Source of the DNA: Methanospirillaceae archaeon
GTDB taxonomy: Archaea > Halobacteriota > Methanomicrobia > Methanomicrobiales > Methanospirillaceae
DNA: 51,020 nt
Direction of reading: 5' to 3'
Assembly (NCBI GenBank): GCA_016926505.1
Contig: JAFGOM010000085.1
Location: 1 to 51,020 of the forward strand
Shown here: one piece after another, positions 1-51,020 of the stretch
Layout of the letters: each line of letters begins with the position of its first letter
How positions within the stretch are numbered: the stretch's first letter is position 1
The notes under the pieces: generated by a model
Told to the model about the DNA's origin: nothing
Databases searched by the model: none
What the model saw: only the letters and a program-made list of their open reading frames with translations
Position numbers and translations under genes: made by a program

Positions 1-2
1 GA

Positions 3-73
3 TGCACCGACCGGGAATTGAACCCGGGCTATTGGCTTGGAAGGCCAAAGTCATACCACTAGACCATCGATGC
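3..73 (-). tRNA. tRNA-Gly (anticodon UCC)
   Basis: Read on the minus strand this folds as a complete cloverleaf. The 7-bp acceptor stem pairs GCATCGA with TCGGTGC, including one G-U pair. The anticodon arm is TTGGC-CTTCCAA-GCCAA, giving anticodon TCC at 39-41, and the T arm carries GGTTCAATTCC. The discriminator base is A, as expected for archaeal tRNA-Gly, and no CCA is encoded. A TATA-like stretch on the minus strand lies near 87-95. The gene is divergent from the HAD gene that follows. Confidence 0.95.
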
Positions 74-197
74 CGCGTTGCCTTACCATATACGGCGTGT
101 TCGTTCTTAACATTTTGTATTCTCCCCCAAATCAGACCAGGGAAAGAAACCGTTCATGGGAAAATGATCATGTAATAGCAACCCTAACGATTACGTA

Positions 198-980
198 ATG
201 AAGATCCGTGGAATCCTTATCGATATCGACGGGGTGATACGCACTGCAGGGAAGAAGATACCCGGAGCAGAAGAGACAGTAGGTTTCCTCAAACATCATG
301 ATATCCCGTTCCTTCTTCTCTCAAATACCACGAGAACATGCAGGAAGACAATTGCACGAAACCTCGTCTCCGCTGGCATCGCTGTCTCTGTAGGGGATAT
401 CCTCACTCCCGCTGCAGCGGCAGTCCGGTACCTGAAAGGAAAAGGAATTGCCGAATGCTCACTCCTGGCAACCGGGGATGTCGACACTGACTTTGCCGAT
501 GAAGGAATCACCATACGCAATGATTCTTCTGTCATCATCGTAGGGGATGCAGGAGATAATTTTACGTACCCGTCACTGGTCTCTGTTTTTCGCCAGGTCT
601 TACAGGGTGCTGAACTCATCGCTCTTGAACGTGACCGGTACTGGATGGATACTGATGGCCTTACCCTTGCTGCCGGTCCTTTCGTAGCCGGCATCGAGTA
701 TGCAACAGGGGTATCTGCCCGGGTCATGGGAAAACCATCTCCCTCTTTTTTTGAGCAGGCCTGTGATGCAATCGGTATGCGATCCGATGAATGTATCATG
801 GTCGGTGATGATATCTACTCAGATATCGGTGGTGCGCAGGCAGCAGGTATCAGGGGATTTCTGGTGACGACAGGGAAGTATAACAAAGAGACCGTGGCAG
901 CATCAGGGATCACTCCCCATACCGTAATAGACTCAATTGCCAGCCTCATCCCTTCCCTGCAGGCACAGAACCTGTTATAA
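198..980 (+). CDS. HAD-superfamily (class IIA, NagD/HDHD2-like) phosphatase
   Basis: This is a 260-residue soluble hydrolase of the haloacid dehalogenase superfamily. Motif I is IDIDG, with nucleophile Asp9 and acid/base Asp11. A Ser/Asn-rich motif II (LLLSNTTRT) follows near residue 40. The C-terminal motif is MVGDDIYSDIGGAQAAG, beginning at Met201, and supplies the magnesium-binding acids. The large central cap and the length fit the class IIA group of NagD, phosphoglycolate and HDHD2-type phosphatases. The substrate cannot be told from sequence; sugar phosphates or phosphohistidine/pyrophosphate are typical. The ATG start is the first in frame. The gene is 43 bases upstream of the SufB/D-like gene on the same strand, so the two may be co-transcribed. 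Confidence 0.85.
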   Translation: MKIRGILIDIDGVIRTAGKKIPGAEETVGFLKHHDIPFLLLSNTTRTCRKTIARNLVSAGIAVSVGDILTPAAAAVRYLKGKGIAECSLLATGDVDTDFADEGITIRNDSSVIIVGDAGDNFTYPSLVSVFRQVLQGAELIALERDRYWMDTDGLTLAAGPFVAGIEYATGVSARVMGKPSPSFFEQACDAIGMRSDECIMVGDDIYSDIGGAQAAGIRGFLVTTGKYNKETVAASGITPHTVIDSIASLIPSLQAQNLL

Positions 981-1023
981 ACCGAAGTGAACTGCGCTAA
1001 CAAATTCGAAATGAAAGGAGCAT

Positions 1024-2142
1024 ATGATGTCTGATTCAATACAGCAGATGAATGACCTCAATGAGGAAGATCGGAAAAGACTCGAACTCGCCGGTCTTGA
1101 ACCTGACATGAAGAACAGGTCAGGCAGTTTCTTCCAGAAAGACCAGGAGATATGCCAGATTGCATCAGACTGCCAGGGGATCGAAGTCCTGGGTTTCGCT
1201 GATGCCCTCTCCCGGTACCCATGGGTATCAGACTACATCTGGCGCGCTGTCGCAAAGGACAAAGATAAATACACCCGGTACATTGCGAAACAAAACGATC
1301 CCAAGGGATTTGTCATTATCGCCCGGAAGGGAAGCAGGACTATCTACCCAATCCAGGCATGCCTCTTCCTCTCCGATTCCCCGGTCCAGCACGTCCATAA
1401 CATCATCATCGCCGAGGAGGGAGCTGAACTGCATGTCATCTCGGGCTGCACGAGTGCATCGGCAAAGAAAAGCGGTTCACATATCGGGGTTACCGAGATC
1501 TATATCGGTAAGAAAGCGAGGGTTACCTCAACCATGATACACAACTGGGGTGAGAATATCTCGGTCTTCCCGAGGAGTGCAACAATCATTGAGGAGGAAG
1601 GAATATTCCTCTCCAATTACGTCTGTATGCAGCCGGTACGAATGATCCAGATGTCTCCCATAGCACATCTCAATGGAAAAGGAGCCGTTGCACGATTTTC
1701 AAGTATCGTTGTCGGAACAGAGAAGAGCATGATGGATCTTGGATCGGTTGCAGTCTTAAACGCTCCCGGGGCCAGTGCTGAACTCCTGACCCGTGCCATC
1801 ACCACCGGCGGGACCATCATCTCCCGGGGCCGTGTCGATGGCAGAGTTACGGGTACAAAAGCACATATTGAATGCAAGGGACTCATACTCAGAGATGGTA
1901 TCATCCATGCCATTCCTGAGATCCGGGGTGAGGTCGTGGATACTGAACTCTCCCACGAGGCAGCGGTTGGAAAGATAGCAAAAGAAGAGATAGAGTACCT
2001 GATGGCACGGGGTCTCTCTGAAGAGACGGCAACCGCAACTATCATCAGGGGATTTCTTGATGTAAAGGTAGATGGACTGCCACAGGCACTTCAGCAGCAG
2101 ATCGATGCTGCCATCGATGCCGCGGAAAAATCTGGTTTTTAA
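1024..2142 (+). CDS. SufB/SufD-family Fe-S cluster assembly protein
   Basis: The 372-residue protein has the beta-helical SufB/SufD core. This shows in the repeated short beta-strand segments and in typical family phrases such as VHNIIIAEEGAELHVISGC (about residues 123-141) and TKAHIECKGLILRD (about 279-292). SufB/SufD proteins form the scaffold of the SUF system with the ATPase SufC and assemble iron-sulfur clusters. Methanogens often have a single SufB/D protein of about this size. No sufC lies next to it here, which is unusual since sufC and sufB are normally adjacent. A good ribosome site (AAAGGAG) sits 4 to 7 bases before ATG codons at 1024 and 1027; either could be used. The neighbours (HAD phosphatase, Pcm) give no functional hint. 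Confidence 0.85.
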   Translation: MMSDSIQQMNDLNEEDRKRLELAGLEPDMKNRSGSFFQKDQEICQIASDCQGIEVLGFADALSRYPWVSDYIWRAVAKDKDKYTRYIAKQNDPKGFVIIARKGSRTIYPIQACLFLSDSPVQHVHNIIIAEEGAELHVISGCTSASAKKSGSHIGVTEIYIGKKARVTSTMIHNWGENISVFPRSATIIEEEGIFLSNYVCMQPVRMIQMSPIAHLNGKGAVARFSSIVVGTEKSMMDLGSVAVLNAPGASAELLTRAITTGGTIISRGRVDGRVTGTKAHIECKGLILRDGIIHAIPEIRGEVVDTELSHEAAVGKIAKEEIEYLMARGLSEETATATIIRGFLDVKVDGLPQALQQQIDAAIDAAEKSGF

Positions 2143-2154
2143 AAAGAACAGACC

Positions 2155-2820
2155 ATGCTGGAAGATGTCGGGACGAGGGAAAAACGCGAACAGATGGTAG
2201 AGTACCAGATACAGGAGAGAGGGATCTGTGATCCCCTGGTTCTCTCTGCCATGCTTACGGTTCCCCGGCATCTCTTTGTCCCGGATACCCTCATCACCCA
2301 TGCTTACGAAGACCGGCCGCTCCCGATAGGATCTGGCCAGACCATATCCCAGCCGTACATCGTTGCCCTGATGACTGCACTGCTGGCAGTACACCCCGGT
2401 GATTCTGTTTTAGAGATCGGAACCGGATCCGGGTACCAGGCTGCGATCCTTGCAACCATGGGAGTCACCGTCATCAGTATCGAGCGCAAAGAGGAGGTAC
2501 TACAGATTGCGGAGAGAAATCTGAATCGTGCAGGTATCAGGGGGGTCAGTCTTGTCAGGGGGGACGGAACAGTAGGTTATCCTTCCCATGCACCCTATAA
2601 AGGAATCATCGTGACCGCAGCTGCCCCGAAGATCCCTGATTCCCTGGTAAACCAACTTGATGACGGCGGTCGCCTCGTAATCCCGGCCGGGGATCGGTAT
2701 ATTCAGGAACTGATACTTGTTGAGAGGAGGGGGGACCGGATCATACAAACCATGCATGGTGCTGTCAGGTTCGTCCCCTTAATCGGAGAGGAGGGTTATC
2801 TCGAAGAATATGATCTATGA
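2155..2820 (+). CDS. pcm: Protein-L-isoaspartate O-methyltransferase
   Basis: This 221-residue SAM-dependent methyltransferase repairs L-isoaspartyl residues that form in ageing proteins. The N-terminal part has the family features VPRHLFVP and GQTISQPYIVALM. The SAM-binding motif I is VLEIGTGSGYQAA, at about residues 84-96. The post-motif region GTVGYPSHAPY followed by ITVTAAAP-like residues (IIVTAAAPKIP) also matches. Its length equals that of archaeal and bacterial Pcm proteins. It starts 12 bases after the SufB/D gene, and its last 11 bases overlap the next gene, so translation of the two is probably coupled. Confidence 0.93.
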   Translation: MLEDVGTREKREQMVEYQIQERGICDPLVLSAMLTVPRHLFVPDTLITHAYEDRPLPIGSGQTISQPYIVALMTALLAVHPGDSVLEIGTGSGYQAAILATMGVTVISIERKEEVLQIAERNLNRAGIRGVSLVRGDGTVGYPSHAPYKGIIVTAAAPKIPDSLVNQLDDGGRLVIPAGDRYIQELILVERRGDRIIQTMHGAVRFVPLIGEEGYLEEYDL

Positions 2821-3436
2821 TATCACCCGTCCCTTACAAAACGGGATGCCATACTATCCCGGTGACCCGGAGCCCCGGTTCCGCTCCATTGACTGTGGGA
2901 AGTACCGCATTAGCAGTCTTTCTCTCTCTTCCCATACCGGAACCCATATCGATGCCCCTGCTCATTATATACAAGGCGGGACACCCGTTGATGAGATAGC
3001 AGTCAGTGTTACCTGCGGGCCCTGCAGGGTTCTTGATATCAGAGGATGTAAAAGACTCGTAACACCAGAGGACCTCCACGGTCTGCAGAAGGGAGAGAGA
3101 AGGGTTCTTTTCAGGACAGGATACAGCTCTGATAATCCTGACACTGATTATCCCGGAATCTCTGCAGAAACTGCACAATTCCTTGTTCAGTCTGGTATCA
3201 GCTGTATCGGGACAGACACTCCCTCAATTGAATCACCTGACGGGGACGGGACGGTGCACCAAGTACTCTGCAATGCAGGTATCCCAATCATTGAGAACCT
3301 GGATCTTGAAGGGATAGATACCGGGAATTATATCCTTGTTGCCCTGCCATTGCGGCTTGCCGGCGGGGACGGTGCACCCTGCCGGGCAGTCCTCTGTACA
3401 GAGCCAAAAACGGGAGACAAACTATGCATATTCTAA
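2810..3436 (+). CDS. Cyclase-family (kynurenine formamidase-like) metal-dependent hydrolase
   Basis: The 208-residue protein belongs to the 'putative cyclase' (PF04199) group that includes KynB formamidases. It opens with the characteristic YDITRPLQNGMPYYPGDP. The metal-binding motif SHTGTHIDAPAHY lies at about residues 45-57. A later segment, GIDTGNYILVALPLRLAGGDGAPCRA, also fits the family end. Members hydrolyse amides or cyclic amides such as N-formylkynurenine. In methanogens the substrate is unknown and no tryptophan-catabolism genes are nearby. Start and stop overlap both neighbours (pcm upstream and the DUF364-like gene downstream), indicating one operon. Confidence 0.82.
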   Translation: MIYDITRPLQNGMPYYPGDPEPRFRSIDCGKYRISSLSLSSHTGTHIDAPAHYIQGGTPVDEIAVSVTCGPCRVLDIRGCKRLVTPEDLHGLQKGERRVLFRTGYSSDNPDTDYPGISAETAQFLVQSGISCIGTDTPSIESPDGDGTVHQVLCNAGIPIIENLDLEGIDTGNYILVALPLRLAGGDGAPCRAVLCTEPKTGDKLCIF

Positions 3437-4038
3437 AGGAAGCAGTACAAAAGGCCGAATTACTGGTGGACGGGTGTGGATATGAAGTGAATGCTGTCAC
3501 TCTCTGCATAGATACGAATACCTGTCTGTGCATGCATGAAGCAGGAGTGACAGTACGGGCATCTTTTGGGGGTCGATCTGCTGATTTTGTCACCGAAACC
3601 CCGACAGAGGCACGAACAAAACTCTCGTACCTGTTTGATGCACCACTCACAAAGCGACTCCAGCAGTCAGCGGCTGCAGCAGTACTGAATGTCCTTTCCG
3701 GGTTTCTCTGTATGTCACGAAGACTGCGTGCGTGTTCTCCTGAGAAACATGAGCCCTGCTTCTCAGAGTTACAGGACAGGATACAGGGAAAAACACTATT
3801 CTGTGCAGGTACTCTTTTTGCCATCAGGGAAGCATTCCCATCACAGATTATCACCGATATCAGCACTGCCGACCTGGTACTCGTGAATGGAGACGGCATT
3901 TTAGGAGAAGATGGACAAAAACTCGGGGATGTACTGGATACAATCCCGAATGAACGGATTCTCTTTATCGGACCCTCGGCAGCAGGAGTCAGCAGTATCC
4001 TGCATCTTGAGCATTTCTGCCCGTACGGGAGAGCATAA
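3424..4038 (+). CDS. Hypothetical protein, probably a divergent DUF4213/DUF364 (putative heavy-metal chelation) family member
   Basis: I do not recognise this 204-residue protein with certainty. Two stretches resemble the DUF4213/DUF364 family. Near residue 83 an Ala-rich helix (LQQSAAAAVLNVLSG) recalls the family's conserved 'AG-x-AALNAL' helix. Near the C-terminus, ADLVLVNGDGILGE and then ILFIGPSAAGVSS match the order of the 'DVVIITG-x-x-LVNGT ... LVGPSTPL' segment. The central Rossmann part looks shorter than usual. Cysteines are frequent (about 9), which could suit metal binding. It overlaps the cyclase gene by 13 bases and precedes glmM by 27. A role in metal or cofactor handling is only an inference from distant family members. 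Confidence 0.5.
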   Translation: MHILKEAVQKAELLVDGCGYEVNAVTLCIDTNTCLCMHEAGVTVRASFGGRSADFVTETPTEARTKLSYLFDAPLTKRLQQSAAAAVLNVLSGFLCMSRRLRACSPEKHEPCFSELQDRIQGKTLFCAGTLFAIREAFPSQIITDISTADLVLVNGDGILGEDGQKLGDVLDTIPNERILFIGPSAAGVSSILHLEHFCPYGRA

Positions 4039-4065
4039 TACGATACAAGATCATACTATACCAAT

Positions 4066-5319
4066 ATGCTGTTCGGTTCATCCGGAATACGGAGGCAGTA
4101 TGACACCGGCCTCCTTGATACCGCACGTAATGTAGGTGCTGTTATTGCCCGTTCTGCAGATACCGTCCTTGTTGGCAGGGATACCAGGACAACAGGTCCG
4201 GCAGTACAGCAGAGCCTCATGGCCGGCATCATGGGAGCCGGGGCAAAGACCTTTGATTGCGGGATTGCACCGACACCATCTGTTGCCTATGGTACACGGT
4301 ACCACGACTGCGGGTGTATGGTAACGGCATCACATAATCCGGAAGAGTATAACGGGATAAAACTTTTCAATCAGGATGGATCAGCATTCTCACCCCTGCA
4401 GCAGTCCCATATTGAGAATACCATTGATAACCCTGAATGGGGTGCCTATGATAACCAGGGCACGCTATCCACCTTTGACTGCATAACGCCTCACACGGAG
4501 GCTATTTTATCAAAAGTATCACTGGAGGAGGGCATGAAAGTTATCGTTGACTGCGGATGCGGTGCCGGATGTGTCATGACCCCACCGATGCTCTCCGAAG
4601 CAGGAGTCCGGGTCCTGTCAATAAACGCAGAACCTTCAGGGTTCTTCAACAGACCTTCCGAACCACTGGAGAAGAATCTTTCCTATATCCCGGCACTTAT
4701 CAGGAAAACGGGATATGCCTGTGCACTGGTTCATGACGGGGATGCAGACCGCCTGATGGCATTTGACGAGAAGGGAAGATATATAAGAGGCGATCATCTC
4801 CTGATCCTCTTTGCCCGGTATCTTCGAGCAAAACGGGTTGTGACCACCTATGATGCCTCAATGGCCATCGAAGAGTTTGCCGAGGTGAAACGGACACCGG
4901 TCGGGGATTCGTATGTTTCAGAGCAACTGATACAGTGGGGTGATCTTGGTGGTGAACCTTCAGGTGCCTGGATATTCCCGGATATCTCGCTCTGCCCTGA
5001 CGGCCCGTATGCAGCAGCCCTTTTCTGTGAGATGGCGGCAGAGTGGCATATTGCAGACGAGATAGATGCCATGCCCGCTTACTCGATTCTCAGGGAATCC
5101 ATACCGGTTCCTGACAGTATTGATATCCTGTATGCATTGGGAGCCACGAATCCCACGGACGGGTTGCGAATGCAGGATGAAGACGGGTGGTGCCTGATAC
5201 GGGCAAGCGGAACCGAACCTAAGGTACGGATCACCGCAGAGGGCATCAGTTCTGAAAGGGCAAAAGAAATGCTGCAAAAGGGCCGTGATCTCGTACGTCA
5301 GGCAAGGCAGGAGCGGTGA
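4066..5319 (+). CDS. glmM: Phosphoglucosamine mutase / phosphomannomutase
   Basis: The 417-residue enzyme belongs to the alpha-D-phosphohexomutase superfamily and interconverts hexose 6- and 1-phosphates. The active-site loop TASHNPEEYNG carries the phosphorylated Ser89. The metal loop is DGDADR at 224-229. The sugar-binding GEPSGAW motif is near residue 301, and the phosphate-binding loop RASGTEPKVRI is near the C-terminus. It starts the cluster GlmM-GlmU-GlmU-GlmS, which strongly suggests glucosamine 6-phosphate as the substrate in UDP-GlcNAc synthesis; phosphomannomutase activity cannot be excluded. Its stop overlaps the GTG start proposed for the next gene. Confidence 0.9.
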   Translation: MLFGSSGIRRQYDTGLLDTARNVGAVIARSADTVLVGRDTRTTGPAVQQSLMAGIMGAGAKTFDCGIAPTPSVAYGTRYHDCGCMVTASHNPEEYNGIKLFNQDGSAFSPLQQSHIENTIDNPEWGAYDNQGTLSTFDCITPHTEAILSKVSLEEGMKVIVDCGCGAGCVMTPPMLSEAGVRVLSINAEPSGFFNRPSEPLEKNLSYIPALIRKTGYACALVHDGDADRLMAFDEKGRYIRGDHLLILFARYLRAKRVVTTYDASMAIEEFAEVKRTPVGDSYVSEQLIQWGDLGGEPSGAWIFPDISLCPDGPYAAALFCEMAAEWHIADEIDAMPAYSILRESIPVPDSIDILYALGATNPTDGLRMQDEDGWCLIRASGTEPKVRITAEGISSERAKEMLQKGRDLVRQARQER

Positions 5320-6536
5320 GAGAAAAGATGATAACATGCCTGATTCTCGCGGCAGGGGAGGGAAAGAGGATGCGTCCCCTCACCGGATCACGACCGAAAG
5401 TGATGATCCCGGTGGCATCCCGGCCGATGATGGAACACCTCATCGGTGTCGTCAGGGATGCAGGGATTACAACCATTGCTATCGTTGTCGGATACCATGA
5501 AGATGCAGTCAGAAACCACTTTGGGAATGGATCGAATCTCGGGGTCACAATAACCTACATCAGGCAGAAAGAACAGCGTGGCACAGGGGATGCACTTCTC
5601 TCGGCAGAATCCCGGATTCATGACCGGTTCTTACTGTTAAACGGAGACATGCTCCTGAAAAAGGAAGATATATCCGCGATTCTTACCGGTAACGCTCCCT
5701 GTATGGCAGTATACTCTTCTGATCACCCCGGGGATTATGGTTTAGTAACCCTCTCTCATACCATGATCAGCTCTTTAGCAGAAAAAACAAAAAAATCAGG
5801 GAGTAACCTCATTAATGCCGGCATGTATCTCCTTGATCCTGATATCTTCCCCTTTCTGCATACCGTTGGTTCGTCACCCCGGGGAGAGATAGAACTGACA
5901 GATGCATTAGAGCATTACATAAAAGAAGGAAGGTTATCATCACACCAGCTCTCGTACTGGTGTGATATGGGTAATCCCTGGGATCTTCTCGCTGCAAATG
6001 AAGCGATGCTGGCTGATTGTTGTACTGATACCAGCAATGCAGTCATTGAACAGGGCGTTACCATTTCCGGCTCTCTCATCGCCGGGAGCGGTACCGTGAT
6101 ACATGCAGGGACATACATCGAAGGGAACTGTATCATCGGAAGCAACTGCAGGATAGGCCCTCATGCCTACATCAGGGGATCAACATCGATAGGGGACTTT
6201 TGTCATATCGGTCATGCAACCGAGATAAAGAACTCGATTATTATGAACAACACGAATGTTCCTCACTTCAGCTATGTCGGTGACAGTATCATTGGAAGCA
6301 ACTGCAACCTGGGAGCCGGAACAAAGATAGCGAACCTCCGTCATGATAAAAAGACCATCCATATTGGTGGAACCGACACACGGCTCAGGAAACTGGGTGC
6401 CATCATCGGAGATAATGTTCTTTTCGGGATCAACTGTTCAGTTAATGTCGGCACGGTTATCGGGAACGGCTGTCTTTTTGCCCCACACAGTTACATCGAT
6501 GGAATGTACGAAGATAACATGAGCATGCGGAGGTAA
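5316..6536 (+). CDS. GlmU-like bifunctional sugar-1-phosphate nucleotidyltransferase/acetyltransferase (copy 1)
   Basis: The N-terminal Rossmann half (about residues 5-230) has the nucleotidyltransferase signature LAAGEGKRMRPLT and the conserved RPKVMIPVA. The metal-binding LLNGDML is near residue 107. The C-terminal half (about 245-400) is a left-handed beta helix of isoleucine-rich hexapeptide repeats and contains ANLRHD, typical of GlmU acetyltransferase domains. The enzyme likely acetylates glucosamine 1-phosphate and/or couples it to UTP. The start is uncertain. GTG at 5316 overlaps the glmM stop, while ATG at 5328 lies 14 bases after a GGAG and begins nearer the usual family start (MITCLILAAGEG). 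It is 1 base from the next paralog. Confidence 0.87.
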   Translation: MREKMITCLILAAGEGKRMRPLTGSRPKVMIPVASRPMMEHLIGVVRDAGITTIAIVVGYHEDAVRNHFGNGSNLGVTITYIRQKEQRGTGDALLSAESRIHDRFLLLNGDMLLKKEDISAILTGNAPCMAVYSSDHPGDYGLVTLSHTMISSLAEKTKKSGSNLINAGMYLLDPDIFPFLHTVGSSPRGEIELTDALEHYIKEGRLSSHQLSYWCDMGNPWDLLAANEAMLADCCTDTSNAVIEQGVTISGSLIAGSGTVIHAGTYIEGNCIIGSNCRIGPHAYIRGSTSIGDFCHIGHATEIKNSIIMNNTNVPHFSYVGDSIIGSNCNLGAGTKIANLRHDKKTIHIGGTDTRLRKLGAIIGDNVLFGINCSVNVGTVIGNGCLFAPHSYIDGMYEDNMSMRR

Positions 6537-6537
6537 G

Positions 6538-7698
6538 ATGCAGGCAGTAATCCTTGCAGGAGGAGAAGGAAAGCGGCTTCGGCCACTCACCCACAACAGA
6601 CCGAAAGTACTCATCCCCCTTGCAAACAAACCAATAATCGGCCATGTAATACAGTCATTGATACAGGCAGGTATTCGCGATATCATCATTGTTGTCGGGT
6701 ACCGGCAGGAGCAGGTTATCAAGTATATAAGCAGTCTGCCTCTGGACATTCAGGTAGTTTTCCAGGACAGGCCTCTTGGGACCGCCCATGCACTCTCGTT
6801 CGCAAGAGAACTGATAAAGGGGAATTTTCTCGTTCTCCCGGGGGACAATTACATTGACGAGGACTCGGTGCGTGCCATTATGAATACACAACCCGATGCC
6901 ATGCTCACGAAGGAACACAGCGATCCATCCAATTTTGGTGTTGTGACGATCCATAACGGGATGATTACCCATATTGTTGAGAAACCGGCCAGTGCTGATC
7001 GTCTTAGCGTCAGTTGTGGGATCTACCATTTCAGGAGAGACGTTATCCATTCTATCACGAAAAAGACATTAACGGAAGAGATAACCGCCTTAATTGATCA
7101 GAAACGAGAGATAAAGGCAATTGAAGCAACAAACTGGCAGGATGCCATCTATCCCTGGGGACTTATTACCTTAAATACGACCCTTCTTAGTGGGATTCAA
7201 CCGCGAAAGGGAGGAACCATCAGTTCCTCTGTAATCATCGAAGGTCCGGTCATCATCGGATCGGGATCCCGTATCGGACCATTCACCCATATCACCGGGC
7301 CGGTGATTATCGGGGATAATACTGATATCGGCTCACATTGCTCAATCGGACCCGGGGTAAGTATCGGGATGCGGACCACTATTGATCCCTATACCTCCAT
7401 CCAGACCTCACTTATCATGAACGACTGCCATATCGGGTCTCGCTCACACCTGTCATCTGCAGTGATCGGTGATGGCTGCACACTCCATAGTGCTGTCATT
7501 GTATCTCCCCTGTCAGGATCGCTTATCATCGATGAGGGGCCTAAGATAACCTCATTCGGAGCAATCATAGGTGATAGTGTCTTTTGTGGACCAGACGTTA
7601 CCATACAGAACAGTATCATCGGAACCAGCGCGACAATAGAGGGGGAAAGAACAAATGTCCGGTCCCGTATTATCCCTGACAAGGGCCTGGTGATCTGA
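6538..7698 (+). CDS. GlmU-like bifunctional sugar-1-phosphate nucleotidyltransferase/acetyltransferase (copy 2)
   Basis: This 386-residue protein is a paralog of the gene just upstream. It begins with the textbook signature MQAVILAGGEGKRLRPLTHNRPK and has LVLPGDNYI as the metal-binding segment near residue 103. The hexapeptide-repeat beta helix fills about residues 220-385, with triplets such as VIIGSGSRIGPF and VIIGDNTDIGSH. It lacks the ANLRHD-like segment present in copy 1, so the two copies may divide labour: one mainly acetyltransferase, one mainly uridylyl- or thymidylyltransferase. That division is inferred. The ATG overlaps nothing, and the gene ends two bases before glmS. Confidence 0.87.
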   Translation: MQAVILAGGEGKRLRPLTHNRPKVLIPLANKPIIGHVIQSLIQAGIRDIIIVVGYRQEQVIKYISSLPLDIQVVFQDRPLGTAHALSFARELIKGNFLVLPGDNYIDEDSVRAIMNTQPDAMLTKEHSDPSNFGVVTIHNGMITHIVEKPASADRLSVSCGIYHFRRDVIHSITKKTLTEEITALIDQKREIKAIEATNWQDAIYPWGLITLNTTLLSGIQPRKGGTISSSVIIEGPVIIGSGSRIGPFTHITGPVIIGDNTDIGSHCSIGPGVSIGMRTTIDPYTSIQTSLIMNDCHIGSRSHLSSAVIGDGCTLHSAVIVSPLSGSLIIDEGPKITSFGAIIGDSVFCGPDVTIQNSIIGTSATIEGERTNVRSRIIPDKGLVI

Positions 7699-7700
7699 AC

Positions 7701-9443
7701 GTGTGCGGAATCGTCGGATACACGGGATTTAAAAGTGCAGCTCCCATTCTCACTGACGGGCTTCGGAAACTTGAGTACCGGGGATACGATTCCTACGGGA
7801 TCGTAATCCCTGAGAGAACCGGGTTTTTTATTCATAAGGCATGTGGAAGGATATCAGGGTATATCCCCTCACCGGAGGTCTCTTCAGGAACTTGTGGTAT
7901 CGGACACACCCGATGGGCTACCCATGGAGATCCCTCTGATGAGAATGCACATCCCCACACAGACTGTACCAACTCCATTGCCATCGTCCATAACGGGATA
8001 ATCGAGAATTACAGCGAACTGAAACGGGGGTTAGAGAAGAGGGGGCATGTGTTTCGATCAGAGACCGATAGCGAGATCATTGCCCATATGCTCGAGGAAG
8101 CATACAATGGCAGCCTGTTCTCAGCCATGAAACAGGTTATTCCCTACCTGACCGGTTCTTTTGCCATTCTCGCGGTTCATGCAGGGGATGGAGAGATTGT
8201 GGCTGCACGGTTCAAAAGCCCCCTCGCACTGGGTATCGGGGACGGGGAGTTGTTTGCAGGATCTGATATCACCCCGATGATCGGGTTTACAAACCGTTTC
8301 ATCTTCCTTGATGACGGGGATATCGCAGTTATCACACCGGAAACATATGTTATTTATGCAGATGGTATTAAGGTCTCCCGTGATATCCAACAGCTGGATC
8401 TCTCACCAGACCAGGTCAGAAAGGGTGGTTTTCCACACTTCATGCTCAAAGAGATCTACGAGGGACCTGACGTCTTTGCTGATGCAATCCGTTCACTCAC
8501 CTCTGAAACCCTCCCGGAACCAATAAAAGATGCCGGTTCATTTACCGTGGTTGGCTGCGGGAGTTCGTATCATGCAGGTCTGATTTTTAAATATCTTATG
8601 GAGGAAGCCGTTGCAGTACCGGTACGTGTTGAAATCGGATCAGAATTCAAGTATGCCAGGACCCCCCTTTCTGAGGTGATTATCGGGATATCCCAGTCTG
8701 GTGAGACTGCTGATACCCTTGCTGCACTTGAGAAGGGACGGTGCCATAACCATTCAACCGTGGCGATAACAAACGTCCTGAACAGCTCGATAACACGGAT
8801 GGCTGAAAACACCTGTTTCATGCATGCCGGACCTGAGATCAGTGTTGCTGCAACCAAGTCATTCATTGCCCAGACAGGCATCCTGATGCAGATCATAAAT
8901 ATCAGGAGCAACGAGCGGTATGATGAGGTTCTTGGCAGGATTAGTCACCTGATGCAGATTGTTTCACTGGAACCCCTTACCGAAGCGGTAAACCTCTGCA
9001 AGGATTCTCTGCACATCTTCTTTGTCGGAAGAGGGGTGATGTACCCGGTCATGATGGAAGGGGCACTCAAGATGAAAGAGATCTCGTATATCCATGCCGA
9101 GGCCTATGCTGCCGGTGAACTGAAACACGGGCCCTTTGCCTTACTTGGACCTGAAACCCCTGTGATTGCAGTCTGCCTTCCGGGAAGAACCTACCATGTC
9201 ATGATCTCAAACATAAAGGAGATGAAAGCCAGAAAAACACCGGTTATCGCAATAGGAGAAGAGAATGACACAGAACTCTCTGATATTGTTGATATCATGA
9301 TACCGGTTCCAGGGGCCCATCTCTGGCAGCATGTGCTACAGGTGACCGTACTCCTGCAGCTTTTTGCATACCATACCGCCGCTGCCCTTGGTCGTGATAT
9401 CGACAAACCCAGAAACCTTGCAAAGAGTGTTACGGTTGAGTAA
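7701..9443 (+). CDS. glmS: Glutamine--fructose-6-phosphate aminotransferase (isomerizing)
   Basis: GlmS makes glucosamine 6-phosphate from fructose 6-phosphate and glutamine, the first step to UDP-GlcNAc. The start is GTG, chosen because the next codon must supply the catalytic N-terminal Cys2 (M-CGIVGYTG). The class II glutaminase domain (about 1-220) shows RKLEYRGYDS, GHTRWATHGDPSDENAHPH and VHNGIIEN. Two SIS isomerase domains follow, with VGCGSSYHAG, ISQSGETADT and, near the end, HGPFALL. The C-terminal DIDKPRNLAKSVTVE is the standard GlmS tail. Its 580 residues are normal for the family. It is the fourth gene of a tightly spaced UDP-GlcNAc operon. Confidence 0.96.
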   Translation: MCGIVGYTGFKSAAPILTDGLRKLEYRGYDSYGIVIPERTGFFIHKACGRISGYIPSPEVSSGTCGIGHTRWATHGDPSDENAHPHTDCTNSIAIVHNGIIENYSELKRGLEKRGHVFRSETDSEIIAHMLEEAYNGSLFSAMKQVIPYLTGSFAILAVHAGDGEIVAARFKSPLALGIGDGELFAGSDITPMIGFTNRFIFLDDGDIAVITPETYVIYADGIKVSRDIQQLDLSPDQVRKGGFPHFMLKEIYEGPDVFADAIRSLTSETLPEPIKDAGSFTVVGCGSSYHAGLIFKYLMEEAVAVPVRVEIGSEFKYARTPLSEVIIGISQSGETADTLAALEKGRCHNHSTVAITNVLNSSITRMAENTCFMHAGPEISVAATKSFIAQTGILMQIINIRSNERYDEVLGRISHLMQIVSLEPLTEAVNLCKDSLHIFFVGRGVMYPVMMEGALKMKEISYIHAEAYAAGELKHGPFALLGPETPVIAVCLPGRTYHVMISNIKEMKARKTPVIAIGEENDTELSDIVDIMIPVPGAHLWQHVLQVTVLLQLFAYHTAAALGRDIDKPRNLAKSVTVE

Positions 9444-9461
9444 GTACCGCATTGTTCCGGC

Positions 9462-10646
9462 ATGAATTATCCAACTATTCCAAGGATCGCAATCATAGGC
9501 CCTTCGTTTCGGTTCCTTTCAGGCATCAGTTACTATACGGCTCTTCTTGCGAACGCACTGGCGAAAGAGATACCGACAACGGTCATTCTCTTCAGGCACA
9601 TGCTTCCAAGAAGACTTTTCTTCGGGCGTGCCAGGGTGGGGGATACCCTCTCCTCCATCTCGTACGATCCTCATATCCAGGTACACGAGATACTGGACTG
9701 GTTTAATCCTCATACCTGGATTGCCGGGCACCGGATCATGCAAAACACCGACATCATCGTTTTCCAGTGGTGGACATCCAGTGTTGCCCACATGTACCTT
9801 GCTCTCGTGCTCCTGCAGAGGAGAGAAAAACCTCTCATCATCGAGTTCCATGAAGTAGTTGATCCATTTGAAGGAGGATTACTACCGCTCCGGATCTATG
9901 CCACCTGCACCGCTTCCTGCATCAGGAACCATGCAGATGCTTTTGTTGTCCATTCAACAGCCGACCGTGATCTGGTCTCACAAAGATACAAAATTCCAGA
10001 AGAGAACATCCATATCATCCCGGTCGGTCTTTTCAACCAGTACCCGATTATTGAGAAAGAGCATGCCAGAGATGTTATCAGGATTAAGGAGAAGTATGTC
10101 CTGTTATTTTTTGGACTGATAAGACCCTACAAGGGTGTTTCATACCTGATTGATGCTTTTTTAGGACTTGATCCACACCTTCGTGAAAGCATGCATCTTC
10201 TTATCATCGGAGAGGCATGGGAAGACCAGGAGTCATGCACCAGGGCAAAAAATTCTCCCTTAAAAGAACAGATCACCTGTATCAACCGGTATATCAGTGA
10301 TACGGAGATCCCTTCTTTCTTTTCGGCAGCAGATATGCTCATTCTGCCCTACCTCCGGGCGTCCCAGAGCGGAGTTGCCCATATCGGCATCTCATATGGT
10401 CTGCCGGTTATTGCATCAAAAGTCGGCGGTCTTTCTGACAGCCTTGGCGGGTACGAAGGAACAATTTTTGTCAGGCCTGGTGTTATAAAAGACCTTCAGG
10501 AAGCAATAATTAACGTAATTACCGGGGAGAAAAAACGGTACAATAACCCAAAACAGATGCAGTGGGATGAGATCCGGGGACAATGGAGAGATCTCTTCAG
10601 AACCCTGACACAACCCACGGATATAAAGACACATAACCATGAATAA
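9462..10646 (+). CDS. GT4-family glycosyltransferase
   Basis: The 394-residue protein has the GT-B fold of family 4 glycosyltransferases. The N-terminal acceptor domain begins with PRIAIIGPSFRFLSGISYYT, and the donor domain contains LLFFGLIRPYKGVSYLIDAF near residue 215 and YGLPVIASKVGGLSDSL near 310. The classical E-x7-E is not intact: the first Glu position falls in ASQSGVAHIGISYG, a variant seen in some GT4 groups. A role in building the glycan that AglB transfers is suggested by position between glmS and aglB. Donor and linkage cannot be told. It follows glmS by 18 bases. Confidence 0.85.
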   Translation: MNYPTIPRIAIIGPSFRFLSGISYYTALLANALAKEIPTTVILFRHMLPRRLFFGRARVGDTLSSISYDPHIQVHEILDWFNPHTWIAGHRIMQNTDIIVFQWWTSSVAHMYLALVLLQRREKPLIIEFHEVVDPFEGGLLPLRIYATCTASCIRNHADAFVVHSTADRDLVSQRYKIPEENIHIIPVGLFNQYPIIEKEHARDVIRIKEKYVLLFFGLIRPYKGVSYLIDAFLGLDPHLRESMHLLIIGEAWEDQESCTRAKNSPLKEQITCINRYISDTEIPSFFSAADMLILPYLRASQSGVAHIGISYGLPVIASKVGGLSDSLGGYEGTIFVRPGVIKDLQEAIINVITGEKKRYNNPKQMQWDEIRGQWRDLFRTLTQPTDIKTHNHE

Positions 10647-10696
10647 AGAGAGATCATTAACAAGGGAGAACAAAAGGTACTCATTGAATACCACCA

Positions 10697-10719
10697 AATA
10701 CGTGACTGCAGTACGTATT
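10697..10719. other. Near-perfect 23-nt palindrome between the two glycosyltransferase genes
   Basis: Arms AATACGT and ACGTATT flank ACTGCAGT, itself a perfect palindrome; a single extra G at 10704 breaks otherwise complete 22-base symmetry. It lies in the 179-base gap between the two glycosyltransferase genes, about 107 bases before the second start codon. It could be a regulator-binding site or a hairpin in the transcript. No T-tract follows, so a terminator is less likely. Confidence 0.5.
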
Positions 10720-10825
10720 ACAGAAGTAGAAAAGAGTACTATCAGCACCGTGGTTTATTGCATCATCTTTCCACATCTGGTAACAGAAGATAACCAACGA
10801 CATTTTGTATAACCCAGCGTTATTC

Positions 10826-11956
10826 ATGACCGAAAACAGAGAGACCAGTTCCCCTGTCAACCTTGATTCATTCCGGATTGCCATCCTCTCGGGTGAAAAC
10901 TTCACTATTCCCGGAGGAGCACAACGGGTAATCATGGATCAGGCCCGTGCCCTCCATGCAACGATTATCTGCCCAGATTATGATCCCGCAGTTGTGAAAA
11001 CCTATGATCCCGCAGGAGAAGTCAGGTTCTCTTCACTTCATGTTACCCTTCCCAAAGAACCGTTTCGCCAGTTGCGTGGAAAAATGCTCTTCCGGAGGCT
11101 TTCCCTTGACTACGATTTTTTTCTCTGCAATGATGATATGGCAATGAGTTACCTGGTGCATAAAGTGCCCCACCTGGTATACATGCATACCCCGAGGCGG
11201 GCACTCTATGACATGTACCATATCTTTGTAACAGACCTGCCATTATTAAAACAGATCCCCTACCGTCTCATTCTTCCTCTTGTGCGAATGCTTGACCAGC
11301 GGTTCGTCAAAAAATACGTCCATGCAATAGCATGCAACTCCCATAACACACGGAACCGGATATGGAAGTACTACCAGAAAGATGCACGGGTCATCTATCC
11401 CTCAATTCACCTCTCATCCTACCACCAGGCACCTCCTGAAGACTTCTGGCTCTCTGTCGGCCGGGTGGACAAGTGGAAACGGATACGGCTTCAGGTCGAG
11501 GCATTCTCCCGGATGCCTGACAAGCAACTTCTTGTCGCGGGTCCGGTATACCCGGTCTGCAGGAGTATTGTTAAAAATACTCCATCAAATATCAGGTTTC
11601 TTGGATCAGTCAGCGAAGAACACCTCTGCGACCTGTACGCACGATGCCGGGGTTTTATCACGACCGCGATTGATGAGGATTTTGGTATTACTCCAATTGA
11701 GGCGATGGCATCTGGAAAACCGGTTGTTGCAACAAAGGAAGGAGGATACCTCGAGACGGTAATCGACGGATATACCGGAATACTGGTCGGACCGGATACA
11801 GGAGAGATCTGCAGGGCTGTAGAAGAGATAGACACCGATCCACAACGATTCTCTGATGCATGTATCAGCCGCGCCAGAAAATTTGATTATGAACGGTTCT
11901 CTTCTGAAATGCAGGAGATGGTCAGGGAAATAGTAGCTGAATACCTGCATAAATAA
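10826..11956 (+). CDS. GT4-family glycosyltransferase
   Basis: This GT-B glycosyltransferase has 376 residues from the ATG at 10826; an in-frame TTG seven codons earlier is possible but less likely. The N-terminal domain has the typical GGAQRVIMDQARAL segment. The C-terminal domain keeps the E-x7-E motif (EDFGITPIE) followed by AMASGKPVVATKEGGYLETV, the nucleotide-sugar site. The segment VGRVDKWKRIRLQVEAF also matches the family. It ends one base into the aglB start codon, so it is probably translated with aglB, and a role in lipid-linked oligosaccharide assembly is a reasonable inference. No clear ribosome site precedes the start. Confidence 0.86.
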   Translation: MTENRETSSPVNLDSFRIAILSGENFTIPGGAQRVIMDQARALHATIICPDYDPAVVKTYDPAGEVRFSSLHVTLPKEPFRQLRGKMLFRRLSLDYDFFLCNDDMAMSYLVHKVPHLVYMHTPRRALYDMYHIFVTDLPLLKQIPYRLILPLVRMLDQRFVKKYVHAIACNSHNTRNRIWKYYQKDARVIYPSIHLSSYHQAPPEDFWLSVGRVDKWKRIRLQVEAFSRMPDKQLLVAGPVYPVCRSIVKNTPSNIRFLGSVSEEHLCDLYARCRGFITTAIDEDFGITPIEAMASGKPVVATKEGGYLETVIDGYTGILVGPDTGEICRAVEEIDTDPQRFSDACISRARKFDYERFSSEMQEMVREIVAEYLHK

Positions 11957-14574
11957 TGAGAGAGAATAGAGATACACAGGGAGAAAAAAAACACCCGTCT
12001 TATGAAAAAAACCATCAGGGAATGAAATACATGCGAAACATCAGTCAGATAAGAGTGTGGGATATCGCAACTCTTGTCATTATCATTTTATCAGGAATAC
12101 TGGCATTTTTTCTGCGGATAATTCCGGTATTTATCGGAGATACCACAAATATCCTCTCAATGGTCGGGATGGATGACCCGATGTATAATCTCAGGCAGAT
12201 CGAACAGATGATCCATAATTACCCGGCATACTCCTGGTTTGAAGCCATGAGTTATTATCCGGGTGGTGCACCTATCCACTGGGGGCCACTCTTCACCTTT
12301 ATCGGGGCAACCTGGTGCATCATATGGGGGGCTGTTGAAAGACCGGATCTGATCACAACAGCTCTGTACATAGCACCCCTCATGGCTGTTGTCATGGTTC
12401 CGCTCATGTACGTGCTCGTGCACCGGATCTCGGATCGCCTGACCGGGATTATTGCTGCAGTTCTTACCGCTATTGTTCCGGGACAGTACCTGTACCGTTC
12501 CTATTACGGGTATCTTGACCATCATATCGCTGAAGTACTCTTCAGCACCATCTACTGCCTCTGTTTTATCATATGCCTCATCTATGTGCGAATGCACCCG
12601 GTGAGCCTGAAATCGAAAGAAAGTCTTAAAATGCCGGTGCTGCTCGGCATCGCTGCAGGTATTGCATACACTCTCGGACTGGCAGTAATGCCTACCATGA
12701 TCCTCTTTGCAATGATAACAGCGTTATTTACCTTTTTCTGGTTTATTTATGACAAGATAGAGAAGAAGAATGCAGATTCTGTCCTGGTGGTTATCTGCAG
12801 TACCTTCGGAACTGCCATCGTCGGGTACCTTGTTATCGGAGTTCACCAGGAAGGGCTTCTTCTCAATTATTACACCATATCCCACCTTCTCGTGTATGGT
12901 CTTATCATCATAACCACCCTGCTACTCTTCGGTCTGTCCCGGCTTTTAAAGGATAAATCAATCTTGTGGTACATACTCTCGTTTCTCCTTTTCATCGGTC
13001 TTGGCCTGGTTGCATTCTGTATCGCTGCCCCCGATATGTACCAGCTCTTCGCAAACAGCCTGGGCGAATTTTTCGGGACTAATATCTATTACAGTACCAT
13101 CCAGGAAGCACGTCCCTGGACCCTTGGGGCGGCATGGAATGCCTTTAGCTGGAGCCTTATATTGATGATGGGAGGGCTTGTGTATCTTGCATACCGGATC
13201 ATCAAAAAACAACAGATTGAAGATTTCTTTATCTTTATCTGGGCATTAATCATCATCTACGCTGCATTCCAGCATATCAGGTATGAATATTACTTTGCCG
13301 TCCCCCTCGTTATCATGGTATCACTGCTCATCGGTTTTCTCGCATCCCAGGTAAAGCAGGAGATACTGTCACCTGACTGGAGAAGAATGCACAAAACAAA
13401 AGGAGTCGACGATAAAAAATCAAAACATATCCCGGAGAATCAGGAGAAGAAAAGAGGGATTAGTCTTGTTTTATTCCTTCTTGTCCTTGCATTAACACTC
13501 CTGTTTGTATCAGACACCATCACCAATGTGACTCACATCGGAGTCCTTGAACTGAACCCGGAATGGCAGGAGAGCCTTGTCTGGATGGAGAAAAATACCC
13601 CTGATACCGGTGTTGATTACCTGAAAAACTACAGTTCTGATGCCTGGACACCTCCGGTGACAAGTTACGGGGTTATGTCATGGTGGGATTATGGCCACAT
13701 GATAACATTCATTGCAAAACGTCTTCCTCATGCCAATCCCTTCCAGCAGGGTGTTGCCGGTCCCACCGGTGCTGCCGCTTTCTTTACCGCAACGACTGAA
13801 GATGCTGCAAACGAGATCGCTGACATGCTCAATACCAGGTACATCATGACCGATATCGAGATGGATACCGGGAAGTTCTGGGCAATGGCAACCTGGGATG
13901 ACAGTTCGTCAGGAATTACCCCGTACATGCAGGAATTTTTATTCCCTGATCCTGAAGGAAGTCGTGCAATGATCTCCATGATCTACAAACAACCGTATTA
14001 CGAAACCATGGTTTCCCGGCTCCATAACTTTGATGGATCCCTGGTAGTTCCTGAAAACGTCACGTTTGTTGAGTATATCACGCCTGAAGTCACGGGGTAT
14101 CCCTATCCGCTTATCACAAATGCATTGTCTCTCCCGTATCTCTCCGCAGAAGCCATGGTTGAGCAGTACAGGGATACGGCTCCCGGGGGGTATGGTGCCG
14201 TTCTTATCAGTGATCTCTTTTACAAACCTGCCGGGCTTGTCCCGGCGCTCAGGCATTACCGGCTGGTTCATGAATCCCCGTCACGGGTAACTCCGGCAGG
14301 TCATCCTGATATCAGGTATGTCAAGACCTTTGAGTATGTACCGGGAGCAGTCATTCCGGGAGATGGTATCATTGAACTCACCCTCGTGACAGATACCGGA
14401 AGGACCTTTTATTACCGGCAGGAGAGTGAAGGGAGTCAGTTTGTTGTTCCGTATCCGACCGACACAAAAACAGGAGATGTAACCGCACTCGGTCAGTACC
14501 GCAACCTTAACACCGGGGAAACCTACTCAGTTACCGAAGCACAGGTTCAGGGCAAAGAGAGGATCTCCTCATAA
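11956..14574 (+). CDS. aglB: Dolichyl-monophosphooligosaccharide--protein glycotransferase AglB (STT3)
   Basis: AglB transfers a lipid-linked glycan to Asn in N-x-S/T sequons outside the membrane. The 872-residue protein has a multi-spanning N-terminal half (about a dozen hydrophobic segments, residues 35-530) and a globular C-terminal half. The catalytic signature WWDYG is at 576-580. A DxxKxxxM motif, the archaeal DK motif that recognises the sequon, begins at Asp637. The first external loop carries GMDDPMYN, with the metal-binding acid. A basic stretch splits the membrane region near residue 475. The ATG overlaps the preceding stop. Genes for nucleotide-sugar synthesis and two glycosyltransferases lie directly upstream, an N-glycosylation locus. 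Confidence 0.95.
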   Translation: MRENRDTQGEKKHPSYEKNHQGMKYMRNISQIRVWDIATLVIIILSGILAFFLRIIPVFIGDTTNILSMVGMDDPMYNLRQIEQMIHNYPAYSWFEAMSYYPGGAPIHWGPLFTFIGATWCIIWGAVERPDLITTALYIAPLMAVVMVPLMYVLVHRISDRLTGIIAAVLTAIVPGQYLYRSYYGYLDHHIAEVLFSTIYCLCFIICLIYVRMHPVSLKSKESLKMPVLLGIAAGIAYTLGLAVMPTMILFAMITALFTFFWFIYDKIEKKNADSVLVVICSTFGTAIVGYLVIGVHQEGLLLNYYTISHLLVYGLIIITTLLLFGLSRLLKDKSILWYILSFLLFIGLGLVAFCIAAPDMYQLFANSLGEFFGTNIYYSTIQEARPWTLGAAWNAFSWSLILMMGGLVYLAYRIIKKQQIEDFFIFIWALIIIYAAFQHIRYEYYFAVPLVIMVSLLIGFLASQVKQEILSPDWRRMHKTKGVDDKKSKHIPENQEKKRGISLVLFLLVLALTLLFVSDTITNVTHIGVLELNPEWQESLVWMEKNTPDTGVDYLKNYSSDAWTPPVTSYGVMSWWDYGHMITFIAKRLPHANPFQQGVAGPTGAAAFFTATTEDAANEIADMLNTRYIMTDIEMDTGKFWAMATWDDSSSGITPYMQEFLFPDPEGSRAMISMIYKQPYYETMVSRLHNFDGSLVVPENVTFVEYITPEVTGYPYPLITNALSLPYLSAEAMVEQYRDTAPGGYGAVLISDLFYKPAGLVPALRHYRLVHESPSRVTPAGHPDIRYVKTFEYVPGAVIPGDGIIELTLVTDTGRTFYYRQESEGSQFVVPYPTDTKTGDVTALGQYRNLNTGETYSVTEAQVQGKERISS

Positions 14575-14621
14575 TCTCCCTGTCCAGAAGACATAATTAT
14601 GATAAGAATTGATCCGTACCC

Positions 14622-14909
14622 ATGACACCGGCAATACAACCCGGACAGACCGTCAGGTACCCGAGAACCGGAACTTCAGGAGTTGTGGTATCAATCAGTG
14701 ATCGGGAGGGAGTGCAATTTGCAGAACTGGACAGCACCGGTCTTTTGTACCGCATCGATCAACTCGTCCCTGCCCAGCTTACCAGTCACACAAAGACCGA
14801 AAAAGAGGACGATTCTCTTGAACAGATCCGAAAAGAACGTGAATCTGATCTCTATTCGGAGCAGATTGATACGACCAGCCTTGATGGTGCCTGTTCAGGT
14901 GCCGGATAA
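14622..14909 (+). CDS. DUF2098-family small protein
   Basis: This is a 95-residue soluble protein whose N-terminal 55 residues (IQPGQTVRYPRTGTSGVVV, then VQFAELDSTGLLYR) look like the small beta-barrel of the archaeal DUF2098 family. Function is unknown. The rest is charged, with a run of Glu/Lys/Arg and a Cys near the end. It follows aglB by 47 bases and is separated from aIF2-gamma by a promoter, so it may be the last gene of the glycan operon or its own unit. A T6 tract at 14934-14939 may terminate it. Confidence 0.62.
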   Translation: MTPAIQPGQTVRYPRTGTSGVVVSISDREGVQFAELDSTGLLYRIDQLVPAQLTSHTKTEKEDDSLEQIRKERESDLYSEQIDTTSLDGACSGAG

Positions 14910-14991
14910 AGACAGAAGAGAACATAAGGATTATTTTTTGTGTTTGCATCCATCCGGATCCTCTTACCAGGGAAATTTTTCAACTGCAAAG

Positions 14992-15038
14992 TCTTTAAGT
15001 ACGTATAAGTATCTTCATTAGAGATTACCTAAGGAGGT
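14992..15038 (+). promoter_or_regulatory. Promoter and Shine-Dalgarno site of the aIF2-gamma operon
   Basis: A TATA-like element TTTAAGTA lies near 14994-15001, preceded by a purine-rich CAAAG. It is followed by a strong ribosome site AGGAGGT at 15032-15038, ten bases before the TTG start at 15049. The strong site supports the unusual TTG start. A T-tract upstream (14934-14939) separates this unit from DUF2098. Confidence 0.55.
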
Positions 15039-15048
15039 TTGATTACCG

Positions 15049-16284
15049 TTGCCTGATGTTACAATACCAAATACCAATATCGGGGTTGTCGGTCATGTCG
15101 ATCATGGAAAGACGACCCTTGTAAATTCACTGACCGGAACCTGGACCGACCGCCATAGCGAGGAGATGAAACGAGGTATCTCCATACGCCTCGGGTATGC
15201 TGATGCCACCTTTTACCGCTGTGAATCATGTAAAGGGAGTGATGCATACTCGACATCCCGGGAATGCCCGGTCTGTGGAAAAGAGACGGTTCCATTTCGC
15301 TCGGTCTCATTTGTTGATGCTCCCGGCCATGAGACTCTGATGGCAACGATGCTCTCCGGATCTTCTCTCATGGATGGAGCAATGCTGATTATCTCAGCAA
15401 ATGAACATTGCCCGCAGCCGCAGACAAAAGAACACTTAATGGCCCTTGAACTTGTCGGGATAAAAAATATCGTAATTGTCCAGAACAAGATAGATGTCGT
15501 GACACAGAAAGATGCCATAAAGAATTACCAGGAGATAAAACAGTTTATCAAGGGAACGATCGCTGAAAACGCACGAATAATCCCGCTTTCTGCCCAGAAA
15601 AACATCAATCTTGGTGCCCTCGTCCAGGCCCTTGATACCACCATCACCACTCCCGACCGTGAACCTGAGGCACCCCCCATTATGCTTATCGCCCGTACAT
15701 TTGATGTTAATAAACCAGGTTGTACCTGGCGGGACGTAAAGGGAGGGGTCATTGGGGGATCCCTGATACGGGGCCAGATTGAAGATGGTGAAGAGATTGA
15801 GATCCGGCCTGGCATTCAGACCCAGTATGAAAATAAAATACGATGGAACCCGATCATTACCAAGACCACCGAGATTCATAAAGGGTCAAAGAAAGTTAGT
15901 ACTGCCACACCCGGCGGTCTTCTCGCAATCGGGACAAAACTTGACCCCGCAATAACCAAGAGTGATATGTTATCAGGTCAGATCGCCGGCAGGGCGGGTG
16001 AACTCCCACCGGTCTGGGAGCAGATGTGGTTTACCGTCCATCTCATGGACCGGGTTGTCGGTTCAGACAAAGAGTTAAAGATAGAACCACTCAAACAGCG
16101 TGAACCCCTGATGCTCTCGGTGGGGACCGCGGTTACCGTCGGGATCGTTATCAATACCAGGAAAAATGCGGTAGAAGTAACTCTCAAAAGACCGGTCTGC
16201 GCCGAAGTAGGATCTCCGATTGCTATCAGCCGTCAGGTTGGAGGGAGATGGCGTCTCATCGGGATGGGGACTCTGCAAGAATAA
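15049..16284 (+). CDS. eif2g: Translation initiation factor aIF2 subunit gamma
   Basis: This GTPase brings initiator Met-tRNA to the small ribosomal subunit with aIF2-alpha and beta. The 411-residue protein has the P-loop GHVDHGKTT (from residue 15), a C-x2-C ... C-x2-C zinc site (CESCKG and CPVCG, about residues 60-80), DAPGH and NKID, followed by EF-Tu-like domains 2 and 3. Initiation at TTG is chosen because a strong AGGAGGT lies ten bases upstream and the next residues match the family start. Its 3' end overlaps the PIN-domain gene by 37 bases, an arrangement consistent with translational coupling. Confidence 0.97.
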   Translation: MPDVTIPNTNIGVVGHVDHGKTTLVNSLTGTWTDRHSEEMKRGISIRLGYADATFYRCESCKGSDAYSTSRECPVCGKETVPFRSVSFVDAPGHETLMATMLSGSSLMDGAMLIISANEHCPQPQTKEHLMALELVGIKNIVIVQNKIDVVTQKDAIKNYQEIKQFIKGTIAENARIIPLSAQKNINLGALVQALDTTITTPDREPEAPPIMLIARTFDVNKPGCTWRDVKGGVIGGSLIRGQIEDGEEIEIRPGIQTQYENKIRWNPIITKTTEIHKGSKKVSTATPGGLLAIGTKLDPAITKSDMLSGQIAGRAGELPPVWEQMWFTVHLMDRVVGSDKELKIEPLKQREPLMLSVGTAVTVGIVINTRKNAVEVTLKRPVCAEVGSPIAISRQVGGRWRLIGMGTLQE

Positions 16285-16658
16285 TCCTGTTTGATACCAA
16301 CGGTCTGATGATGGCCTCTCAATTCACCTTAGATGTATTCGAAGAAGTCAGGTGGCTTGTTGGAACCTACCAACCGGTTGTCCTTGATGGTATCATCAGG
16401 GAACTTCGCCGGCTCGGGGAAGGGAAAGGGAACAATGCATCTGCTGCGCGTTATGCACTGAAGCTGACACAGGATTGTATCACAGACCATGATGTGGTTG
16501 AACAGGAATCGGTTGATGACACTATCATCAGGTACGCCAGAGATACCGGGTGTATCGTGGTAACCAATGATCGCAGACTCAGGGAACAGTTACTGATGAA
16601 TCATATTGACGTCATCTCACTTTCCCACAAAAAAAGACTGGAAATGATTCGAGGATAA
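16248..16658 (+). CDS. PIN-domain nuclease (Fcf1/VapC9-like)
   Basis: The 136-residue protein has the PIN-domain arrangement: FDTNGL with the first Asp near residue 16, a central Glu (IIRELRRLG), VDDTIIRYA, and VVTNDRRLREQL. These acids form the metal-dependent RNase site. Archaeal proteins of this type are related to the rRNA-processing nuclease Fcf1/Utp24 and lie next to aIF2-gamma and RNA polymerase genes, which favours a housekeeping RNA role over a toxin. No antitoxin gene is adjacent. The ATG lies inside the aIF2-gamma coding region; starting later would remove strand 1. Confidence 0.85.
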   Translation: MASHRDGDSARIILFDTNGLMMASQFTLDVFEEVRWLVGTYQPVVLDGIIRELRRLGEGKGNNASAARYALKLTQDCITDHDVVEQESVDDTIIRYARDTGCIVVTNDRRLREQLLMNHIDVISLSHKKRLEMIRG

Positions 16659-16662
16659 TGGT

Positions 16663-17238
16663 ATGTATTACAAGTTAACAATGGAAGATAAAGTCCGCGT
16701 TCCTCCAAACCGGCTCGGGGAGGATCTTTCAGATGTCATTCTTGATGTTTTGCAGGAACAACTGGAAGGGAGTATTGATAAGGAAGTTGGTATTTTCATC
16801 GCGGTAACGCGGGTTTTAGAGATTGGAGACGGGGAGATTGTGCCGGGTGACGGGGCTGTCTATTACGGAGTTACCTTTGAAGGACTGGTGTTACGGTTAA
16901 GCCTGCAGGAGGTAATTGAAGGAGTTGTCGTTGAAGCAACCAGTTTTGGATCATTTATCAGCCTTGGTCCCATTGATGCGATGTTACATGTCAGTCAGAT
17001 CTCTGATGAATACATCAACTATGATGAGAAGAACGGTCGTCTTATCTGCCAGGATTCAAATCGGTACATCGCAGTAGGAGATCCGGTCAGGGCCCGGGTT
17101 GTGACCCTCAGTCTCAATGAACGGGAACCCCGTGATAGTAAGATCGGACTGACCATGCGTCAGGCAGGTCTTGGATCCCTCACCTGGCTTGAAGAAGACA
17201 GGCTGGCAGAGAAAGAACAGAAGAGCGGGGGATCATAA
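16663..17238 (+). CDS. rpoE1: DNA-directed RNA polymerase subunit E' (Rpo7)
   Basis: Rpo7 pairs with Rpo4 to form the stalk of archaeal RNA polymerase, acting in open-complex formation and RNA binding. The 191-residue protein begins with MYYKLTMEDKVRVPP, typical of the family. It has the tip domain (about 1-80) and a C-terminal S1/OB RNA-binding domain (about 82-180), where GVVVEATSFGSFISLGPIDAMLHVSQ is split by the usual glycine turns. It starts four bases after the PIN gene and shares its final A with the Spt4 start. Confidence 0.95.
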   Translation: MYYKLTMEDKVRVPPNRLGEDLSDVILDVLQEQLEGSIDKEVGIFIAVTRVLEIGDGEIVPGDGAVYYGVTFEGLVLRLSLQEVIEGVVVEATSFGSFISLGPIDAMLHVSQISDEYINYDEKNGRLICQDSNRYIAVGDPVRARVVTLSLNEREPRDSKIGLTMRQAGLGSLTWLEEDRLAEKEQKSGGS

Positions 17239-17444
17239 TGGCTTCACCCAGAAACAAAAAAATGCAGAAGGTATGCCGTGATTGCCACCGGGTTGTGGAC
17301 GGGGAAGCATGTTCAGTTTGCGGTACTGCAAACCTGACCACTGACTGGGCAGGGTACCTTATCATCATCGATCCGGACCGGAGTGATGTTGCAAAAAGGA
17401 TGAATATCATACTTCCCGGACGATATGCACTCAAGGTCCGCTGA
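17238..17444 (+). CDS. spt4: Transcription elongation factor Spt4 (RNA polymerase subunit E'')
   Basis: Spt4 forms a heterodimer with Spt5 that clamps RNA polymerase on DNA and increases processivity. The 68-residue protein has the zinc-binding pair CRDC and CSVCG at about residues 14-31, followed by WAGYLIIIDPDRSDVAKRM, the Spt5-contact region. Length is typical. It overlaps rpoE1 and the next gene by one base each, in the conserved archaeal order rpo7-spt4. Confidence 0.94.
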   Translation: MASPRNKKMQKVCRDCHRVVDGEACSVCGTANLTTDWAGYLIIIDPDRSDVAKRMNIILPGRYALKVR

Positions 17445-17941
17445 TGCTGGTTCTACCAGATGAGAAAAGGCATCTCTTTCAGGAACCTTTCGGTGAGATC
17501 TATTCTCAATTCACAGAGATTATCCCTCTCCTTTTGGATAGTACCGTTTATACCGTTGGTGATGTTGTCACGGCCAGTTGTATAAACCATAACATTATTC
17601 CTGCCGTTGCAATAACCGATGGAAAGACGATGCGGAAACCATATCCTGCAAACTGCTTTGAATATGAAAAAAAGATCTTTGCCACAAACCCCCCGGGAAC
17701 CATAACAGAGGAACTGTTATCTGCAATCAAAGAGGCATTGGAGGATCAGCCTGCCCATATCATGGTTTCCGGGGAGGAGGATCTTGCGGTTGTCCCACTC
17801 GTTATTGCGTCCATAGAGGGGCCTGTCCTGTTGTATGGTCAGCCTGATAAAGGCGTTGTACTCCTATACATTACTGCTGATACCAAAAAAAAGGCCCATG
17901 AACTCTTCTCATGCTTTGTTACCAAAAAATCAGAGGAATGA
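17444..17941 (+). CDS. GTP-dependent dephospho-CoA kinase (DUF359)
   Basis: The protein belongs to DUF359/COG1909, identified as the archaeal kinase that makes coenzyme A from dephospho-CoA with GTP. The 165-residue length is right. Family features include VYTVGDVVTASCI near residue 36, AITDGKTMRKPYP, NPPGTIT and VSGEEDLAVVPLVI near residue 105, where the acidic residues bind metal and nucleotide. Linkage to rpo7-spt4 is common in archaea. The last gene of this operon, it ends 99 bases before the S24e gene. Confidence 0.9.
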   Translation: MLVLPDEKRHLFQEPFGEIYSQFTEIIPLLLDSTVYTVGDVVTASCINHNIIPAVAITDGKTMRKPYPANCFEYEKKIFATNPPGTITEELLSAIKEALEDQPAHIMVSGEEDLAVVPLVIASIEGPVLLYGQPDKGVVLLYITADTKKKAHELFSCFVTKKSEE

Positions 17942-18001
17942 AACATCCCGATACATACCATCCCTCATTGTATTCCCGTGTTCCCGATTGAGAGAGACCA
18001 T

Positions 18002-18015
18002 CACTATTTATAGTG
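18002..18015. promoter_or_regulatory. TATA box inside a dyad, upstream of S24e
   Basis: CACTAT-TT-ATAGTG forms a perfect 6-bp inverted repeat with a TATTTATA core. It lies 26 to 39 bases before the S24e start. A TATA box centred there would start transcription within a few bases of the ATG, so the mRNA is likely leaderless or nearly so. No Shine-Dalgarno sequence is seen before this gene, which agrees. Confidence 0.5.
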
Positions 18016-18040
18016 TCGTTGCGAAAAAATAGAGACCATT

Positions 18041-18394
18041 ATGGAGTTTACGATTACAAAAGATAATCAGAATGAACTTCTCTCACGCAGAGAGATTGAA
18101 TTTGTTCTGGTTTATGACGGGGCAACCCCGTCGCGTGCTCTTGTTCTTGGAAAACTTGCTGCTCTCATGAATGCAAATATGGACCAGGTGGTCATTGATT
18201 CATTTAAGACAGCATTTGGAGTTCCCAGGATGCATGGCGCTGCACGCATTTATTCTGATAAAAAGACACGGGATAAATGTGAACTTCCCTACATGCTTAA
18301 ACGCGGGATGAAAGATGAACCTGGTACCGAAGAAGCTGAGGATGCTCCTGCCGGGACGGCAACAGCAGAAGCTTCAGAAGATACGGAGGCCTGA
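18041..18394 (+). CDS. rps24e: 30S ribosomal protein S24e
   Basis: A 117-residue ribosomal protein of the S24e family. It shows DNQNELLSRREIEFVLVYDG at the start, PSRALVLGKLAAL, and the conserved VVIDSFKTAFGVPRMHGAARIYSD segment near residue 48 (given here in pieces; the run spans residues about 48-71). The C-terminus is an acidic Ala/Glu tail. It is three bases from S27ae, and archaeal S24e, S27ae and kae1 commonly lie together. Confidence 0.95.
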   Translation: MEFTITKDNQNELLSRREIEFVLVYDGATPSRALVLGKLAALMNANMDQVVIDSFKTAFGVPRMHGAARIYSDKKTRDKCELPYMLKRGMKDEPGTEEAEDAPAGTATAEASEDTEA

Positions 18395-18397
18395 AGT

Positions 18398-18583
18398 ATG
18401 GCGAAAGCAAAGGCAAAACGGGTTTCCCCGAAACGATCCTCATATTACACGGTATCAGGAACATCAGCCACAGCAAACCGCAGATTCTGTCCCCGATGCG
18501 GACCAGGGGTGTTTCTTGGTGAGCACAAGGACCGGGTCACCTGTGGCAAATGCGGATATACCGAGTTTATTAAGAAAGACTGA
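18398..18583 (+). CDS. rps27ae: 30S ribosomal protein S27ae
   Basis: A 61-residue zinc-ribbon ribosomal protein. The basic N-terminus ([13 protein letters not shown]) is followed by the zinc ligands CPRCG at about residues 30-34 and CGKCGY near residue 49. The four cysteines and the length match archaeal S27ae. The stop overlaps the first base of the kae1-bud32 start, so translation is likely coupled. Confidence 0.95.
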
Positions 18584-20163
18584 TGGTACAGTCCGGACCG
18601 GTTCTCGGCATTGAAGGCACTGCCTGGAATCTCAGTGCCTCTGTTTTTGATAACGATCTAAAGACCCTCTATTCCCACCCGTACCAGCCGGAGACCGGAG
18701 GTATTCATCCACGGGAAGCTGCGCAACATCATGCAGCCCAGATGAGCCACGTCATCTCTGAAGCAGTCAGGGATCGGACTGACGGGATATCTGCAGTTGC
18801 GTTCTCAATCGGTCCGGGTCTTGGGCCCTGCCTGAGAATCGTTGCGACAGCAGCCCGCAGTCTTGCGCAGAGGTTTGGGGTCCCGCTTATCGGAGTCAAC
18901 CATTGTGTTGCCCATATCGAGATTGGAAGGTATGCAACCGGTTTTACTGATCCGATCGTTCTGTATGCCAGCGGAGCAAATACCCAGGTACTTGGATATT
19001 TACAGAGGAGATACCGGATTTTTGGTGAAACTCTTGATATCGGTCTTGGAAATGCTCTTGACAAGTTTGCACGGAGCAGAGAACTCCCCCATCCCGGCGG
19101 ACCGTTCATCGAGGAGTACGCCAGAGGGGGATCCTACATCCCCCTGCCATATACCGTAAAAGGAATGGATCTTGCATTCTCAGGACTTTTGAGTGCTGCA
19201 AAGGATGCACAGGCACCACTAAAAGACGTCTGCTTCAGTCTGCAGGAGACGGCATTTGCCATGTGTGTGGAGGTTACCGAGAGGGCACTTGCACAGACCG
19301 GAAAAGAAGAGATGATCCTTGTCGGAGGCGTTGGTGCGAACCGTCGGCTGCAGGAGATGCTTGCACAGATGTGTAAGGACAGGGGAGCACGGTTTGGCGT
19401 TCCACCCTCACAGTACCTTGGCGATAACGGGGCTATGATTGCCTATACCGGACGTCTCATGCTGGAACAGGGAGATGTACTTCCTATCCCGGAATCACAG
19501 GTAAACCCGTCATTCCGGGCTGACCAGGTTTTGGTATCATGGCGTGATTCTGGTGAGATGGACAGATACCTGACCGGTGCCGTGATAAACCGGCAGGGGG
19601 AACGGCAGGGTGCCGAAGCACGGATACAGATCGGTTCATGTACACAAAAAAAACGTCTGAAAAAACCGTACCGTGATGAAACCCTGGATCTGCGCCTGAT
19701 AACTGAGAGAACCCGGGCTGAAGCACGACTCATTGCAGCTGCCCGACGGGCAGGAGTGCCGACACCCATTATTCATGATATCACGAAAGATACCATCACA
19801 ATGGAGACGATTGATGGTATCCTCTTAAAAGAGGTACTGACACCGGAAAACCTGCAGATTGCAGGAATTATGGTGGGAAAATTACATCATGCAGGGATTG
19901 TTCATGGTGATCTGACAACCTGTAACATGATAATGCGAAATTCACAGTGTATCCTCATTGATTTTGGTCTCGCAGGTAACTCATCAGACATTGAAGCGCG
20001 CGGTGTCGATCTCCATGTCCTGTTCCAGATACTGACCAGTACTGCAGAAGATGCAGAATCATTACAATCCGCATTTTGCGCGGGATACCAGTCTGTCTGC
20101 ACCGATGCACACCTGATCTTTGCGCGGGAACATGAGATTGAGTTACGGGGAAGATACCTATGA
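18583..20163 (+). CDS. Kae1-Bud32 fusion: tRNA threonylcarbamoyladenosine (t6A) synthesis and kinase subunit of KEOPS
   Basis: This 526-residue protein fuses two KEOPS subunits. The N-terminal Kae1 domain (about 1-325) transfers threonylcarbamoyl to A37 of ANN-reading tRNAs; its metal-binding HxxxH is His107 and His111 (NHCVAHIE), followed by LGNALDKFA and LGDNGAMIAYTG. The C-terminal Bud32 domain (about 345-526) is an atypical kinase/ATPase with HGDLTTCN at 441-448 and DFGLA from Asp460. The fusion is widespread in euryarchaea. The start overlaps S27ae and the end overlaps the next gene, so all are co-expressed. Confidence 0.96.
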   Translation: MVQSGPVLGIEGTAWNLSASVFDNDLKTLYSHPYQPETGGIHPREAAQHHAAQMSHVISEAVRDRTDGISAVAFSIGPGLGPCLRIVATAARSLAQRFGVPLIGVNHCVAHIEIGRYATGFTDPIVLYASGANTQVLGYLQRRYRIFGETLDIGLGNALDKFARSRELPHPGGPFIEEYARGGSYIPLPYTVKGMDLAFSGLLSAAKDAQAPLKDVCFSLQETAFAMCVEVTERALAQTGKEEMILVGGVGANRRLQEMLAQMCKDRGARFGVPPSQYLGDNGAMIAYTGRLMLEQGDVLPIPESQVNPSFRADQVLVSWRDSGEMDRYLTGAVINRQGERQGAEARIQIGSCTQKKRLKKPYRDETLDLRLITERTRAEARLIAAARRAGVPTPIIHDITKDTITMETIDGILLKEVLTPENLQIAGIMVGKLHHAGIVHGDLTTCNMIMRNSQCILIDFGLAGNSSDIEARGVDLHVLFQILTSTAEDAESLQSAFCAGYQSVCTDAHLIFAREHEIELRGRYL

Positions 20164-20708
20164 CCATCTGCATCGTTACCAGTAATAAAAACAAGGCATC
20201 TGAAGTCGCAGAGTTTTTCCGGGGCATCACCGGGATTGAATTTGTACCGATGGAGTGCCCAGAATACCGCTCATCTTCAATAGAAGAGATTGCAAGAAAA
20301 AAAGCTGAATATGCCTACCAGGTACTCGAGCGACCGCTCATTGCAGATGACACCGGGTTTTTTATCAGGGCACTGTCAGGATTTCCCGGCCCGTATGCCG
20401 CTTATGTGCTTGATACTATCGGCAATGCCGGAATATTGCAGTTAATGGAGGATAAAGAAGACCGGCACGGTCAGTTTATCACTGTTATTGCATATGCAGA
20501 CAGGGATCAGGTCCGGACATTTTCCGGAACTCTTGATGGAGATATCGTATCCCCCAGAGGATCGAACGGATTTGGATATGATCCCATCTTTTCAGTCAAC
20601 TCCCGGACACTGGCAGAACTCACCATTCAGGAGAAGAGCAGGATATCGCACAGGGGCAAAGCACTGGCAGCATTCCGGAGCTGGTATGAGCATGAGCAGA
20701 TGAATTGA
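20160..20708 (+). CDS. XTP/dITP pyrophosphatase (RdgB/HAM1 family)
   Basis: The enzyme hydrolyses non-canonical purine triphosphates such as dITP and XTP to the monophosphate, cleansing the nucleotide pool. The 182-residue protein has the N-terminal [10 protein letters not shown] motif, the ADDTGFFI segment near residue 62, NGFGYDPIF near residue 132 and [10 protein letters not shown] near the end, all diagnostic. It overlaps kae1-bud32 by four bases, a common archaeal arrangement. Confidence 0.95.
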
Positions 20709-20766
20709 TCTGACACAAACGTTAAGTCACGACACAGCATTTAATATAGAACTGAAAGGAGCACAT

Positions 20767-20913
20767 ATGGCACGATTCCCAGAAGCAGAAGCACGGTTAT
20801 TACATGTAAAGGTCTGCATGAAATGCAATGCACGCAATCCCATCAGGGCAACCACCTGCCGGAAATGCGGATATAAAAATTTACGACAGAAGAATAAAGA
20901 GCGGAAAGCCTGA
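20767..20913 (+). CDS. rpl40e: 50S ribosomal protein L40e
   Basis: This very short gene encodes 48 residues, starting [20 protein letters not shown]. Cys17, Cys20, Cys31 and Cys34 form the C-x2-C ... C-x2-C zinc ribbon, and the C-terminus is basic ([11 protein letters not shown]). These features and the length are those of archaeal L40e. A clear ribosome site, AAAGGAG, lies six bases upstream, and an AT-rich element (TTTAATAT) occurs near 20740. It sits 58 bases after the pyrophosphatase gene and converges with the following minus-strand gene. Confidence 0.95.
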
Positions 20914-20918
20914 TAATT

Positions 20919-21569
20919 TCAGGCTGAATAATACGTTACTTTCTTTCCTTTTTCACTGTATTGTCCTGCATAGGTCTCAAGGTTACGTTTGTACCCGATA
21001 CGATCTACAAAACCGAGATTATGCAGTTCTTTTCTGACCCGCATTACATCATCCTCATCTTCCCAGTCCGGGGTAAAGACATAGATGACTTTCCTGTCAT
21101 CACGTGAGTCAGGGTTCTCTTTTGCGGTTGAAACTTTTGCTGATATCCCCAGTCTTCCTGCCCGGGTTGCATCACGAATTTTTCTCCAGGACAGATCAAT
21201 CTCGGTGAGGGGCTGGAATATCAGCCACTTCCCGGCTCTCTCATCCTCGATGTCATGGGGATTTGTCCCGGGTGCATCCTCGATGATCCAGTACATCTGG
21301 GTTGTTTTTGACGGGATAACACCTTCACCTTCACGGATCATATCATAAATCAGGGATATCGATTCGAACTTCTCTATCAGTGCTTCTGACAACTGAGGAT
21401 ATTCGCCGGAAAACTCTGTGACTATTGCCTGAAAGACCGGGAAAAAATCGTCATCATGTTCAACAAGGACAGACAGGAACGTTCCTTGTGCTCTCAAAGA
21501 ATGGTTCAGATAATGCTCAAACATACCATAGGCAACATCAGACAGTACCTTGAGTTCACTGTTGTCCAT
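20919..21569 (-). CDS. Bles03-like (DUF1917) protein
   Basis: The minus-strand protein is 216 residues from the ATG at 21569. An upstream in-frame extension to 21692 exists, but it is hydrophobic, poor in similarity and includes an AT-rich promoter-like stretch, so I reject it. The C-terminal half (KWLIFQPLTEIDLSWRKIRD, then LGISAKVSTA and VIYVFTPDWEDEDDVMRVR) resembles the DUF1917/Bles03 fold found in archaea and animals, sometimes labelled 'phosphothreonine lyase-like'. Its biochemical role is unknown. The N-terminal half has no clear family to me. It converges with L40e, only five bases apart. Confidence 0.6.
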   Translation of the reverse strand: MDNSELKVLSDVAYGMFEHYLNHSLRAQGTFLSVLVEHDDDFFPVFQAIVTEFSGEYPQLSEALIEKFESISLIYDMIREGEGVIPSKTTQMYWIIEDAPGTNPHDIEDERAGKWLIFQPLTEIDLSWRKIRDATRAGRLGISAKVSTAKENPDSRDDRKVIYVFTPDWEDEDDVMRVRKELHNLGFVDRIGYKRNLETYAGQYSEKGKKVTYYSA

Positions 21570-21949
21570 ATACAAGGGTGGTTGATACGAGAAAAAAAGA
21601 TACCGTTTCGAACCACAGAAGAATGGTTCTGTATCCACTAAAAAATAAACAGGAAGGCAGACCAGAATCCTTTCAGAATCGTCGTCTGGCATGAGATGAG
21701 AAACATGGCATAAAGGCCGGAAAATAAAACCTTTCCCGAATAAGGGATTTTTAGCAGAGTAGCCCTATCGGACCGGTTAATCGTTTTTTTCTATAATCAG
21801 GAGTCAGAGTATCTGCCTTTTTTACGAGAACTCTTCCCTCTCATCCTCTTTTTTATGGATCCCAATTCCAACAATAATGCCTGCAATTGAGCAGGGAACC
21901 TTATATGCCTGAGATATGTTTATCCAGACAGATGGCCATATGTACCTCA

Positions 21950-22825
21950 ATGGAATGGAAACGTGATTATGGGCTTACAGGCCGTGTGATCCTGACGTGG
22001 GGTCTTCTCCTTCTGGTTTATCTCGTATTTATCGGGATCATGGTGTATCTCGGTATTAACACGACATTCATCTTTGCTATCGTTATTATCATGGGACTTG
22101 CCCAGTACTTCTTCTCAGATAAGATGGTACTCATGACAACAGGAGCGCGGGTTGTTGCCGAAGATGAACAGCCACAGCTTCATCGTACCATTGAGAAACT
22201 CTGTCTTGAAGCAGGGCTGCCCAAACCAAGAATCGCCATCATGCCATCTCCCATGGCAAATGCATTTGCTACCGGAAGGAATCCCAAACATGCCGTTGTT
22301 GCAGTAACTGACTCTATCATGCGAATTCTTGATGAGAAGGAACTCGAAGCGGTACTTGCCCACGAACTTTCCCATATCAAGAATCGTGACATCCTCACGA
22401 TGACAGTGGCAAGTTTCATCGCGATGATTGCTGCCGTCATTATGAATAATTTCCTTTTTATGTCCTTATTTAACCGAAACGAAGGAAATGCCTGGATAAT
22501 CATCGGCATCGTTGCTGCCATTGTCTGGTTGATCTCAACCATCCTGCTCATGACACTCTCCCGTTACCGGGAGTTTGCTGCTGACAGGGGTAGTGCATAC
22601 ATCACAGGTAACCCGAAAGCCCTTGCACAGGCACTGAGAAAGATCAGTGCAAAGATGGATACCGTGCCGGTCCAGAAACGGCAACAGGCAGAAGGAGCAA
22701 ATATGTTCTACATCATCCCGGCATTATCAGGGAAGACACTTGCCAGTCTCTTCTCAAGCCACCCATCCCTTGAGAAACGGATCGCCAACCTTGAGAAGGT
22801 AGAACAGGAGATTCGGGGATACTAA
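21950..22825 (+). CDS. htpX: Membrane-bound zinc metalloprotease HtpX
   Basis: HtpX degrades misfolded membrane proteins. From the ATG at 21950 the protein has 291 residues; the longer upstream reading to 21887 lacks similarity and is ignored. Two hydrophobic segments near the N-terminus (about 14-60) precede the protease domain. The zinc motif HELSH is at 138-142, with the third ligand in YREFAADRGS. Two more hydrophobic segments follow the HELSH motif. A TATA-like TTATATG at 21901-21907 fits a start about 20 bases before the ATG. A T-rich tract after the stop (22833-22845) may terminate transcription. Confidence 0.93.
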   Translation: MEWKRDYGLTGRVILTWGLLLLVYLVFIGIMVYLGINTTFIFAIVIIMGLAQYFFSDKMVLMTTGARVVAEDEQPQLHRTIEKLCLEAGLPKPRIAIMPSPMANAFATGRNPKHAVVAVTDSIMRILDEKELEAVLAHELSHIKNRDILTMTVASFIAMIAAVIMNNFLFMSLFNRNEGNAWIIIGIVAAIVWLISTILLMTLSRYREFAADRGSAYITGNPKALAQALRKISAKMDTVPVQKRQQAEGANMFYIIPALSGKTLASLFSSHPSLEKRIANLEKVEQEIRGY

Positions 22826-23084
22826 TTCTCATTTTTTCTTTCCTCTCCTCATCCTTTGGTTTATCTTTTCTTCTTTTCGAATTCAACATTCTTGTATCGT
22901 GGTATCGGGTATGCATAAAAGAAGCATGGATTAAACCACACCACAATAATCCTCCTCCTCTGAAACAGGAGTAGTAATTCTCTTCTGCCGTTCTAAAAGG
23001 AAAAAAAGAGAGAAAAGATGGCAGGTACATTCGCATTACCGGTATATCCCGATTTCTGACAGGGAAAAAGAAGAAGTAAAGAGA

Positions 23085-25511
23085 TTACTGGTATTCAGGG
23101 GGTTGTACCTCTTTAGGGAGACCGCCCTTGAAGAAGTGCTTCATCTTTGTATACATCTCCCTGATAGTGGGATTCATCGTGGGATGTACCTTATCCCTTG
23201 CCGCCTCAAAATATGGAATAGAGACCGTTGTGGACTTCTCCCGCATCGCTATCATTCCTGCTTCCTGGCAGAGGGCTTCAAGATCAGAGCCGACATAACC
23301 TTCAGTACGTGCTGCAAGTTCGGTAAAAAATGAATCCCTGCCTGTATCTTTTATCCTGATGCCATGCTCTCTGCAGCCATCAAGAAGTAAGAAACGGCGT
23401 CTCTGGCGGGACAGCGAACCATCAGTCTTCTCAGAAGCAGCCATAATAACGTCTTTTAGATCATCAATCAGAATTTCCTGTTTTTTCTCCAGAACTGCCA
23501 GAAGTTCGTCAATATCGTCCTCGGTATAGTGCGTGAGAAGATCAACGCACTGATCGAGTTTCGAACCGGCCAATGGCATGTATCTGCTATGGATAGCAAG
23601 AATCTCTTCACGATCAGCCTTATCGGGTTCACCGATATAAATAAGCCGATCAAACCTTCCTGATCGCAGCAATGCCGGATCAATGATATCAGGCCGGTTG
23701 GTAGCCCCGATAACGACAATATCCCTGTTATCCATAAGACCGTCCATCTCAGTCAGGAACTGATTTAGTACACTCTCCATGGTCCGGGAACTCTCGCCCG
23801 ATCCCCGTGCAGGCGTCAGCGAATCAAGTTCATCAAAAAAGATAATGGACGGTGCAACCTGCCGGGCCTTCTTAAATATCTCCCTGATTGCCTTCTCTGA
23901 CTCCCCTACCCATTTTGAGAGGATCTGCGGTCCCCGTATCGCAATGAAATTTGCACCTGACTCATTTGCAACTGCCTTTGCAATAAGCGTCTTTCCCGTC
24001 CCGGGAGGACCATACAGAAGAACACCTCTGGGGGGCCTGATACCAATATCTTCAAACTCTTCCCTTCGTGTAAGCGGATACTCGACCGCTTCCCTGACAC
24101 TCTCCACAGCGTCACCAAGGCCACCCACATCATCCCAGGTGACATGAGAGACCTCAACCATTACTTCACGCATCCCGGAGGGAGTAATGTCTTTGAGAGC
24201 GGTCCTGAAATCCCTGGCATTGACAACGATCTTCTCAAGCACCTCTTCGGGGATCTCATCTTCTTCAAGGTTTATCTCAGGGAGATAACGCCTGAGGGCG
24301 CGTATTGCACTCTCCCGTGCAAGCGCGGCAAGATCAGCACCGGCAAACCCATACGTTTGTTCAGACAGGGAATCTATCCTGACATCGTCAGCAAGCGGCA
24401 TACCACGTGTGTGAATACAGAGGATCTCTGCCCGGTCATGCTCGCTTGGAACCCCTATCTCTATCTCCCTGTCAAAGCGTCCCGGCCTTCGGAGAGCGGG
24501 ATCAATCGCGTCAATCCGGTTCGTTGCTCCGATAACAACAACCTCTCCCCGTTCCTCAAGCCCGTCCATCATCGTGAGGAGCTGGGCAACAACCCGCCGT
24601 TCCACTTCACCGGTTACCTCTTCACGTTTCGGTGCAATCGAATCAAGTTCATCGATAAAGATGATAGCGGGAGCGTTCTCTTCTGCCTCTTCAAAGACTT
24701 CGCGTAACCGCTGCTCACTCTCACCATAATATTTGGATATTACTTCAGGACCTGCTATCGGGATGAAATGAGCTCCTGATTCGTTTGCAACTGCCTTTGC
24801 AATGAGCGTTTTTCCCGTCCCGGGGGGTCCGAATAGTAAAACCCCTTTTGGAGGATCTATTCCGAGATGCGAGAAGAGTTCAGGATGCCTCATAGGCAAC
24901 TCTATCATCTCCCGGAGCCTCTGAAGTTCATCCCGAAGCCCGCCGATATCCTCGTACGTCACCTGGCTGAACCCTTCAAACCCAGTTAACGGTAGATCTG
25001 AGAGGATAATCTCGGTATCACGCGTGATGATAACCGCATCCGGAGGTTCAAGGGAGATTACCTTATACGCGGTAAGCCGGTTCTGCATTAAAGGGCTGAA
25101 GTTACTCAGATAAACCGGCACTGAATCATTTTCAGATACAGCAAAATCGATAAGATTATGAACCGGTCCCAGCTTGTCAGGAAGAAGGACATTATCAGGA
25201 ATATTCTCAGGCGGTGCAAGAACAACCTTCTCTGCACGGATCACCTCGGAAATCTTTGTAACCTTTACCCTCTCTCCGATACTGACACCGGCATTAATCC
25301 GGGTGATATTATCGATCCGGATCTTCCCCTTATTCCAGTCATCCACCTGGAGTCGCCAGACCTTTGCAACAGTCTGCGAGGTACCGGTAATCAGAACGAT
25401 ATCTCCGGGACTGACCCGCATCTGCAACATTGTTTCCGGATCGAGACGGGCTTTTCCTCCTGCCTGATCACCAGGATATGCACTATCAACCTCGAGAATG
25501 AATTCTCCCAT
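23085..25511 (-). CDS. cdc48: AAA+ ATPase Cdc48 (VAT/p97 family) with an insertion in the second ATPase module
   Basis: Cdc48 is a hexameric unfoldase that extracts or unfolds proteins for the proteasome. The 808-residue protein has an N domain (about 1-180), then D1 with Walker A GPPGTGKT at 228-235 and Walker [10 protein letters not shown], then D2 with Walker A at 501-508 and IIFFDELDS. Archaeal Cdc48 proteins are usually about 730-760 residues. The extra length lies in D2: between MPLAG (645-649) and [13 protein letters not shown] (about 732) there is a charged insertion of roughly 75 residues, where the usual linker is only a few residues. Transcription is divergent from larC. Confidence 0.95.
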
Positions 25512-25555
25512 TACCTAACAATCATATAAGCTCGGATTTATATCTACTCACACGT
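25512..25555. promoter_or_regulatory. Interlocked divergent promoters of cdc48 and larC
   Basis: Only 44 bases separate the two start codons. On the plus strand TATAA at 25525-25529 lies about 29 bases before the larC ATG. On the minus strand ATATAAAT (25536-25543) lies about 28 bases before the cdc48 ATG. Each box is therefore beyond the other, and each fits a leaderless start at its ATG. No Shine-Dalgarno sequence precedes either gene. Confidence 0.6.
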
Positions 25556-26815
25556 ATGCAGGGACTCGTAATTGACCCGTTCCACGGTGCTGCAGGGGAT
25601 ATGATACTGGGTGCACTTCTTGATCTCGGGGTACCGGAAGAGAGGATCAGGCAGGCTATGGCATCGGTTGTTGCAGCGCCGGCATTTCATTATGTTGACA
25701 GGCAGGGGATACGGGCTCTTGCGGTGCAGACTCATGCAGGACCATCCCACCGGAGCCTTTCTGAAGTCCTTGCCATCATCAGGCAGGCAGATGCTGACCG
25801 GAACGCTATTGAGATGGCGGAACGGATTTTTACACGAATTGCAAAGGCAGAAGAGGAGATCCATGGTCAATGCAGCCATTTCCATGAAGTGGGTGCTGAC
25901 GATGCAATAGCTGACATAATCGGGAGCTGCACTGCGGTTACCCTGCTTGCACCAGACTTTGTCACCATTCTTCCGGTTGCCACAGGAGGCGGTGATATAG
26001 AGATGGCTCATGGACATTACCCGGTTCCTGCTCCGGCAACACTCTCCATTCTGCATCACTCTTCTCTATCGGTACGAACCGGCACGATAGAAGATGGAGA
26101 ACTGTGTACCCCCACCGGTGCTGCCATTCTGGCAGAGGTAGCAATCTCGTACCCTTCCGTTACCGGACCCCGGGGCAGGATTATTGCTACCGGATATGGT
26201 GCAGGGAACAGGAATCCTCCCGACCATCCCAATGTGTTACGGATGATGATTATCAGGAGTGATCCTGCTAATGATTCAGATAACGCATATACACCTGCCG
26301 GAACAGATCCCGGTACCTTTTCAGATACGGAAGGCATCATCGATATCCTTGAGACCAACGTTGATGATATATCAGGGGAGATAATCAGTTATACCATCTC
26401 CCGGCTGATGGAAGAAGGAGCCCGGGATGCCTGTGCGATACCATGTACCATGAAGAAAGGGCGTCCTGGCAATCTCATCAGGGTTATCTCACTGCCAGGT
26501 GATTCAGAAAGGCTTGCAATTATCATGGCCAGTGAACTTGGAACTCTCGGAGTCAGGTGTATTCCCTCGGTGCACCGGTTTATTGCAGAGAGAGATTACG
26601 AGAATATCAGCATTATCGGCACAGATACCGGATATGCCAGTAGTTTCCCGGTAAAAATCGGTTTCATCGGGGAGAGGCAATACCTGTGCAAAGCTGAATA
26701 TGAGGATGCACAGGAGTATGCAAAAAAGAATAATATACCCCTCAGGATCGTGATGAGAATGATAGAAGAGAAGACATCTTTTGGTTATAACAAAAGAAAG
26801 GAAACCAAATCATGA
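25556..26815 (+). CDS. larC: LarC-family nickel insertion protein (DUF111)
   Basis: LarC inserts nickel into the pincer nucleotide (pyridinium-3,5-bisthiocarboxylate mononucleotide) used by lactate racemase LarA. The 419-residue protein starts with the family signature FHGAAGDMILGALLDLG. It also has HFHEVGADDAIADIIGS near residue 110, GGGDIEMAHGHYPVPAPAT, ELCTPTGAAIL and TNVDDISGE. Methanogens commonly have LarC without evident LarA, and nickel is in high demand for F430 and hydrogenases; the true client here is unknown. The stop overlaps the radB start (ATGA). Expression probably starts from the leaderless promoter next to cdc48. Confidence 0.9.
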   Translation: MQGLVIDPFHGAAGDMILGALLDLGVPEERIRQAMASVVAAPAFHYVDRQGIRALAVQTHAGPSHRSLSEVLAIIRQADADRNAIEMAERIFTRIAKAEEEIHGQCSHFHEVGADDAIADIIGSCTAVTLLAPDFVTILPVATGGGDIEMAHGHYPVPAPATLSILHHSSLSVRTGTIEDGELCTPTGAAILAEVAISYPSVTGPRGRIIATGYGAGNRNPPDHPNVLRMMIIRSDPANDSDNAYTPAGTDPGTFSDTEGIIDILETNVDDISGEIISYTISRLMEEGARDACAIPCTMKKGRPGNLIRVISLPGDSERLAIIMASELGTLGVRCIPSVHRFIAERDYENISIIGTDTGYASSFPVKIGFIGERQYLCKAEYEDAQEYAKKNNIPLRIVMRMIEEKTSFGYNKRKETKS

Positions 26816-27528
26816 ACCGTTCATCAGTCATCCCGATAGGTTGTAACGCGCTCGATGATCTCATCGGGGGCGGTCTTGCACCAAGGATAATAACCCAGTT
26901 ATACGGGGAATCTGCAACAGCAAAATCAACGATATGCATGATGGCTGCAATAGCAGTCCTCCGTCAGGGCAGAGCAGTCATCTACTTTGATACCGAGAGT
27001 TTCTCAATTGAACGGTTCGCACAGATTGCCGGAGATGATGCAAAGAGACTCGGAGAAGAGTTTTATCTCTATGAACCGGCAGACTTTGACCAGCAGGGAT
27101 CTCTTATTCGTGAATCTGACTCCATTCTCGCCTCCCGCAATCCCGGTATCGTAATTCTTGACTCAGCCACCGGGCTCTACCGGACTGAACTTGAGCACAA
27201 ACAGGATACCATGCAGCGTTTAAACAGGCAGATGGTCTTTCTGCTTGGCATGGGAAAACGCTATGATATTCCGGTGCTCATCACCAATCAGGTCTATGTC
27301 GATCTGCAGAGGTCTGATTTTGCTCCTCTCGGGGGGACGGGTCTTATGCATATCTCAAAGATCATCATCAGAATTGACCGCCTGCATGACTCTGCAGTCA
27401 GAAGAGCAACACTCATGAAGCATAGCTCTCAGCCTGAAGGGGGGACGTTTGATTTTATCATCACCGGAACAGGAATCGCAGCCATAAAATCTGAACCGCC
27501 ATCATCCGGGGATTTAAAGATCGGGTAA
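26812..27528 (+). CDS. radB: DNA repair and recombination protein RadB
   Basis: RadB is a short RecA/RadA paralog of euryarchaea that assists RadA in recombination. The 238-residue protein lacks the N-terminal helix-hairpin-helix of RadA and consists of the ATPase core. The Walker A is GESATAKS from Gly32, and the Walker B region is PGIVILDSATGLYR near residue 117. PVLITNQVYVDL and GGTGLMHISKIIIRID follow in the expected order. Length is normal. It overlaps larC by four bases and is followed by a 71-base gap. Confidence 0.92.
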   Translation: MNRSSVIPIGCNALDDLIGGGLAPRIITQLYGESATAKSTICMMAAIAVLRQGRAVIYFDTESFSIERFAQIAGDDAKRLGEEFYLYEPADFDQQGSLIRESDSILASRNPGIVILDSATGLYRTELEHKQDTMQRLNRQMVFLLGMGKRYDIPVLITNQVYVDLQRSDFAPLGGTGLMHISKIIIRIDRLHDSAVRRATLMKHSSQPEGGTFDFIITGTGIAAIKSEPPSSGDLKIG

Positions 27529-27599
27529 ACATTATGAGAATAATCTCCAGGTGCATATCACTCGTTCCTGTCTAATCAATAAAAAAAAGAGGTGCAGAT

Positions 27600-29078
27600 G
27601 TGCGACATGTTGTATTCATCGGTTTTGCCGGAATGATTCTTCTGATCCTTTTATTTCCTGCAGGAGCAGAACAAACAGGACCGGATACAAAGACCTACTC
27701 GTATCCACCCCCCTCTGCCAGTGCCTATAACGGGGATTTTGTTACCATCACAAAACCAGGGAAGTATACCCTGGAGCGTGATATCATTCATGTGAACAAG
27801 GCAGGACTCCTGATTGGTGCATCTTCTGTCTTTCTTGACGGGATGGGGCACACGATAGCACCTGCCCTCACCGGTACAGAAGAAGAACATATCGGGGTTG
27901 TCATTCTTGGATATGACGGAGCCGGCGATCCGGTCAGGGGAGTTACCATAACCAATATTACGATATCTGAAGAGAAGACTGCAGTATCCATCGGGGATAC
28001 GTCATCCTCACCGGGCGAATCAGGATTCTGTGAATCGGTCATCGCAAGAAACCTGACCATCTCTGATAATGAAGATGGGATCATGGTATATCATGGTCGC
28101 TCCTGTGGCATAGAGAACAACATCATCAGCAATAACACCGGTACCGGATTATTGATATCAGGAATGCAGACTGATGTCACCGGAAACACAATATCATCAA
28201 ATGACATAGGAATCCTGGTTCGGAATGCCGACAAAACGACCATATCAGGAAACATTATCACCGGCAATAAAAAGGCAGGCCTTATCGGAGAAGAGGCAAC
28301 GAGTACGGTGATTGCAGATAATATCCTTGTTAATACACAAAATATCCTTATCAGCGGTGATGAGACCGGGTATCAGTTCTTTCTGACACCTGTCGGTGCT
28401 ACCAATATCGTCGGAGGAACAAGCACCGGGGGAAATGCCTGGGGCACCCCTGATAAAGAGGACCTGCTCCCCCCCGATACATCCGACACCGATAATGACG
28501 GTTTTTATGATAGCCCGGTTCTTTTGACAGAAGGTCTTACTGACCAATATCCCCTGGTATGGAGCGGACCTGATAACACAGAAGGAACACAAAACTCCGG
28601 GATAGTGATACCTGCTGCAGGAAAAGAAATTACTGAGGAACCCGTCATACCGGAAGAGATCACTCCGATCGCAACACCCCTGCCCACTCCTGTTCCTGAA
28701 AAAACCGTTTCCATACCAAAAAGCACTATAAGTGGACTGCATGCCCGGATTATCGGTGATACGATTCCTGATACCCTTGCTGCAGGAACAAAAACCGATG
28801 TCTCATTAACCCTCTATAATGACGGAACTGAGACCTGGTACAGTGACGATGCAATCGGAGTCCATGCAAAAGAAGATGCAACACTCTTTGGTCCTGCATG
28901 GATACCCATTCCCGCTGATATTCGTCTTGACTCAAAATCAGAGACACAAGTTCACTTTACCCTGACCGCCAAAAAAAATCCGGGAACATATAATCTTGTT
29001 TATTTTGCCGGAAAACAGAAAGAGGGAGTTATTGTTACCTTTGGAAGGGCATATAAAAAGCAGATCACCATTCCCTGA
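27600..29078 (+). CDS. Secreted NosD-like right-handed beta-helix protein with C-terminal Ig-like domain
   Basis: The 492-residue protein starts with a signal peptide (about residues 1-23; hydrophobic core MILLILLFPAG). The start is GTG at 27600, six bases after GAGGTG. Residues about 45-260 are parallel beta-helix repeats with the classic NTISSND, NIITGNKK and NNIISNN turns, as in NosD/PbH1 carbohydrate-binding proteins. A Pro/Glu/Thr-rich linker (about 345-375) leads to a C-terminal Ig-like domain with NDGTETWYSDDAIG, resembling the NBR1-type domain. N-glycosylation sequons such as NIT, NLT and NNT are present. No C-terminal membrane anchor is seen. A role in binding or modifying cell-surface polysaccharide is inferred. 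Confidence 0.83.
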   Translation: MRHVVFIGFAGMILLILLFPAGAEQTGPDTKTYSYPPPSASAYNGDFVTITKPGKYTLERDIIHVNKAGLLIGASSVFLDGMGHTIAPALTGTEEEHIGVVILGYDGAGDPVRGVTITNITISEEKTAVSIGDTSSSPGESGFCESVIARNLTISDNEDGIMVYHGRSCGIENNIISNNTGTGLLISGMQTDVTGNTISSNDIGILVRNADKTTISGNIITGNKKAGLIGEEATSTVIADNILVNTQNILISGDETGYQFFLTPVGATNIVGGTSTGGNAWGTPDKEDLLPPDTSDTDNDGFYDSPVLLTEGLTDQYPLVWSGPDNTEGTQNSGIVIPAAGKEITEEPVIPEEITPIATPLPTPVPEKTVSIPKSTISGLHARIIGDTIPDTLAAGTKTDVSLTLYNDGTETWYSDDAIGVHAKEDATLFGPAWIPIPADIRLDSKSETQVHFTLTAKKNPGTYNLVYFAGKQKEGVIVTFGRAYKKQITIP

Positions 29079-29180
29079 AATAGATACCGGTCTGCGAACA
29101 GGATAAATTATCAGTTTTTGTGATGCCTGAACAAAAGCGACGATTCAAAAAATTTGTTCCGATAGATAAGGTCATTCAAA

Positions 29181-29196
29181 CCCGGATTTTTTCGGG
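29181..29196. terminator. Hairpin in the convergent gap after the beta-helix gene
   Basis: CCCGGA-TTTT-TTCGGG can form a 6-bp stem with one G-T pair in the 130-base gap between two convergent genes. It may help end transcription in one or both directions; archaeal terminators usually rely on T-tracts, and only a short one overlaps here. Confidence 0.3.
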
Positions 29197-29208
29197 CTTG
29201 CATCGGTC

Positions 29209-29934
29209 CTACCACTCATCCATCTTTCTTTTCTCTTCTAAATCTGCAGCCTGTTCTTCCATGCCAAGTTCCCGCAAACAGATGATCTTCTTCTCCCAGA
29301 CTTCGTGATGGTGGGGTTCAAGCCGAATGACCTGATCAAAGCATCGGACTGCATCACGGTATCGTTTCTCATGCATCAGACTTATCCCGAATTCAAACCA
29401 GGTATCAGGATCATCACGATCCTGTTTTAAGATCTGGTTAAAACACCGAATCGCTTCATCATGACGTTTCAGATGCTGAAGACTGATTGCCTTATTGTAG
29501 AGAGCATTGATGTCAGAAGGGACAATATGTAAGATCTGATCAAAACAGCTGACTGCTTCTTCATGCCGGGACATTTCAGCAAGGCAGGAACCCTTGTTTG
29601 AGAGTGCCTGGACATTTTGCGGCTCTAACTCGAGAACCTTCTCAAAACAGGGTATTGCTTTACTGTACCGTCCCATGAAAAGATAATTGATCCCCATGTA
29701 TAACCAGGCCAGGACGTGTCGGGAATCAATCCTGGTTACTTCCTCAAGAGAGGCCACTGCCTCTTCATACCTGATAAGGTTCATGAGAGCCAGACCATGG
29801 AAGAAGAGCGTTTTTTCATTCGCCGGATCGAGCTTGAGGGATTGGTTGTAACATACGATTGCATCTGTAAATTTCTGGATCTCACCTAGTTGCATACCCT
29901 GCTCTCGCAGGGCATCGGCTTTTTGCTTCTGCAT
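29209..29934 (-). CDS. Tetratricopeptide (TPR) repeat protein
   Basis: The 241-residue protein consists almost entirely of six TPR units of 34 residues, with a partial seventh. Typical cores are YEEAVASLEEVTRIDS, YSKAIPCFEKVLELEP, HEEAVSCFDQIL and YRDAVRCFDQVIRLEP. TPRs form protein-binding superhelices, so this is likely a scaffold; partners are unknown. No signal peptide is seen. ATG at 29934 is preferred over an in-frame TTG at 29946 because a GGTTGATC sequence lies just upstream and could act as a ribosome site. A TATA-like element is on the minus strand near 29962-29974. It converges with the beta-helix gene and is divergent from the channel-like gene. Confidence 0.87.
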   Translation of the reverse strand: MQKQKADALREQGMQLGEIQKFTDAIVCYNQSLKLDPANEKTLFFHGLALMNLIRYEEAVASLEEVTRIDSRHVLAWLYMGINYLFMGRYSKAIPCFEKVLELEPQNVQALSNKGSCLAEMSRHEEAVSCFDQILHIVPSDINALYNKAISLQHLKRHDEAIRCFNQILKQDRDDPDTWFEFGISLMHEKRYRDAVRCFDQVIRLEPHHHEVWEKKIICLRELGMEEQAADLEEKRKMDEW

Positions 29935-30045
29935 CAGATCAACCAATCAAAATCCCCCGGACTACTATAAGTTTAAGATGTTTTCTCCATATACCATTAA
30001 AGCTATGCCTGTCTGATAAAGAACAAGGGGAAGAGACAAACGGGT

Positions 30046-30747
30046 ATGAAAACAATCAAAATTACACTTAAAAATCCTGAAAATCTCATCAGGAGGGTAA
30101 TTCAGAATCGAGATGAGAGACGCTATCATATTGCGGCAGTCTTTCTTTCGTTCCTGGTTGTGGCTCTTCTCCTTTTACCGGCAGATGATGGATTATCCTG
30201 GGTACTGTTTCAGTTACTCTTAAGTTTACTTTTTCTGCTCGGGATATTCCTCACGAGTAAAAACCGGCATACTCTTCTTTTGGCGTGCATCCTGGCCATC
30301 CCTGCCCTTGAAATAGGATGGGTTGCAGTTGCAGCAATTAACCCTGCATTATATGAGTATGCCCTGATTCTCGGGATCTGTTTTGTTGTAGTCCTCCTGT
30401 TCCGTATCCTTTCAGAACTCCTGAAAGTTACAAAGAGAAAAGATTGGATGCTTCCTGCAATAATATCCTTTTTCCTGCTTTTTATCCTGTTCTGGGGGAT
30501 ATTGTATCTTCTTTTATTCCTGAAATATCCTGACTTCTTTGTATTCTCACAAAATCCGGTAGAACGTATCGGGATAGCAGATCTCTTCTCTTTAAGTTGT
30601 AGTACTCTTCTTCCCGCAGGACATCTCTCGCCAGTCTATACCCGGTTTTATCACCTATTAGGTATCGAATCACTGACCGGTATACTCTGTTTTCTTGTTA
30701 TCAGTATCCATTTCTTTCTTATTCCACGGGACGAGGGAAAGGGTTAG
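30046..30747 (+). CDS. Six-helix membrane protein, ion-channel-2-like with a non-canonical filter
   Basis: The 233-residue protein has six hydrophobic segments (approximately 27-46, 51-70, 76-98, 103-123, 136-160 and 205-226). Before the last one is a re-entrant, pore-like segment. Its sequence, SLSCSTLLPAGHLSPVYTRF, aligns without gaps to the potassium-channel pore, where TTVGYGDITP is replaced by TLLPAGHLSP, and the following GIESLTGILCFLVIS resembles the inner helix of ion-channel-2 domains. The filter residues themselves (GYGD) are absent, so potassium selectivity is not expected. It might be another ion pathway or a non-conducting relative. No voltage-sensor arginines are visible. Start at ATG 30046. 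It converges with dapF. Confidence 0.6.
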   Translation: MKTIKITLKNPENLIRRVIQNRDERRYHIAAVFLSFLVVALLLLPADDGLSWVLFQLLLSLLFLLGIFLTSKNRHTLLLACILAIPALEIGWVAVAAINPALYEYALILGICFVVVLLFRILSELLKVTKRKDWMLPAIISFFLLFILFWGILYLLLFLKYPDFFVFSQNPVERIGIADLFSLSCSTLLPAGHLSPVYTRFYHLLGIESLTGILCFLVISIHFFLIPRDEGKG

Positions 30748-30944
30748 ATTCAACCTGCCCGATAATCAAACCCTGAGTATCAGGAACAAAACTCCTGTTA
30801 CGTAGGAAATGTATTGATCGGTATAGATTGGGAAAACCGGGATTTGGTCTTCTCTATCAGAAAAGGTATGGTAAAATACAACCACAAAAACCGGTTGCTG
30901 ATGAGACCGGATCGATATCTTCTTATTTTTAAAAAAGTGTTGAA

Positions 30945-31784
30945 TTATATCCTGATTACACCCTCAAATACCAGCTCTGCAGGTCCTTCCATAAGGGGGA
31001 TTTCACCAAAGGTAATGCGAAGCGGCCCGCCTGTTGTCTCGATATGGATACTATCTCCTGCTTTATGCAGGTGACGGGCAACTGCTGCAACGGCGGTTGA
31101 ACCGGTACCACACGAGAGAGTCTCATTCTCCACCCCCCGTTCAAAAGTCCTGATGACAAACCGGCTCTCACCGGCAGGGGAGGCAAAATTGACATTTGCA
31201 CCCCTGGGGAAGGAGGAATGCCACCGGATAGGCGATGCTTCCTTTCTGATATCAAGTGCTTTGAGATCCCCGACACTGTCAAGAAAGATAACCGCGTGGG
31301 GAACACCGGTGTTAACGGCGAATACATCATGCCTGCCTATCTTCTCATGGTATTCTCCGGTCCCGGGAGCAGGGATACCTTCCCGGGAAAAAACAGCGGG
31401 AGGCATCGTAACTTCTGCAAGAAATACTCCATCCTCATTCACTCTCACAGAAACAGGGATGGGACCTGATATGGTGCTCACAACACAGTGGGAACCGATA
31501 TAGGAGTGGTAAGAGGCATACCTGACAAGGCACCTGATACCATTACCGCACATCTCAGCCTCGCTCTCGTCAGGCTGGAACAGTCGCATGGTAATATCAG
31601 CACTGCTCCCATCAGTTCCCTTTCCCAGGAAGAGGACACCGTCCCCTCCGACACCACAGTGACGATCACAGTACAGTGATGCAAATTGCCCTTTCATCTC
31701 ATCGGGGATGACAATCCCGCTATATTCATCAATAAGGATGAAATCATTCCCGTTTCCCTGTAATTTCGTAAACTCCAGATCCAT
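30945..31784 (-). CDS. dapF: Diaminopimelate epimerase
   Basis: DapF converts LL- to meso-diaminopimelate in lysine synthesis, without a cofactor. The protein has 279 residues from the ATG at 31784, where the family's MDLEFTKLQGNGNDFILID begins; a longer reading to 31829 is discarded. The two catalytic cysteines are Cys79 (CGNGIRC) and Cys225 (LSCGTGST). It is the third gene of the minus-strand operon after RuBisCO, separated by 29 bases. The pairing of a lysine-pathway enzyme with RuBisCO has no obvious metabolic reason and may be positional only. Confidence 0.94.
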   Translation of the reverse strand: MDLEFTKLQGNGNDFILIDEYSGIVIPDEMKGQFASLYCDRHCGVGGDGVLFLGKGTDGSSADITMRLFQPDESEAEMCGNGIRCLVRYASYHSYIGSHCVVSTISGPIPVSVRVNEDGVFLAEVTMPPAVFSREGIPAPGTGEYHEKIGRHDVFAVNTGVPHAVIFLDSVGDLKALDIRKEASPIRWHSSFPRGANVNFASPAGESRFVIRTFERGVENETLSCGTGSTAVAAVARHLHKAGDSIHIETTGGPLRITFGEIPLMEGPAELVFEGVIRI

Positions 31785-31813
31785 GCAAAGCCACCGGTTC
31801 CTGTCCTGATTCC

Positions 31814-33019
31814 TTATGATCGGCCCCATGTTGCAAGTGCAATCTGCAGTTCCTCGTGGGTCTGTGCATACACTTCCAGAGGAATATCTTCCATAAATGC
31901 ATCAACCGCCTGCCGCATTGCCATTGCACCGGCTGCGGTACCGCGGGGATGACCATGGATGCCACCACCTGCCTGAAGAACCAGATCAGTCCCGAGCGTC
32001 TGGAGCTCTGACCAGACTCCTCCGGGATGCAGACCGCCACTTGCAACAGGAAATGTGTCTTTTAATCCATAAAAAGTCTCAGTAAGTGCCATATTGTCCT
32101 TGATCAACTCATTTGCATCATGATCCATCTTTCCTGAAACGGTACCGGTATGAAGCTGGTCACCGCCAAGCATCCTGATGAACCGGCAATACGGGCGCAT
32201 TGCGATTCCATGTTCCCGGTTCCGGGTAATCGCTCCATGCATGGTCCGGTGAACATGGATGGGAACCCGGTTCCGGGTATCTTCTGCAACGACCCGTACT
32301 GCATCAAGACCACAGACGATTGCATCCACCATCACCATATTTGCACCAAGTTCTACCGCCTGTTCGGCACGTTCAGCAATCCGATCACCGGAAGTAGAGA
32401 TATTGACCGCATATAGCACGGTCCGGCCCGTGTCATCCGCTACCTGATCCAGCCGTTCCATCACCCGTGGAATACGATCTTCCATTAGGCAGAACGGCTG
32501 GTTTGTAAGGGTTTCATCATCCTTGATCAGATCAACACCGCCAATAGCTGCCTGGTATGCGACTTCAGCGGTATCTTTGGGGTTAAGACCAACTTTGGGC
32601 TTGATTATCGTTCCTACATGCGGCCTGCCACTCTGAGTTGTACCGATAATCTCCCTGATCCCCTCAATGCCAAAACGGGGGCCGTGAAAAGGAACCAGTA
32701 ATTTGGGAATATCGATATCAAGCAACCTGACCGCTGCGATTTTTGATAAACCAAACAAATTTCCGGCAACGACTGATAAATACTGAGGAATGTTTCCAGT
32801 CTCAAAAATATCAGCAGGATACGAGACCTCACAGATATATCCCGAACCCTCCTTCTCGAGACTCTCAACCCTCCCATCCAGATACTGCATGTATTTGGTC
32901 CCGGTTGATATCGAGGTCCATGTTCCGGTAGTTTGTTCTTCTGCTATCGCATTTGCAGCCCATTTCGGATCAACTCCTTCTTTTGGGCGGAAATAATAGG
33001 TTGCAACAAGATCAGTCAT
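31814..33019 (-). CDS. rbcL: Ribulose-1,5-bisphosphate carboxylase, archaeal form III
   Basis: The 401-residue protein has the RuBisCO catalytic residues. These include the EQTTGTWT segment (Glu60/Thr65 equivalents) and IIKPKVGL near residue 140. The carbamylated lysine is Lys166 in KDDE with Asp168 and Glu169. HRTMHGA, LHTGTVSGKMD, SGGLHPG and QAGGGIHGHP follow in order. These indicate an active carboxylase rather than a form IV RuBisCO-like protein; the size and gene pair suggest form III. With ribose-1,5-bisphosphate isomerase just upstream, it would convert ribulose bisphosphate plus CO2 to 3-phosphoglycerate in nucleotide-ribose salvage, or in the reductive hexulose-phosphate cycle reported for Methanospirillum. 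Neither AMP phosphorylase nor phosphoribulokinase is in the window. Confidence 0.94.
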   Translation of the reverse strand: MTDLVATYYFRPKEGVDPKWAANAIAEEQTTGTWTSISTGTKYMQYLDGRVESLEKEGSGYICEVSYPADIFETGNIPQYLSVVAGNLFGLSKIAAVRLLDIDIPKLLVPFHGPRFGIEGIREIIGTTQSGRPHVGTIIKPKVGLNPKDTAEVAYQAAIGGVDLIKDDETLTNQPFCLMEDRIPRVMERLDQVADDTGRTVLYAVNISTSGDRIAERAEQAVELGANMVMVDAIVCGLDAVRVVAEDTRNRVPIHVHRTMHGAITRNREHGIAMRPYCRFIRMLGGDQLHTGTVSGKMDHDANELIKDNMALTETFYGLKDTFPVASGGLHPGGVWSELQTLGTDLVLQAGGGIHGHPRGTAAGAMAMRQAVDAFMEDIPLEVYAQTHEELQIALATWGRS

Positions 33020-33055
33020 GTTATTACCTCATAATGGAGGGGATATGGTTTATTG

Positions 33056-33979
33056 TTACCCCTGGATCTGCCAGCCAGGATGATCCCTCATGATGGCATA
33101 TGCCATGTGAGGAGATATGGCCCCGAATTCAGTCAGGATGAGATCAATATACCCGGGAGGGGTCTGATCAAAGACCGGGTTTCTGACCCTGACTGAGGGA
33201 AGGCGTGCACGGATCCCGGGGGAGAGTACCTCACCGGGATCCCGTTCTTCCACGAGAGTCTCTTTTCCATGAATTGTTTCTGGTGCAAATTTATACGATT
33301 CTGCAGCAACGATAAATCGAACCCGGGATTCATGCGCAACAAGTGCTATCTGACCGGTACCGATCTTGTTTGTCACCGTGCCATTTACGGCAATCGCATC
33401 GGCACCAACAATGACAAGATCCACCTCTTTTATGAAGAAGCGGACTGCCGAGTCAACAATGAGGTCGGTCGGTATGCCTGCATCATGTAAGGTCTGTATG
33501 GTCTTGTGACCCTGCCACCAGGGTCTGACTTCGGTTGCGATTACCCGAAAATCTCTCCCATCTTCTTTTGCAGTCAGAAGACAGGCGAGAGCAGCCTGGC
33601 TGTTGCAATGAGTCAGGACAACAAATCCGTCCCTGATGTACCGTGCTCCGATTTTCCCAATTTCTGCAACTGCATTCCTGCTTGAACTGATAAAGGACGA
33701 TGCGGCAATCTTCACAGCTCCCCGTGCTTCAGGGATCGTTTTTGCGTTCTCCATGGATTGCATAACGACATGGATGGCATTGGGAAGAGAGACTGCGGTT
33801 GGCCGGGTATCCAGAAGCACGCGGGCAGCTGTTTGCATCTCTGACTTCCAGGCGGCGATATCAGGTGCATCAAGTGATTTTGCATGCTCTGATAGTGCTT
33901 CCGCTGCTGCCCGGGCGATCGTTCCCGCACCACGAATCTGCATGGTTTTTATCTGGTCTGCTGTCCTGTAAAGACTCAT
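33056..33979 (-). CDS. Ribose-1,5-bisphosphate isomerase (eIF2B-alpha-like family)
   Basis: This enzyme makes ribulose 1,5-bisphosphate, the RuBisCO substrate, from ribose 1,5-bisphosphate. The 307-residue protein starts at the ATG at 33979 (MSLYRTADQIKTMQIRGAG); a longer reading to 34030 is not supported. Likely catalytic residues are Cys125 in THCNSQ and Asp194 in GADAIAVNGTVTNKIGTG, matching the Cys/Asp pair known from the Thermococcus enzyme. The eIF2B-related fold is shared with methylthioribose-1-phosphate isomerases, but adjacency to RuBisCO favours this activity. It leads the operon, 36 bases before rbcL. Confidence 0.9.
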   Translation of the reverse strand: MSLYRTADQIKTMQIRGAGTIARAAAEALSEHAKSLDAPDIAAWKSEMQTAARVLLDTRPTAVSLPNAIHVVMQSMENAKTIPEARGAVKIAASSFISSSRNAVAEIGKIGARYIRDGFVVLTHCNSQAALACLLTAKEDGRDFRVIATEVRPWWQGHKTIQTLHDAGIPTDLIVDSAVRFFIKEVDLVIVGADAIAVNGTVTNKIGTGQIALVAHESRVRFIVAAESYKFAPETIHGKETLVEERDPGEVLSPGIRARLPSVRVRNPVFDQTPPGYIDLILTEFGAISPHMAYAIMRDHPGWQIQG

Positions 33980-33985
33980 ACGTAT

Positions 33986-34019
33986 GCAATACTGATGATT
34001 GGTACCTAAAAAGTATTGC
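33986..34019. promoter_or_regulatory. Perfect 8-bp inverted repeat at the RuBisCO operon promoter
   Basis: GCAATACT (33986-33993) and AGTATTGC (34012-34019) are perfect inverted repeats separated by 18 bases, whose centres are about 26 bases apart. The near arm starts six bases upstream of the ribose-1,5-bisphosphate isomerase ATG. On the minus strand an AT-rich ACTTTTTAGG lies between or over the arms and could be the TATA box. This is consistent with an operator, or with a hairpin in a short leader. Confidence 0.5.
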
Positions 34020-34223
34020 GGGATGCACAAAAGAGAATGATCAGAACCCGTTCAGCGGCCTCCTTCTAAAAAATAAGAGATGCCATGCACTAATCCGGAT
34101 TTATTCATTTCCATAACCATATTCAGAAAAATGATTATCTCATCAGAATTGCCTGCTACAGCAACAGATCAGGCTCATCACTATTTAAATAGCGGTACGC
34201 ACCATGCATACCTGAAAAATAGC

Positions 34224-35036
34224 ATGAAAATAGCCGTTGTCTTTGATAGTGCAGGAACACTGTTGTACACCTACCGGCAGGCAATTGATGTGATACATAA
34301 CCAGTCACTGCCGGGAGTCGAGACGACGATGCTTACCTGCAGCAATCCCGACCGGATATTGTGTGTCATCCATATCCACTCCCGTGATATCATGGATGCG
34401 CCCGGGGATGAGCTTGCTTCCTCGTTTATTAAGAGAAATAACGTCGCATTTGGTATTGCCTGCGCAGGAAGAGTGATAACAACCGACTCTGTCATCGCGG
34501 TGATACATGCAGACAGGTATGCAAAGATGCATCATTTCCAGGAGAGTCTCATTCATGTCTGGCAACAGGCAAAAAATGAAGAGATTGTAGCGGTTAACAG
34601 TGGACTTATCGTCAATATCGCCCTGTCGCGGATTGAGTTCGTGGTGAGTGCAGCCGGATATCCTTTCAGGGGTGCGAGAGAGACGATAACAGGTCTTCAC
34701 AGGATGGGTGTTCCCGCTTTTATTGCATCAGGAGATCGTGAGGCAAAACTTGAAAAAATTGCAGATTATCTTGGAATCCCCCATGAACGGGTTTTTGGAG
34801 TAGCTACACCGTCGATAAAGGCACAGATCGTCACCGATCTCAGGGATGAGTACGATCAGGTGTTGATGGTTGGGGACTCAGTCAATGACTTAAAAGCGAT
34901 GAAAGTGGCAGATATCGCGGTTCTGACCATGCAGCAGTGTGCTGTTAAGCACCAGTCACTGATCGAGGCAGCTGATTATACCATCACCGATCTGCAGGAA
35001 GTTCTCGGGATTGTTGCAGAACGGCAGAGTTCCTGA
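34224..35036 (+). CDS. Soluble HAD protein resembling the P-type ATPase phosphorylation domain
   Basis: From the ATG at 34224 the protein has 270 residues; the longer reading to 34080 is unlikely. It has HAD motif I as VFDSAGTLL, with a single nucleophile Asp and Ala instead of the usual second Asp, comparable to DKTGT of P-type ATPases. Then come FIASGDRE (motif II), SIKAQIVTDL (motif Lys) and MVGDSVNDLKAMKVADIAVL, which closely resembles the P-type hinge 'MVGDGINDAPAL'. There are no membrane segments, so this is a soluble phosphatase-like or regulatory protein. The central region (about 60-140) is not recognised. It is divergent from the RuBisCO operon and converges with the UspA gene at four bases. 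Confidence 0.72.
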   Translation: MKIAVVFDSAGTLLYTYRQAIDVIHNQSLPGVETTMLTCSNPDRILCVIHIHSRDIMDAPGDELASSFIKRNNVAFGIACAGRVITTDSVIAVIHADRYAKMHHFQESLIHVWQQAKNEEIVAVNSGLIVNIALSRIEFVVSAAGYPFRGARETITGLHRMGVPAFIASGDREAKLEKIADYLGIPHERVFGVATPSIKAQIVTDLRDEYDQVLMVGDSVNDLKAMKVADIAVLTMQQCAVKHQSLIEAADYTITDLQEVLGIVAERQSS

Positions 35037-35039
35037 TGA

Positions 35040-35486
35040 TTACCTGACTACAACGGTTGAGACCGGACTGTGAGTCACAATATAGGTACTGACGCTTCCA
35101 AGGAGCAACCGTGTCCCGAGACCTTTCCCGGTGCAACCAAGCACGATGAGATCGGCAAAGCACTCCTCTGCAGCGGCAAGGATCTCACTTCGTGGTTCAC
35201 CGATCCTGACAAGCAGCTGAATAGAGGCTGAAAATCCTTCAGATAGCGTCTCAATTTTTCTTCTCATCAGTTCTTCATCTTTCTGTATCTGTTCAAGGCC
35301 ATACGAATCACCACATGCCCCTTCACAAACACCGACCCGCCCTCCAAAAGGTACAACCGCAGAGGGGACGATAACATAGAGGGCAAAAATTTTCGTCTTA
35401 TCTGTATCCATATTCTCAAGAACCCAGACAACGGCGAGATCTGATGCTTCAGATCCATCGGTTGCAACGAGAACCCTTTGTATCAT
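35040..35486 (-). CDS. Universal stress protein (UspA family)
   Basis: A 148-residue protein of the UspA/adenine-nucleotide hydrolase fold. It begins with MIQRVLVATDGSEAS and has the ATP-binding G-x2-G-x9-G-S motif (GCTGKGLGTRLLLGSVS) near residue 115, followed by HSPVSTVVVR. ATP binding is therefore likely. Several cysteines lie in the middle (GVCEGACGD), which could respond to metal or redox state; this is an inference. It is transcribed away from the atwA operon, so the 196-base gap holds both promoters. Confidence 0.9.
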   Translation of the reverse strand: MIQRVLVATDGSEASDLAVVWVLENMDTDKTKIFALYVIVPSAVVPFGGRVGVCEGACGDSYGLEQIQKDEELMRRKIETLSEGFSASIQLLVRIGEPRSEILAAAEECFADLIVLGCTGKGLGTRLLLGSVSTYIVTHSPVSTVVVR

Positions 35487-35600
35487 GATAATCCAATCGT
35501 CTGCACGATATTTCTATTCTTGTATCACCTGCCACTTCTGACACCGGTACCATTATGACAGACTCACCCCCGATTCTCCGGCTTTGGGAACCGGAAATTA

Positions 35601-35676
35601 TTCACAGGTGTGAACGGTATCAGATAATAAAGAGTAATACAAAATACTCTCATATCTAAGACCTAGCTATACGAGG
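35601..35676 (+). promoter_or_regulatory. atwA operon promoter region with two inverted repeats
   Basis: TTCACA-GG-TGTGAA (35601-35614) and AGAGTA-N8-TACTCT (35631-35650) are both perfect inverted repeats. AT-rich elements that could be TATA boxes, ATAATAAAG (35624-35632) and TACAAAATA (35638-35646), lie around them. The site GAGG at 35673-35676 is six bases before the atwA ATG at 35683. The second repeat overlaps the presumed core promoter and could be a repressor site. Confidence 0.45.
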
Positions 35677-35682
35677 ATTCCT

Positions 35683-37293
35683 ATGACACGACTTATCACG
35701 GTTGAAAACCTCTCCAAGGAATTTGATGGCAAAAAAGTCCTTACCAATATCTCTTTTACCATTGAGGAGGGCGAAATCATCGGCATCATCGGTAGATCCG
35801 GAGCAGGAAAGACCGTACTTATGCACCTTCTGAGGGGTATTGAAGAACCCCCTACTTCGGGCCGTATCATCTACCATGTGGCAATGAGCGAGAATCAAGA
35901 CTGTACCTATGTTGCTGTCCAGAGCAGGGCAGGAGAGATCTGTCCCCGTTGTGGATCTCCTCTCGTGGCCGTCGATATAGACTTCTGGGCCCCGGAAAAC
36001 GAAGAATCAAAGAAGCGTATCATGGGTAGTACCGCAATGATGTTTCAGCGTACGTTTGCGCTGTATGGTAATGATCGTGTCATTGATAACGTGCTTCGTG
36101 CCCTTGATGATATCAAATATCCACAAGAACACGCAATCAACCGGGCAATCGATCTTATCGATGAAGTAAACCTCTCCCACCGGATGATGCATATTGCACG
36201 TGACCTGTCAGGAGGAGAGAAACAACGGGTTGTTCTTGCCAGGCAGCTCGCTAAAGATCCCTGTGTTCTCTGCGCTGATGAACCGACCGGAACGCTTGAT
36301 CCGGCAACTGCAGCAATTGTTCACCAGATGCTTCTGAATGCCGCACGTTCAAATAACATGGCCATGGTCATAACCTCTCACTTCTCCAATATCCTGGATG
36401 ATATCGTTGACCGGGCAATGCTCATTGAAAATGGCGAGATAAAGGAGATGGGGACACCCGAAGATGTCATTGCCTCGTTCATGGAGGGGTATAACGATGA
36501 GATGGACTATTGTTCCGTGCAGCTTGGCGAGACCATACTTGAGTGCCGCGATATCGCAAAGAGATATATCGCAGTCGATCGCGGGCTTATCAGGGCTGTT
36601 GATGGTGTTTCCTTCACGATTGACCGGAAAGAGATCTTTGGTATCATCGGAACAAGTGGTGCAGGAAAGACGACACTTTCGCGCATGATATCAGGTATCA
36701 TTGAACCGACCAGTGGTGAGATGGAGATCCTCATCGGTGACGACTGGGTTGACATGACAAAAGCCGGGTTTGACAAACGGGGGCGTGCAAAAGCCTATAT
36801 CGGATTACTCCACCAGGAATACGATCTCTTTCCCCACCGCACAATTCTTGACAACCTGACAGATGCAATTGGTCTTGAACTGCCAAAGGAACTGGCTATG
36901 AGAAAGGCGATAATCACCCTCCGAATGGCAGGATTTACCGAAGAAAAGAGCAAGGAGGTTTTAAACCGAAAACCGGAGACTCTCAGTGAAGGGGAACGTC
37001 ACCGGGTAGCCCTTGCACAGGTACTGATACGTGAACCACGGATCGTAGTCCTTGATGAACCCACCGGTACCATGGATCCCATCACCAAGATCGATGTGAT
37101 GCATTCTATCATGCATGCACGCGAAGAGATGGAAGAGACCTTTATCGTCGTCTCCCATGACATGGATTTTGTCAGGGACATCTGTGACCGTTGTGCCCTT
37201 ATGCGTTTCGGGAAGATCGTAAAGATAGGCCCCACAGCAGAGATACTTGCCGAGATTACCGAAGAAGAACGGCAGAAAATGGAACATGAATAA
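35683..37293 (+). CDS. atwA: Methyl-coenzyme M reductase system component A2 (AtwA)
   Basis: AtwA is the ATP-hydrolysing component needed to reduce the nickel of coenzyme F430 in MCR to its active state. The 536-residue protein has two ABC ATPase domains in one chain. Walker A sequences are GRSGAGKT at 37-44 and GTSGAGKT from residue 323. Signature motifs are [11 protein letters not shown] and, in the second half, [12 protein letters not shown] cysteine-rich insertion in the first domain (Cys74, Cys87 and Cys90 in CPRCGS) is characteristic of this family and could bind metal. There are no membrane segments. It leads the operon and is separated by 30 bases from mmp3. Confidence 0.95.
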
Positions 37294-37323
37294 CTCAGGT
37301 TTGATTCTATCAGGTCAGATGAA

Positions 37324-38862
37324 ATGATATCAATCTTCCTGGACGGAGAAGAGAAAACAGTCCTGGAAGGAACCAGACTGGGAGATATCCTTGTTTTTCA
37401 CGATCCCAGTCTGGTGGTTGCGGTTATTCTTCCCGGAAAGAAAGATTCTCTTGCAGGCAGAAATTATCTTGTCCAGACCTCTGCAGGCGAGGTGATTATC
37501 GAGGCAGGGGGAGAGGGCAGTGAACTTTTTTCATCAGATACCCTGCTTACCGGTCTGCACTGGAGAGACCAGAAATCCATTCACTTCGGTCCGTTCCCGT
37601 CCCATATTGTCCCTGCACGACAGGAAGCCCGTTATGAACGCGGGGATGTTATTATCGGATGCGGGGGATATGAACCAGAGCGTTCTTACCTTGTTTTTGC
37701 ATCCCGGTCCCATATCGCGGATCATGGAGCCCGGCAGGGAGGAGGTGTCATCGGGCAGGTTGTATCAGGTCTCGGGATCCTTGACCGTCTGGAGACAGGG
37801 GACAGGATTGAATCGATTAAACCGGTTCTTACCTTCTCAGACAGCACTGAATCCTACACCACGTCAGATCCGAATCTGGTTCTTTTTCCCGGTATGCATA
37901 TCATCTCCTATCTGCGCATTGAAGCAAAAGGGTATTCTGATGGCAGATCTGCTCCATTAGCTCCGAGGAGCGTGGAACACCTTATGCTTGGATGCAGGGG
38001 AAACGAGTACTGGACCTCACTCTCATCAAGTACCCATATCAGGGATGATCTGTTGGCAGGAACAGATATTCCTCATGAAATGTCAGGCCCCCGCTGTGAC
38101 GGGTCGGTTACAATACGCACTACCGGCAAGAAAAGAGGTTCAATCTACCTGTATACCGAAGATATCCCCAAGAGCGTACATCATACCGTTGTCGGGCAGG
38201 TGATTCACGGGATTGAACTCGCTCGCGTCGTTCATGCAGGGGAACGCTTCAGGGTCGAGGTTATTCCTGAGCAGTTTGACCTTTTAGGATTATCCCTTGC
38301 AGATGCAAAGGAATTTTCAGAGAGAAGAGGAGTAACATTTACCTGCGATGATTACCATGAATCGACCAGCCATGATCTGGTGGTGATTCACCAGGATCCA
38401 GAGACCACGATGGAGGTCCTTTTTAATGGATCTGTCTCTGTTACGACCACCCCTTATGCAAATGTCATTGATATCATGCTTGATGATATGCATGCCTACT
38501 CCAGCTGCAAGACGTTTCGTGAAGTAACAGGCCTTAAATTTCATCCCATCGGCAAATTACCTCACGTATTCTCGTTTGAGGATGTTTACCTCTTTAAGGC
38601 CGTCATTCCTACGGGAACAACAATTAATCCTGAAAACACCCCGGAGGAGGGGACTGAGATCGCAGCAGGAACACTTGCGATGACAAATGATTCACGCAGA
38701 AGTACCGGGATCGTCGGGGTGAGGACCGAATCGAATGATGAATTCGGACCGACATCTGAGCCGTTTTCCGGCACTAATATCATCGGCCGTATCCTCAATC
38801 TTAATAAATTAAAGAAGATCACGGAAGGAGAAACGGTATATTTCAGAGAGGGCAGAGAATGA
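37324..38862 (+). CDS. mmp3: Methanogenesis marker protein 3 (Mmp3)
   Basis: This 512-residue protein belongs to the methanogen-specific family UPF0288/TIGR03268. Mmp3 has been found in the MCR activation complex with McrC, Mmp7, Mmp17 and AtwA. The N-terminal 60 residues (MISIFLDGEEKTVLEGT) resemble a ubiquitin-like or MoaD-like beta-grasp. The central HIADHGARQGGGVIGQV region recalls cyclophilin-like folds. No transmembrane segment is seen. It overlaps mmp6 by four bases (ATGA). Its exact role is not known; the complex probably handles electron transfer and cluster chemistry for F430 reduction. Confidence 0.93.
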   Translation: MISIFLDGEEKTVLEGTRLGDILVFHDPSLVVAVILPGKKDSLAGRNYLVQTSAGEVIIEAGGEGSELFSSDTLLTGLHWRDQKSIHFGPFPSHIVPARQEARYERGDVIIGCGGYEPERSYLVFASRSHIADHGARQGGGVIGQVVSGLGILDRLETGDRIESIKPVLTFSDSTESYTTSDPNLVLFPGMHIISYLRIEAKGYSDGRSAPLAPRSVEHLMLGCRGNEYWTSLSSSTHIRDDLLAGTDIPHEMSGPRCDGSVTIRTTGKKRGSIYLYTEDIPKSVHHTVVGQVIHGIELARVVHAGERFRVEVIPEQFDLLGLSLADAKEFSERRGVTFTCDDYHESTSHDLVVIHQDPETTMEVLFNGSVSVTTTPYANVIDIMLDDMHAYSSCKTFREVTGLKFHPIGKLPHVFSFEDVYLFKAVIPTGTTINPENTPEEGTEIAAGTLAMTNDSRRSTGIVGVRTESNDEFGPTSEPFSGTNIIGRILNLNKLKKITEGETVYFREGRE

Positions 38863-39317
38863 ATACCTATCAGCCATCCTATCAGGGAACCGTTACAAAA
38901 TACGTCTTTGTCGAGTCACCCCATACTACACCTGATGATCTGGCAAGTCTTGCATATGAGATATCAGATCGTGCCATGATAAAAGAGACCTGTTTTGGCC
39001 TCCAGATAACCGGAGATGAGAAGGATGTCGCCGATATCATCAGGCAGCTCAGGACCCGTGATCCTGCACATATCTTTGTAAAAGACAGGGGATTTCCTCC
39101 CGGAGATCCCCGGCGGTGCCGTGCAAATCTTGGCGGTGCACGACCCGGCTATTTTGGTCACGAGTTTGAGATGGGAATTATAAAGAGGATATCACAGGGA
39201 ATTCTTAATCTGGATGAGAGAGAAGAGGGAAAAGTGGCGAAACCTCCGGTAATCCGGCCGGATACGGGAATCGATGTCGCACAACTTGCAACATTGATGA
39301 AAAAAGAGGTGCCATAA
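38859..39317 (+). CDS. mmp6: Methanogenesis marker protein 6 (Mmp6)
   Basis: A 152-residue soluble protein of the TIGR03272 methanogenesis-marker family, recognised by FVESPHTTPDDLASLAYEIS, KETCFGLQITGDE, and DRGFPPGDPRRCRANLGGARPGYFGHE in the middle. The GGARPGYFGHE stretch is highly characteristic. The last 40 residues vary. No enzyme motif is visible. It overlaps mmp3 by four bases and is one base from mmp5, suggesting obligatory co-expression. The function is unknown, but it occurs only in organisms with MCR. Confidence 0.9.
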   Translation: MNTYQPSYQGTVTKYVFVESPHTTPDDLASLAYEISDRAMIKETCFGLQITGDEKDVADIIRQLRTRDPAHIFVKDRGFPPGDPRRCRANLGGARPGYFGHEFEMGIIKRISQGILNLDEREEGKVAKPPVIRPDTGIDVAQLATLMKKEVP

Positions 39318-39318
39318 C

Positions 39319-39768
39319 GTGACAAAAATATTCATATATCCAACAACCAGCCTGATCCTCTCTGACATGGTTGCCCGGTTCGGACACACTCCAATCGGAT
39401 CGGCCCTGGCCATCCGGGAACGGATACAGACTGCAGGGATTGATTCCCCTCCTCTTCAGATGACTCCCGAAGATGCAAAGAAAGGACTCCGCTGGGCTGC
39501 AGTTGAGGTCCCCTCCGGGGTCAGGGGACGGATGTCACTATATGGTCCCCAGCTTGAAGAAGCAGAGGCAGCGATCATCATCACTGATGCTGAATTCGCG
39601 TTTGGTTGCATGGGGTGTGCCCGTACCAATGAACTCCTTGTGTATCTGATAAAGAAGAAAAAAATCCCCATTCTGGAGCTCAGGTATCCGGCTGATGAAG
39701 TTGAAGGAAATGAGTTTGTTGCTGCAATTCGTGACTTTTTGAGAGATTTGGGAGAAGAACATGACTGA
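39319..39768 (+). CDS. mmp5: Methanogenesis marker protein 5 (Mmp5)
   Basis: This 149-residue protein belongs to TIGR03271. It starts at GTG 39319, one base after the mmp6 stop. A Cys-x2-Cys pair (GCMGCART, Cys97 and Cys100) could bind a metal or cluster. The remainder, such as [20 protein letters not shown] and [16 protein letters not shown], fits the family. No enzyme motif is evident. It overlaps the next gene by eight bases. Confidence 0.9.
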
Positions 39769-41005
39769 ACAGAAAGTCAGGATAGCACAACTCTCCTGCG
39801 GGCCGGAATATAGCGGAGTACAGAAAGAGATCAACGATGCTGCTGCTGCTGTCGATGCCGAGATATTCTTCCCTGACCTGACCTTACGGGATATCAAAAG
39901 AAATTTCCATGATTATGGTATCGATGTACGGAGTGCAGACTTAAAACTCGCCATTGCACGGGCAGTTGCCCTTGTTGAAGGAGATGTCGAGGCTGATGCT
40001 GTCTTTATTGCAACATGCTTCCGGTGTGCCGAGGCAGCCATTGTCAGAAATGAACTCAGGCACTATATCCACGAGAATTCCCCCCTCCCGGTCGTCAGTT
40101 ACTCTTTTACCGAACGGACAACATCAGGAACCCTCCTGACACGAATGGAAGCCCTGACAACGATTGCACGGAGAAGGGCACTTCTGGCCCGGGAACGGCA
40201 GACCGGGATAACGATGGGTATTGATTCCGGCTCTGCAACCACGAAGGCAGTTATTATGCAGGATAACGAGATCATCGGAACCGGCTGGGTACCCACAACT
40301 GAGGTTCTGCAGTCAGCACAGGAAGTCAGGGATCATGCATTACAGGAAGCCGGCCTTCTCATGAAGGATATCGAAGCCATCGGAGCAACGGGGTACGGCC
40401 GGTTTCTTGTCGGTGAAGAGTTCGGTGCTGATCTTATCCAGGAGGAATTAACCGTTAACTCGAAAGGGGCTGTGTTTTTAGCCGATTGCCAGAAAGGCCC
40501 TTCAACCGTCATTGATATCGGAGGTATGGATAACAAGGCCATCTCAGTCCAGGACGGTATTCCCGGAACCTTTACTATGGGAGGTATCTGTGCCGGGGCC
40601 TCGGGACGATTCCTCGAGATGACTGCCAAACGACTTGGAGTTGATATTACCGAACTGGGGCCTCTTGCCATGAGAGGGATGGGATCTGACGTCCCGATGA
40701 ACAGTTACTGCATCGTGTTCGGAACCCAGAGTCTGGTAAACGCCCTTGCACAAGGACATTCAAAAGAGAATGTTGCTGCTGCTGCCTGTCACAGTGTCGC
40801 TGAACAGGTCTATGAACAGCAGTTGCAGGAGGTCGATATCAAGGATCCTGTCATCATGGTCGGCGGGACATCGCTTATTGCAGGACTCGTGAGAGCCATG
40901 GGTGATCTTCTCCAGACCGATATCGTGGTTCCCCGGTATTCGCAGTACATCGGTTCAGTCGGGTCGGCACTTCTCTCATCAGGTTTCATCAGGAAGGAGC
41001 AGTAA
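39761..41005 (+). CDS. mmp15: Methanogenesis marker protein 15 (Mmp15), BadF/HgdC-type ATPase
   Basis: This 414-residue protein (TIGR03286) joins a methanogen-specific N-terminal domain of about 145 residues to an ASKHA ATPase of the dehydratase-activator type. The N-terminal part has Cys13 (SCGPE) and Cys86/Cys89 (CFRC). The ATPase domain begins at [11 protein letters not shown] near residue 152. In the activators HgdC and BcrA, a [4Fe-4S] cluster is bridged between subunits by Cys in 'CAAGTGRF' and 'C-x-VFAES'. The matching segments here, CAGASGRF (Cys277) and CIVFGTQS (Cys317), are retained. ATP-driven low-potential electron transfer to MCR or a cofactor is therefore plausible but unproven. 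It overlaps mmp5. Confidence 0.93.
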
Positions 41006-41009
41006 ACCA

Positions 41010-41591
41010 ATGTCCACACTCGATTATTTCGAGGTTGAGTCAACAGATAAGGTTGGTGCAGATCAGTATCGCAGGCTTGCTTCCGTTGTTATCGGGGATC
41101 ACGGCCTCCTGAAAGTGATCCAGAAGATCCATATCTATATCGATCCCGAGGTCCCGGTCTTTGTGGCAGTGGGAATTACCCGGACACTGCTCGCTGCGAT
41201 CCGGGTGAGTGATATTGGTGCTATCACAAACCAGGACGGGCAGGTCATTATCAGTATCAACGAGGAGACCTATCTTGCGGCTCTCTTACAGGTTCTCTGG
41301 AACCGGTTCTCAAAAGACATGGTACAACAGCCTGACCGGTTCACCATCATGATGGACCTGACGAATGAGGAGGCAGAAATTCTTCCTGACATGATTGTTA
41401 TCGATCCGACAGATACGCTTTACAAGGATCTCATCTACTCGATGCAGATCATCTGTCCGGAAGGGTTTAAAGTCAGAAAACAGAATTTTCTTGCAGGAAA
41501 GTTCTATTTTGTTGCGAGTGAGGATACCCTTCCCGAAGATATCATGCCACTGGTTCGGGAAAAGTTTGCCCTGATGGGGGAGACGATATGA
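41010..41591 (+). CDS. mmp17: Methanogenesis marker protein 17 (Mmp17)
   Basis: From the ATG at 41010 (site AGGAAGGAGC lies upstream) the protein has 193 residues and begins MSTLDYFEVESTDKVGADQY; an upstream extension to 40902 overlaps mmp15 and is rejected. It belongs to TIGR03291. Mmp17 is reported as part of the MCR activation complex. There are few cysteines and no standard enzyme motif. It is four bases after mmp15 and overlaps mmp7 by four, so the three must be expressed together. Confidence 0.92.
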   Translation: MSTLDYFEVESTDKVGADQYRRLASVVIGDHGLLKVIQKIHIYIDPEVPVFVAVGITRTLLAAIRVSDIGAITNQDGQVIISINEETYLAALLQVLWNRFSKDMVQQPDRFTIMMDLTNEEAEILPDMIVIDPTDTLYKDLIYSMQIICPEGFKVRKQNFLAGKFYFVASEDTLPEDIMPLVREKFALMGETI

Positions 41592-42526
41592 TTCTTGAGC
41601 CCGTCTCATACAAAGGGGGTGTGTACCGCCATGATGAGATCCTGGATCTCATCGAGGATCTTGGCGGATATATCATCCAGAAACATATCATTGCGCAGGA
41701 TGTCATTCTCCAGGCACTCATTCCAAAAACAGACATTGATCTGCTCAGAACCATAGCGAGACCCCTTGCCGGTGAGGTTACGACTGCCCCGCTTGTCGGG
41801 ACCGAGATAGCAGTTGTCTCCATGTCCCTTGAGATCCATCACCTTCCCCATGCATCGTGTGACGTCGCCGAGTACTTACGAACCGAGGGTGCCAAGACCA
41901 ACATGATAGGTCTTGCCCGTGGTTTTGGAAAACGAATCGCGCTCATGAATGAAGAGGAACGGGCAATTATCAATGAACACGATTGTGCAGTCTACCTTCT
42001 TGGAAATTTTGAGAGTTGCATCCAGAAAAAAATGCCGGTATTACGTCGTGGGATAACCGTGCCGATCCTCGTCTGTGGAGCGCCGGAAAGGGAGAAACTG
42101 ATGCAGATAATCGATCCCCCGGTTGACGGATATATCGGAGGTGTCGGACGATTTATGCACAGGACAAAGGAGGCAGGGGAGATCGCACGGCTTGATGATA
42201 TCGTCAGGGAAGTCGCGCAGGTATTGGATACAAAACGGGCAGCCATCGCCAAGGATCCGCTCTCAGTCTCACCGGCACGACTTATGGATGTTATCATATC
42301 AGAGATACCTGATATCAGGTACGTGACATCTCCGATTCCGGTTGTTGTTCAGATTGATGGTCTCCGGGTAAAGCTTCCCTTTGACCTTTATGCAGGTGAG
42401 ATTGGAGATATCCGGATTGAAGAAGGGATTCGTATCGCTTCTCTTGCTGCGATTACCCCTTCACGAATGAGAAATTACATCCTGATAAAGATAAAACCGT
42501 TTTCAGAGACCGGAATCAGAGTATAA
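41588..42526 (+). CDS. mmp7: Methanogenesis marker protein 7 (Mmp7)
   Basis: A 312-residue protein of TIGR03274, starting MILEPVSYKGGVYRHDEI. Mmp7 is a member of the MCR activation complex, reported to bind complex iron-sulfur clusters with its partners. Cysteines occur in ASCDVAEYL, EHDCAVYLL, ESCIQKKM and LVCGAPE; these could include ligands, but I cannot say which. The rest has alternating strands and helices with no membrane segment. This is the last gene of the operon, ending 63 bases before the PEGA gene. Confidence 0.93.
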   Translation: MILEPVSYKGGVYRHDEILDLIEDLGGYIIQKHIIAQDVILQALIPKTDIDLLRTIARPLAGEVTTAPLVGTEIAVVSMSLEIHHLPHASCDVAEYLRTEGAKTNMIGLARGFGKRIALMNEEERAIINEHDCAVYLLGNFESCIQKKMPVLRRGITVPILVCGAPEREKLMQIIDPPVDGYIGGVGRFMHRTKEAGEIARLDDIVREVAQVLDTKRAAIAKDPLSVSPARLMDVIISEIPDIRYVTSPIPVVVQIDGLRVKLPFDLYAGEIGDIRIEEGIRIASLAAITPSRMRNYILIKIKPFSETGIRV

Positions 42527-42589
42527 CTGATACCACTTCATCCGGTTTTTCCCAGTCATATTTTTACCCATCAAAGTTAATTTTACTTT

Positions 42590-43573
42590 ATGAGAGCATG
42601 TAAAACGAAAAATATTTACCGATATTATGTTCTGCTCCTGTTTGTATGGATCTGCATCTATTGTACTCTCATTCCGGCACATGCCATTGTAGCCCCGGAA
42701 ATCCCTGATATTTCTTCAGAGATGAAAGGGGCAGCAGAGGGGTTTTATGAGATTATCAGTAATACCGACGGCACCAGGGTCTATTTTGATGCCGATTTTA
42801 AAGGTTTTATCTCCAATACCGGGCTCATTGTTCCGGTCTCACGCAACACAGATCCCTATACCACCATTACCCTGGAGAAGGAAGGATACCAGACGTTTCG
42901 TTCCCCCCTGCACAGCTATCCTGAACCGGGAAAGACCGTAACCATTCACGTTCCCATGACAAAAGAGCCGGCAGGAGGAGTTGGAACCGTATTAATTGAC
43001 GGAAATCCGGCTGGCACCATAGTTATCCGGGACAATGCCGGGATGGGCACCATTCCTGAATCAGGGATGATAATCCTTGCCAATATTCCATCAGGCATCC
43101 ATACTTTTACCTTTTCGTACCCCGGGTACGCAAACCAGACAATTGAGGAGTATCTCAACATCGGGGCATTGTTGCGACTCAGAATAGAGATGATACCTGA
43201 TGATACGGGAACCATATCTGTTTCTTCACAACCACAGGGAGCAGAGGTATACCTCGATGATGTCTATAAAGGGATAACCCCGATCGTGTTACCAGATATT
43301 CCTGCAGAAACCTACACGATTCTTTTAAGAAAGGACGGATATTCTGACCAGGTGAGTACCGTCTCAATAGAGGGAGGAAAGGAACAGGCAGTAGCAATCC
43401 CGTTATCTCCTCTCATGGTACCATCAGAGGAATTTTCCAGCCGGCAGAAGGGCAGTTCACCTGCAGAATTCCGCCAGTTTGCCGGTCTTCCACTTACCGG
43501 TATTGCCGCCATCGGAATCCTTATCCTTGCTCTGGGTATCCTTGGTATGTATGTGATAATGAAAAAGAAATGA
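42590..43573 (+). CDS. PEGA-repeat surface protein with C-terminal membrane anchor (copy 1)
   Basis: This 327-residue protein begins with a basic leader and a hydrophobic segment (about 10-32) that acts as a signal peptide. The body contains three PEGA-like beta-sandwich units: GTRVYFDADFKGFIS near residue 64, GTVLIDGNPAGTIVI near 132, and ISVSSQPQGAEVYLDDVYKG near 205 (in pieces). A low-complexity linker leads to a C-terminal transmembrane helix (about 303-324) and a KKK tail. It is thus probably anchored with its repeats outside. A TATA-like CATATTTTTA at 42557-42566 lies about 28 bases before the ATG and no ribosome site is seen, fitting a leaderless mRNA. It converges with a lipoprotein gene 26 bases away. 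Confidence 0.82.
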   Translation: MRACKTKNIYRYYVLLLFVWICIYCTLIPAHAIVAPEIPDISSEMKGAAEGFYEIISNTDGTRVYFDADFKGFISNTGLIVPVSRNTDPYTTITLEKEGYQTFRSPLHSYPEPGKTVTIHVPMTKEPAGGVGTVLIDGNPAGTIVIRDNAGMGTIPESGMIILANIPSGIHTFTFSYPGYANQTIEEYLNIGALLRLRIEMIPDDTGTISVSSQPQGAEVYLDDVYKGITPIVLPDIPAETYTILLRKDGYSDQVSTVSIEGGKEQAVAIPLSPLMVPSEEFSSRQKGSSPAEFRQFAGLPLTGIAAIGILILALGILGMYVIMKKK

Positions 43574-43599
43574 AAAAGAAGAGATAATCAAAAAACTGT

Positions 43600-44115
43600 T
43601 TATACCGGTCCAAATCCGATGAAATCGTCAGATATCTTGTAAGACTGACCGTTCTTGTACCAGACTGCAACCATAACTTCATCCTTGTGACTGGTTCCGA
43701 CAAAATCAACACTATTGCCCATCTCAGGCAGAAGTTTCTGTATCTCATCCCTTCCGTCAGACATGATAACACGAACCTCGATATCTGACACAAGACCCTG
43801 TCCGAATCCTCCATTAAAGGTCGCAGTGATCGTGTTAAAGATCTGATCCTTTGCCACGGTAATACTGACACTGATATCAGCAGGGGGTTGTGATACCGGC
43901 TCGTCCCAGATGGAGGGGGGAAGTACCTCAGGCGTTACTACTGGTTCTGCAGGCACTACTGCGGTCTCTACCGGGGGTGCGGCAGGTGTCGGGACAATGA
44001 TCTCTTCTGCAGGCTGTTCTGCAGGAGTGCTCTCAGGCCCGCTGCATCCTGCCAAAAGGACGAGAAACACAAGTGCCAGACCTGTGATACCAATACGGCA
44101 ATTTCTGTTCATCAT
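43600..44115 (-). CDS. Lipoprotein with one KDxIFxxIT-type domain (copy 1)
   Basis: The 171-residue protein starts with a signal peptide and a lipobox (LVFLVLLAGC; Cys24 approx.), then a Pro/Glu/Ala/Thr-rich linker (about 25-78). The mature domain (about 80-165) contains KDQIFNTITATFNGGFGQG, followed by VRVIMSDGR and KDEVMVAVWYKNGQSYKISDD. No known family is recognised by me. The same domain occurs twice in the minus-strand lipoprotein ending near 45504. It lies opposite, and 26 bases from, the PEGA gene. The role is unknown; a lipid-anchored surface protein acting with PEGA proteins is a positional inference. Confidence 0.75.
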   Translation of the reverse strand: MMNRNCRIGITGLALVFLVLLAGCSGPESTPAEQPAEEIIVPTPAAPPVETAVVPAEPVVTPEVLPPSIWDEPVSQPPADISVSITVAKDQIFNTITATFNGGFGQGLVSDIEVRVIMSDGRDEIQKLLPEMGNSVDFVGTSHKDEVMVAVWYKNGQSYKISDDFIGFGPV

Positions 44116-44473
44116 ACAAGATCAGATCATCAACTATTTGAATCATGATGCGAAAGTCAGATTCCACCCATGAACCAGACAAGAGGTTTTCCATGAATTG
44201 GAAAAAGTATCTATTATGTCTGTTTCACGTGAGAATCCGTACCGGTTCCGGTTATCAGGAGAGACTTTCAGATATCATCACCGGTTACTGTTGATTTATC
44301 GTATTGTCAGAAGAAAGCAGGTATTACCCCTGCAATATCCCCCTTGAGGAGCAAGATCACTTTAAATAGTCTGATCAAAAGAAGAGATGCTGCCGGGATA
44401 CTGATAACAGGAGATCCAAATAATGGACTTTTTATCCTTTCAGATAGAAATACAACCATCAGGAGAACGAAGT
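44116..44473. other. Intergenic region between a minus-strand lipoprotein and a PEGA gene
   Basis: These 358 bases hold the divergent promoters. For the PEGA gene on the right, TTTAAATA at 44361-44368 is a good TATA box, predicting a leader of about 80 bases. AGGAGAA at 44461-44467 is the ribosome site. For the lipoprotein on the left, AT-rich CTATTTGAAT at 44133-44142 may be its TATA box. I see no coding potential, tRNA or repeat otherwise. Confidence 0.45.
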
Positions 44474-45376
44474 ATGATGATAAAGAAAGTTCTAACTATT
44501 CTAGTCCTATTCTCAATTTTGCCAGTTTCCTTTGTCGCCGGACAGACTACAGAGATTATACCTGATACCGGGTATTACCTTATCCGATCCAATATTGACG
44601 GTGCTGAGGTTTATTTTGATAATGAGCTGATGGGAGTTATCGAGAGTAATAAACTGCTGATAGAAGTTCCCATTACCACAAAACCCTTGTATAGTACCTT
44701 CTCAGTCACTGCTTCCGGATACTCAACCTACAATGGGACCATTCTCCGGGTTCCCCTTCCGGGAGAAACGATTGATATGAGAGGGAACCTGAAACAAAAT
44801 CCAATTACGGGAACCGGAACTATATCTATCGGCTGTTCTCCCATAAACACTTCAGTCTATCTTGATTCAGTCTTTACGGGAACGATTGACTATTCCGGTA
44901 TCATGAGAATAAATGACGTGGCGCCCGGCCAGCATGTCCTGCTATTTGAGATGGACGGGTACGAAGGACAGGAGCAGTTTTTGTATGTTAACGCTAATAT
45001 GATAAATCAGATACTGGTAGAACTCATCCCGATTCCAAAAGGAAACCTGATTGTCACTTCTGTTCCATCCGGTGCATCGGTTATGATAGATGAAGTATAC
45101 CGGGGGATAACCCCTCTCACCCTGCCGGGGATGAATGTTGATAATTATGACCTTATCGTCAGCATGCCGGGATATCATGACTGGATTGGCTCAGTTTATG
45201 TCCCATATAACAGCACCGGCCAGATAGAAGCAGTGTTAGATCCGCTCCCGACTCCGACCACAAAGCCCACGACCCAGCCGACACCCATTCCCACAACCCC
45301 TTCGGCAGGGGTGCTCCCGGTAATTACATTATGTGCTCTTTGTCTGGTAAGCCTCATCTATTTACGCAGGATCTGA
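44474..45376 (+). CDS. PEGA-repeat surface protein with C-terminal membrane anchor (copy 2)
   Basis: This 300-residue protein from the ATG at 44474 (site GGAG eight bases upstream) starts with a signal peptide (MMIKKVLTILVLFSILPVSF). Three PEGA-like units follow: GAEVYFDNELMGVIE, then CSPINTSVYLDSVFTG, then SVPSGASVMIDEVYRGITPLTLP. A Thr/Pro-rich stalk (PTPTTKPTTQPTPIPTTP, residues about 257-282) precedes a C-terminal hydrophobic helix and an arginine tail, so it is anchored to the membrane. Sequons NGT and NTS are candidates for AglB glycosylation. The arrangement matches the upstream PEGA gene. It converges with a second lipoprotein at 128 bases. Confidence 0.82.
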   Translation: MMIKKVLTILVLFSILPVSFVAGQTTEIIPDTGYYLIRSNIDGAEVYFDNELMGVIESNKLLIEVPITTKPLYSTFSVTASGYSTYNGTILRVPLPGETIDMRGNLKQNPITGTGTISIGCSPINTSVYLDSVFTGTIDYSGIMRINDVAPGQHVLLFEMDGYEGQEQFLYVNANMINQILVELIPIPKGNLIVTSVPSGASVMIDEVYRGITPLTLPGMNVDNYDLIVSMPGYHDWIGSVYVPYNSTGQIEAVLDPLPTPTTKPTTQPTPIPTTPSAGVLPVITLCALCLVSLIYLRRI

Positions 45377-45503
45377 AATCCCCTCCTTTTTTAAAAGTGA
45401 ATAAACCATTCAGGCAGATTTGTTACCACAGGGAATTCATTTTTTGGATCAAAAAAATGGTCCGGAACAATGCTACCCGGCGATATTTCCAAAGCCTCGT
45501 TAT

Positions 45504-46415
45504 CTACCTTCGTCCTGATACCTGCTCATCAAATATCTTATACCGATCTCCGCTCTTGAATACGACTCCTACGACAACCCTGTCCGGACCCTTTGTTCCC
45601 TGGATCTCCGTGATAGCCCCGATACGACTATCCAGCTCCTCACTGACCATAGTACCGTCAGAGAGCACTGCATGAACCGGGATCGTCCCGATGATTCCCT
45701 GTCCGTGACCTCCAAGAAAGGTAATGGTGATGACGTTGAATATGGGATCTTTCCGAACATCAATGAGAACTGAGAGATTATCAGGAGGGAGGGTAACCGG
45801 ACCGTCAGGGATCAGGAGAGGTGAGGGGGTTTGTATGGTTTCCTGGATCTCCGGGGTTACTGTTATTATCGGAGTTATCTGACCGATTCGCGAACCAGAC
45901 AGGGTTTCATCATATATCTTATACACATCCCCGCTCAGGTATGATACGAGTACTGCAACACGATCATTACCTGCGGTTCCCTGGAAGAGAACCTCATCGC
46001 CAACCCTGTTCGTGAGATCTTTTGATGTTATCTCCCCATCCGGGGTGATAGTCCTGACTTCAACAGCCTTGACCAGTTTCTGACCTTTGCCCCCGGTAAA
46101 TGTGGCAGTGATAATCTTGTATATCGGATCCTTTACCACATCCACCGATACCTGCAGGTTTTTATGCGGTAGCGAGACCGGACCCGGGTAGGGATCGGTC
46201 AGGGGCAACGGGGTAACCGGGAGGGTGGGTTTCATTACTGACTCCGGTGTCTGCGATTCGGAAGAGAGGGGCAGATCCCGGGCAGGAGAGACAACGGGTG
46301 ATACCGTGGGAGACGGTGCCTGTTTTACGTCGGGAGAAGATTCCTGTGTACAGCCCGCAAAGATACAGGCAAGTAACAGAATTGTCCCGAAACGAAGAAT
46401 AAGAGTGCAATTCAT
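45504..46415 (-). CDS. Lipoprotein with two tandem KDPIxxxIT-type domains (copy 2)
   Basis: The 303-residue protein has a signal peptide and lipobox (LLLACIFAGC), then a low-complexity Pro/Ser/Thr linker (about 24-80). Two domains follow: the first with KDPIYKIITATFTGGKGQ, the second with KDPIFNVITITFLGGHGQG. Each is followed by DRVAVLVSYLSGDVYKIYDE or DRVVVGVVFKSGDRYKIFDE. Together they show an internal duplication of the single domain found in the lipoprotein at 43600-44115. No family name is known to me. Secreted and lipid-anchored, function unknown. A TATA-like sequence lies on the minus strand near 46432-46443. Confidence 0.77.
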   Translation of the reverse strand: MNCTLILRFGTILLLACIFAGCTQESSPDVKQAPSPTVSPVVSPARDLPLSSESQTPESVMKPTLPVTPLPLTDPYPGPVSLPHKNLQVSVDVVKDPIYKIITATFTGGKGQKLVKAVEVRTITPDGEITSKDLTNRVGDEVLFQGTAGNDRVAVLVSYLSGDVYKIYDETLSGSRIGQITPIITVTPEIQETIQTPSPLLIPDGPVTLPPDNLSVLIDVRKDPIFNVITITFLGGHGQGIIGTIPVHAVLSDGTMVSEELDSRIGAITEIQGTKGPDRVVVGVVFKSGDRYKIFDEQVSGRR

Positions 46416-46520
46416 ACGAGTGTATTAGGATCTCTTTGTATTTGGTACATCCCCTATAACGGTAGCGGTATCCATAATCATAGAATAAAAAGAGCGGATC
46501 ATATACAGGATGCTGATATG

Positions 46521-46601
46521 ATTACATCCAAATCTTTCTCATCTGTTATGCCATGGGATAGATCGGATCTATCAGTATCGCTCAACTCCATAGGATGTAA
46601 T
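46521..46601. repeat. Nested inverted repeats in the gap before the AhpD-like gene
   Basis: In the 298-base gap, ATTACATCC (46521-46529) and GGATGTAAT (46593-46601) form a perfect 9-bp inverted repeat. Nested almost concentrically inside is the 17-base palindrome GATAGATC-G-GATCTATC (46557-46573). The rest of the gap has an AT-rich TAATTGTATAAG near 46687-46698, possibly the promoter of the next gene. No ORF or tRNA is seen. Confidence 0.5.
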
Positions 46602-46713
46602 GCAGATCTGATTATTCCTATCCTGCACCAGGGTATTGGTACTTTATGACGGTTAGGGGCATACCATAGTACAGAGAATAATCCTTAATTGTATAAGACG
46701 ATCAGGGTGGCAC

Positions 46714-47217
46714 GTGAGGGTGAAAAACGGATTTGAGACGATATTAGACCGTATTGCACAAAACGGTATTGAAGAGACTGCAGACGAATGGATGGAAGCG
46801 ATAAAGGAAGACTATGGCAGAGTCCCCCTGATTTTCGAGCGGATGCGTCCGCGTCCGGATGTCCTCATCTCACATCTTCTCTATAAGAATTCTGTTGTAA
46901 AGACAAGCACACTTGAGCCAAAATATGTTGAACTGATATGCCTTGCTGTCGGTGCGGCTCTTAAATGCAACCATTGTACCGAATACCATATGCAGGCAGC
47001 GTTGCGGATGGGAGCCACAAAGGAAGAAGTGATGGAAGCGATACTCATTGCAGGACTGACTGCTCAGTCCTCTGTGCTTGCAGATGCATACAGGACGTAC
47101 GATGATAAGATCGATGAATGTATGGCATGCGGGGACGAAGTAGGGGATATCATACACCAAAAAGAGAAGACCTGTGCCCGTTTCACCCCTGACTGCGGGA
47201 TGAAACGAGCAGATTAA
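46714..47217 (+). CDS. AhpD/carboxymuconolactone decarboxylase-like protein
   Basis: The 167-residue protein contains the AhpD-like helical core. The redox-active Cys-x2-Cys motif is CNHCTEYHMQAALRMGAT near residue 89, followed by EEVMEAILIAGLTAQSSVL. Members act as alkylhydroperoxidase partners or decarboxylases; the CxxC suggests disulfide or peroxide chemistry. Additional cysteines at the C-terminus (ECMACGDE and KTCARFTPDCGMK) are unusual. The start is GTG at 46714, or GTG at 46720. It may be controlled by the dyad upstream. Confidence 0.85.
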   Translation: MRVKNGFETILDRIAQNGIEETADEWMEAIKEDYGRVPLIFERMRPRPDVLISHLLYKNSVVKTSTLEPKYVELICLAVGAALKCNHCTEYHMQAALRMGATKEEVMEAILIAGLTAQSSVLADAYRTYDDKIDECMACGDEVGDIIHQKEKTCARFTPDCGMKRAD

Positions 47218-47225
47218 CCAGACAT

Positions 47226-49073
47226 TCACCTTTTTTTCTTTTTTCTTTTCTGCCGTCCTTCTTGGTACTGATATGATGACCGACTTTTCGGCACCAGGCA
47301 CTGCCATTCCTCACCGATGAGATCATTTCGGTTGAGAGAGTGGAGTGCTTCCCTGACCAGATCCGTATTTTTTGGATCCCGATAAAGAAGCAACGCCCGC
47401 TGTAACACCTTCTCTCTTCCCATGGGAACATGAACCACTTGTCCGGTGAATGGATTCAGTCCGGTATAATACATGCAGGTTGATCCGGTCATGGGTGTCG
47501 GAGTAAAATCCTGTACCTGCTCGCTGAATAAGCCCTGTTTCCGGATACAAAGGGCGAGTTCCAGCATATCTGACAGGGTACAGCCGGGATGCCCTGACAT
47601 GAAATAGGGGAGCACATACTGGCGGGATGATCGGTTCTTCTGGACCTCTTCAAAGTTCTTTAAAAAAACCTCCAGCGGTCTCTCTCCTATTTTGTTCATC
47701 AGAGAGAGTACATGGGGACTTGTATGCTCCGGTGCTATCTTGAGGTGTCCTGACACGTACCGGCAGATTTTCCTGACAATTTCCGGTTCGTCAGGGATGA
47801 GGTCATACCGTATCCCTGACCCGATAAAGACATGCTTCACCCCGGGTATTTTTGATGCTTCTTCTAAAAGAGAGAGATAGGTATTGATACCCGCATTCAG
47901 AGACGCGCATGAGATGCAGGAACGATCGACGCAGGTTCCCTTTGTTTCCCAGGCAGGGCAGGTGCTGGCAAACATGGTAGCGGTTGGTCCACCGATATCT
48001 GAAATAGTCCCGGTAAATCCGGGCTTTGATGCGATTCTTCTGACCTCACGAAGAATGGATTCCTCACTCCTGCTCTGTATGATCCGGCCCTGGTGATGGG
48101 TGAGTGAGCAGAAAGAACAGGAACCAAAACATCCCCGGTGTGATGTAACCGAGAAACGAACCGGTTCGAGTGCCGGGATCTTTTCCTGGTACGACGGATG
48201 TTCCTGCCTTGCATAGGGGAGCTCGTACGTTGCGTCAAGCTCACGCTGGTTCATCGGGGGTGCCGGGGGATTCTGTATGATAACGGTCTTTGGATGCGGT
48301 TGGATGAGTTTTTTTCCCCGGATCGGATCCTGCTCCTGCAGAATCGCCAGGTATGCCGTGGCAAACGCTCTTTTGTCAGTCTTCACTTCAAAGAAGGAAG
48401 GAAGAATTACCGAATCAGAAAAAGGGTCATCCCGGTATTCCCTTATACTCCTTTTTATTACGGTTCCTGCGAGAGTGTGAAGACTCCCTGCCGGTATCTC
48501 CCGGGCCAGATTATCTGCGATGCCCGTAAGCTGTTGTTCACCCATGCCAAACACCAGAATATCGGCAGGTGCATCAGAGAGGATTGAACCCCTTACCTGG
48601 TCAGACCAGTAATCATAGTGTGCAAACCGCCTGAGACTTGCCTCCACTCCTCCGATCACAACCGGTGTTTCCGGGAATAACCGGTGAAGAATATCAGTGT
48701 AAACAAGCGTCGCCCGGTCCGGACGAAGTCCGGGTCTGCCACCCGGACTGTACAGGTCCCTGGATCGTCTCTTCTTTGCAGCAGTGTAATGGGAGACCAT
48801 TGAGTCAAGGTTTCCTGCAGATACCGAAAAAAAGAGGTTTGGTTCACCTAACCGGGTGAAATCGGCCGGATCTCTCCAGTCTGGCTGTGCAATCACTCCT
48901 ACCGTATAGCCGGCTTCCCACAGGAACCGTCCCAAAAGTGCGGTTGCAAATGAGGGGTGGTCAACATAGGCATCGCCCGAGAGGAGGATGATATCAAACG
49001 ATTCTATTCCCAGTCTCTCCTGCTCAGTCCTTGTCATGGGCAGGAATTCAGGCTGGGAGTTATTACGAGACAT
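47226..49073 (-). CDS. YgiQ-family radical SAM protein
   Basis: The 615-residue protein begins at the ATG at 49073 (MSRNNSQPEFLPMTRTEQE); an upstream reading to 49202 overlaps the next gene and is rejected. The radical SAM motif is C-x3-C-x2-C at Cys315, Cys319 and Cys322 (CFGSCSFC). N-terminal features (YVDHPSFATALLGR, VVIGGVEASLRRFAHYDYW) and QDFTPTPMTGSTCMYYTGLNP are typical of YgiQ/UPF0313. The tail ends in a lysine/arginine run. The reaction catalysed is unknown. It converges with the AhpD-like gene at eight bases. Confidence 0.93.
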   Translation of the reverse strand: MSRNNSQPEFLPMTRTEQERLGIESFDIILLSGDAYVDHPSFATALLGRFLWEAGYTVGVIAQPDWRDPADFTRLGEPNLFFSVSAGNLDSMVSHYTAAKKRRSRDLYSPGGRPGLRPDRATLVYTDILHRLFPETPVVIGGVEASLRRFAHYDYWSDQVRGSILSDAPADILVFGMGEQQLTGIADNLAREIPAGSLHTLAGTVIKRSIREYRDDPFSDSVILPSFFEVKTDKRAFATAYLAILQEQDPIRGKKLIQPHPKTVIIQNPPAPPMNQRELDATYELPYARQEHPSYQEKIPALEPVRFSVTSHRGCFGSCSFCSLTHHQGRIIQSRSEESILREVRRIASKPGFTGTISDIGGPTATMFASTCPAWETKGTCVDRSCISCASLNAGINTYLSLLEEASKIPGVKHVFIGSGIRYDLIPDEPEIVRKICRYVSGHLKIAPEHTSPHVLSLMNKIGERPLEVFLKNFEEVQKNRSSRQYVLPYFMSGHPGCTLSDMLELALCIRKQGLFSEQVQDFTPTPMTGSTCMYYTGLNPFTGQVVHVPMGREKVLQRALLLYRDPKNTDLVREALHSLNRNDLIGEEWQCLVPKSRSSYQYQEGRQKRKKKKR

Positions 49074-49110
49074 AGAGAGAAATGTATACAGGAGGGAACC
49101 TTTGAATAAT

Positions 49111-50067
49111 TCAGGCGAGGAGAATACTCCCGACGATCCGTAACTTCTCACTCTCAAGATACACGAGAACTGCCGAATCCCCCGGCCGGTACATGAGCTC
49201 ATGATCAGAAGAGAGCGTTATGCTCTTTTCCCGTGGATTTTCACCAGGTATGCAGCCGGTGACACGGAAGGGAAGGAACTGCATCCAATGGCCGACATAA
49301 AGCACCATCTGCTCTCGGATGGGTTCTTTCCAGTACGGGATGAGAGTCAGACTGCCGGTGATGGTCGTGGTCTGGACAACAGCATGCTCAGGTGCAAGCA
49401 CGTATCCCCGATCCAGCATCTCTGCATCGATCCCCTTTAGTGCCAGCCCGACCCGGTCGCCGGTAACCGCGTCCTGTGCATCATCATCATGTTTCTGAAT
49501 GGATCGGACGGTTGCAGTTATGGTTGTCGGATAGACTCTGACCTGATCATGCTTGTGAATTGTCCCTGCAATAACCGAACCGAGTATGACGGTTCCAATC
49601 CCTTTTACATTAAAATGATGATCAACAGGGATGATCCCCTTCCCTTCCTCCGGCGACTTCCTTTCTTCTGCCTCGTGTAAGAGACGTTCCCGAAGCAGGT
49701 TCGTATCATCAGAAACGATTTCGTACCCTTCAAGAACGGTCCCCTTTATCAGGGGTGCAATCTGTTCTTTGTCAAGGTAATTTCTCAGAATCAGGTATCC
49801 CTGGTCTATACCTGCACAGTCAAGCATGAGAATACACTCGCCAAGAACTGCAGTTATCTCTTCTATGACCAGCACGGCTACATCCCCGAGTGATACTGCA
49901 AAGAAGAGTGATGAGAACTTTTCAGGATATCGGGACGGTTCGATAAGGGTGAGTGTTGTCTCTCCTTTTTTGTGGTTATAAAACGCGATATCGGTGTTGG
50001 TTCCGATCTTCCCGATATCTTTTGAGAAACCGGGGGGACCGAGAACGACAACATTGAGGTTTGTCAT
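49111..50067 (-). CDS. SelB-like translation factor relative with a degenerate GTPase domain (aSelBL-type)
   Basis: The protein has 318 residues from the ATG at 50067; a GTG at 50076 would add three. Domain 2/3 features are EF-Tu-like: GIIPVDHHFNVKGIGTVILG, then HKHDQVRVYPTT and the beta-barrel segments to the end. The N-terminal domain lies where a GTPase should be, but GPPGFSKDIGKIGTNTD stands where G-x4-GK[ST] is expected and no NKxD is found. This matches archaeal SelB-like proteins that have lost GTPase residues. It probably binds RNA or a protein without GTP hydrolysis. No selenocysteine genes are seen here. Confidence 0.8.
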   Translation of the reverse strand: MTNLNVVVLGPPGFSKDIGKIGTNTDIAFYNHKKGETTLTLIEPSRYPEKFSSLFFAVSLGDVAVLVIEEITAVLGECILMLDCAGIDQGYLILRNYLDKEQIAPLIKGTVLEGYEIVSDDTNLLRERLLHEAEERKSPEEGKGIIPVDHHFNVKGIGTVILGSVIAGTIHKHDQVRVYPTTITATVRSIQKHDDDAQDAVTGDRVGLALKGIDAEMLDRGYVLAPEHAVVQTTTITGSLTLIPYWKEPIREQMVLYVGHWMQFLPFRVTGCIPGENPREKSITLSSDHELMYRPGDSAVLVYLESEKLRIVGSILLA

Positions 50068-50161
50068 GAGGATCACTAAGGGATGTATGGAGACTTGAGT
50101 CTTTCACCTGCAGGGCTATATCACAGGATTAATTACCAAGTTATTCACACACATAAGAATA

Positions 50162-50728
50162 ATGAAACTGCTCGTTGCCATTCCTCCTGATAAGTTCAGG
50201 GATGATGAACTGAATACGATAACGAAAGTCTTTGAGCAGAACAATGTACCCTGGGAACTGGTTTCCTCGCATGCCGGAATGGTTCTCGGGATGTTTGGAA
50301 AACAGGTCCGGGTTACGACAACGTTTGAAAAGGTTCTTCTCAAGGGAATCGAAGAATACGATGGTATTGTCATCATCAGCGGCAAAGGGACTGAGATGCA
50401 TCTTATTGGTAACCGGCATCTTCATGAACTGGTGCGAACGTTTAAAAGCAAGGAGAAGGTTATCGGAGCTATCGGAGTTGCACCTATCGTTCTCGCAAAA
50501 GCACGAATCCTGGTTAAACGGGAAGCAACCGTGCTGAAAGGACCTACGGTCAGGGAGATGATGATAGATGATGCGATTATCGTTGACAAGGATATCGTCT
50601 ATAAAGATAAGATTGTGACCGCACGGGGACCGGAAACCTCAGAGCAGTTTGCAAAGGTTATTGTTGAGTACCTGACCGGGAACCCGGAATTCCAGGCTAC
50701 CAAGAGTAAAGCCGGTTTTGAGTTCTAA
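50162..50728 (+). CDS. DJ-1/PfpI-family protein
   Basis: This 188-residue protein has the Rossmann-like DJ-1/PfpI fold: MKLLVAIPPDKFRDDELN, then VIGAIGVAPIVLAKARILVK near residue 100, IIVDKDIVYKDKIVTARGP, and EQFAKVIVEYL. Canonical members have a nucleophilic Cys in the 'G-x-CHG' elbow; here the elbow reads AIGVAPI without Cys, so protease or glyoxalase activity is doubtful. It is divergent from the SelB-like gene. A T-rich tract follows the stop (50738-50754) and likely terminates it. Confidence 0.85.
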   Translation: MKLLVAIPPDKFRDDELNTITKVFEQNNVPWELVSSHAGMVLGMFGKQVRVTTTFEKVLLKGIEEYDGIVIISGKGTEMHLIGNRHLHELVRTFKSKEKVIGAIGVAPIVLAKARILVKREATVLKGPTVREMMIDDAIIVDKDIVYKDKIVTARGPETSEQFAKVIVEYLTGNPEFQATKSKAGFEF

Positions 50729-51020
50729 AATCTTTTATTTTTTTTCCTTTTTTTCCTCTTTTATCCCGGAATTCCGGTATCACTCCTGATTAAGAGCAGT
50801 ACAACTCACGGACCATTCCTGTTTTGATATGGTTGTTCTGTACCGGGGTGCTGGTTACCAGGATCCATTGATACGATTACCCGATATCCGGGATTCAGGA
50901 GAGAGATTGTGTTGTGGCAGTATCCATATCGATGAGAAAAAAAAGAGGAAGAAGTGGATGCAGGAGGTACACTTCCCCACTACAGGAAGTGTTTCTACCA
51001 CTACCATCTATCCCGCAGTA
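50729..51020. other. Terminal 292 bases: T-tracts, palindrome and hairpin, no firm gene
   Basis: T-tracts at 50738-50745 and 50748-50754 are a likely terminator of the PfpI gene. CCGGAATTCCGG (50766-50777) is a perfect palindrome. ACACTTCC and GGAAGTGT (50969-50976 and 50985-50992) form an 8-bp stem. Short ORFs run off the window's right edge from ATGs at 50932 and 50959, but I cannot support either as a gene. Confidence 0.4.

Follow-up and report, generated by a model that had tools for sequence, protein, structure and literature searches.

The seven-gene MCR-activation operon of a Methanospirillaceae archaeon and a possible electron-supply role for Mmp15, Mmp5 and Mmp6

Introduction

One contig of a Methanospirillaceae archaeon (JAFGOM010000085.1, assembly GCA_016926505.1; the window analyzed here is the whole stretch of 51,020 nucleotides) carries a compact row of seven genes, four of which encode the A2, Mmp3, Mmp7 and Mmp17 components that make up the purified MCR activation complex together with McrC (PMC12176620), while the remaining three, encoding Mmp5, Mmp6 and Mmp15, raise the question of what they contribute to the activation of MCR, which catalyzes methane formation in biology. 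In the M. maripaludis complex A2, Mmp3, Mmp17 and Mmp7 together with McrC and a DUF2098 protein grip MCR, and three [8Fe-9S-C]-like clusters form a chain to Ni-F430 (PMC12176620). Supplied with Ti(III) citrate and with ATP, which is linked to A2, the purified core can activate MCR in the absence of Mmp5, Mmp6 and Mmp15; DTT failed in place of Ti(III) citrate, activity was slow and low, and the authors of this 2025 cryo-EM paper suspect that the absence of auxiliary Mmps lies behind the low activity and presume that extra Mmps are needed (PMC12176620). Mmp5, Mmp6 and Mmp15 are not named in its main text and are not among the proteins it reports as co-purifying with McrC in M. maripaludis. The accessible passages of PMC3087415 and PMC9635834 assign markers 5, 6 and 15 no role, and those of PMC11267899 mention only mmp10.

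Results and Discussion

The seven-gene row and its genomic surroundings

All seven genes are encoded on the + strand in the order AtwA (A2)-Mmp3-Mmp6-Mmp5-Mmp15-Mmp17-Mmp7, with intergenic gaps between -8 and +30 bases (30, -4, 1, -8, 4 and -4 from A2 to Mmp7). Both this layout and the seven family identities proposed in an earlier note on this DNA held up, every protein scoring above its NCBIfam cut-off. The row starts with AtwA or component A2, a tandem ABC ATPase of 536 aa (35683..37293; TIGR03269, 872 bits, cut-off 517), followed by Mmp3 (512 aa, 37324..38862; TIGR03268, 442 bits), the scaffold of the activation complex according to PMC12176620, the DUF2102 protein Mmp6 (152 aa, 38859..39317; TIGR03272, 138 bits) and the DUF2112 protein Mmp5 (149 aa with a GTG start, 39319..39768; TIGR03271, 227 bits). 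Mmp15 (414 aa, 39761..41005; TIGR03286, 744 bits) also matched TIGR00241. The DUF2113 protein Mmp17 (TIGR03291; PF09886) comprises 193 aa from its ATG (41010..41591), its 180 bits having been scored on a longer mechanical ORF whose start falls inside Mmp15, and the row ends with Mmp7, a McrC-like cluster-carrying subunit (312 aa, 41588..42526; TIGR03274, 439 bits; PF04609). A Usp-family gene on the opposite strand lies 196 bases upstream of the row and a PEGA-domain gene 63 bases downstream. No repeats were found upstream of the operon, and promoter and terminator scans at the operon stayed at shuffle level with models of the sigma-70 type, which are ill-suited to an archaeon.

McrC was located outside the operon and with the mcr genes, as the same note had expected, on another contig (G000:C97:18725-19321, 306 bits), where it is flanked by ORFs that, judged by eye, resemble McrB/McrD and McrG and where McrA (G000:C97:21100-21501) follows 1.8 kb beyond. 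A DUF2098 protein of 95 aa, which the note had left unmentioned, is encoded in the window outside the operon (14622..14909, + strand; PF09871, E 2.8e-19, match at G000:C95:14634-14906); it is a homologue of the small McrC-bound protein of the published cryo-EM complex (PMC12176620). Compared with M. maripaludis, the orthologues of A2, Mmp3, Mmp7 and Mmp17 sit in the operon here, whereas McrC and DUF2098, which also belong to that complex, lie with the mcr genes and elsewhere in the window, respectively; moreover, M. maripaludis has its extra Mmp genes scattered over the genome (PMC12176620), while here all seven genes form one row.

Conservation of gene order and relation to published clusters

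Gene order was compared across 80 named loci, and 66 of them carry all seven genes in this order on one strand. At one further locus (L109) the order is the same, but A2 and Mmp3 share a reading frame, and 12 loci are interrupted by a contig end, their remaining genes keeping the same order. Locus L074 carries Mmp3 to Mmp7, but the 781 bases ahead of Mmp3 gave no match to A2, and the locus is therefore not simply cut by a contig end. The conservation of the row across loci exceeds chance.

The possibility that the operon represents a new variant was rejected, because the same row was printed in 2011: in Methanohalophilus mahii, markers 7, 17, 15, 5, 6 and 3 and AtwA, the same seven families in another organism, are listed as consecutive genes in the ProPhylo study (PMC3226654), whose accessible passages propose no function for markers 5, 6 and 15. 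The row is the already known MCR-activation (A2/Mmp) operon of methanogens, and the Methanosarcina Mmp cluster mentioned in PMC12176620 is also among the closest known systems.

Co-occurrence with McrA and copy number

Co-occurrence was analyzed in 47 hand-chosen genomes, 33 with and 14 without McrA. Mmp6 (over the family cut-off in 24 of the 33) and Mmp7 were present in all 33 McrA genomes, Mmp5, full-length Mmp15 and Mmp17 in 32 each, and none of these five occurred in the 14 others; among these chosen genomes the five families are confined to those with MCR/ACR. In 31 of the 33 McrA genomes Mmp5 directly adjoins an Mmp15, even where other operon genes are scattered, while in G118 the two genes lie on separate contigs and in G027, where the operon is split over contigs, Mmp5 was not found. 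The earlier note had assigned A2, Mmp3, Mmp7 and Mmp17 to the known MCR-activating machinery, which PMC12176620 confirms, and had placed Mmp5, Mmp6 and Mmp15 in the same process, which conserved order and co-occurrence with McrA support. This joint role is not a new suggestion, being drawn in PMC12176620 as well, and the same process need not mean the same complex.

These distributions bear on two readings that would take the three proteins away from MCR activation. If Mmp5, Mmp6 and Mmp15 were bystanders, co-inherited but uninvolved in activation, the dispersal of the extra Mmps in M. maripaludis and their going unreported with purified McrC (PMC12176620) would fit, but their conserved cysteines, their co-occurrence with McrA and the Mmp5-Mmp15 adjacency kept where the operon is broken make this very improbable. 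Alternatively, the Mmp15 module could act on a different component of the methane pathway and reduce, for example, a corrinoid protein or a by-product of the heterodisulfide type, its place in the operon serving co-regulation alone. It is established that ATPases reactivate corrinoid proteins in ATP-driven reactions. A corrinoid analogy is drawn in PMC12176620; however, Mmp5, Mmp6 and Mmp15 co-occur with McrA, divergent McrA included, and are missing from all 14 chosen McrA-less genomes, and we regard such a target as distinctly unlikely.

Three genomes with an extra divergent McrA encode a second A2, Mmp3, Mmp7, Mmp17 and McrC, some of these copies being partial, but in none of the three did a second copy of Mmp5, Mmp6 or Mmp15 turn up. 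No second Mmp3, Mmp7 or Mmp17 was found in G082, which has four McrA matches, and second cores are therefore not always paired with extra McrA. That second copies of Mmp5, Mmp6 and Mmp15 were not found in the three genomes argues against a larger physiological complex, the old A3a fraction, which would contain these proteins as stoichiometric subunits and shed them when purified with McrC as bait. The tight operon with its conserved order and the description of A3a as a 700 kDa assembly of which smaller versions failed (PMC9081873) would fit such a complex, which we nevertheless consider unlikely, if slightly less so than another target.

An archerase-type ATPase domain in Mmp15

Mmp15 can be divided into an HGD-D-C-like domain (Mmp15-N, residues about 13-142, with cysteines C13, C86 and C89) and an archerase-type ATPase domain (residues about 148-405, with C277, C317 and C343). 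In alignments made up mostly of Methanomicrobiales rows, from which incomplete matches had been dropped beforehand, all six cysteines were kept in 120 of 120 Mmp15 rows, as were C97 and C100 in 110 of 110 rows of Mmp5. Mmp15 scored 314 bits against TIGR00241, its ATPase domain matched 4eht_A with an E of 9e-44, and C277 and C317 align with the cysteines of the activator motifs CAAGTGRF and STCTVF (4eht). Structure comparison of residues 148-410 of a predicted model of poor quality (pLDDT 61) gave Z 21.7 over 242 residues for 9gai_D, with the first row outside the activator family at 15.0. From its sequence and its predicted ASKHA-type ATPase fold, Mmp15 is thus a homologue of the archerases or acyl-CoA dehydratase activases (TIGR00241, BcrAD_BadFG). 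The two cysteines of archerase activators are ligands of a dimer-bridging [4Fe-4S] cluster, and by alignment Mmp15 has both candidate cysteines for such a cluster.

Profile similarity of Mmp5 and Mmp15-N to HGD-D

When compared by hhalign with an HGD-D profile of 29 sequences, from which the wrong sequence L171 had been left out, Mmp15-N reached 94.7% over 125 columns and Mmp5 93.2% over 95 columns (93.2% and 89.9% with L171 included). Reversed profiles gave 0.2% and 2.2%, Mmp6 3.1%, Mmp17 0.2%, and 43 other ORF-family profiles, which are unannotated and may include some non-coding frames, at most 2.9%. Of the 385 profile columns, Mmp15-N covers 237-384 in an alignment that starts at its residue 13, and Mmp5 covers 276-381 starting at its residue 47, and C89 of Mmp15 and C97 of Mmp5 fall on the HGD-D cysteine that is kept in 29 of 29 sequences. 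This cysteine is the positional counterpart of Cys327, the last of the ligands of the BzdN [8Fe-9S] cluster (Cys36/73/100/263/293/327; PMC11971306). At the profile level, Mmp5 and Mmp15-N are thus homologous to the C-terminal domain that catalytic subunits of 2-hydroxyacyl-CoA dehydratases and benzoyl-CoA reductases carry.

Other searches were less specific. Direct similarity between the Mmp15-N and Mmp5 profiles was weak (29-44%), the Pfam HGD-D scan matched one of 21 Mmp5 (E 0.02) and none of 20 Mmp15-N sequences, and the Mmp5, Mmp6 and Mmp15-N profiles retrieved nothing better than E 0.11 among solved-structure sequences. For the Mmp5 model (pLDDT 75) the best Foldseek matches include the HGD-D chains 8s02_B, 7yyl_A, 7yzm_A and 3o3m_B, none of the matches having an E below 0.001, and in VIA-align 3o3m_A (Z 6.4) came behind TIR and DNPH1 folds, which reached Z 9.1, so that the fold by itself is not specific for HGD-D. 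The N-terminal HGD-D domain with its three ligands is absent from Mmp5 and Mmp15-N, as are the C-domain cluster ligands other than the last; both proteins may therefore bind no cluster and, leaving no room for the N-terminal domain, they were not counted as HGD-D (PF06050) members. The genome itself has no PF06050 match at E 0.001, and thus lacks the protein with which such an ATPase classically pairs. No paper on a link between Mmp15 or Mmp5 and HGD-D was found among open-licence PMC papers, and subscription papers or database notes may hold one.

Compared with the BCR/HAD family (HgdC/HadI, DCCP-reductase, BzdNO, MbdONPQ), the C-terminal domain of Mmp15 is homologous to the activator, both cluster cysteines included, and Mmp5 and Mmp15-N are related by profile to the catalytic subunits in their C-terminal domain. 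In contrast to these systems, Mmp15 joins activator and C-domain in one chain, the N-terminal cluster-binding domain is missing, and the complete HGD-D partner of the two-component HAD, BCR and DCCP systems was not found in the genome. In Mmp6, C45 and C87 are kept in 106 of 106 aligned rows. Its fusion to Mmp5 in two genomes (L069:6945-7745 and L070:8837-9667) suggests that it may belong to the same unit.

A possible electron supply for MCR activation

We propose that the operon combines the published stoichiometric core with an ATP-driven electron-supply module of Mmp15, Mmp5 and Mmp6, a reading to which we give an even chance. The three proteins would form a small supply common to all MCR/ACR copies of the cell, in which Mmp15-N and Mmp5 may derive from the HGD-D C-terminal domain and retain its most conserved cysteine. 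Ferredoxin or a similar donor would reduce the cluster that Mmp15 may bind, ATP hydrolysis by the module would push the electron to very low potential, and the module, docking on Mmp7/Mmp17, would pass the electron through Mmp15-N and Mmp5, with Mmp6 attached, to the surface cluster FeSIII of these two proteins and on to F430. We favor this model because of the Mmp5-Mmp15 adjacency, the archerase homology, the profile link of Mmp15-N and Mmp5 to HGD-D, the conserved cysteines, the Mmp6-Mmp5 fusion, the lack of an HGD-D partner, the need of the core for Ti(III) citrate and the presence of second cores without second Mmp5, Mmp6 and Mmp15. Against it stand the absence of these proteins from those reported to co-purify with McrC, the activity of the core without them and an HGD-D link seen only in profiles. 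The model also does not explain why two Mmp15 genes occur in 13 of the 14 f10-family genomes, with a single McrA in each of the four tested and no common theme among the neighbours of the second copy in three f10 stretches.

The most serious competitor is a maturase, in which Mmp15, Mmp5 and Mmp6 would act after NifB to build the [8Fe-9S-C] clusters that McrC and Mmp7 carry, insert them or restore them by reduction, and would supply no electrons during activation. NifB is strong in 32 of the 33 McrA genomes and present as a fragment in the 33rd (G058), nifB follows the Mmp cluster in M. marburgensis (PMC12176620), and a maturase would agree with the three proteins being unreported in the purified complex and having no second copy found where the core is duplicated. 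However, the genome's own NifB copy lies on another contig (G000:C6) and not in the operon, and the closest relatives of the Mmp15 ATPase domain are ATP-driven electron donors. We know of no cluster-assembling relative of this domain and consider a maturase rather unlikely, though less so than the other alternatives.

Taken further, the electron-supply model would have MCR charged by a stripped-down pump of the benzoyl-CoA-reductase type (Mmp15, Mmp5 and Mmp6) that uses ATP to drive electrons into Mmp7/McrC and their nitrogenase-like [8Fe-9S-C] wire and is shared by all MCR/ACR copies of a cell, which we put forward tentatively, as somewhat less probable than the module itself. If true, archerases and nitrogenase-type clusters, two routes for extremely reducing electrons, would meet in one machine. 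With Mmp15, Mmp5 and Mmp6 as a candidate ATP-driven donor, the question of the missing donor becomes testable with three proteins, and such a module suggests which extra genes may be required for heterologous MCR.

Organization of the operon and its conservation

The genes AtwA, Mmp3, Mmp6, Mmp5, Mmp15, Mmp17 and Mmp7 form a single row on the + strand (35683-42526), exactly where the earlier note had placed them, and the tight same-strand spacing it described was borne out by intergenic gaps of 30, -4, 1, -8, 4 and -4 bases between the window ORFs. All seven proteins exceeded their NCBIfam cut-offs (AtwA, TIGR03269; Mmp3, TIGR03268; Mmp6, TIGR03272; Mmp5, TIGR03271; Mmp15, TIGR03286; Mmp17, TIGR03291; Mmp7, TIGR03274). 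McrC, presumed in the same note to lie with the mcr genes, was indeed found outside the operon on contig C97, next to McrA and flanked by ORFs that by eye resemble McrB/McrD and McrG. A gene for a DUF2098 protein (PF09871), homologous to the small McrC-binding subunit of the published cryo-EM structure (PMC12176620), is also outside the operon, about 21 kb upstream (14622-14909); PF09871 was not found in five of the 11 McrA-bearing genomes searched (G082, G064, G063, G092 and G020). Downstream of the operon are two proteins (42590-43573 and 44423-45376), the first with a PEGA domain and the second similar by eye.

Gene order was compared across the best 80 loci from a scan for Mmp15 relatives, which belong to Methanomicrobiales taxa (including Candidatus Methanofilum) or are labelled 'Euryarchaeota archaeon'. 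The full order was present on a single strand in 66 of the 80; another 12 end at contig ends, with the remaining genes agreeing with this order. In a Methanoculleus locus (L109:3877-7041) the order is kept and AtwA and Mmp3 share one reading frame, which is either a fusion or a sequence error. The Candidatus Methanofilum arcanum locus (L074:1-782) carries Mmp3 to Mmp7 with no AtwA match in the 781 bases upstream of Mmp3, and thereby differs from the other loci having sequence there.

Among 40 further stretches, hand-picked from genomes of the phylum, 26 showed the complete order and one breaks off where its contig ends. Two (L069 and L070) have AtwA on the opposite strand and Mmp6 fused to Mmp5 in a continuous frame (L069:6945-7745 and L070:8837-9667); their genomes, G092 and G063 of family f9, are probably methanogenic Archaeoglobi, and four other f9 members tested had no McrA. 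Mmp3-Mmp6-Mmp5-Mmp15 are grouped in L071, with Mmp17/Mmp7 more distant, while four stretches (L064, L065, L068 and L072) kept only Mmp5 beside Mmp15, and Mmp15 stood by itself in six, some of which are short contigs.

Co-occurrence with McrA

McrA was found in 33 of 47 genomes, which were chosen to span the families of the phylum with and without Mmp15 and are not a random sample. None of the 14 genomes without McrA contained Mmp5, Mmp6, Mmp7, Mmp17 or full-length Mmp15. Mmp6 and Mmp7 were present in all 33 McrA-bearing genomes (24 and 25 over the family cut-off, respectively), and Mmp5, Mmp17 and full-length Mmp15 in 32 each; the exception for both Mmp5 and full-length Mmp15 is G027, where the operon is divided among contigs, and that for Mmp17 is G118. 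Mmp6 matches in G005:C66, G088:C12 and G118:C136 contain one or two internal stop codons, which may mean either that the alignment overran the gene or that the gene is truly disrupted. NifB, needed for [8Fe-9S-C]-like clusters, was strong in 32 of the 33, a fragment only in G058, and scored lower in three of the 14 genomes without McrA. Mmp5 directly adjoins an Mmp15 in 31 of the 33 (at most about 130 bases between profile matches), and in G118 the two are on separate contigs. The Mmp5-Mmp15 pair survives break-up of the remaining operon.

Domain relationships of Mmp15 and Mmp5

Residues ~148-405 of Mmp15 constitute an archerase, an ATP-dependent activator ATPase (E 9e-44 to activator 4eht). 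Cysteines C277 and C317 align with those of 4eht in CAAGTGRF and STCTVF, and both are present in 120/120 rows. A poor Mmp15 model (pLDDT 61) matched 9gai_D with Z 21.7, the first row outside the family scoring 15.0.

In profile-profile comparisons, both the N-terminal domain of Mmp15 (Mmp15-N) and Mmp5 matched HGD-D (PF06050), the 2-hydroxyacyl-CoA dehydratase/benzoyl-CoA reductase subunits. The HGD-D profile comprised 29 proteins (30 of 55 matches fetched, one of which, L171, was removed as wrong). The match covered 125 columns for Mmp15-N (94.7%) and 95 columns for Mmp5 (93.2%), each on the C-terminal domain; in the reverse direction of comparison the values were 84.9% and 86.1%. Controls gave 0.2% and 2.2% for reversed HGD-D, 3.1% for Mmp6 and 0.2% for Mmp17; 43 other ORF families from locus flanks, an easier null as they are unannotated and some are possibly non-coding frames, reached at most 2.9% for Mmp5 and 1.5% for Mmp15-N. 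Mmp15 C89 and Mmp5 C97 align onto an HGD-D cysteine kept in 29/29 proteins. Six HGD-D cysteine columns (positions 36, 74, 110, 271, 302 and 333 of L154, conserved in 20, 29, 25, 20, 20 and 29 of 29) agree in number and spacing, mapped by position and not by structural alignment, with the [8Fe-9S] cluster ligands reported for BzdN (Cys36/73/100/263/293/327; PMC11971306). The better Foldseek matches of the Mmp5 model included BzdN, DCCP and a 2-hydroxyisocaproyl-CoA dehydratase chain. Since no Foldseek match fell under E 0.001 and a second aligner ranked other Rossmann-like folds higher, we regard the Mmp5 structure as consistent with HGD-D rather than as independent proof.

A possible electron-supply role

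HGD-D itself had no match in the window's genome, so the classical partner of an archerase-type ATPase is missing there. The purified activation complex is described as driven by Ti(III) citrate and ATP, as slow, and as inactive when DTT is used instead; the study anticipates that auxiliary proteins take part (PMC12176620). Electrons would pass from a donor to a putative Mmp15 cluster, from there to Mmp15-N/Mmp5, on to FeSIII of Mmp7/Mmp17 and then through FeSII and FeSI to F430. The FeSIII-FeSII-FeSI chain is from the published structure (PMC12176620); we infer all steps ahead of it. As a whole, this electron-supply reading of Mmp15, Mmp5 and Mmp6 has in our judgement an even chance of being right.

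Second copies of the activation core

Three genomes (G007, G025 and G027) have additional divergent McrA matches, a second Mmp3 and second copies of Mmp7 and Mmp17, some partial or below the family cut-off. Their divergent McrA suggests that they may be alkane oxidisers. A row in G025, which has four divergent McrA matches, encodes an ABC protein, Mmp7, McrC, AtwA, Mmp17 and a short Mmp3 (L185:6947-13468 on G025:C2); a DUF2098-like segment (55 of 94 positions) extends this McrC at its C-terminus. G007 and G027, each with a divergent second McrA, have AtwA-Mmp7-McrD-like-McrC rows (L184:11117-14625 and L188:328-4090), in which the McrD-like genes match PF02505 weakly, at 57 and 59 bits; their second Mmp3 lies beside a partial Mmp17 away from this row (stretches L184, L187 and L188 in all). 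Except for McrD and the ABC protein, the second-copy genes are parts of the cryo-EM complex. No Mmp5, Mmp6 or Mmp15 match occurred within the fetched second-core stretches; these genes are single in G007 and G025 (Mmp15 counted at full length), and for G027, contig ends truncate both Mmp6 and Mmp15, with no Mmp5 seen. This pattern can be read as a core built per enzyme, with Mmp15, Mmp5 and Mmp6 shared.

Several genomes speak against a simple rule. G082 has four McrA matches and two AtwA, yet single Mmp3, Mmp7 and Mmp17; AtwA occurs twice despite one McrA match in G037, G058, G064 and G088; and G118 and 13 of the 14 members of family f10 carry two Mmp15 genes, though the four f10 members tested have one McrA match. 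The stretches concerned are L063, L066, L067 and L073 for f10 and L061/L062 for G118; in the f10 stretches read, one Mmp15 copy has no adjoining Mmp5, and its neighbours showed no common theme.

Relation to published work

Consecutive Methanohalophilus mahii genes (294496497-294496503) are listed as markers 7, 17, 15, 5, 6, 3 and AtwA in the ProPhylo study, where six uncharacterised proteins are said to form a long cluster with AtwA (PMC3226654). Also reported are an Mmp5-Mmp6 operon in Methanosarcinales, with a single CxxC in Mmp5 (PMC9425974), and the AtwA gene inside the cluster in Methanosarcina and an M. marburgensis cluster followed by nifB (PMC12176620). The interpretation that Mmp5, Mmp6 and Mmp15 act in MCR activation is supported here, and the same inference appears in PMC12176620, where extra Mmps are presumed to be needed; since all this is in print, neither the operon nor that inference is new. 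The present contribution is to propose, for three of the operon's genes (Mmp15, Mmp5 and Mmp6), a specific role that can be put to the test.

Follow-up and report, generated by a model that had tools for sequence, protein, structure and literature searches.

What are four genes, in which PEGA-domain and lipoprotein genes alternate on opposite strands, doing for the archaeon that carries them? The question arises at positions 42,590 to 46,415 of the window, by which we mean the whole stretch of 51,020 nucleotides analyzed here from a Methanospirillaceae archaeon (contig JAFGOM010000085.1). A preliminary description of this DNA saw in the locus an undescribed two-protein cell-surface system that had arisen by the ancient duplication of a convergent gene pair.

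Organization of the locus

All four open reading frames were found where the preliminary description had placed them, in the order PEGA(+), lipoprotein(-), PEGA(+), lipoprotein(-) across 42590-46415, and this four-gene pattern is far beyond chance. To the left of PEGA1 lie the genes for methanogenesis markers 5, 15, 17, and 7, and to the right of Lip2 lie an AhpD-like gene and a gene for a YgiQ-family radical SAM protein. A comparison of synteny revealed that the mmp7/AhpD/YgiQ frame is kept across the family. The genes and domains are as follows.

41588..42526, + strand: methanogenesis marker 7 (mmp7, McrC-like); conserved left edge of the variable slot (TIGR03274, E = 7.1e-132; synteny)
42590..43573, + strand: PEGA1, 327 aa; predicted signal peptide, three PEGA-like units, and predicted C-terminal transmembrane helix with a Lys tail (PF08308, E = 1.3e-21; three domains by HMM; tail sequence)
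43600..44115, - strand: Lip1, 171 aa; predicted lipoprotein, lipobox LAGC, with a single copy of an unnamed beta-sandwich domain (matches to Lip2; lipobox pattern)
43606..43896, - strand: domain copy of Lip1 (profile match 5.0e-48, the profile including the Lip1 copy itself)
44423..45376, + strand: PEGA2, 317 aa as the longest open reading frame; three PEGA-like units, Thr/Pro-rich linker, and predicted C-terminal membrane helix (PF08308, E = 1.7e-24; AlphaFold2 model)
45504..46415, - strand: Lip2, 303 aa; predicted lipoprotein, lipobox FAGC, with two tandem domain copies; positional orthologue of the Methanospirillum tandem lipoprotein
45876..46178, - strand: domain copy 1 of Lip2 (three-copy alignment; profile match)
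45507..45797, - strand: domain copy 2 of Lip2 (profile match; the copy modeled by AlphaFold2, pLDDT 95.7)
46714..47217, + strand: AhpD/carboxymuconolactone decarboxylase-like gene; conserved right-hand neighbor (PF02627, E = 1.2e-16; synteny)
47226..49202, - strand: YgiQ-family radical SAM protein; conserved right edge (TIGR03904, E = 5.2e-231; synteny)

Convergent genes do not make up an operon, and the arrangement therefore does not imply coexpression. Terminator and promoter scans of the locus, which are ill-suited to archaea, gave results near chance.

PEGA1 and PEGA2

Both PEGA proteins match PF08308 well above its curated Pfam cutoff of 20.8, with bit scores of 76.7 for PEGA1 and 85.9 for PEGA2, and they are paralogous, sharing 34% identity over 211 aa (E = 9e-41). 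Three PEGA-like units had been claimed for each, and the HMM counts agree, the N-terminal unit being divergent; for PEGA2, the AlphaFold2 model (mean pLDDT 84.4) gives the same number. This model consists of a signal helix, three beta units whose packing is of low confidence (pTM 0.42), and a C-terminal helix at residues 281-299, and in structure comparison it most closely resembles multi-domain surface proteins and pilins. Going by the signal peptide, PEGA2 probably starts at 44474 rather than at 44423. The claim that the two proteins share a C-terminal anchor needs to be narrowed: an anchor helix is predicted in both, but the anchor sequences are not alike, that of PEGA1 being GLPLTGIAAIGILILALGILGMYVIMKKK, whereas PEGA2 has a Thr/Pro-rich linker followed by SAGVLPVITLCALCLVSLIYLRRI. 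Neither tail scores above the cutoff for a known C-terminal sorting signal.

Lip1 and Lip2

By pattern, Lip1 and Lip2 each have a signal peptide and a lipobox Cys, which makes them predicted lipoproteins. Sequence comparison revealed that Lip1 matches both halves of Lip2, so that the lipoproteins are paralogous, and an alignment of the three domain copies (one from Lip1 and two from Lip2) contains 30 invariant columns. These results establish the domain that the preliminary description had read as single in Lip1 and tandem in Lip2. The domain is characterized by the motif KDPIYxxITxTFxGGxGQ and by YKI close to the C terminus. Across the domain family, the only invariant columns are G, G, G, and Y, residues that look structural.

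The AlphaFold2 model of the second copy of Lip2 is a seven-strand beta-sandwich, nearly all beta. A Foldseek search with the model placed fn3/Ig-like folds nearest among solved structures, with a TM-score of about 0.6 and a best E-value of 8e-3, and returned zero matches at E 0.001 or better. As modeled, the domain thus clearly belongs to the fn3/Ig-like fold class, without a close structural relative.

A known-domain identity for the lipoproteins was considered and rejected, since searches of Pfam, NCBIfam, PHROGs, and PDB sequences yielded nothing credible. None of the 56 members searched had a credible Pfam match; the weak matches reached a best E-value of 6e-4, to a phage adaptor family, in 12 of the 56, and a PDB sequence search with the domain gave no match. 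Pfam, NCBIfam, and PHROGs likewise gave no catalytic family for any of the four proteins.

The slot between mmp7 and YgiQ

Among the loci read, PEGA and lipoprotein genes share the mmp7-AhpD/YgiQ slot only in the window genome and in Methanospirillum, as a named scan identified the loci of genus g13 (M. stamsii, M. hungatei, and other relatives). A PEGA gene is directly convergent with a tandem lipoprotein gene in all nine assessable Methanospirillum loci, the stop codons of the facing pair lying 0-26 bases apart; a tenth locus, cut by a contig end, was left out. In the 37 loci of 11 other genera that span mmp7 and AhpD, the slot holds neither a PEGA gene nor a domain gene, and many of these loci carry different exported proteins and lipoproteins in its place. 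Loci L086-L125, read from mmp7 to YgiQ, show that throughout the family this site varies in the exported proteins it encodes, and several genera have a META-domain protein and an unrelated lipoprotein there.

Where Methanospirillum has PEGA genes in tandem, a distal and a proximal one, no lipoprotein-family gene lies between them (7/7 loci). At L048:6462-7939, L047:10279-11792, L050, and L051, the distal PEGA protein lacks a membrane helix at its end, and its gene is immediately followed by one for a two-unit PEGA protein.

Distribution of the lipoprotein domain

A first scan of the genome collection with the three-copy alignment returned no relative; the relatives described here came from whole-genome searches. 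The domain is near-universal in the order Methanomicrobiales and rare outside it, being present in all 108 genomes of the family and in 183 of the 199 genomes sampled from the order, to which 25 of the 27 genomes with a match in a phylum sample also belong. The domain is a widespread family without a name.

It occurs in single-domain lipoproteins (the commonest form among the loci fetched), in tandem lipoproteins, in tandem proteins without a clear lipobox, and at the C terminus of zinc-ribbon proteins. The last are longer proteins of L072, L073, L078, and L079, several of which have zinc ribbons at the N terminus; this layout suggests a membrane protein whose ribbon lies in the cytoplasm and whose sandwich lies outside. 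The form without a clear lipobox (G000:C56:53064-53705 in L045; also L075 and L076) has the same neighbors in the window genome and in Methanospirillum. A single-domain relative (G000:C105:48654-48938 in L012 and L044; also L059-L071, L074, and L082) sits in a neighborhood conserved in many genomes, whose genes, named by sequence reading, encode an apparent proteasome-activating nucleotidase, a radical SAM protein, and a metallophosphoesterase; the window genome has part of it. As this neighborhood is stable and of a housekeeping kind, it offers no functional clue.

The preliminary description had asked whether the domain always neighbors PEGA genes; it does not, an outcome that the description itself had counted as a refutation. 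Although the domain is found throughout the order, a PEGA gene lies within the fetched stretch in only 3 of the 32 domain loci outside the slot (facing in L073; also L079 and L085). PEGA genes are so common in these genomes (each of 13 near-complete ones has 6-63 domain matches with an E-value of 1e-8 or below) that a few chance neighbors are to be expected on an informal reckoning. In a third genus, g8, for which both contigs are short, a tandem lipoprotein gene lies beside tetrapyrrole-type genes with no PEGA gene there. By these counts, the domain is thus not part of an obligate PEGA system, and the two-protein interpretation is supported only in part, by the paralogies and by the convergent pair conserved in the Methanospirillum slot.

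Origin of the four genes

In the account given by the preliminary description, a dedicated two-protein system, the PEGA stalk binding the lipoprotein that faces it, would have been duplicated once as a whole to give two systems. The paralogy of the PEGA proteins and of the lipoproteins accords with this account, as does the facing pair kept in every assessable Methanospirillum locus, and the sister groupings it calls for were not rejected, either for PEGA1 and PEGA2 (AU p = 0.10) or for Lip1 and Lip2 (p = 0.15-0.22). However, the scarcity of PEGA genes near the domain outside the slot and the tandem lipoprotein of g8 speak against such a dedicated system. In addition, because no lipoprotein gene separates the PEGA genes of Methanospirillum, the account also requires a loss there. 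We consider it rather unlikely, and a physical partnership of each PEGA protein with its facing lipoprotein, though plausible, is speculative. A recent segmental duplication was rejected, as the two pairs have between them just short, chance-like DNA repeats, the longest of 22 bases at 77%.

Alternatively, the genes may have had separate histories in one slot, the PEGA tandem duplication preceding the split of the window genus from Methanospirillum, Lip2 being the old facing gene, and Lip1 a later arrival or half of an old tandem lipoprotein. PEGA1 and PEGA2 occupy the positions of the distal and proximal PEGA genes of Methanospirillum, flanked by the same genes. Likewise, the best PEGA tree joins PEGA2 to the proximal Methanospirillum clade (92/91) and PEGA1 to the distal one (72/48), and the domain tree joins the Lip1 domain to domain 1 of the tandem lipoproteins (95/92), with both Lip2 domains on the domain 2 side. 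The trees, however, are weak because branches are long and the domains span about 100 columns, and diagnostic columns fail to separate PEGA1 (six proximal and three distal) from PEGA2 (six proximal and four distal). We give separate histories about an even chance, and they are compatible with the explanation of function offered below. Of the ancient pair duplication, then, the paralogies hold, while a single event is neither shown nor excluded by the trees and the seven Methanospirillum loci.

Relation to the sheath

A role in the tubular sheath or the end plugs that typify Methanospirillum was also weighed. The sheath protein of Methanospirillum is given as 40.6 kDa in PMC6242892, and it has been reported as present in Methanospirillum and Methanolinea and absent in Methanoregula (PMC11576556). 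Our query, L138:1900-3033, is a presumed sheath protein, chosen because it fits this description in size and signal peptide. Homologues were detected in 51 of the 108 genomes searched and in 13 of 17 genera, the window genus included, with none in genera g7 and g11, a pattern that agrees with the published one if g11 is Methanoregula (PMC11576556). The window genome has six matches, on G000:C62, C76, and C16, and by this sequence criterion, the window organism may be sheathed. In G073, which we take to be M. hungatei JF-1, about 21 kb separate the locus from the presumed sheath-protein gene. While these matches and this proximity favor a connection with the sheath, the slot genes are confined to two genera, and at least eight of the 13 genera with sheath homologues have a slot without PEGA or domain gene. 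Since sheath genes are found in many genera without the pair, a sheath-specific role is not supported, and we regard it as very improbable.

Proposed function

The four genes probably encode non-enzymatic envelope proteins, likely to be membrane-anchored spacers or adhesive struts. We infer the surface location from the predicted signal peptides, lipoboxes, and C-terminal helices, and the PEGA assignments (E-values on the order of 1e-21 or better) are consistent with it. A structural or adhesive role is suggested by the confidently modeled fn3/Ig-like domain with its few invariant residues, the likeness of the PEGA2 model to surface proteins and pilins, and the lack of a catalytic family match; the facing order in Methanospirillum and the other exported proteins that often fill the slot elsewhere point the same way. 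On the other hand, beta-sandwich lipoproteins can also bind ligands or sense, and the same domain ends zinc-ribbon proteins in other genera.

On this proposal, PEGA1 and PEGA2 would be stalks of three small beta-domains, exported by their signal peptides and held by a C-terminal membrane helix, and Lip1 and Lip2 would carry one or two Ig/fn3-like beta-sandwiches on a disordered Pro/Thr/Ser-rich tether. All four would most likely act as spacers or adhesive struts in the gap that separates the membrane from the S-layer or sheath. Their genes would have entered, or grown within, the mmp7-AhpD/YgiQ slot in the common ancestor of the window genus and Methanospirillum, with duplications later raising their number. 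A bolder version, which we think has little chance of being right, makes the PEGA stalk and the tethered tandem beta-sandwich lipoprotein a coadapted pair of spacers that only Methanospirillum and its sister genus have. Such a pair would set the distance from membrane to S-layer or from S-layer to sheath, and it would be doubled here, perhaps by the splitting of a tandem lipoprotein into Lip1 and a reduplicated Lip2.

The cluster is a set of ordinary lineage-specific surface genes that includes one domain family without a name, rather than a system of a new kind. As the domain is found in almost every sampled Methanomicrobiales genome, naming it would annotate several surface proteins in each. 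Furthermore, when archaeal sheaths were recently surveyed, no additional proteins could be tied to the formation of sheaths and plugs (PMC11576556), which makes lineage-specific envelope genes of Methanospirillum useful candidates, with the caveat that the distribution of the PEGA/lipoprotein pair among genera differs from that of sheath genes. The cluster is thus a modest lead on envelope building in sheathed methanogens. The main texts of two Methanospirillum envelope and sheath studies (PMC11641113 and PMC6242892) make no mention of PEGA or of lipoproteins.

Comparison with known systems

The modeled lipoprotein domain shares the seven-strand beta-sandwich of fibronectin type III and Ig-like domains but differs from those families in having its own motif and no sequence match to them. 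The S-layer protein of M. hungatei, as presented in PMC11641113, is likewise a surface protein of Ig-like domains, six in number, from the same archaeal group; however, it is a DUF3821 protein with a PGF-CTERM anchor, and the window proteins match neither. A close counterpart is the Methanospirillum cluster (M. stamsii L128/L047, M. hungatei L126, and others), which has the same slot, facing order, and tandem lipoprotein architecture, its tandem lipoproteins being 39-47% identical to that of the window. Unlike in the window, its PEGA genes are not separated by a lipoprotein gene; they number three in some species, and the distal one is sometimes anchorless. Finally, PEGA1 and PEGA2 resemble the PEGA-domain surface proteins of archaea and bacteria (PF08308; PMC2447325) in their repeated units and in their predicted export signal and anchor. 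Compared with other PF08308 proteins, they show nothing unusual, and the features peculiar to this lineage are limited to the facing lipoprotein and the slot.
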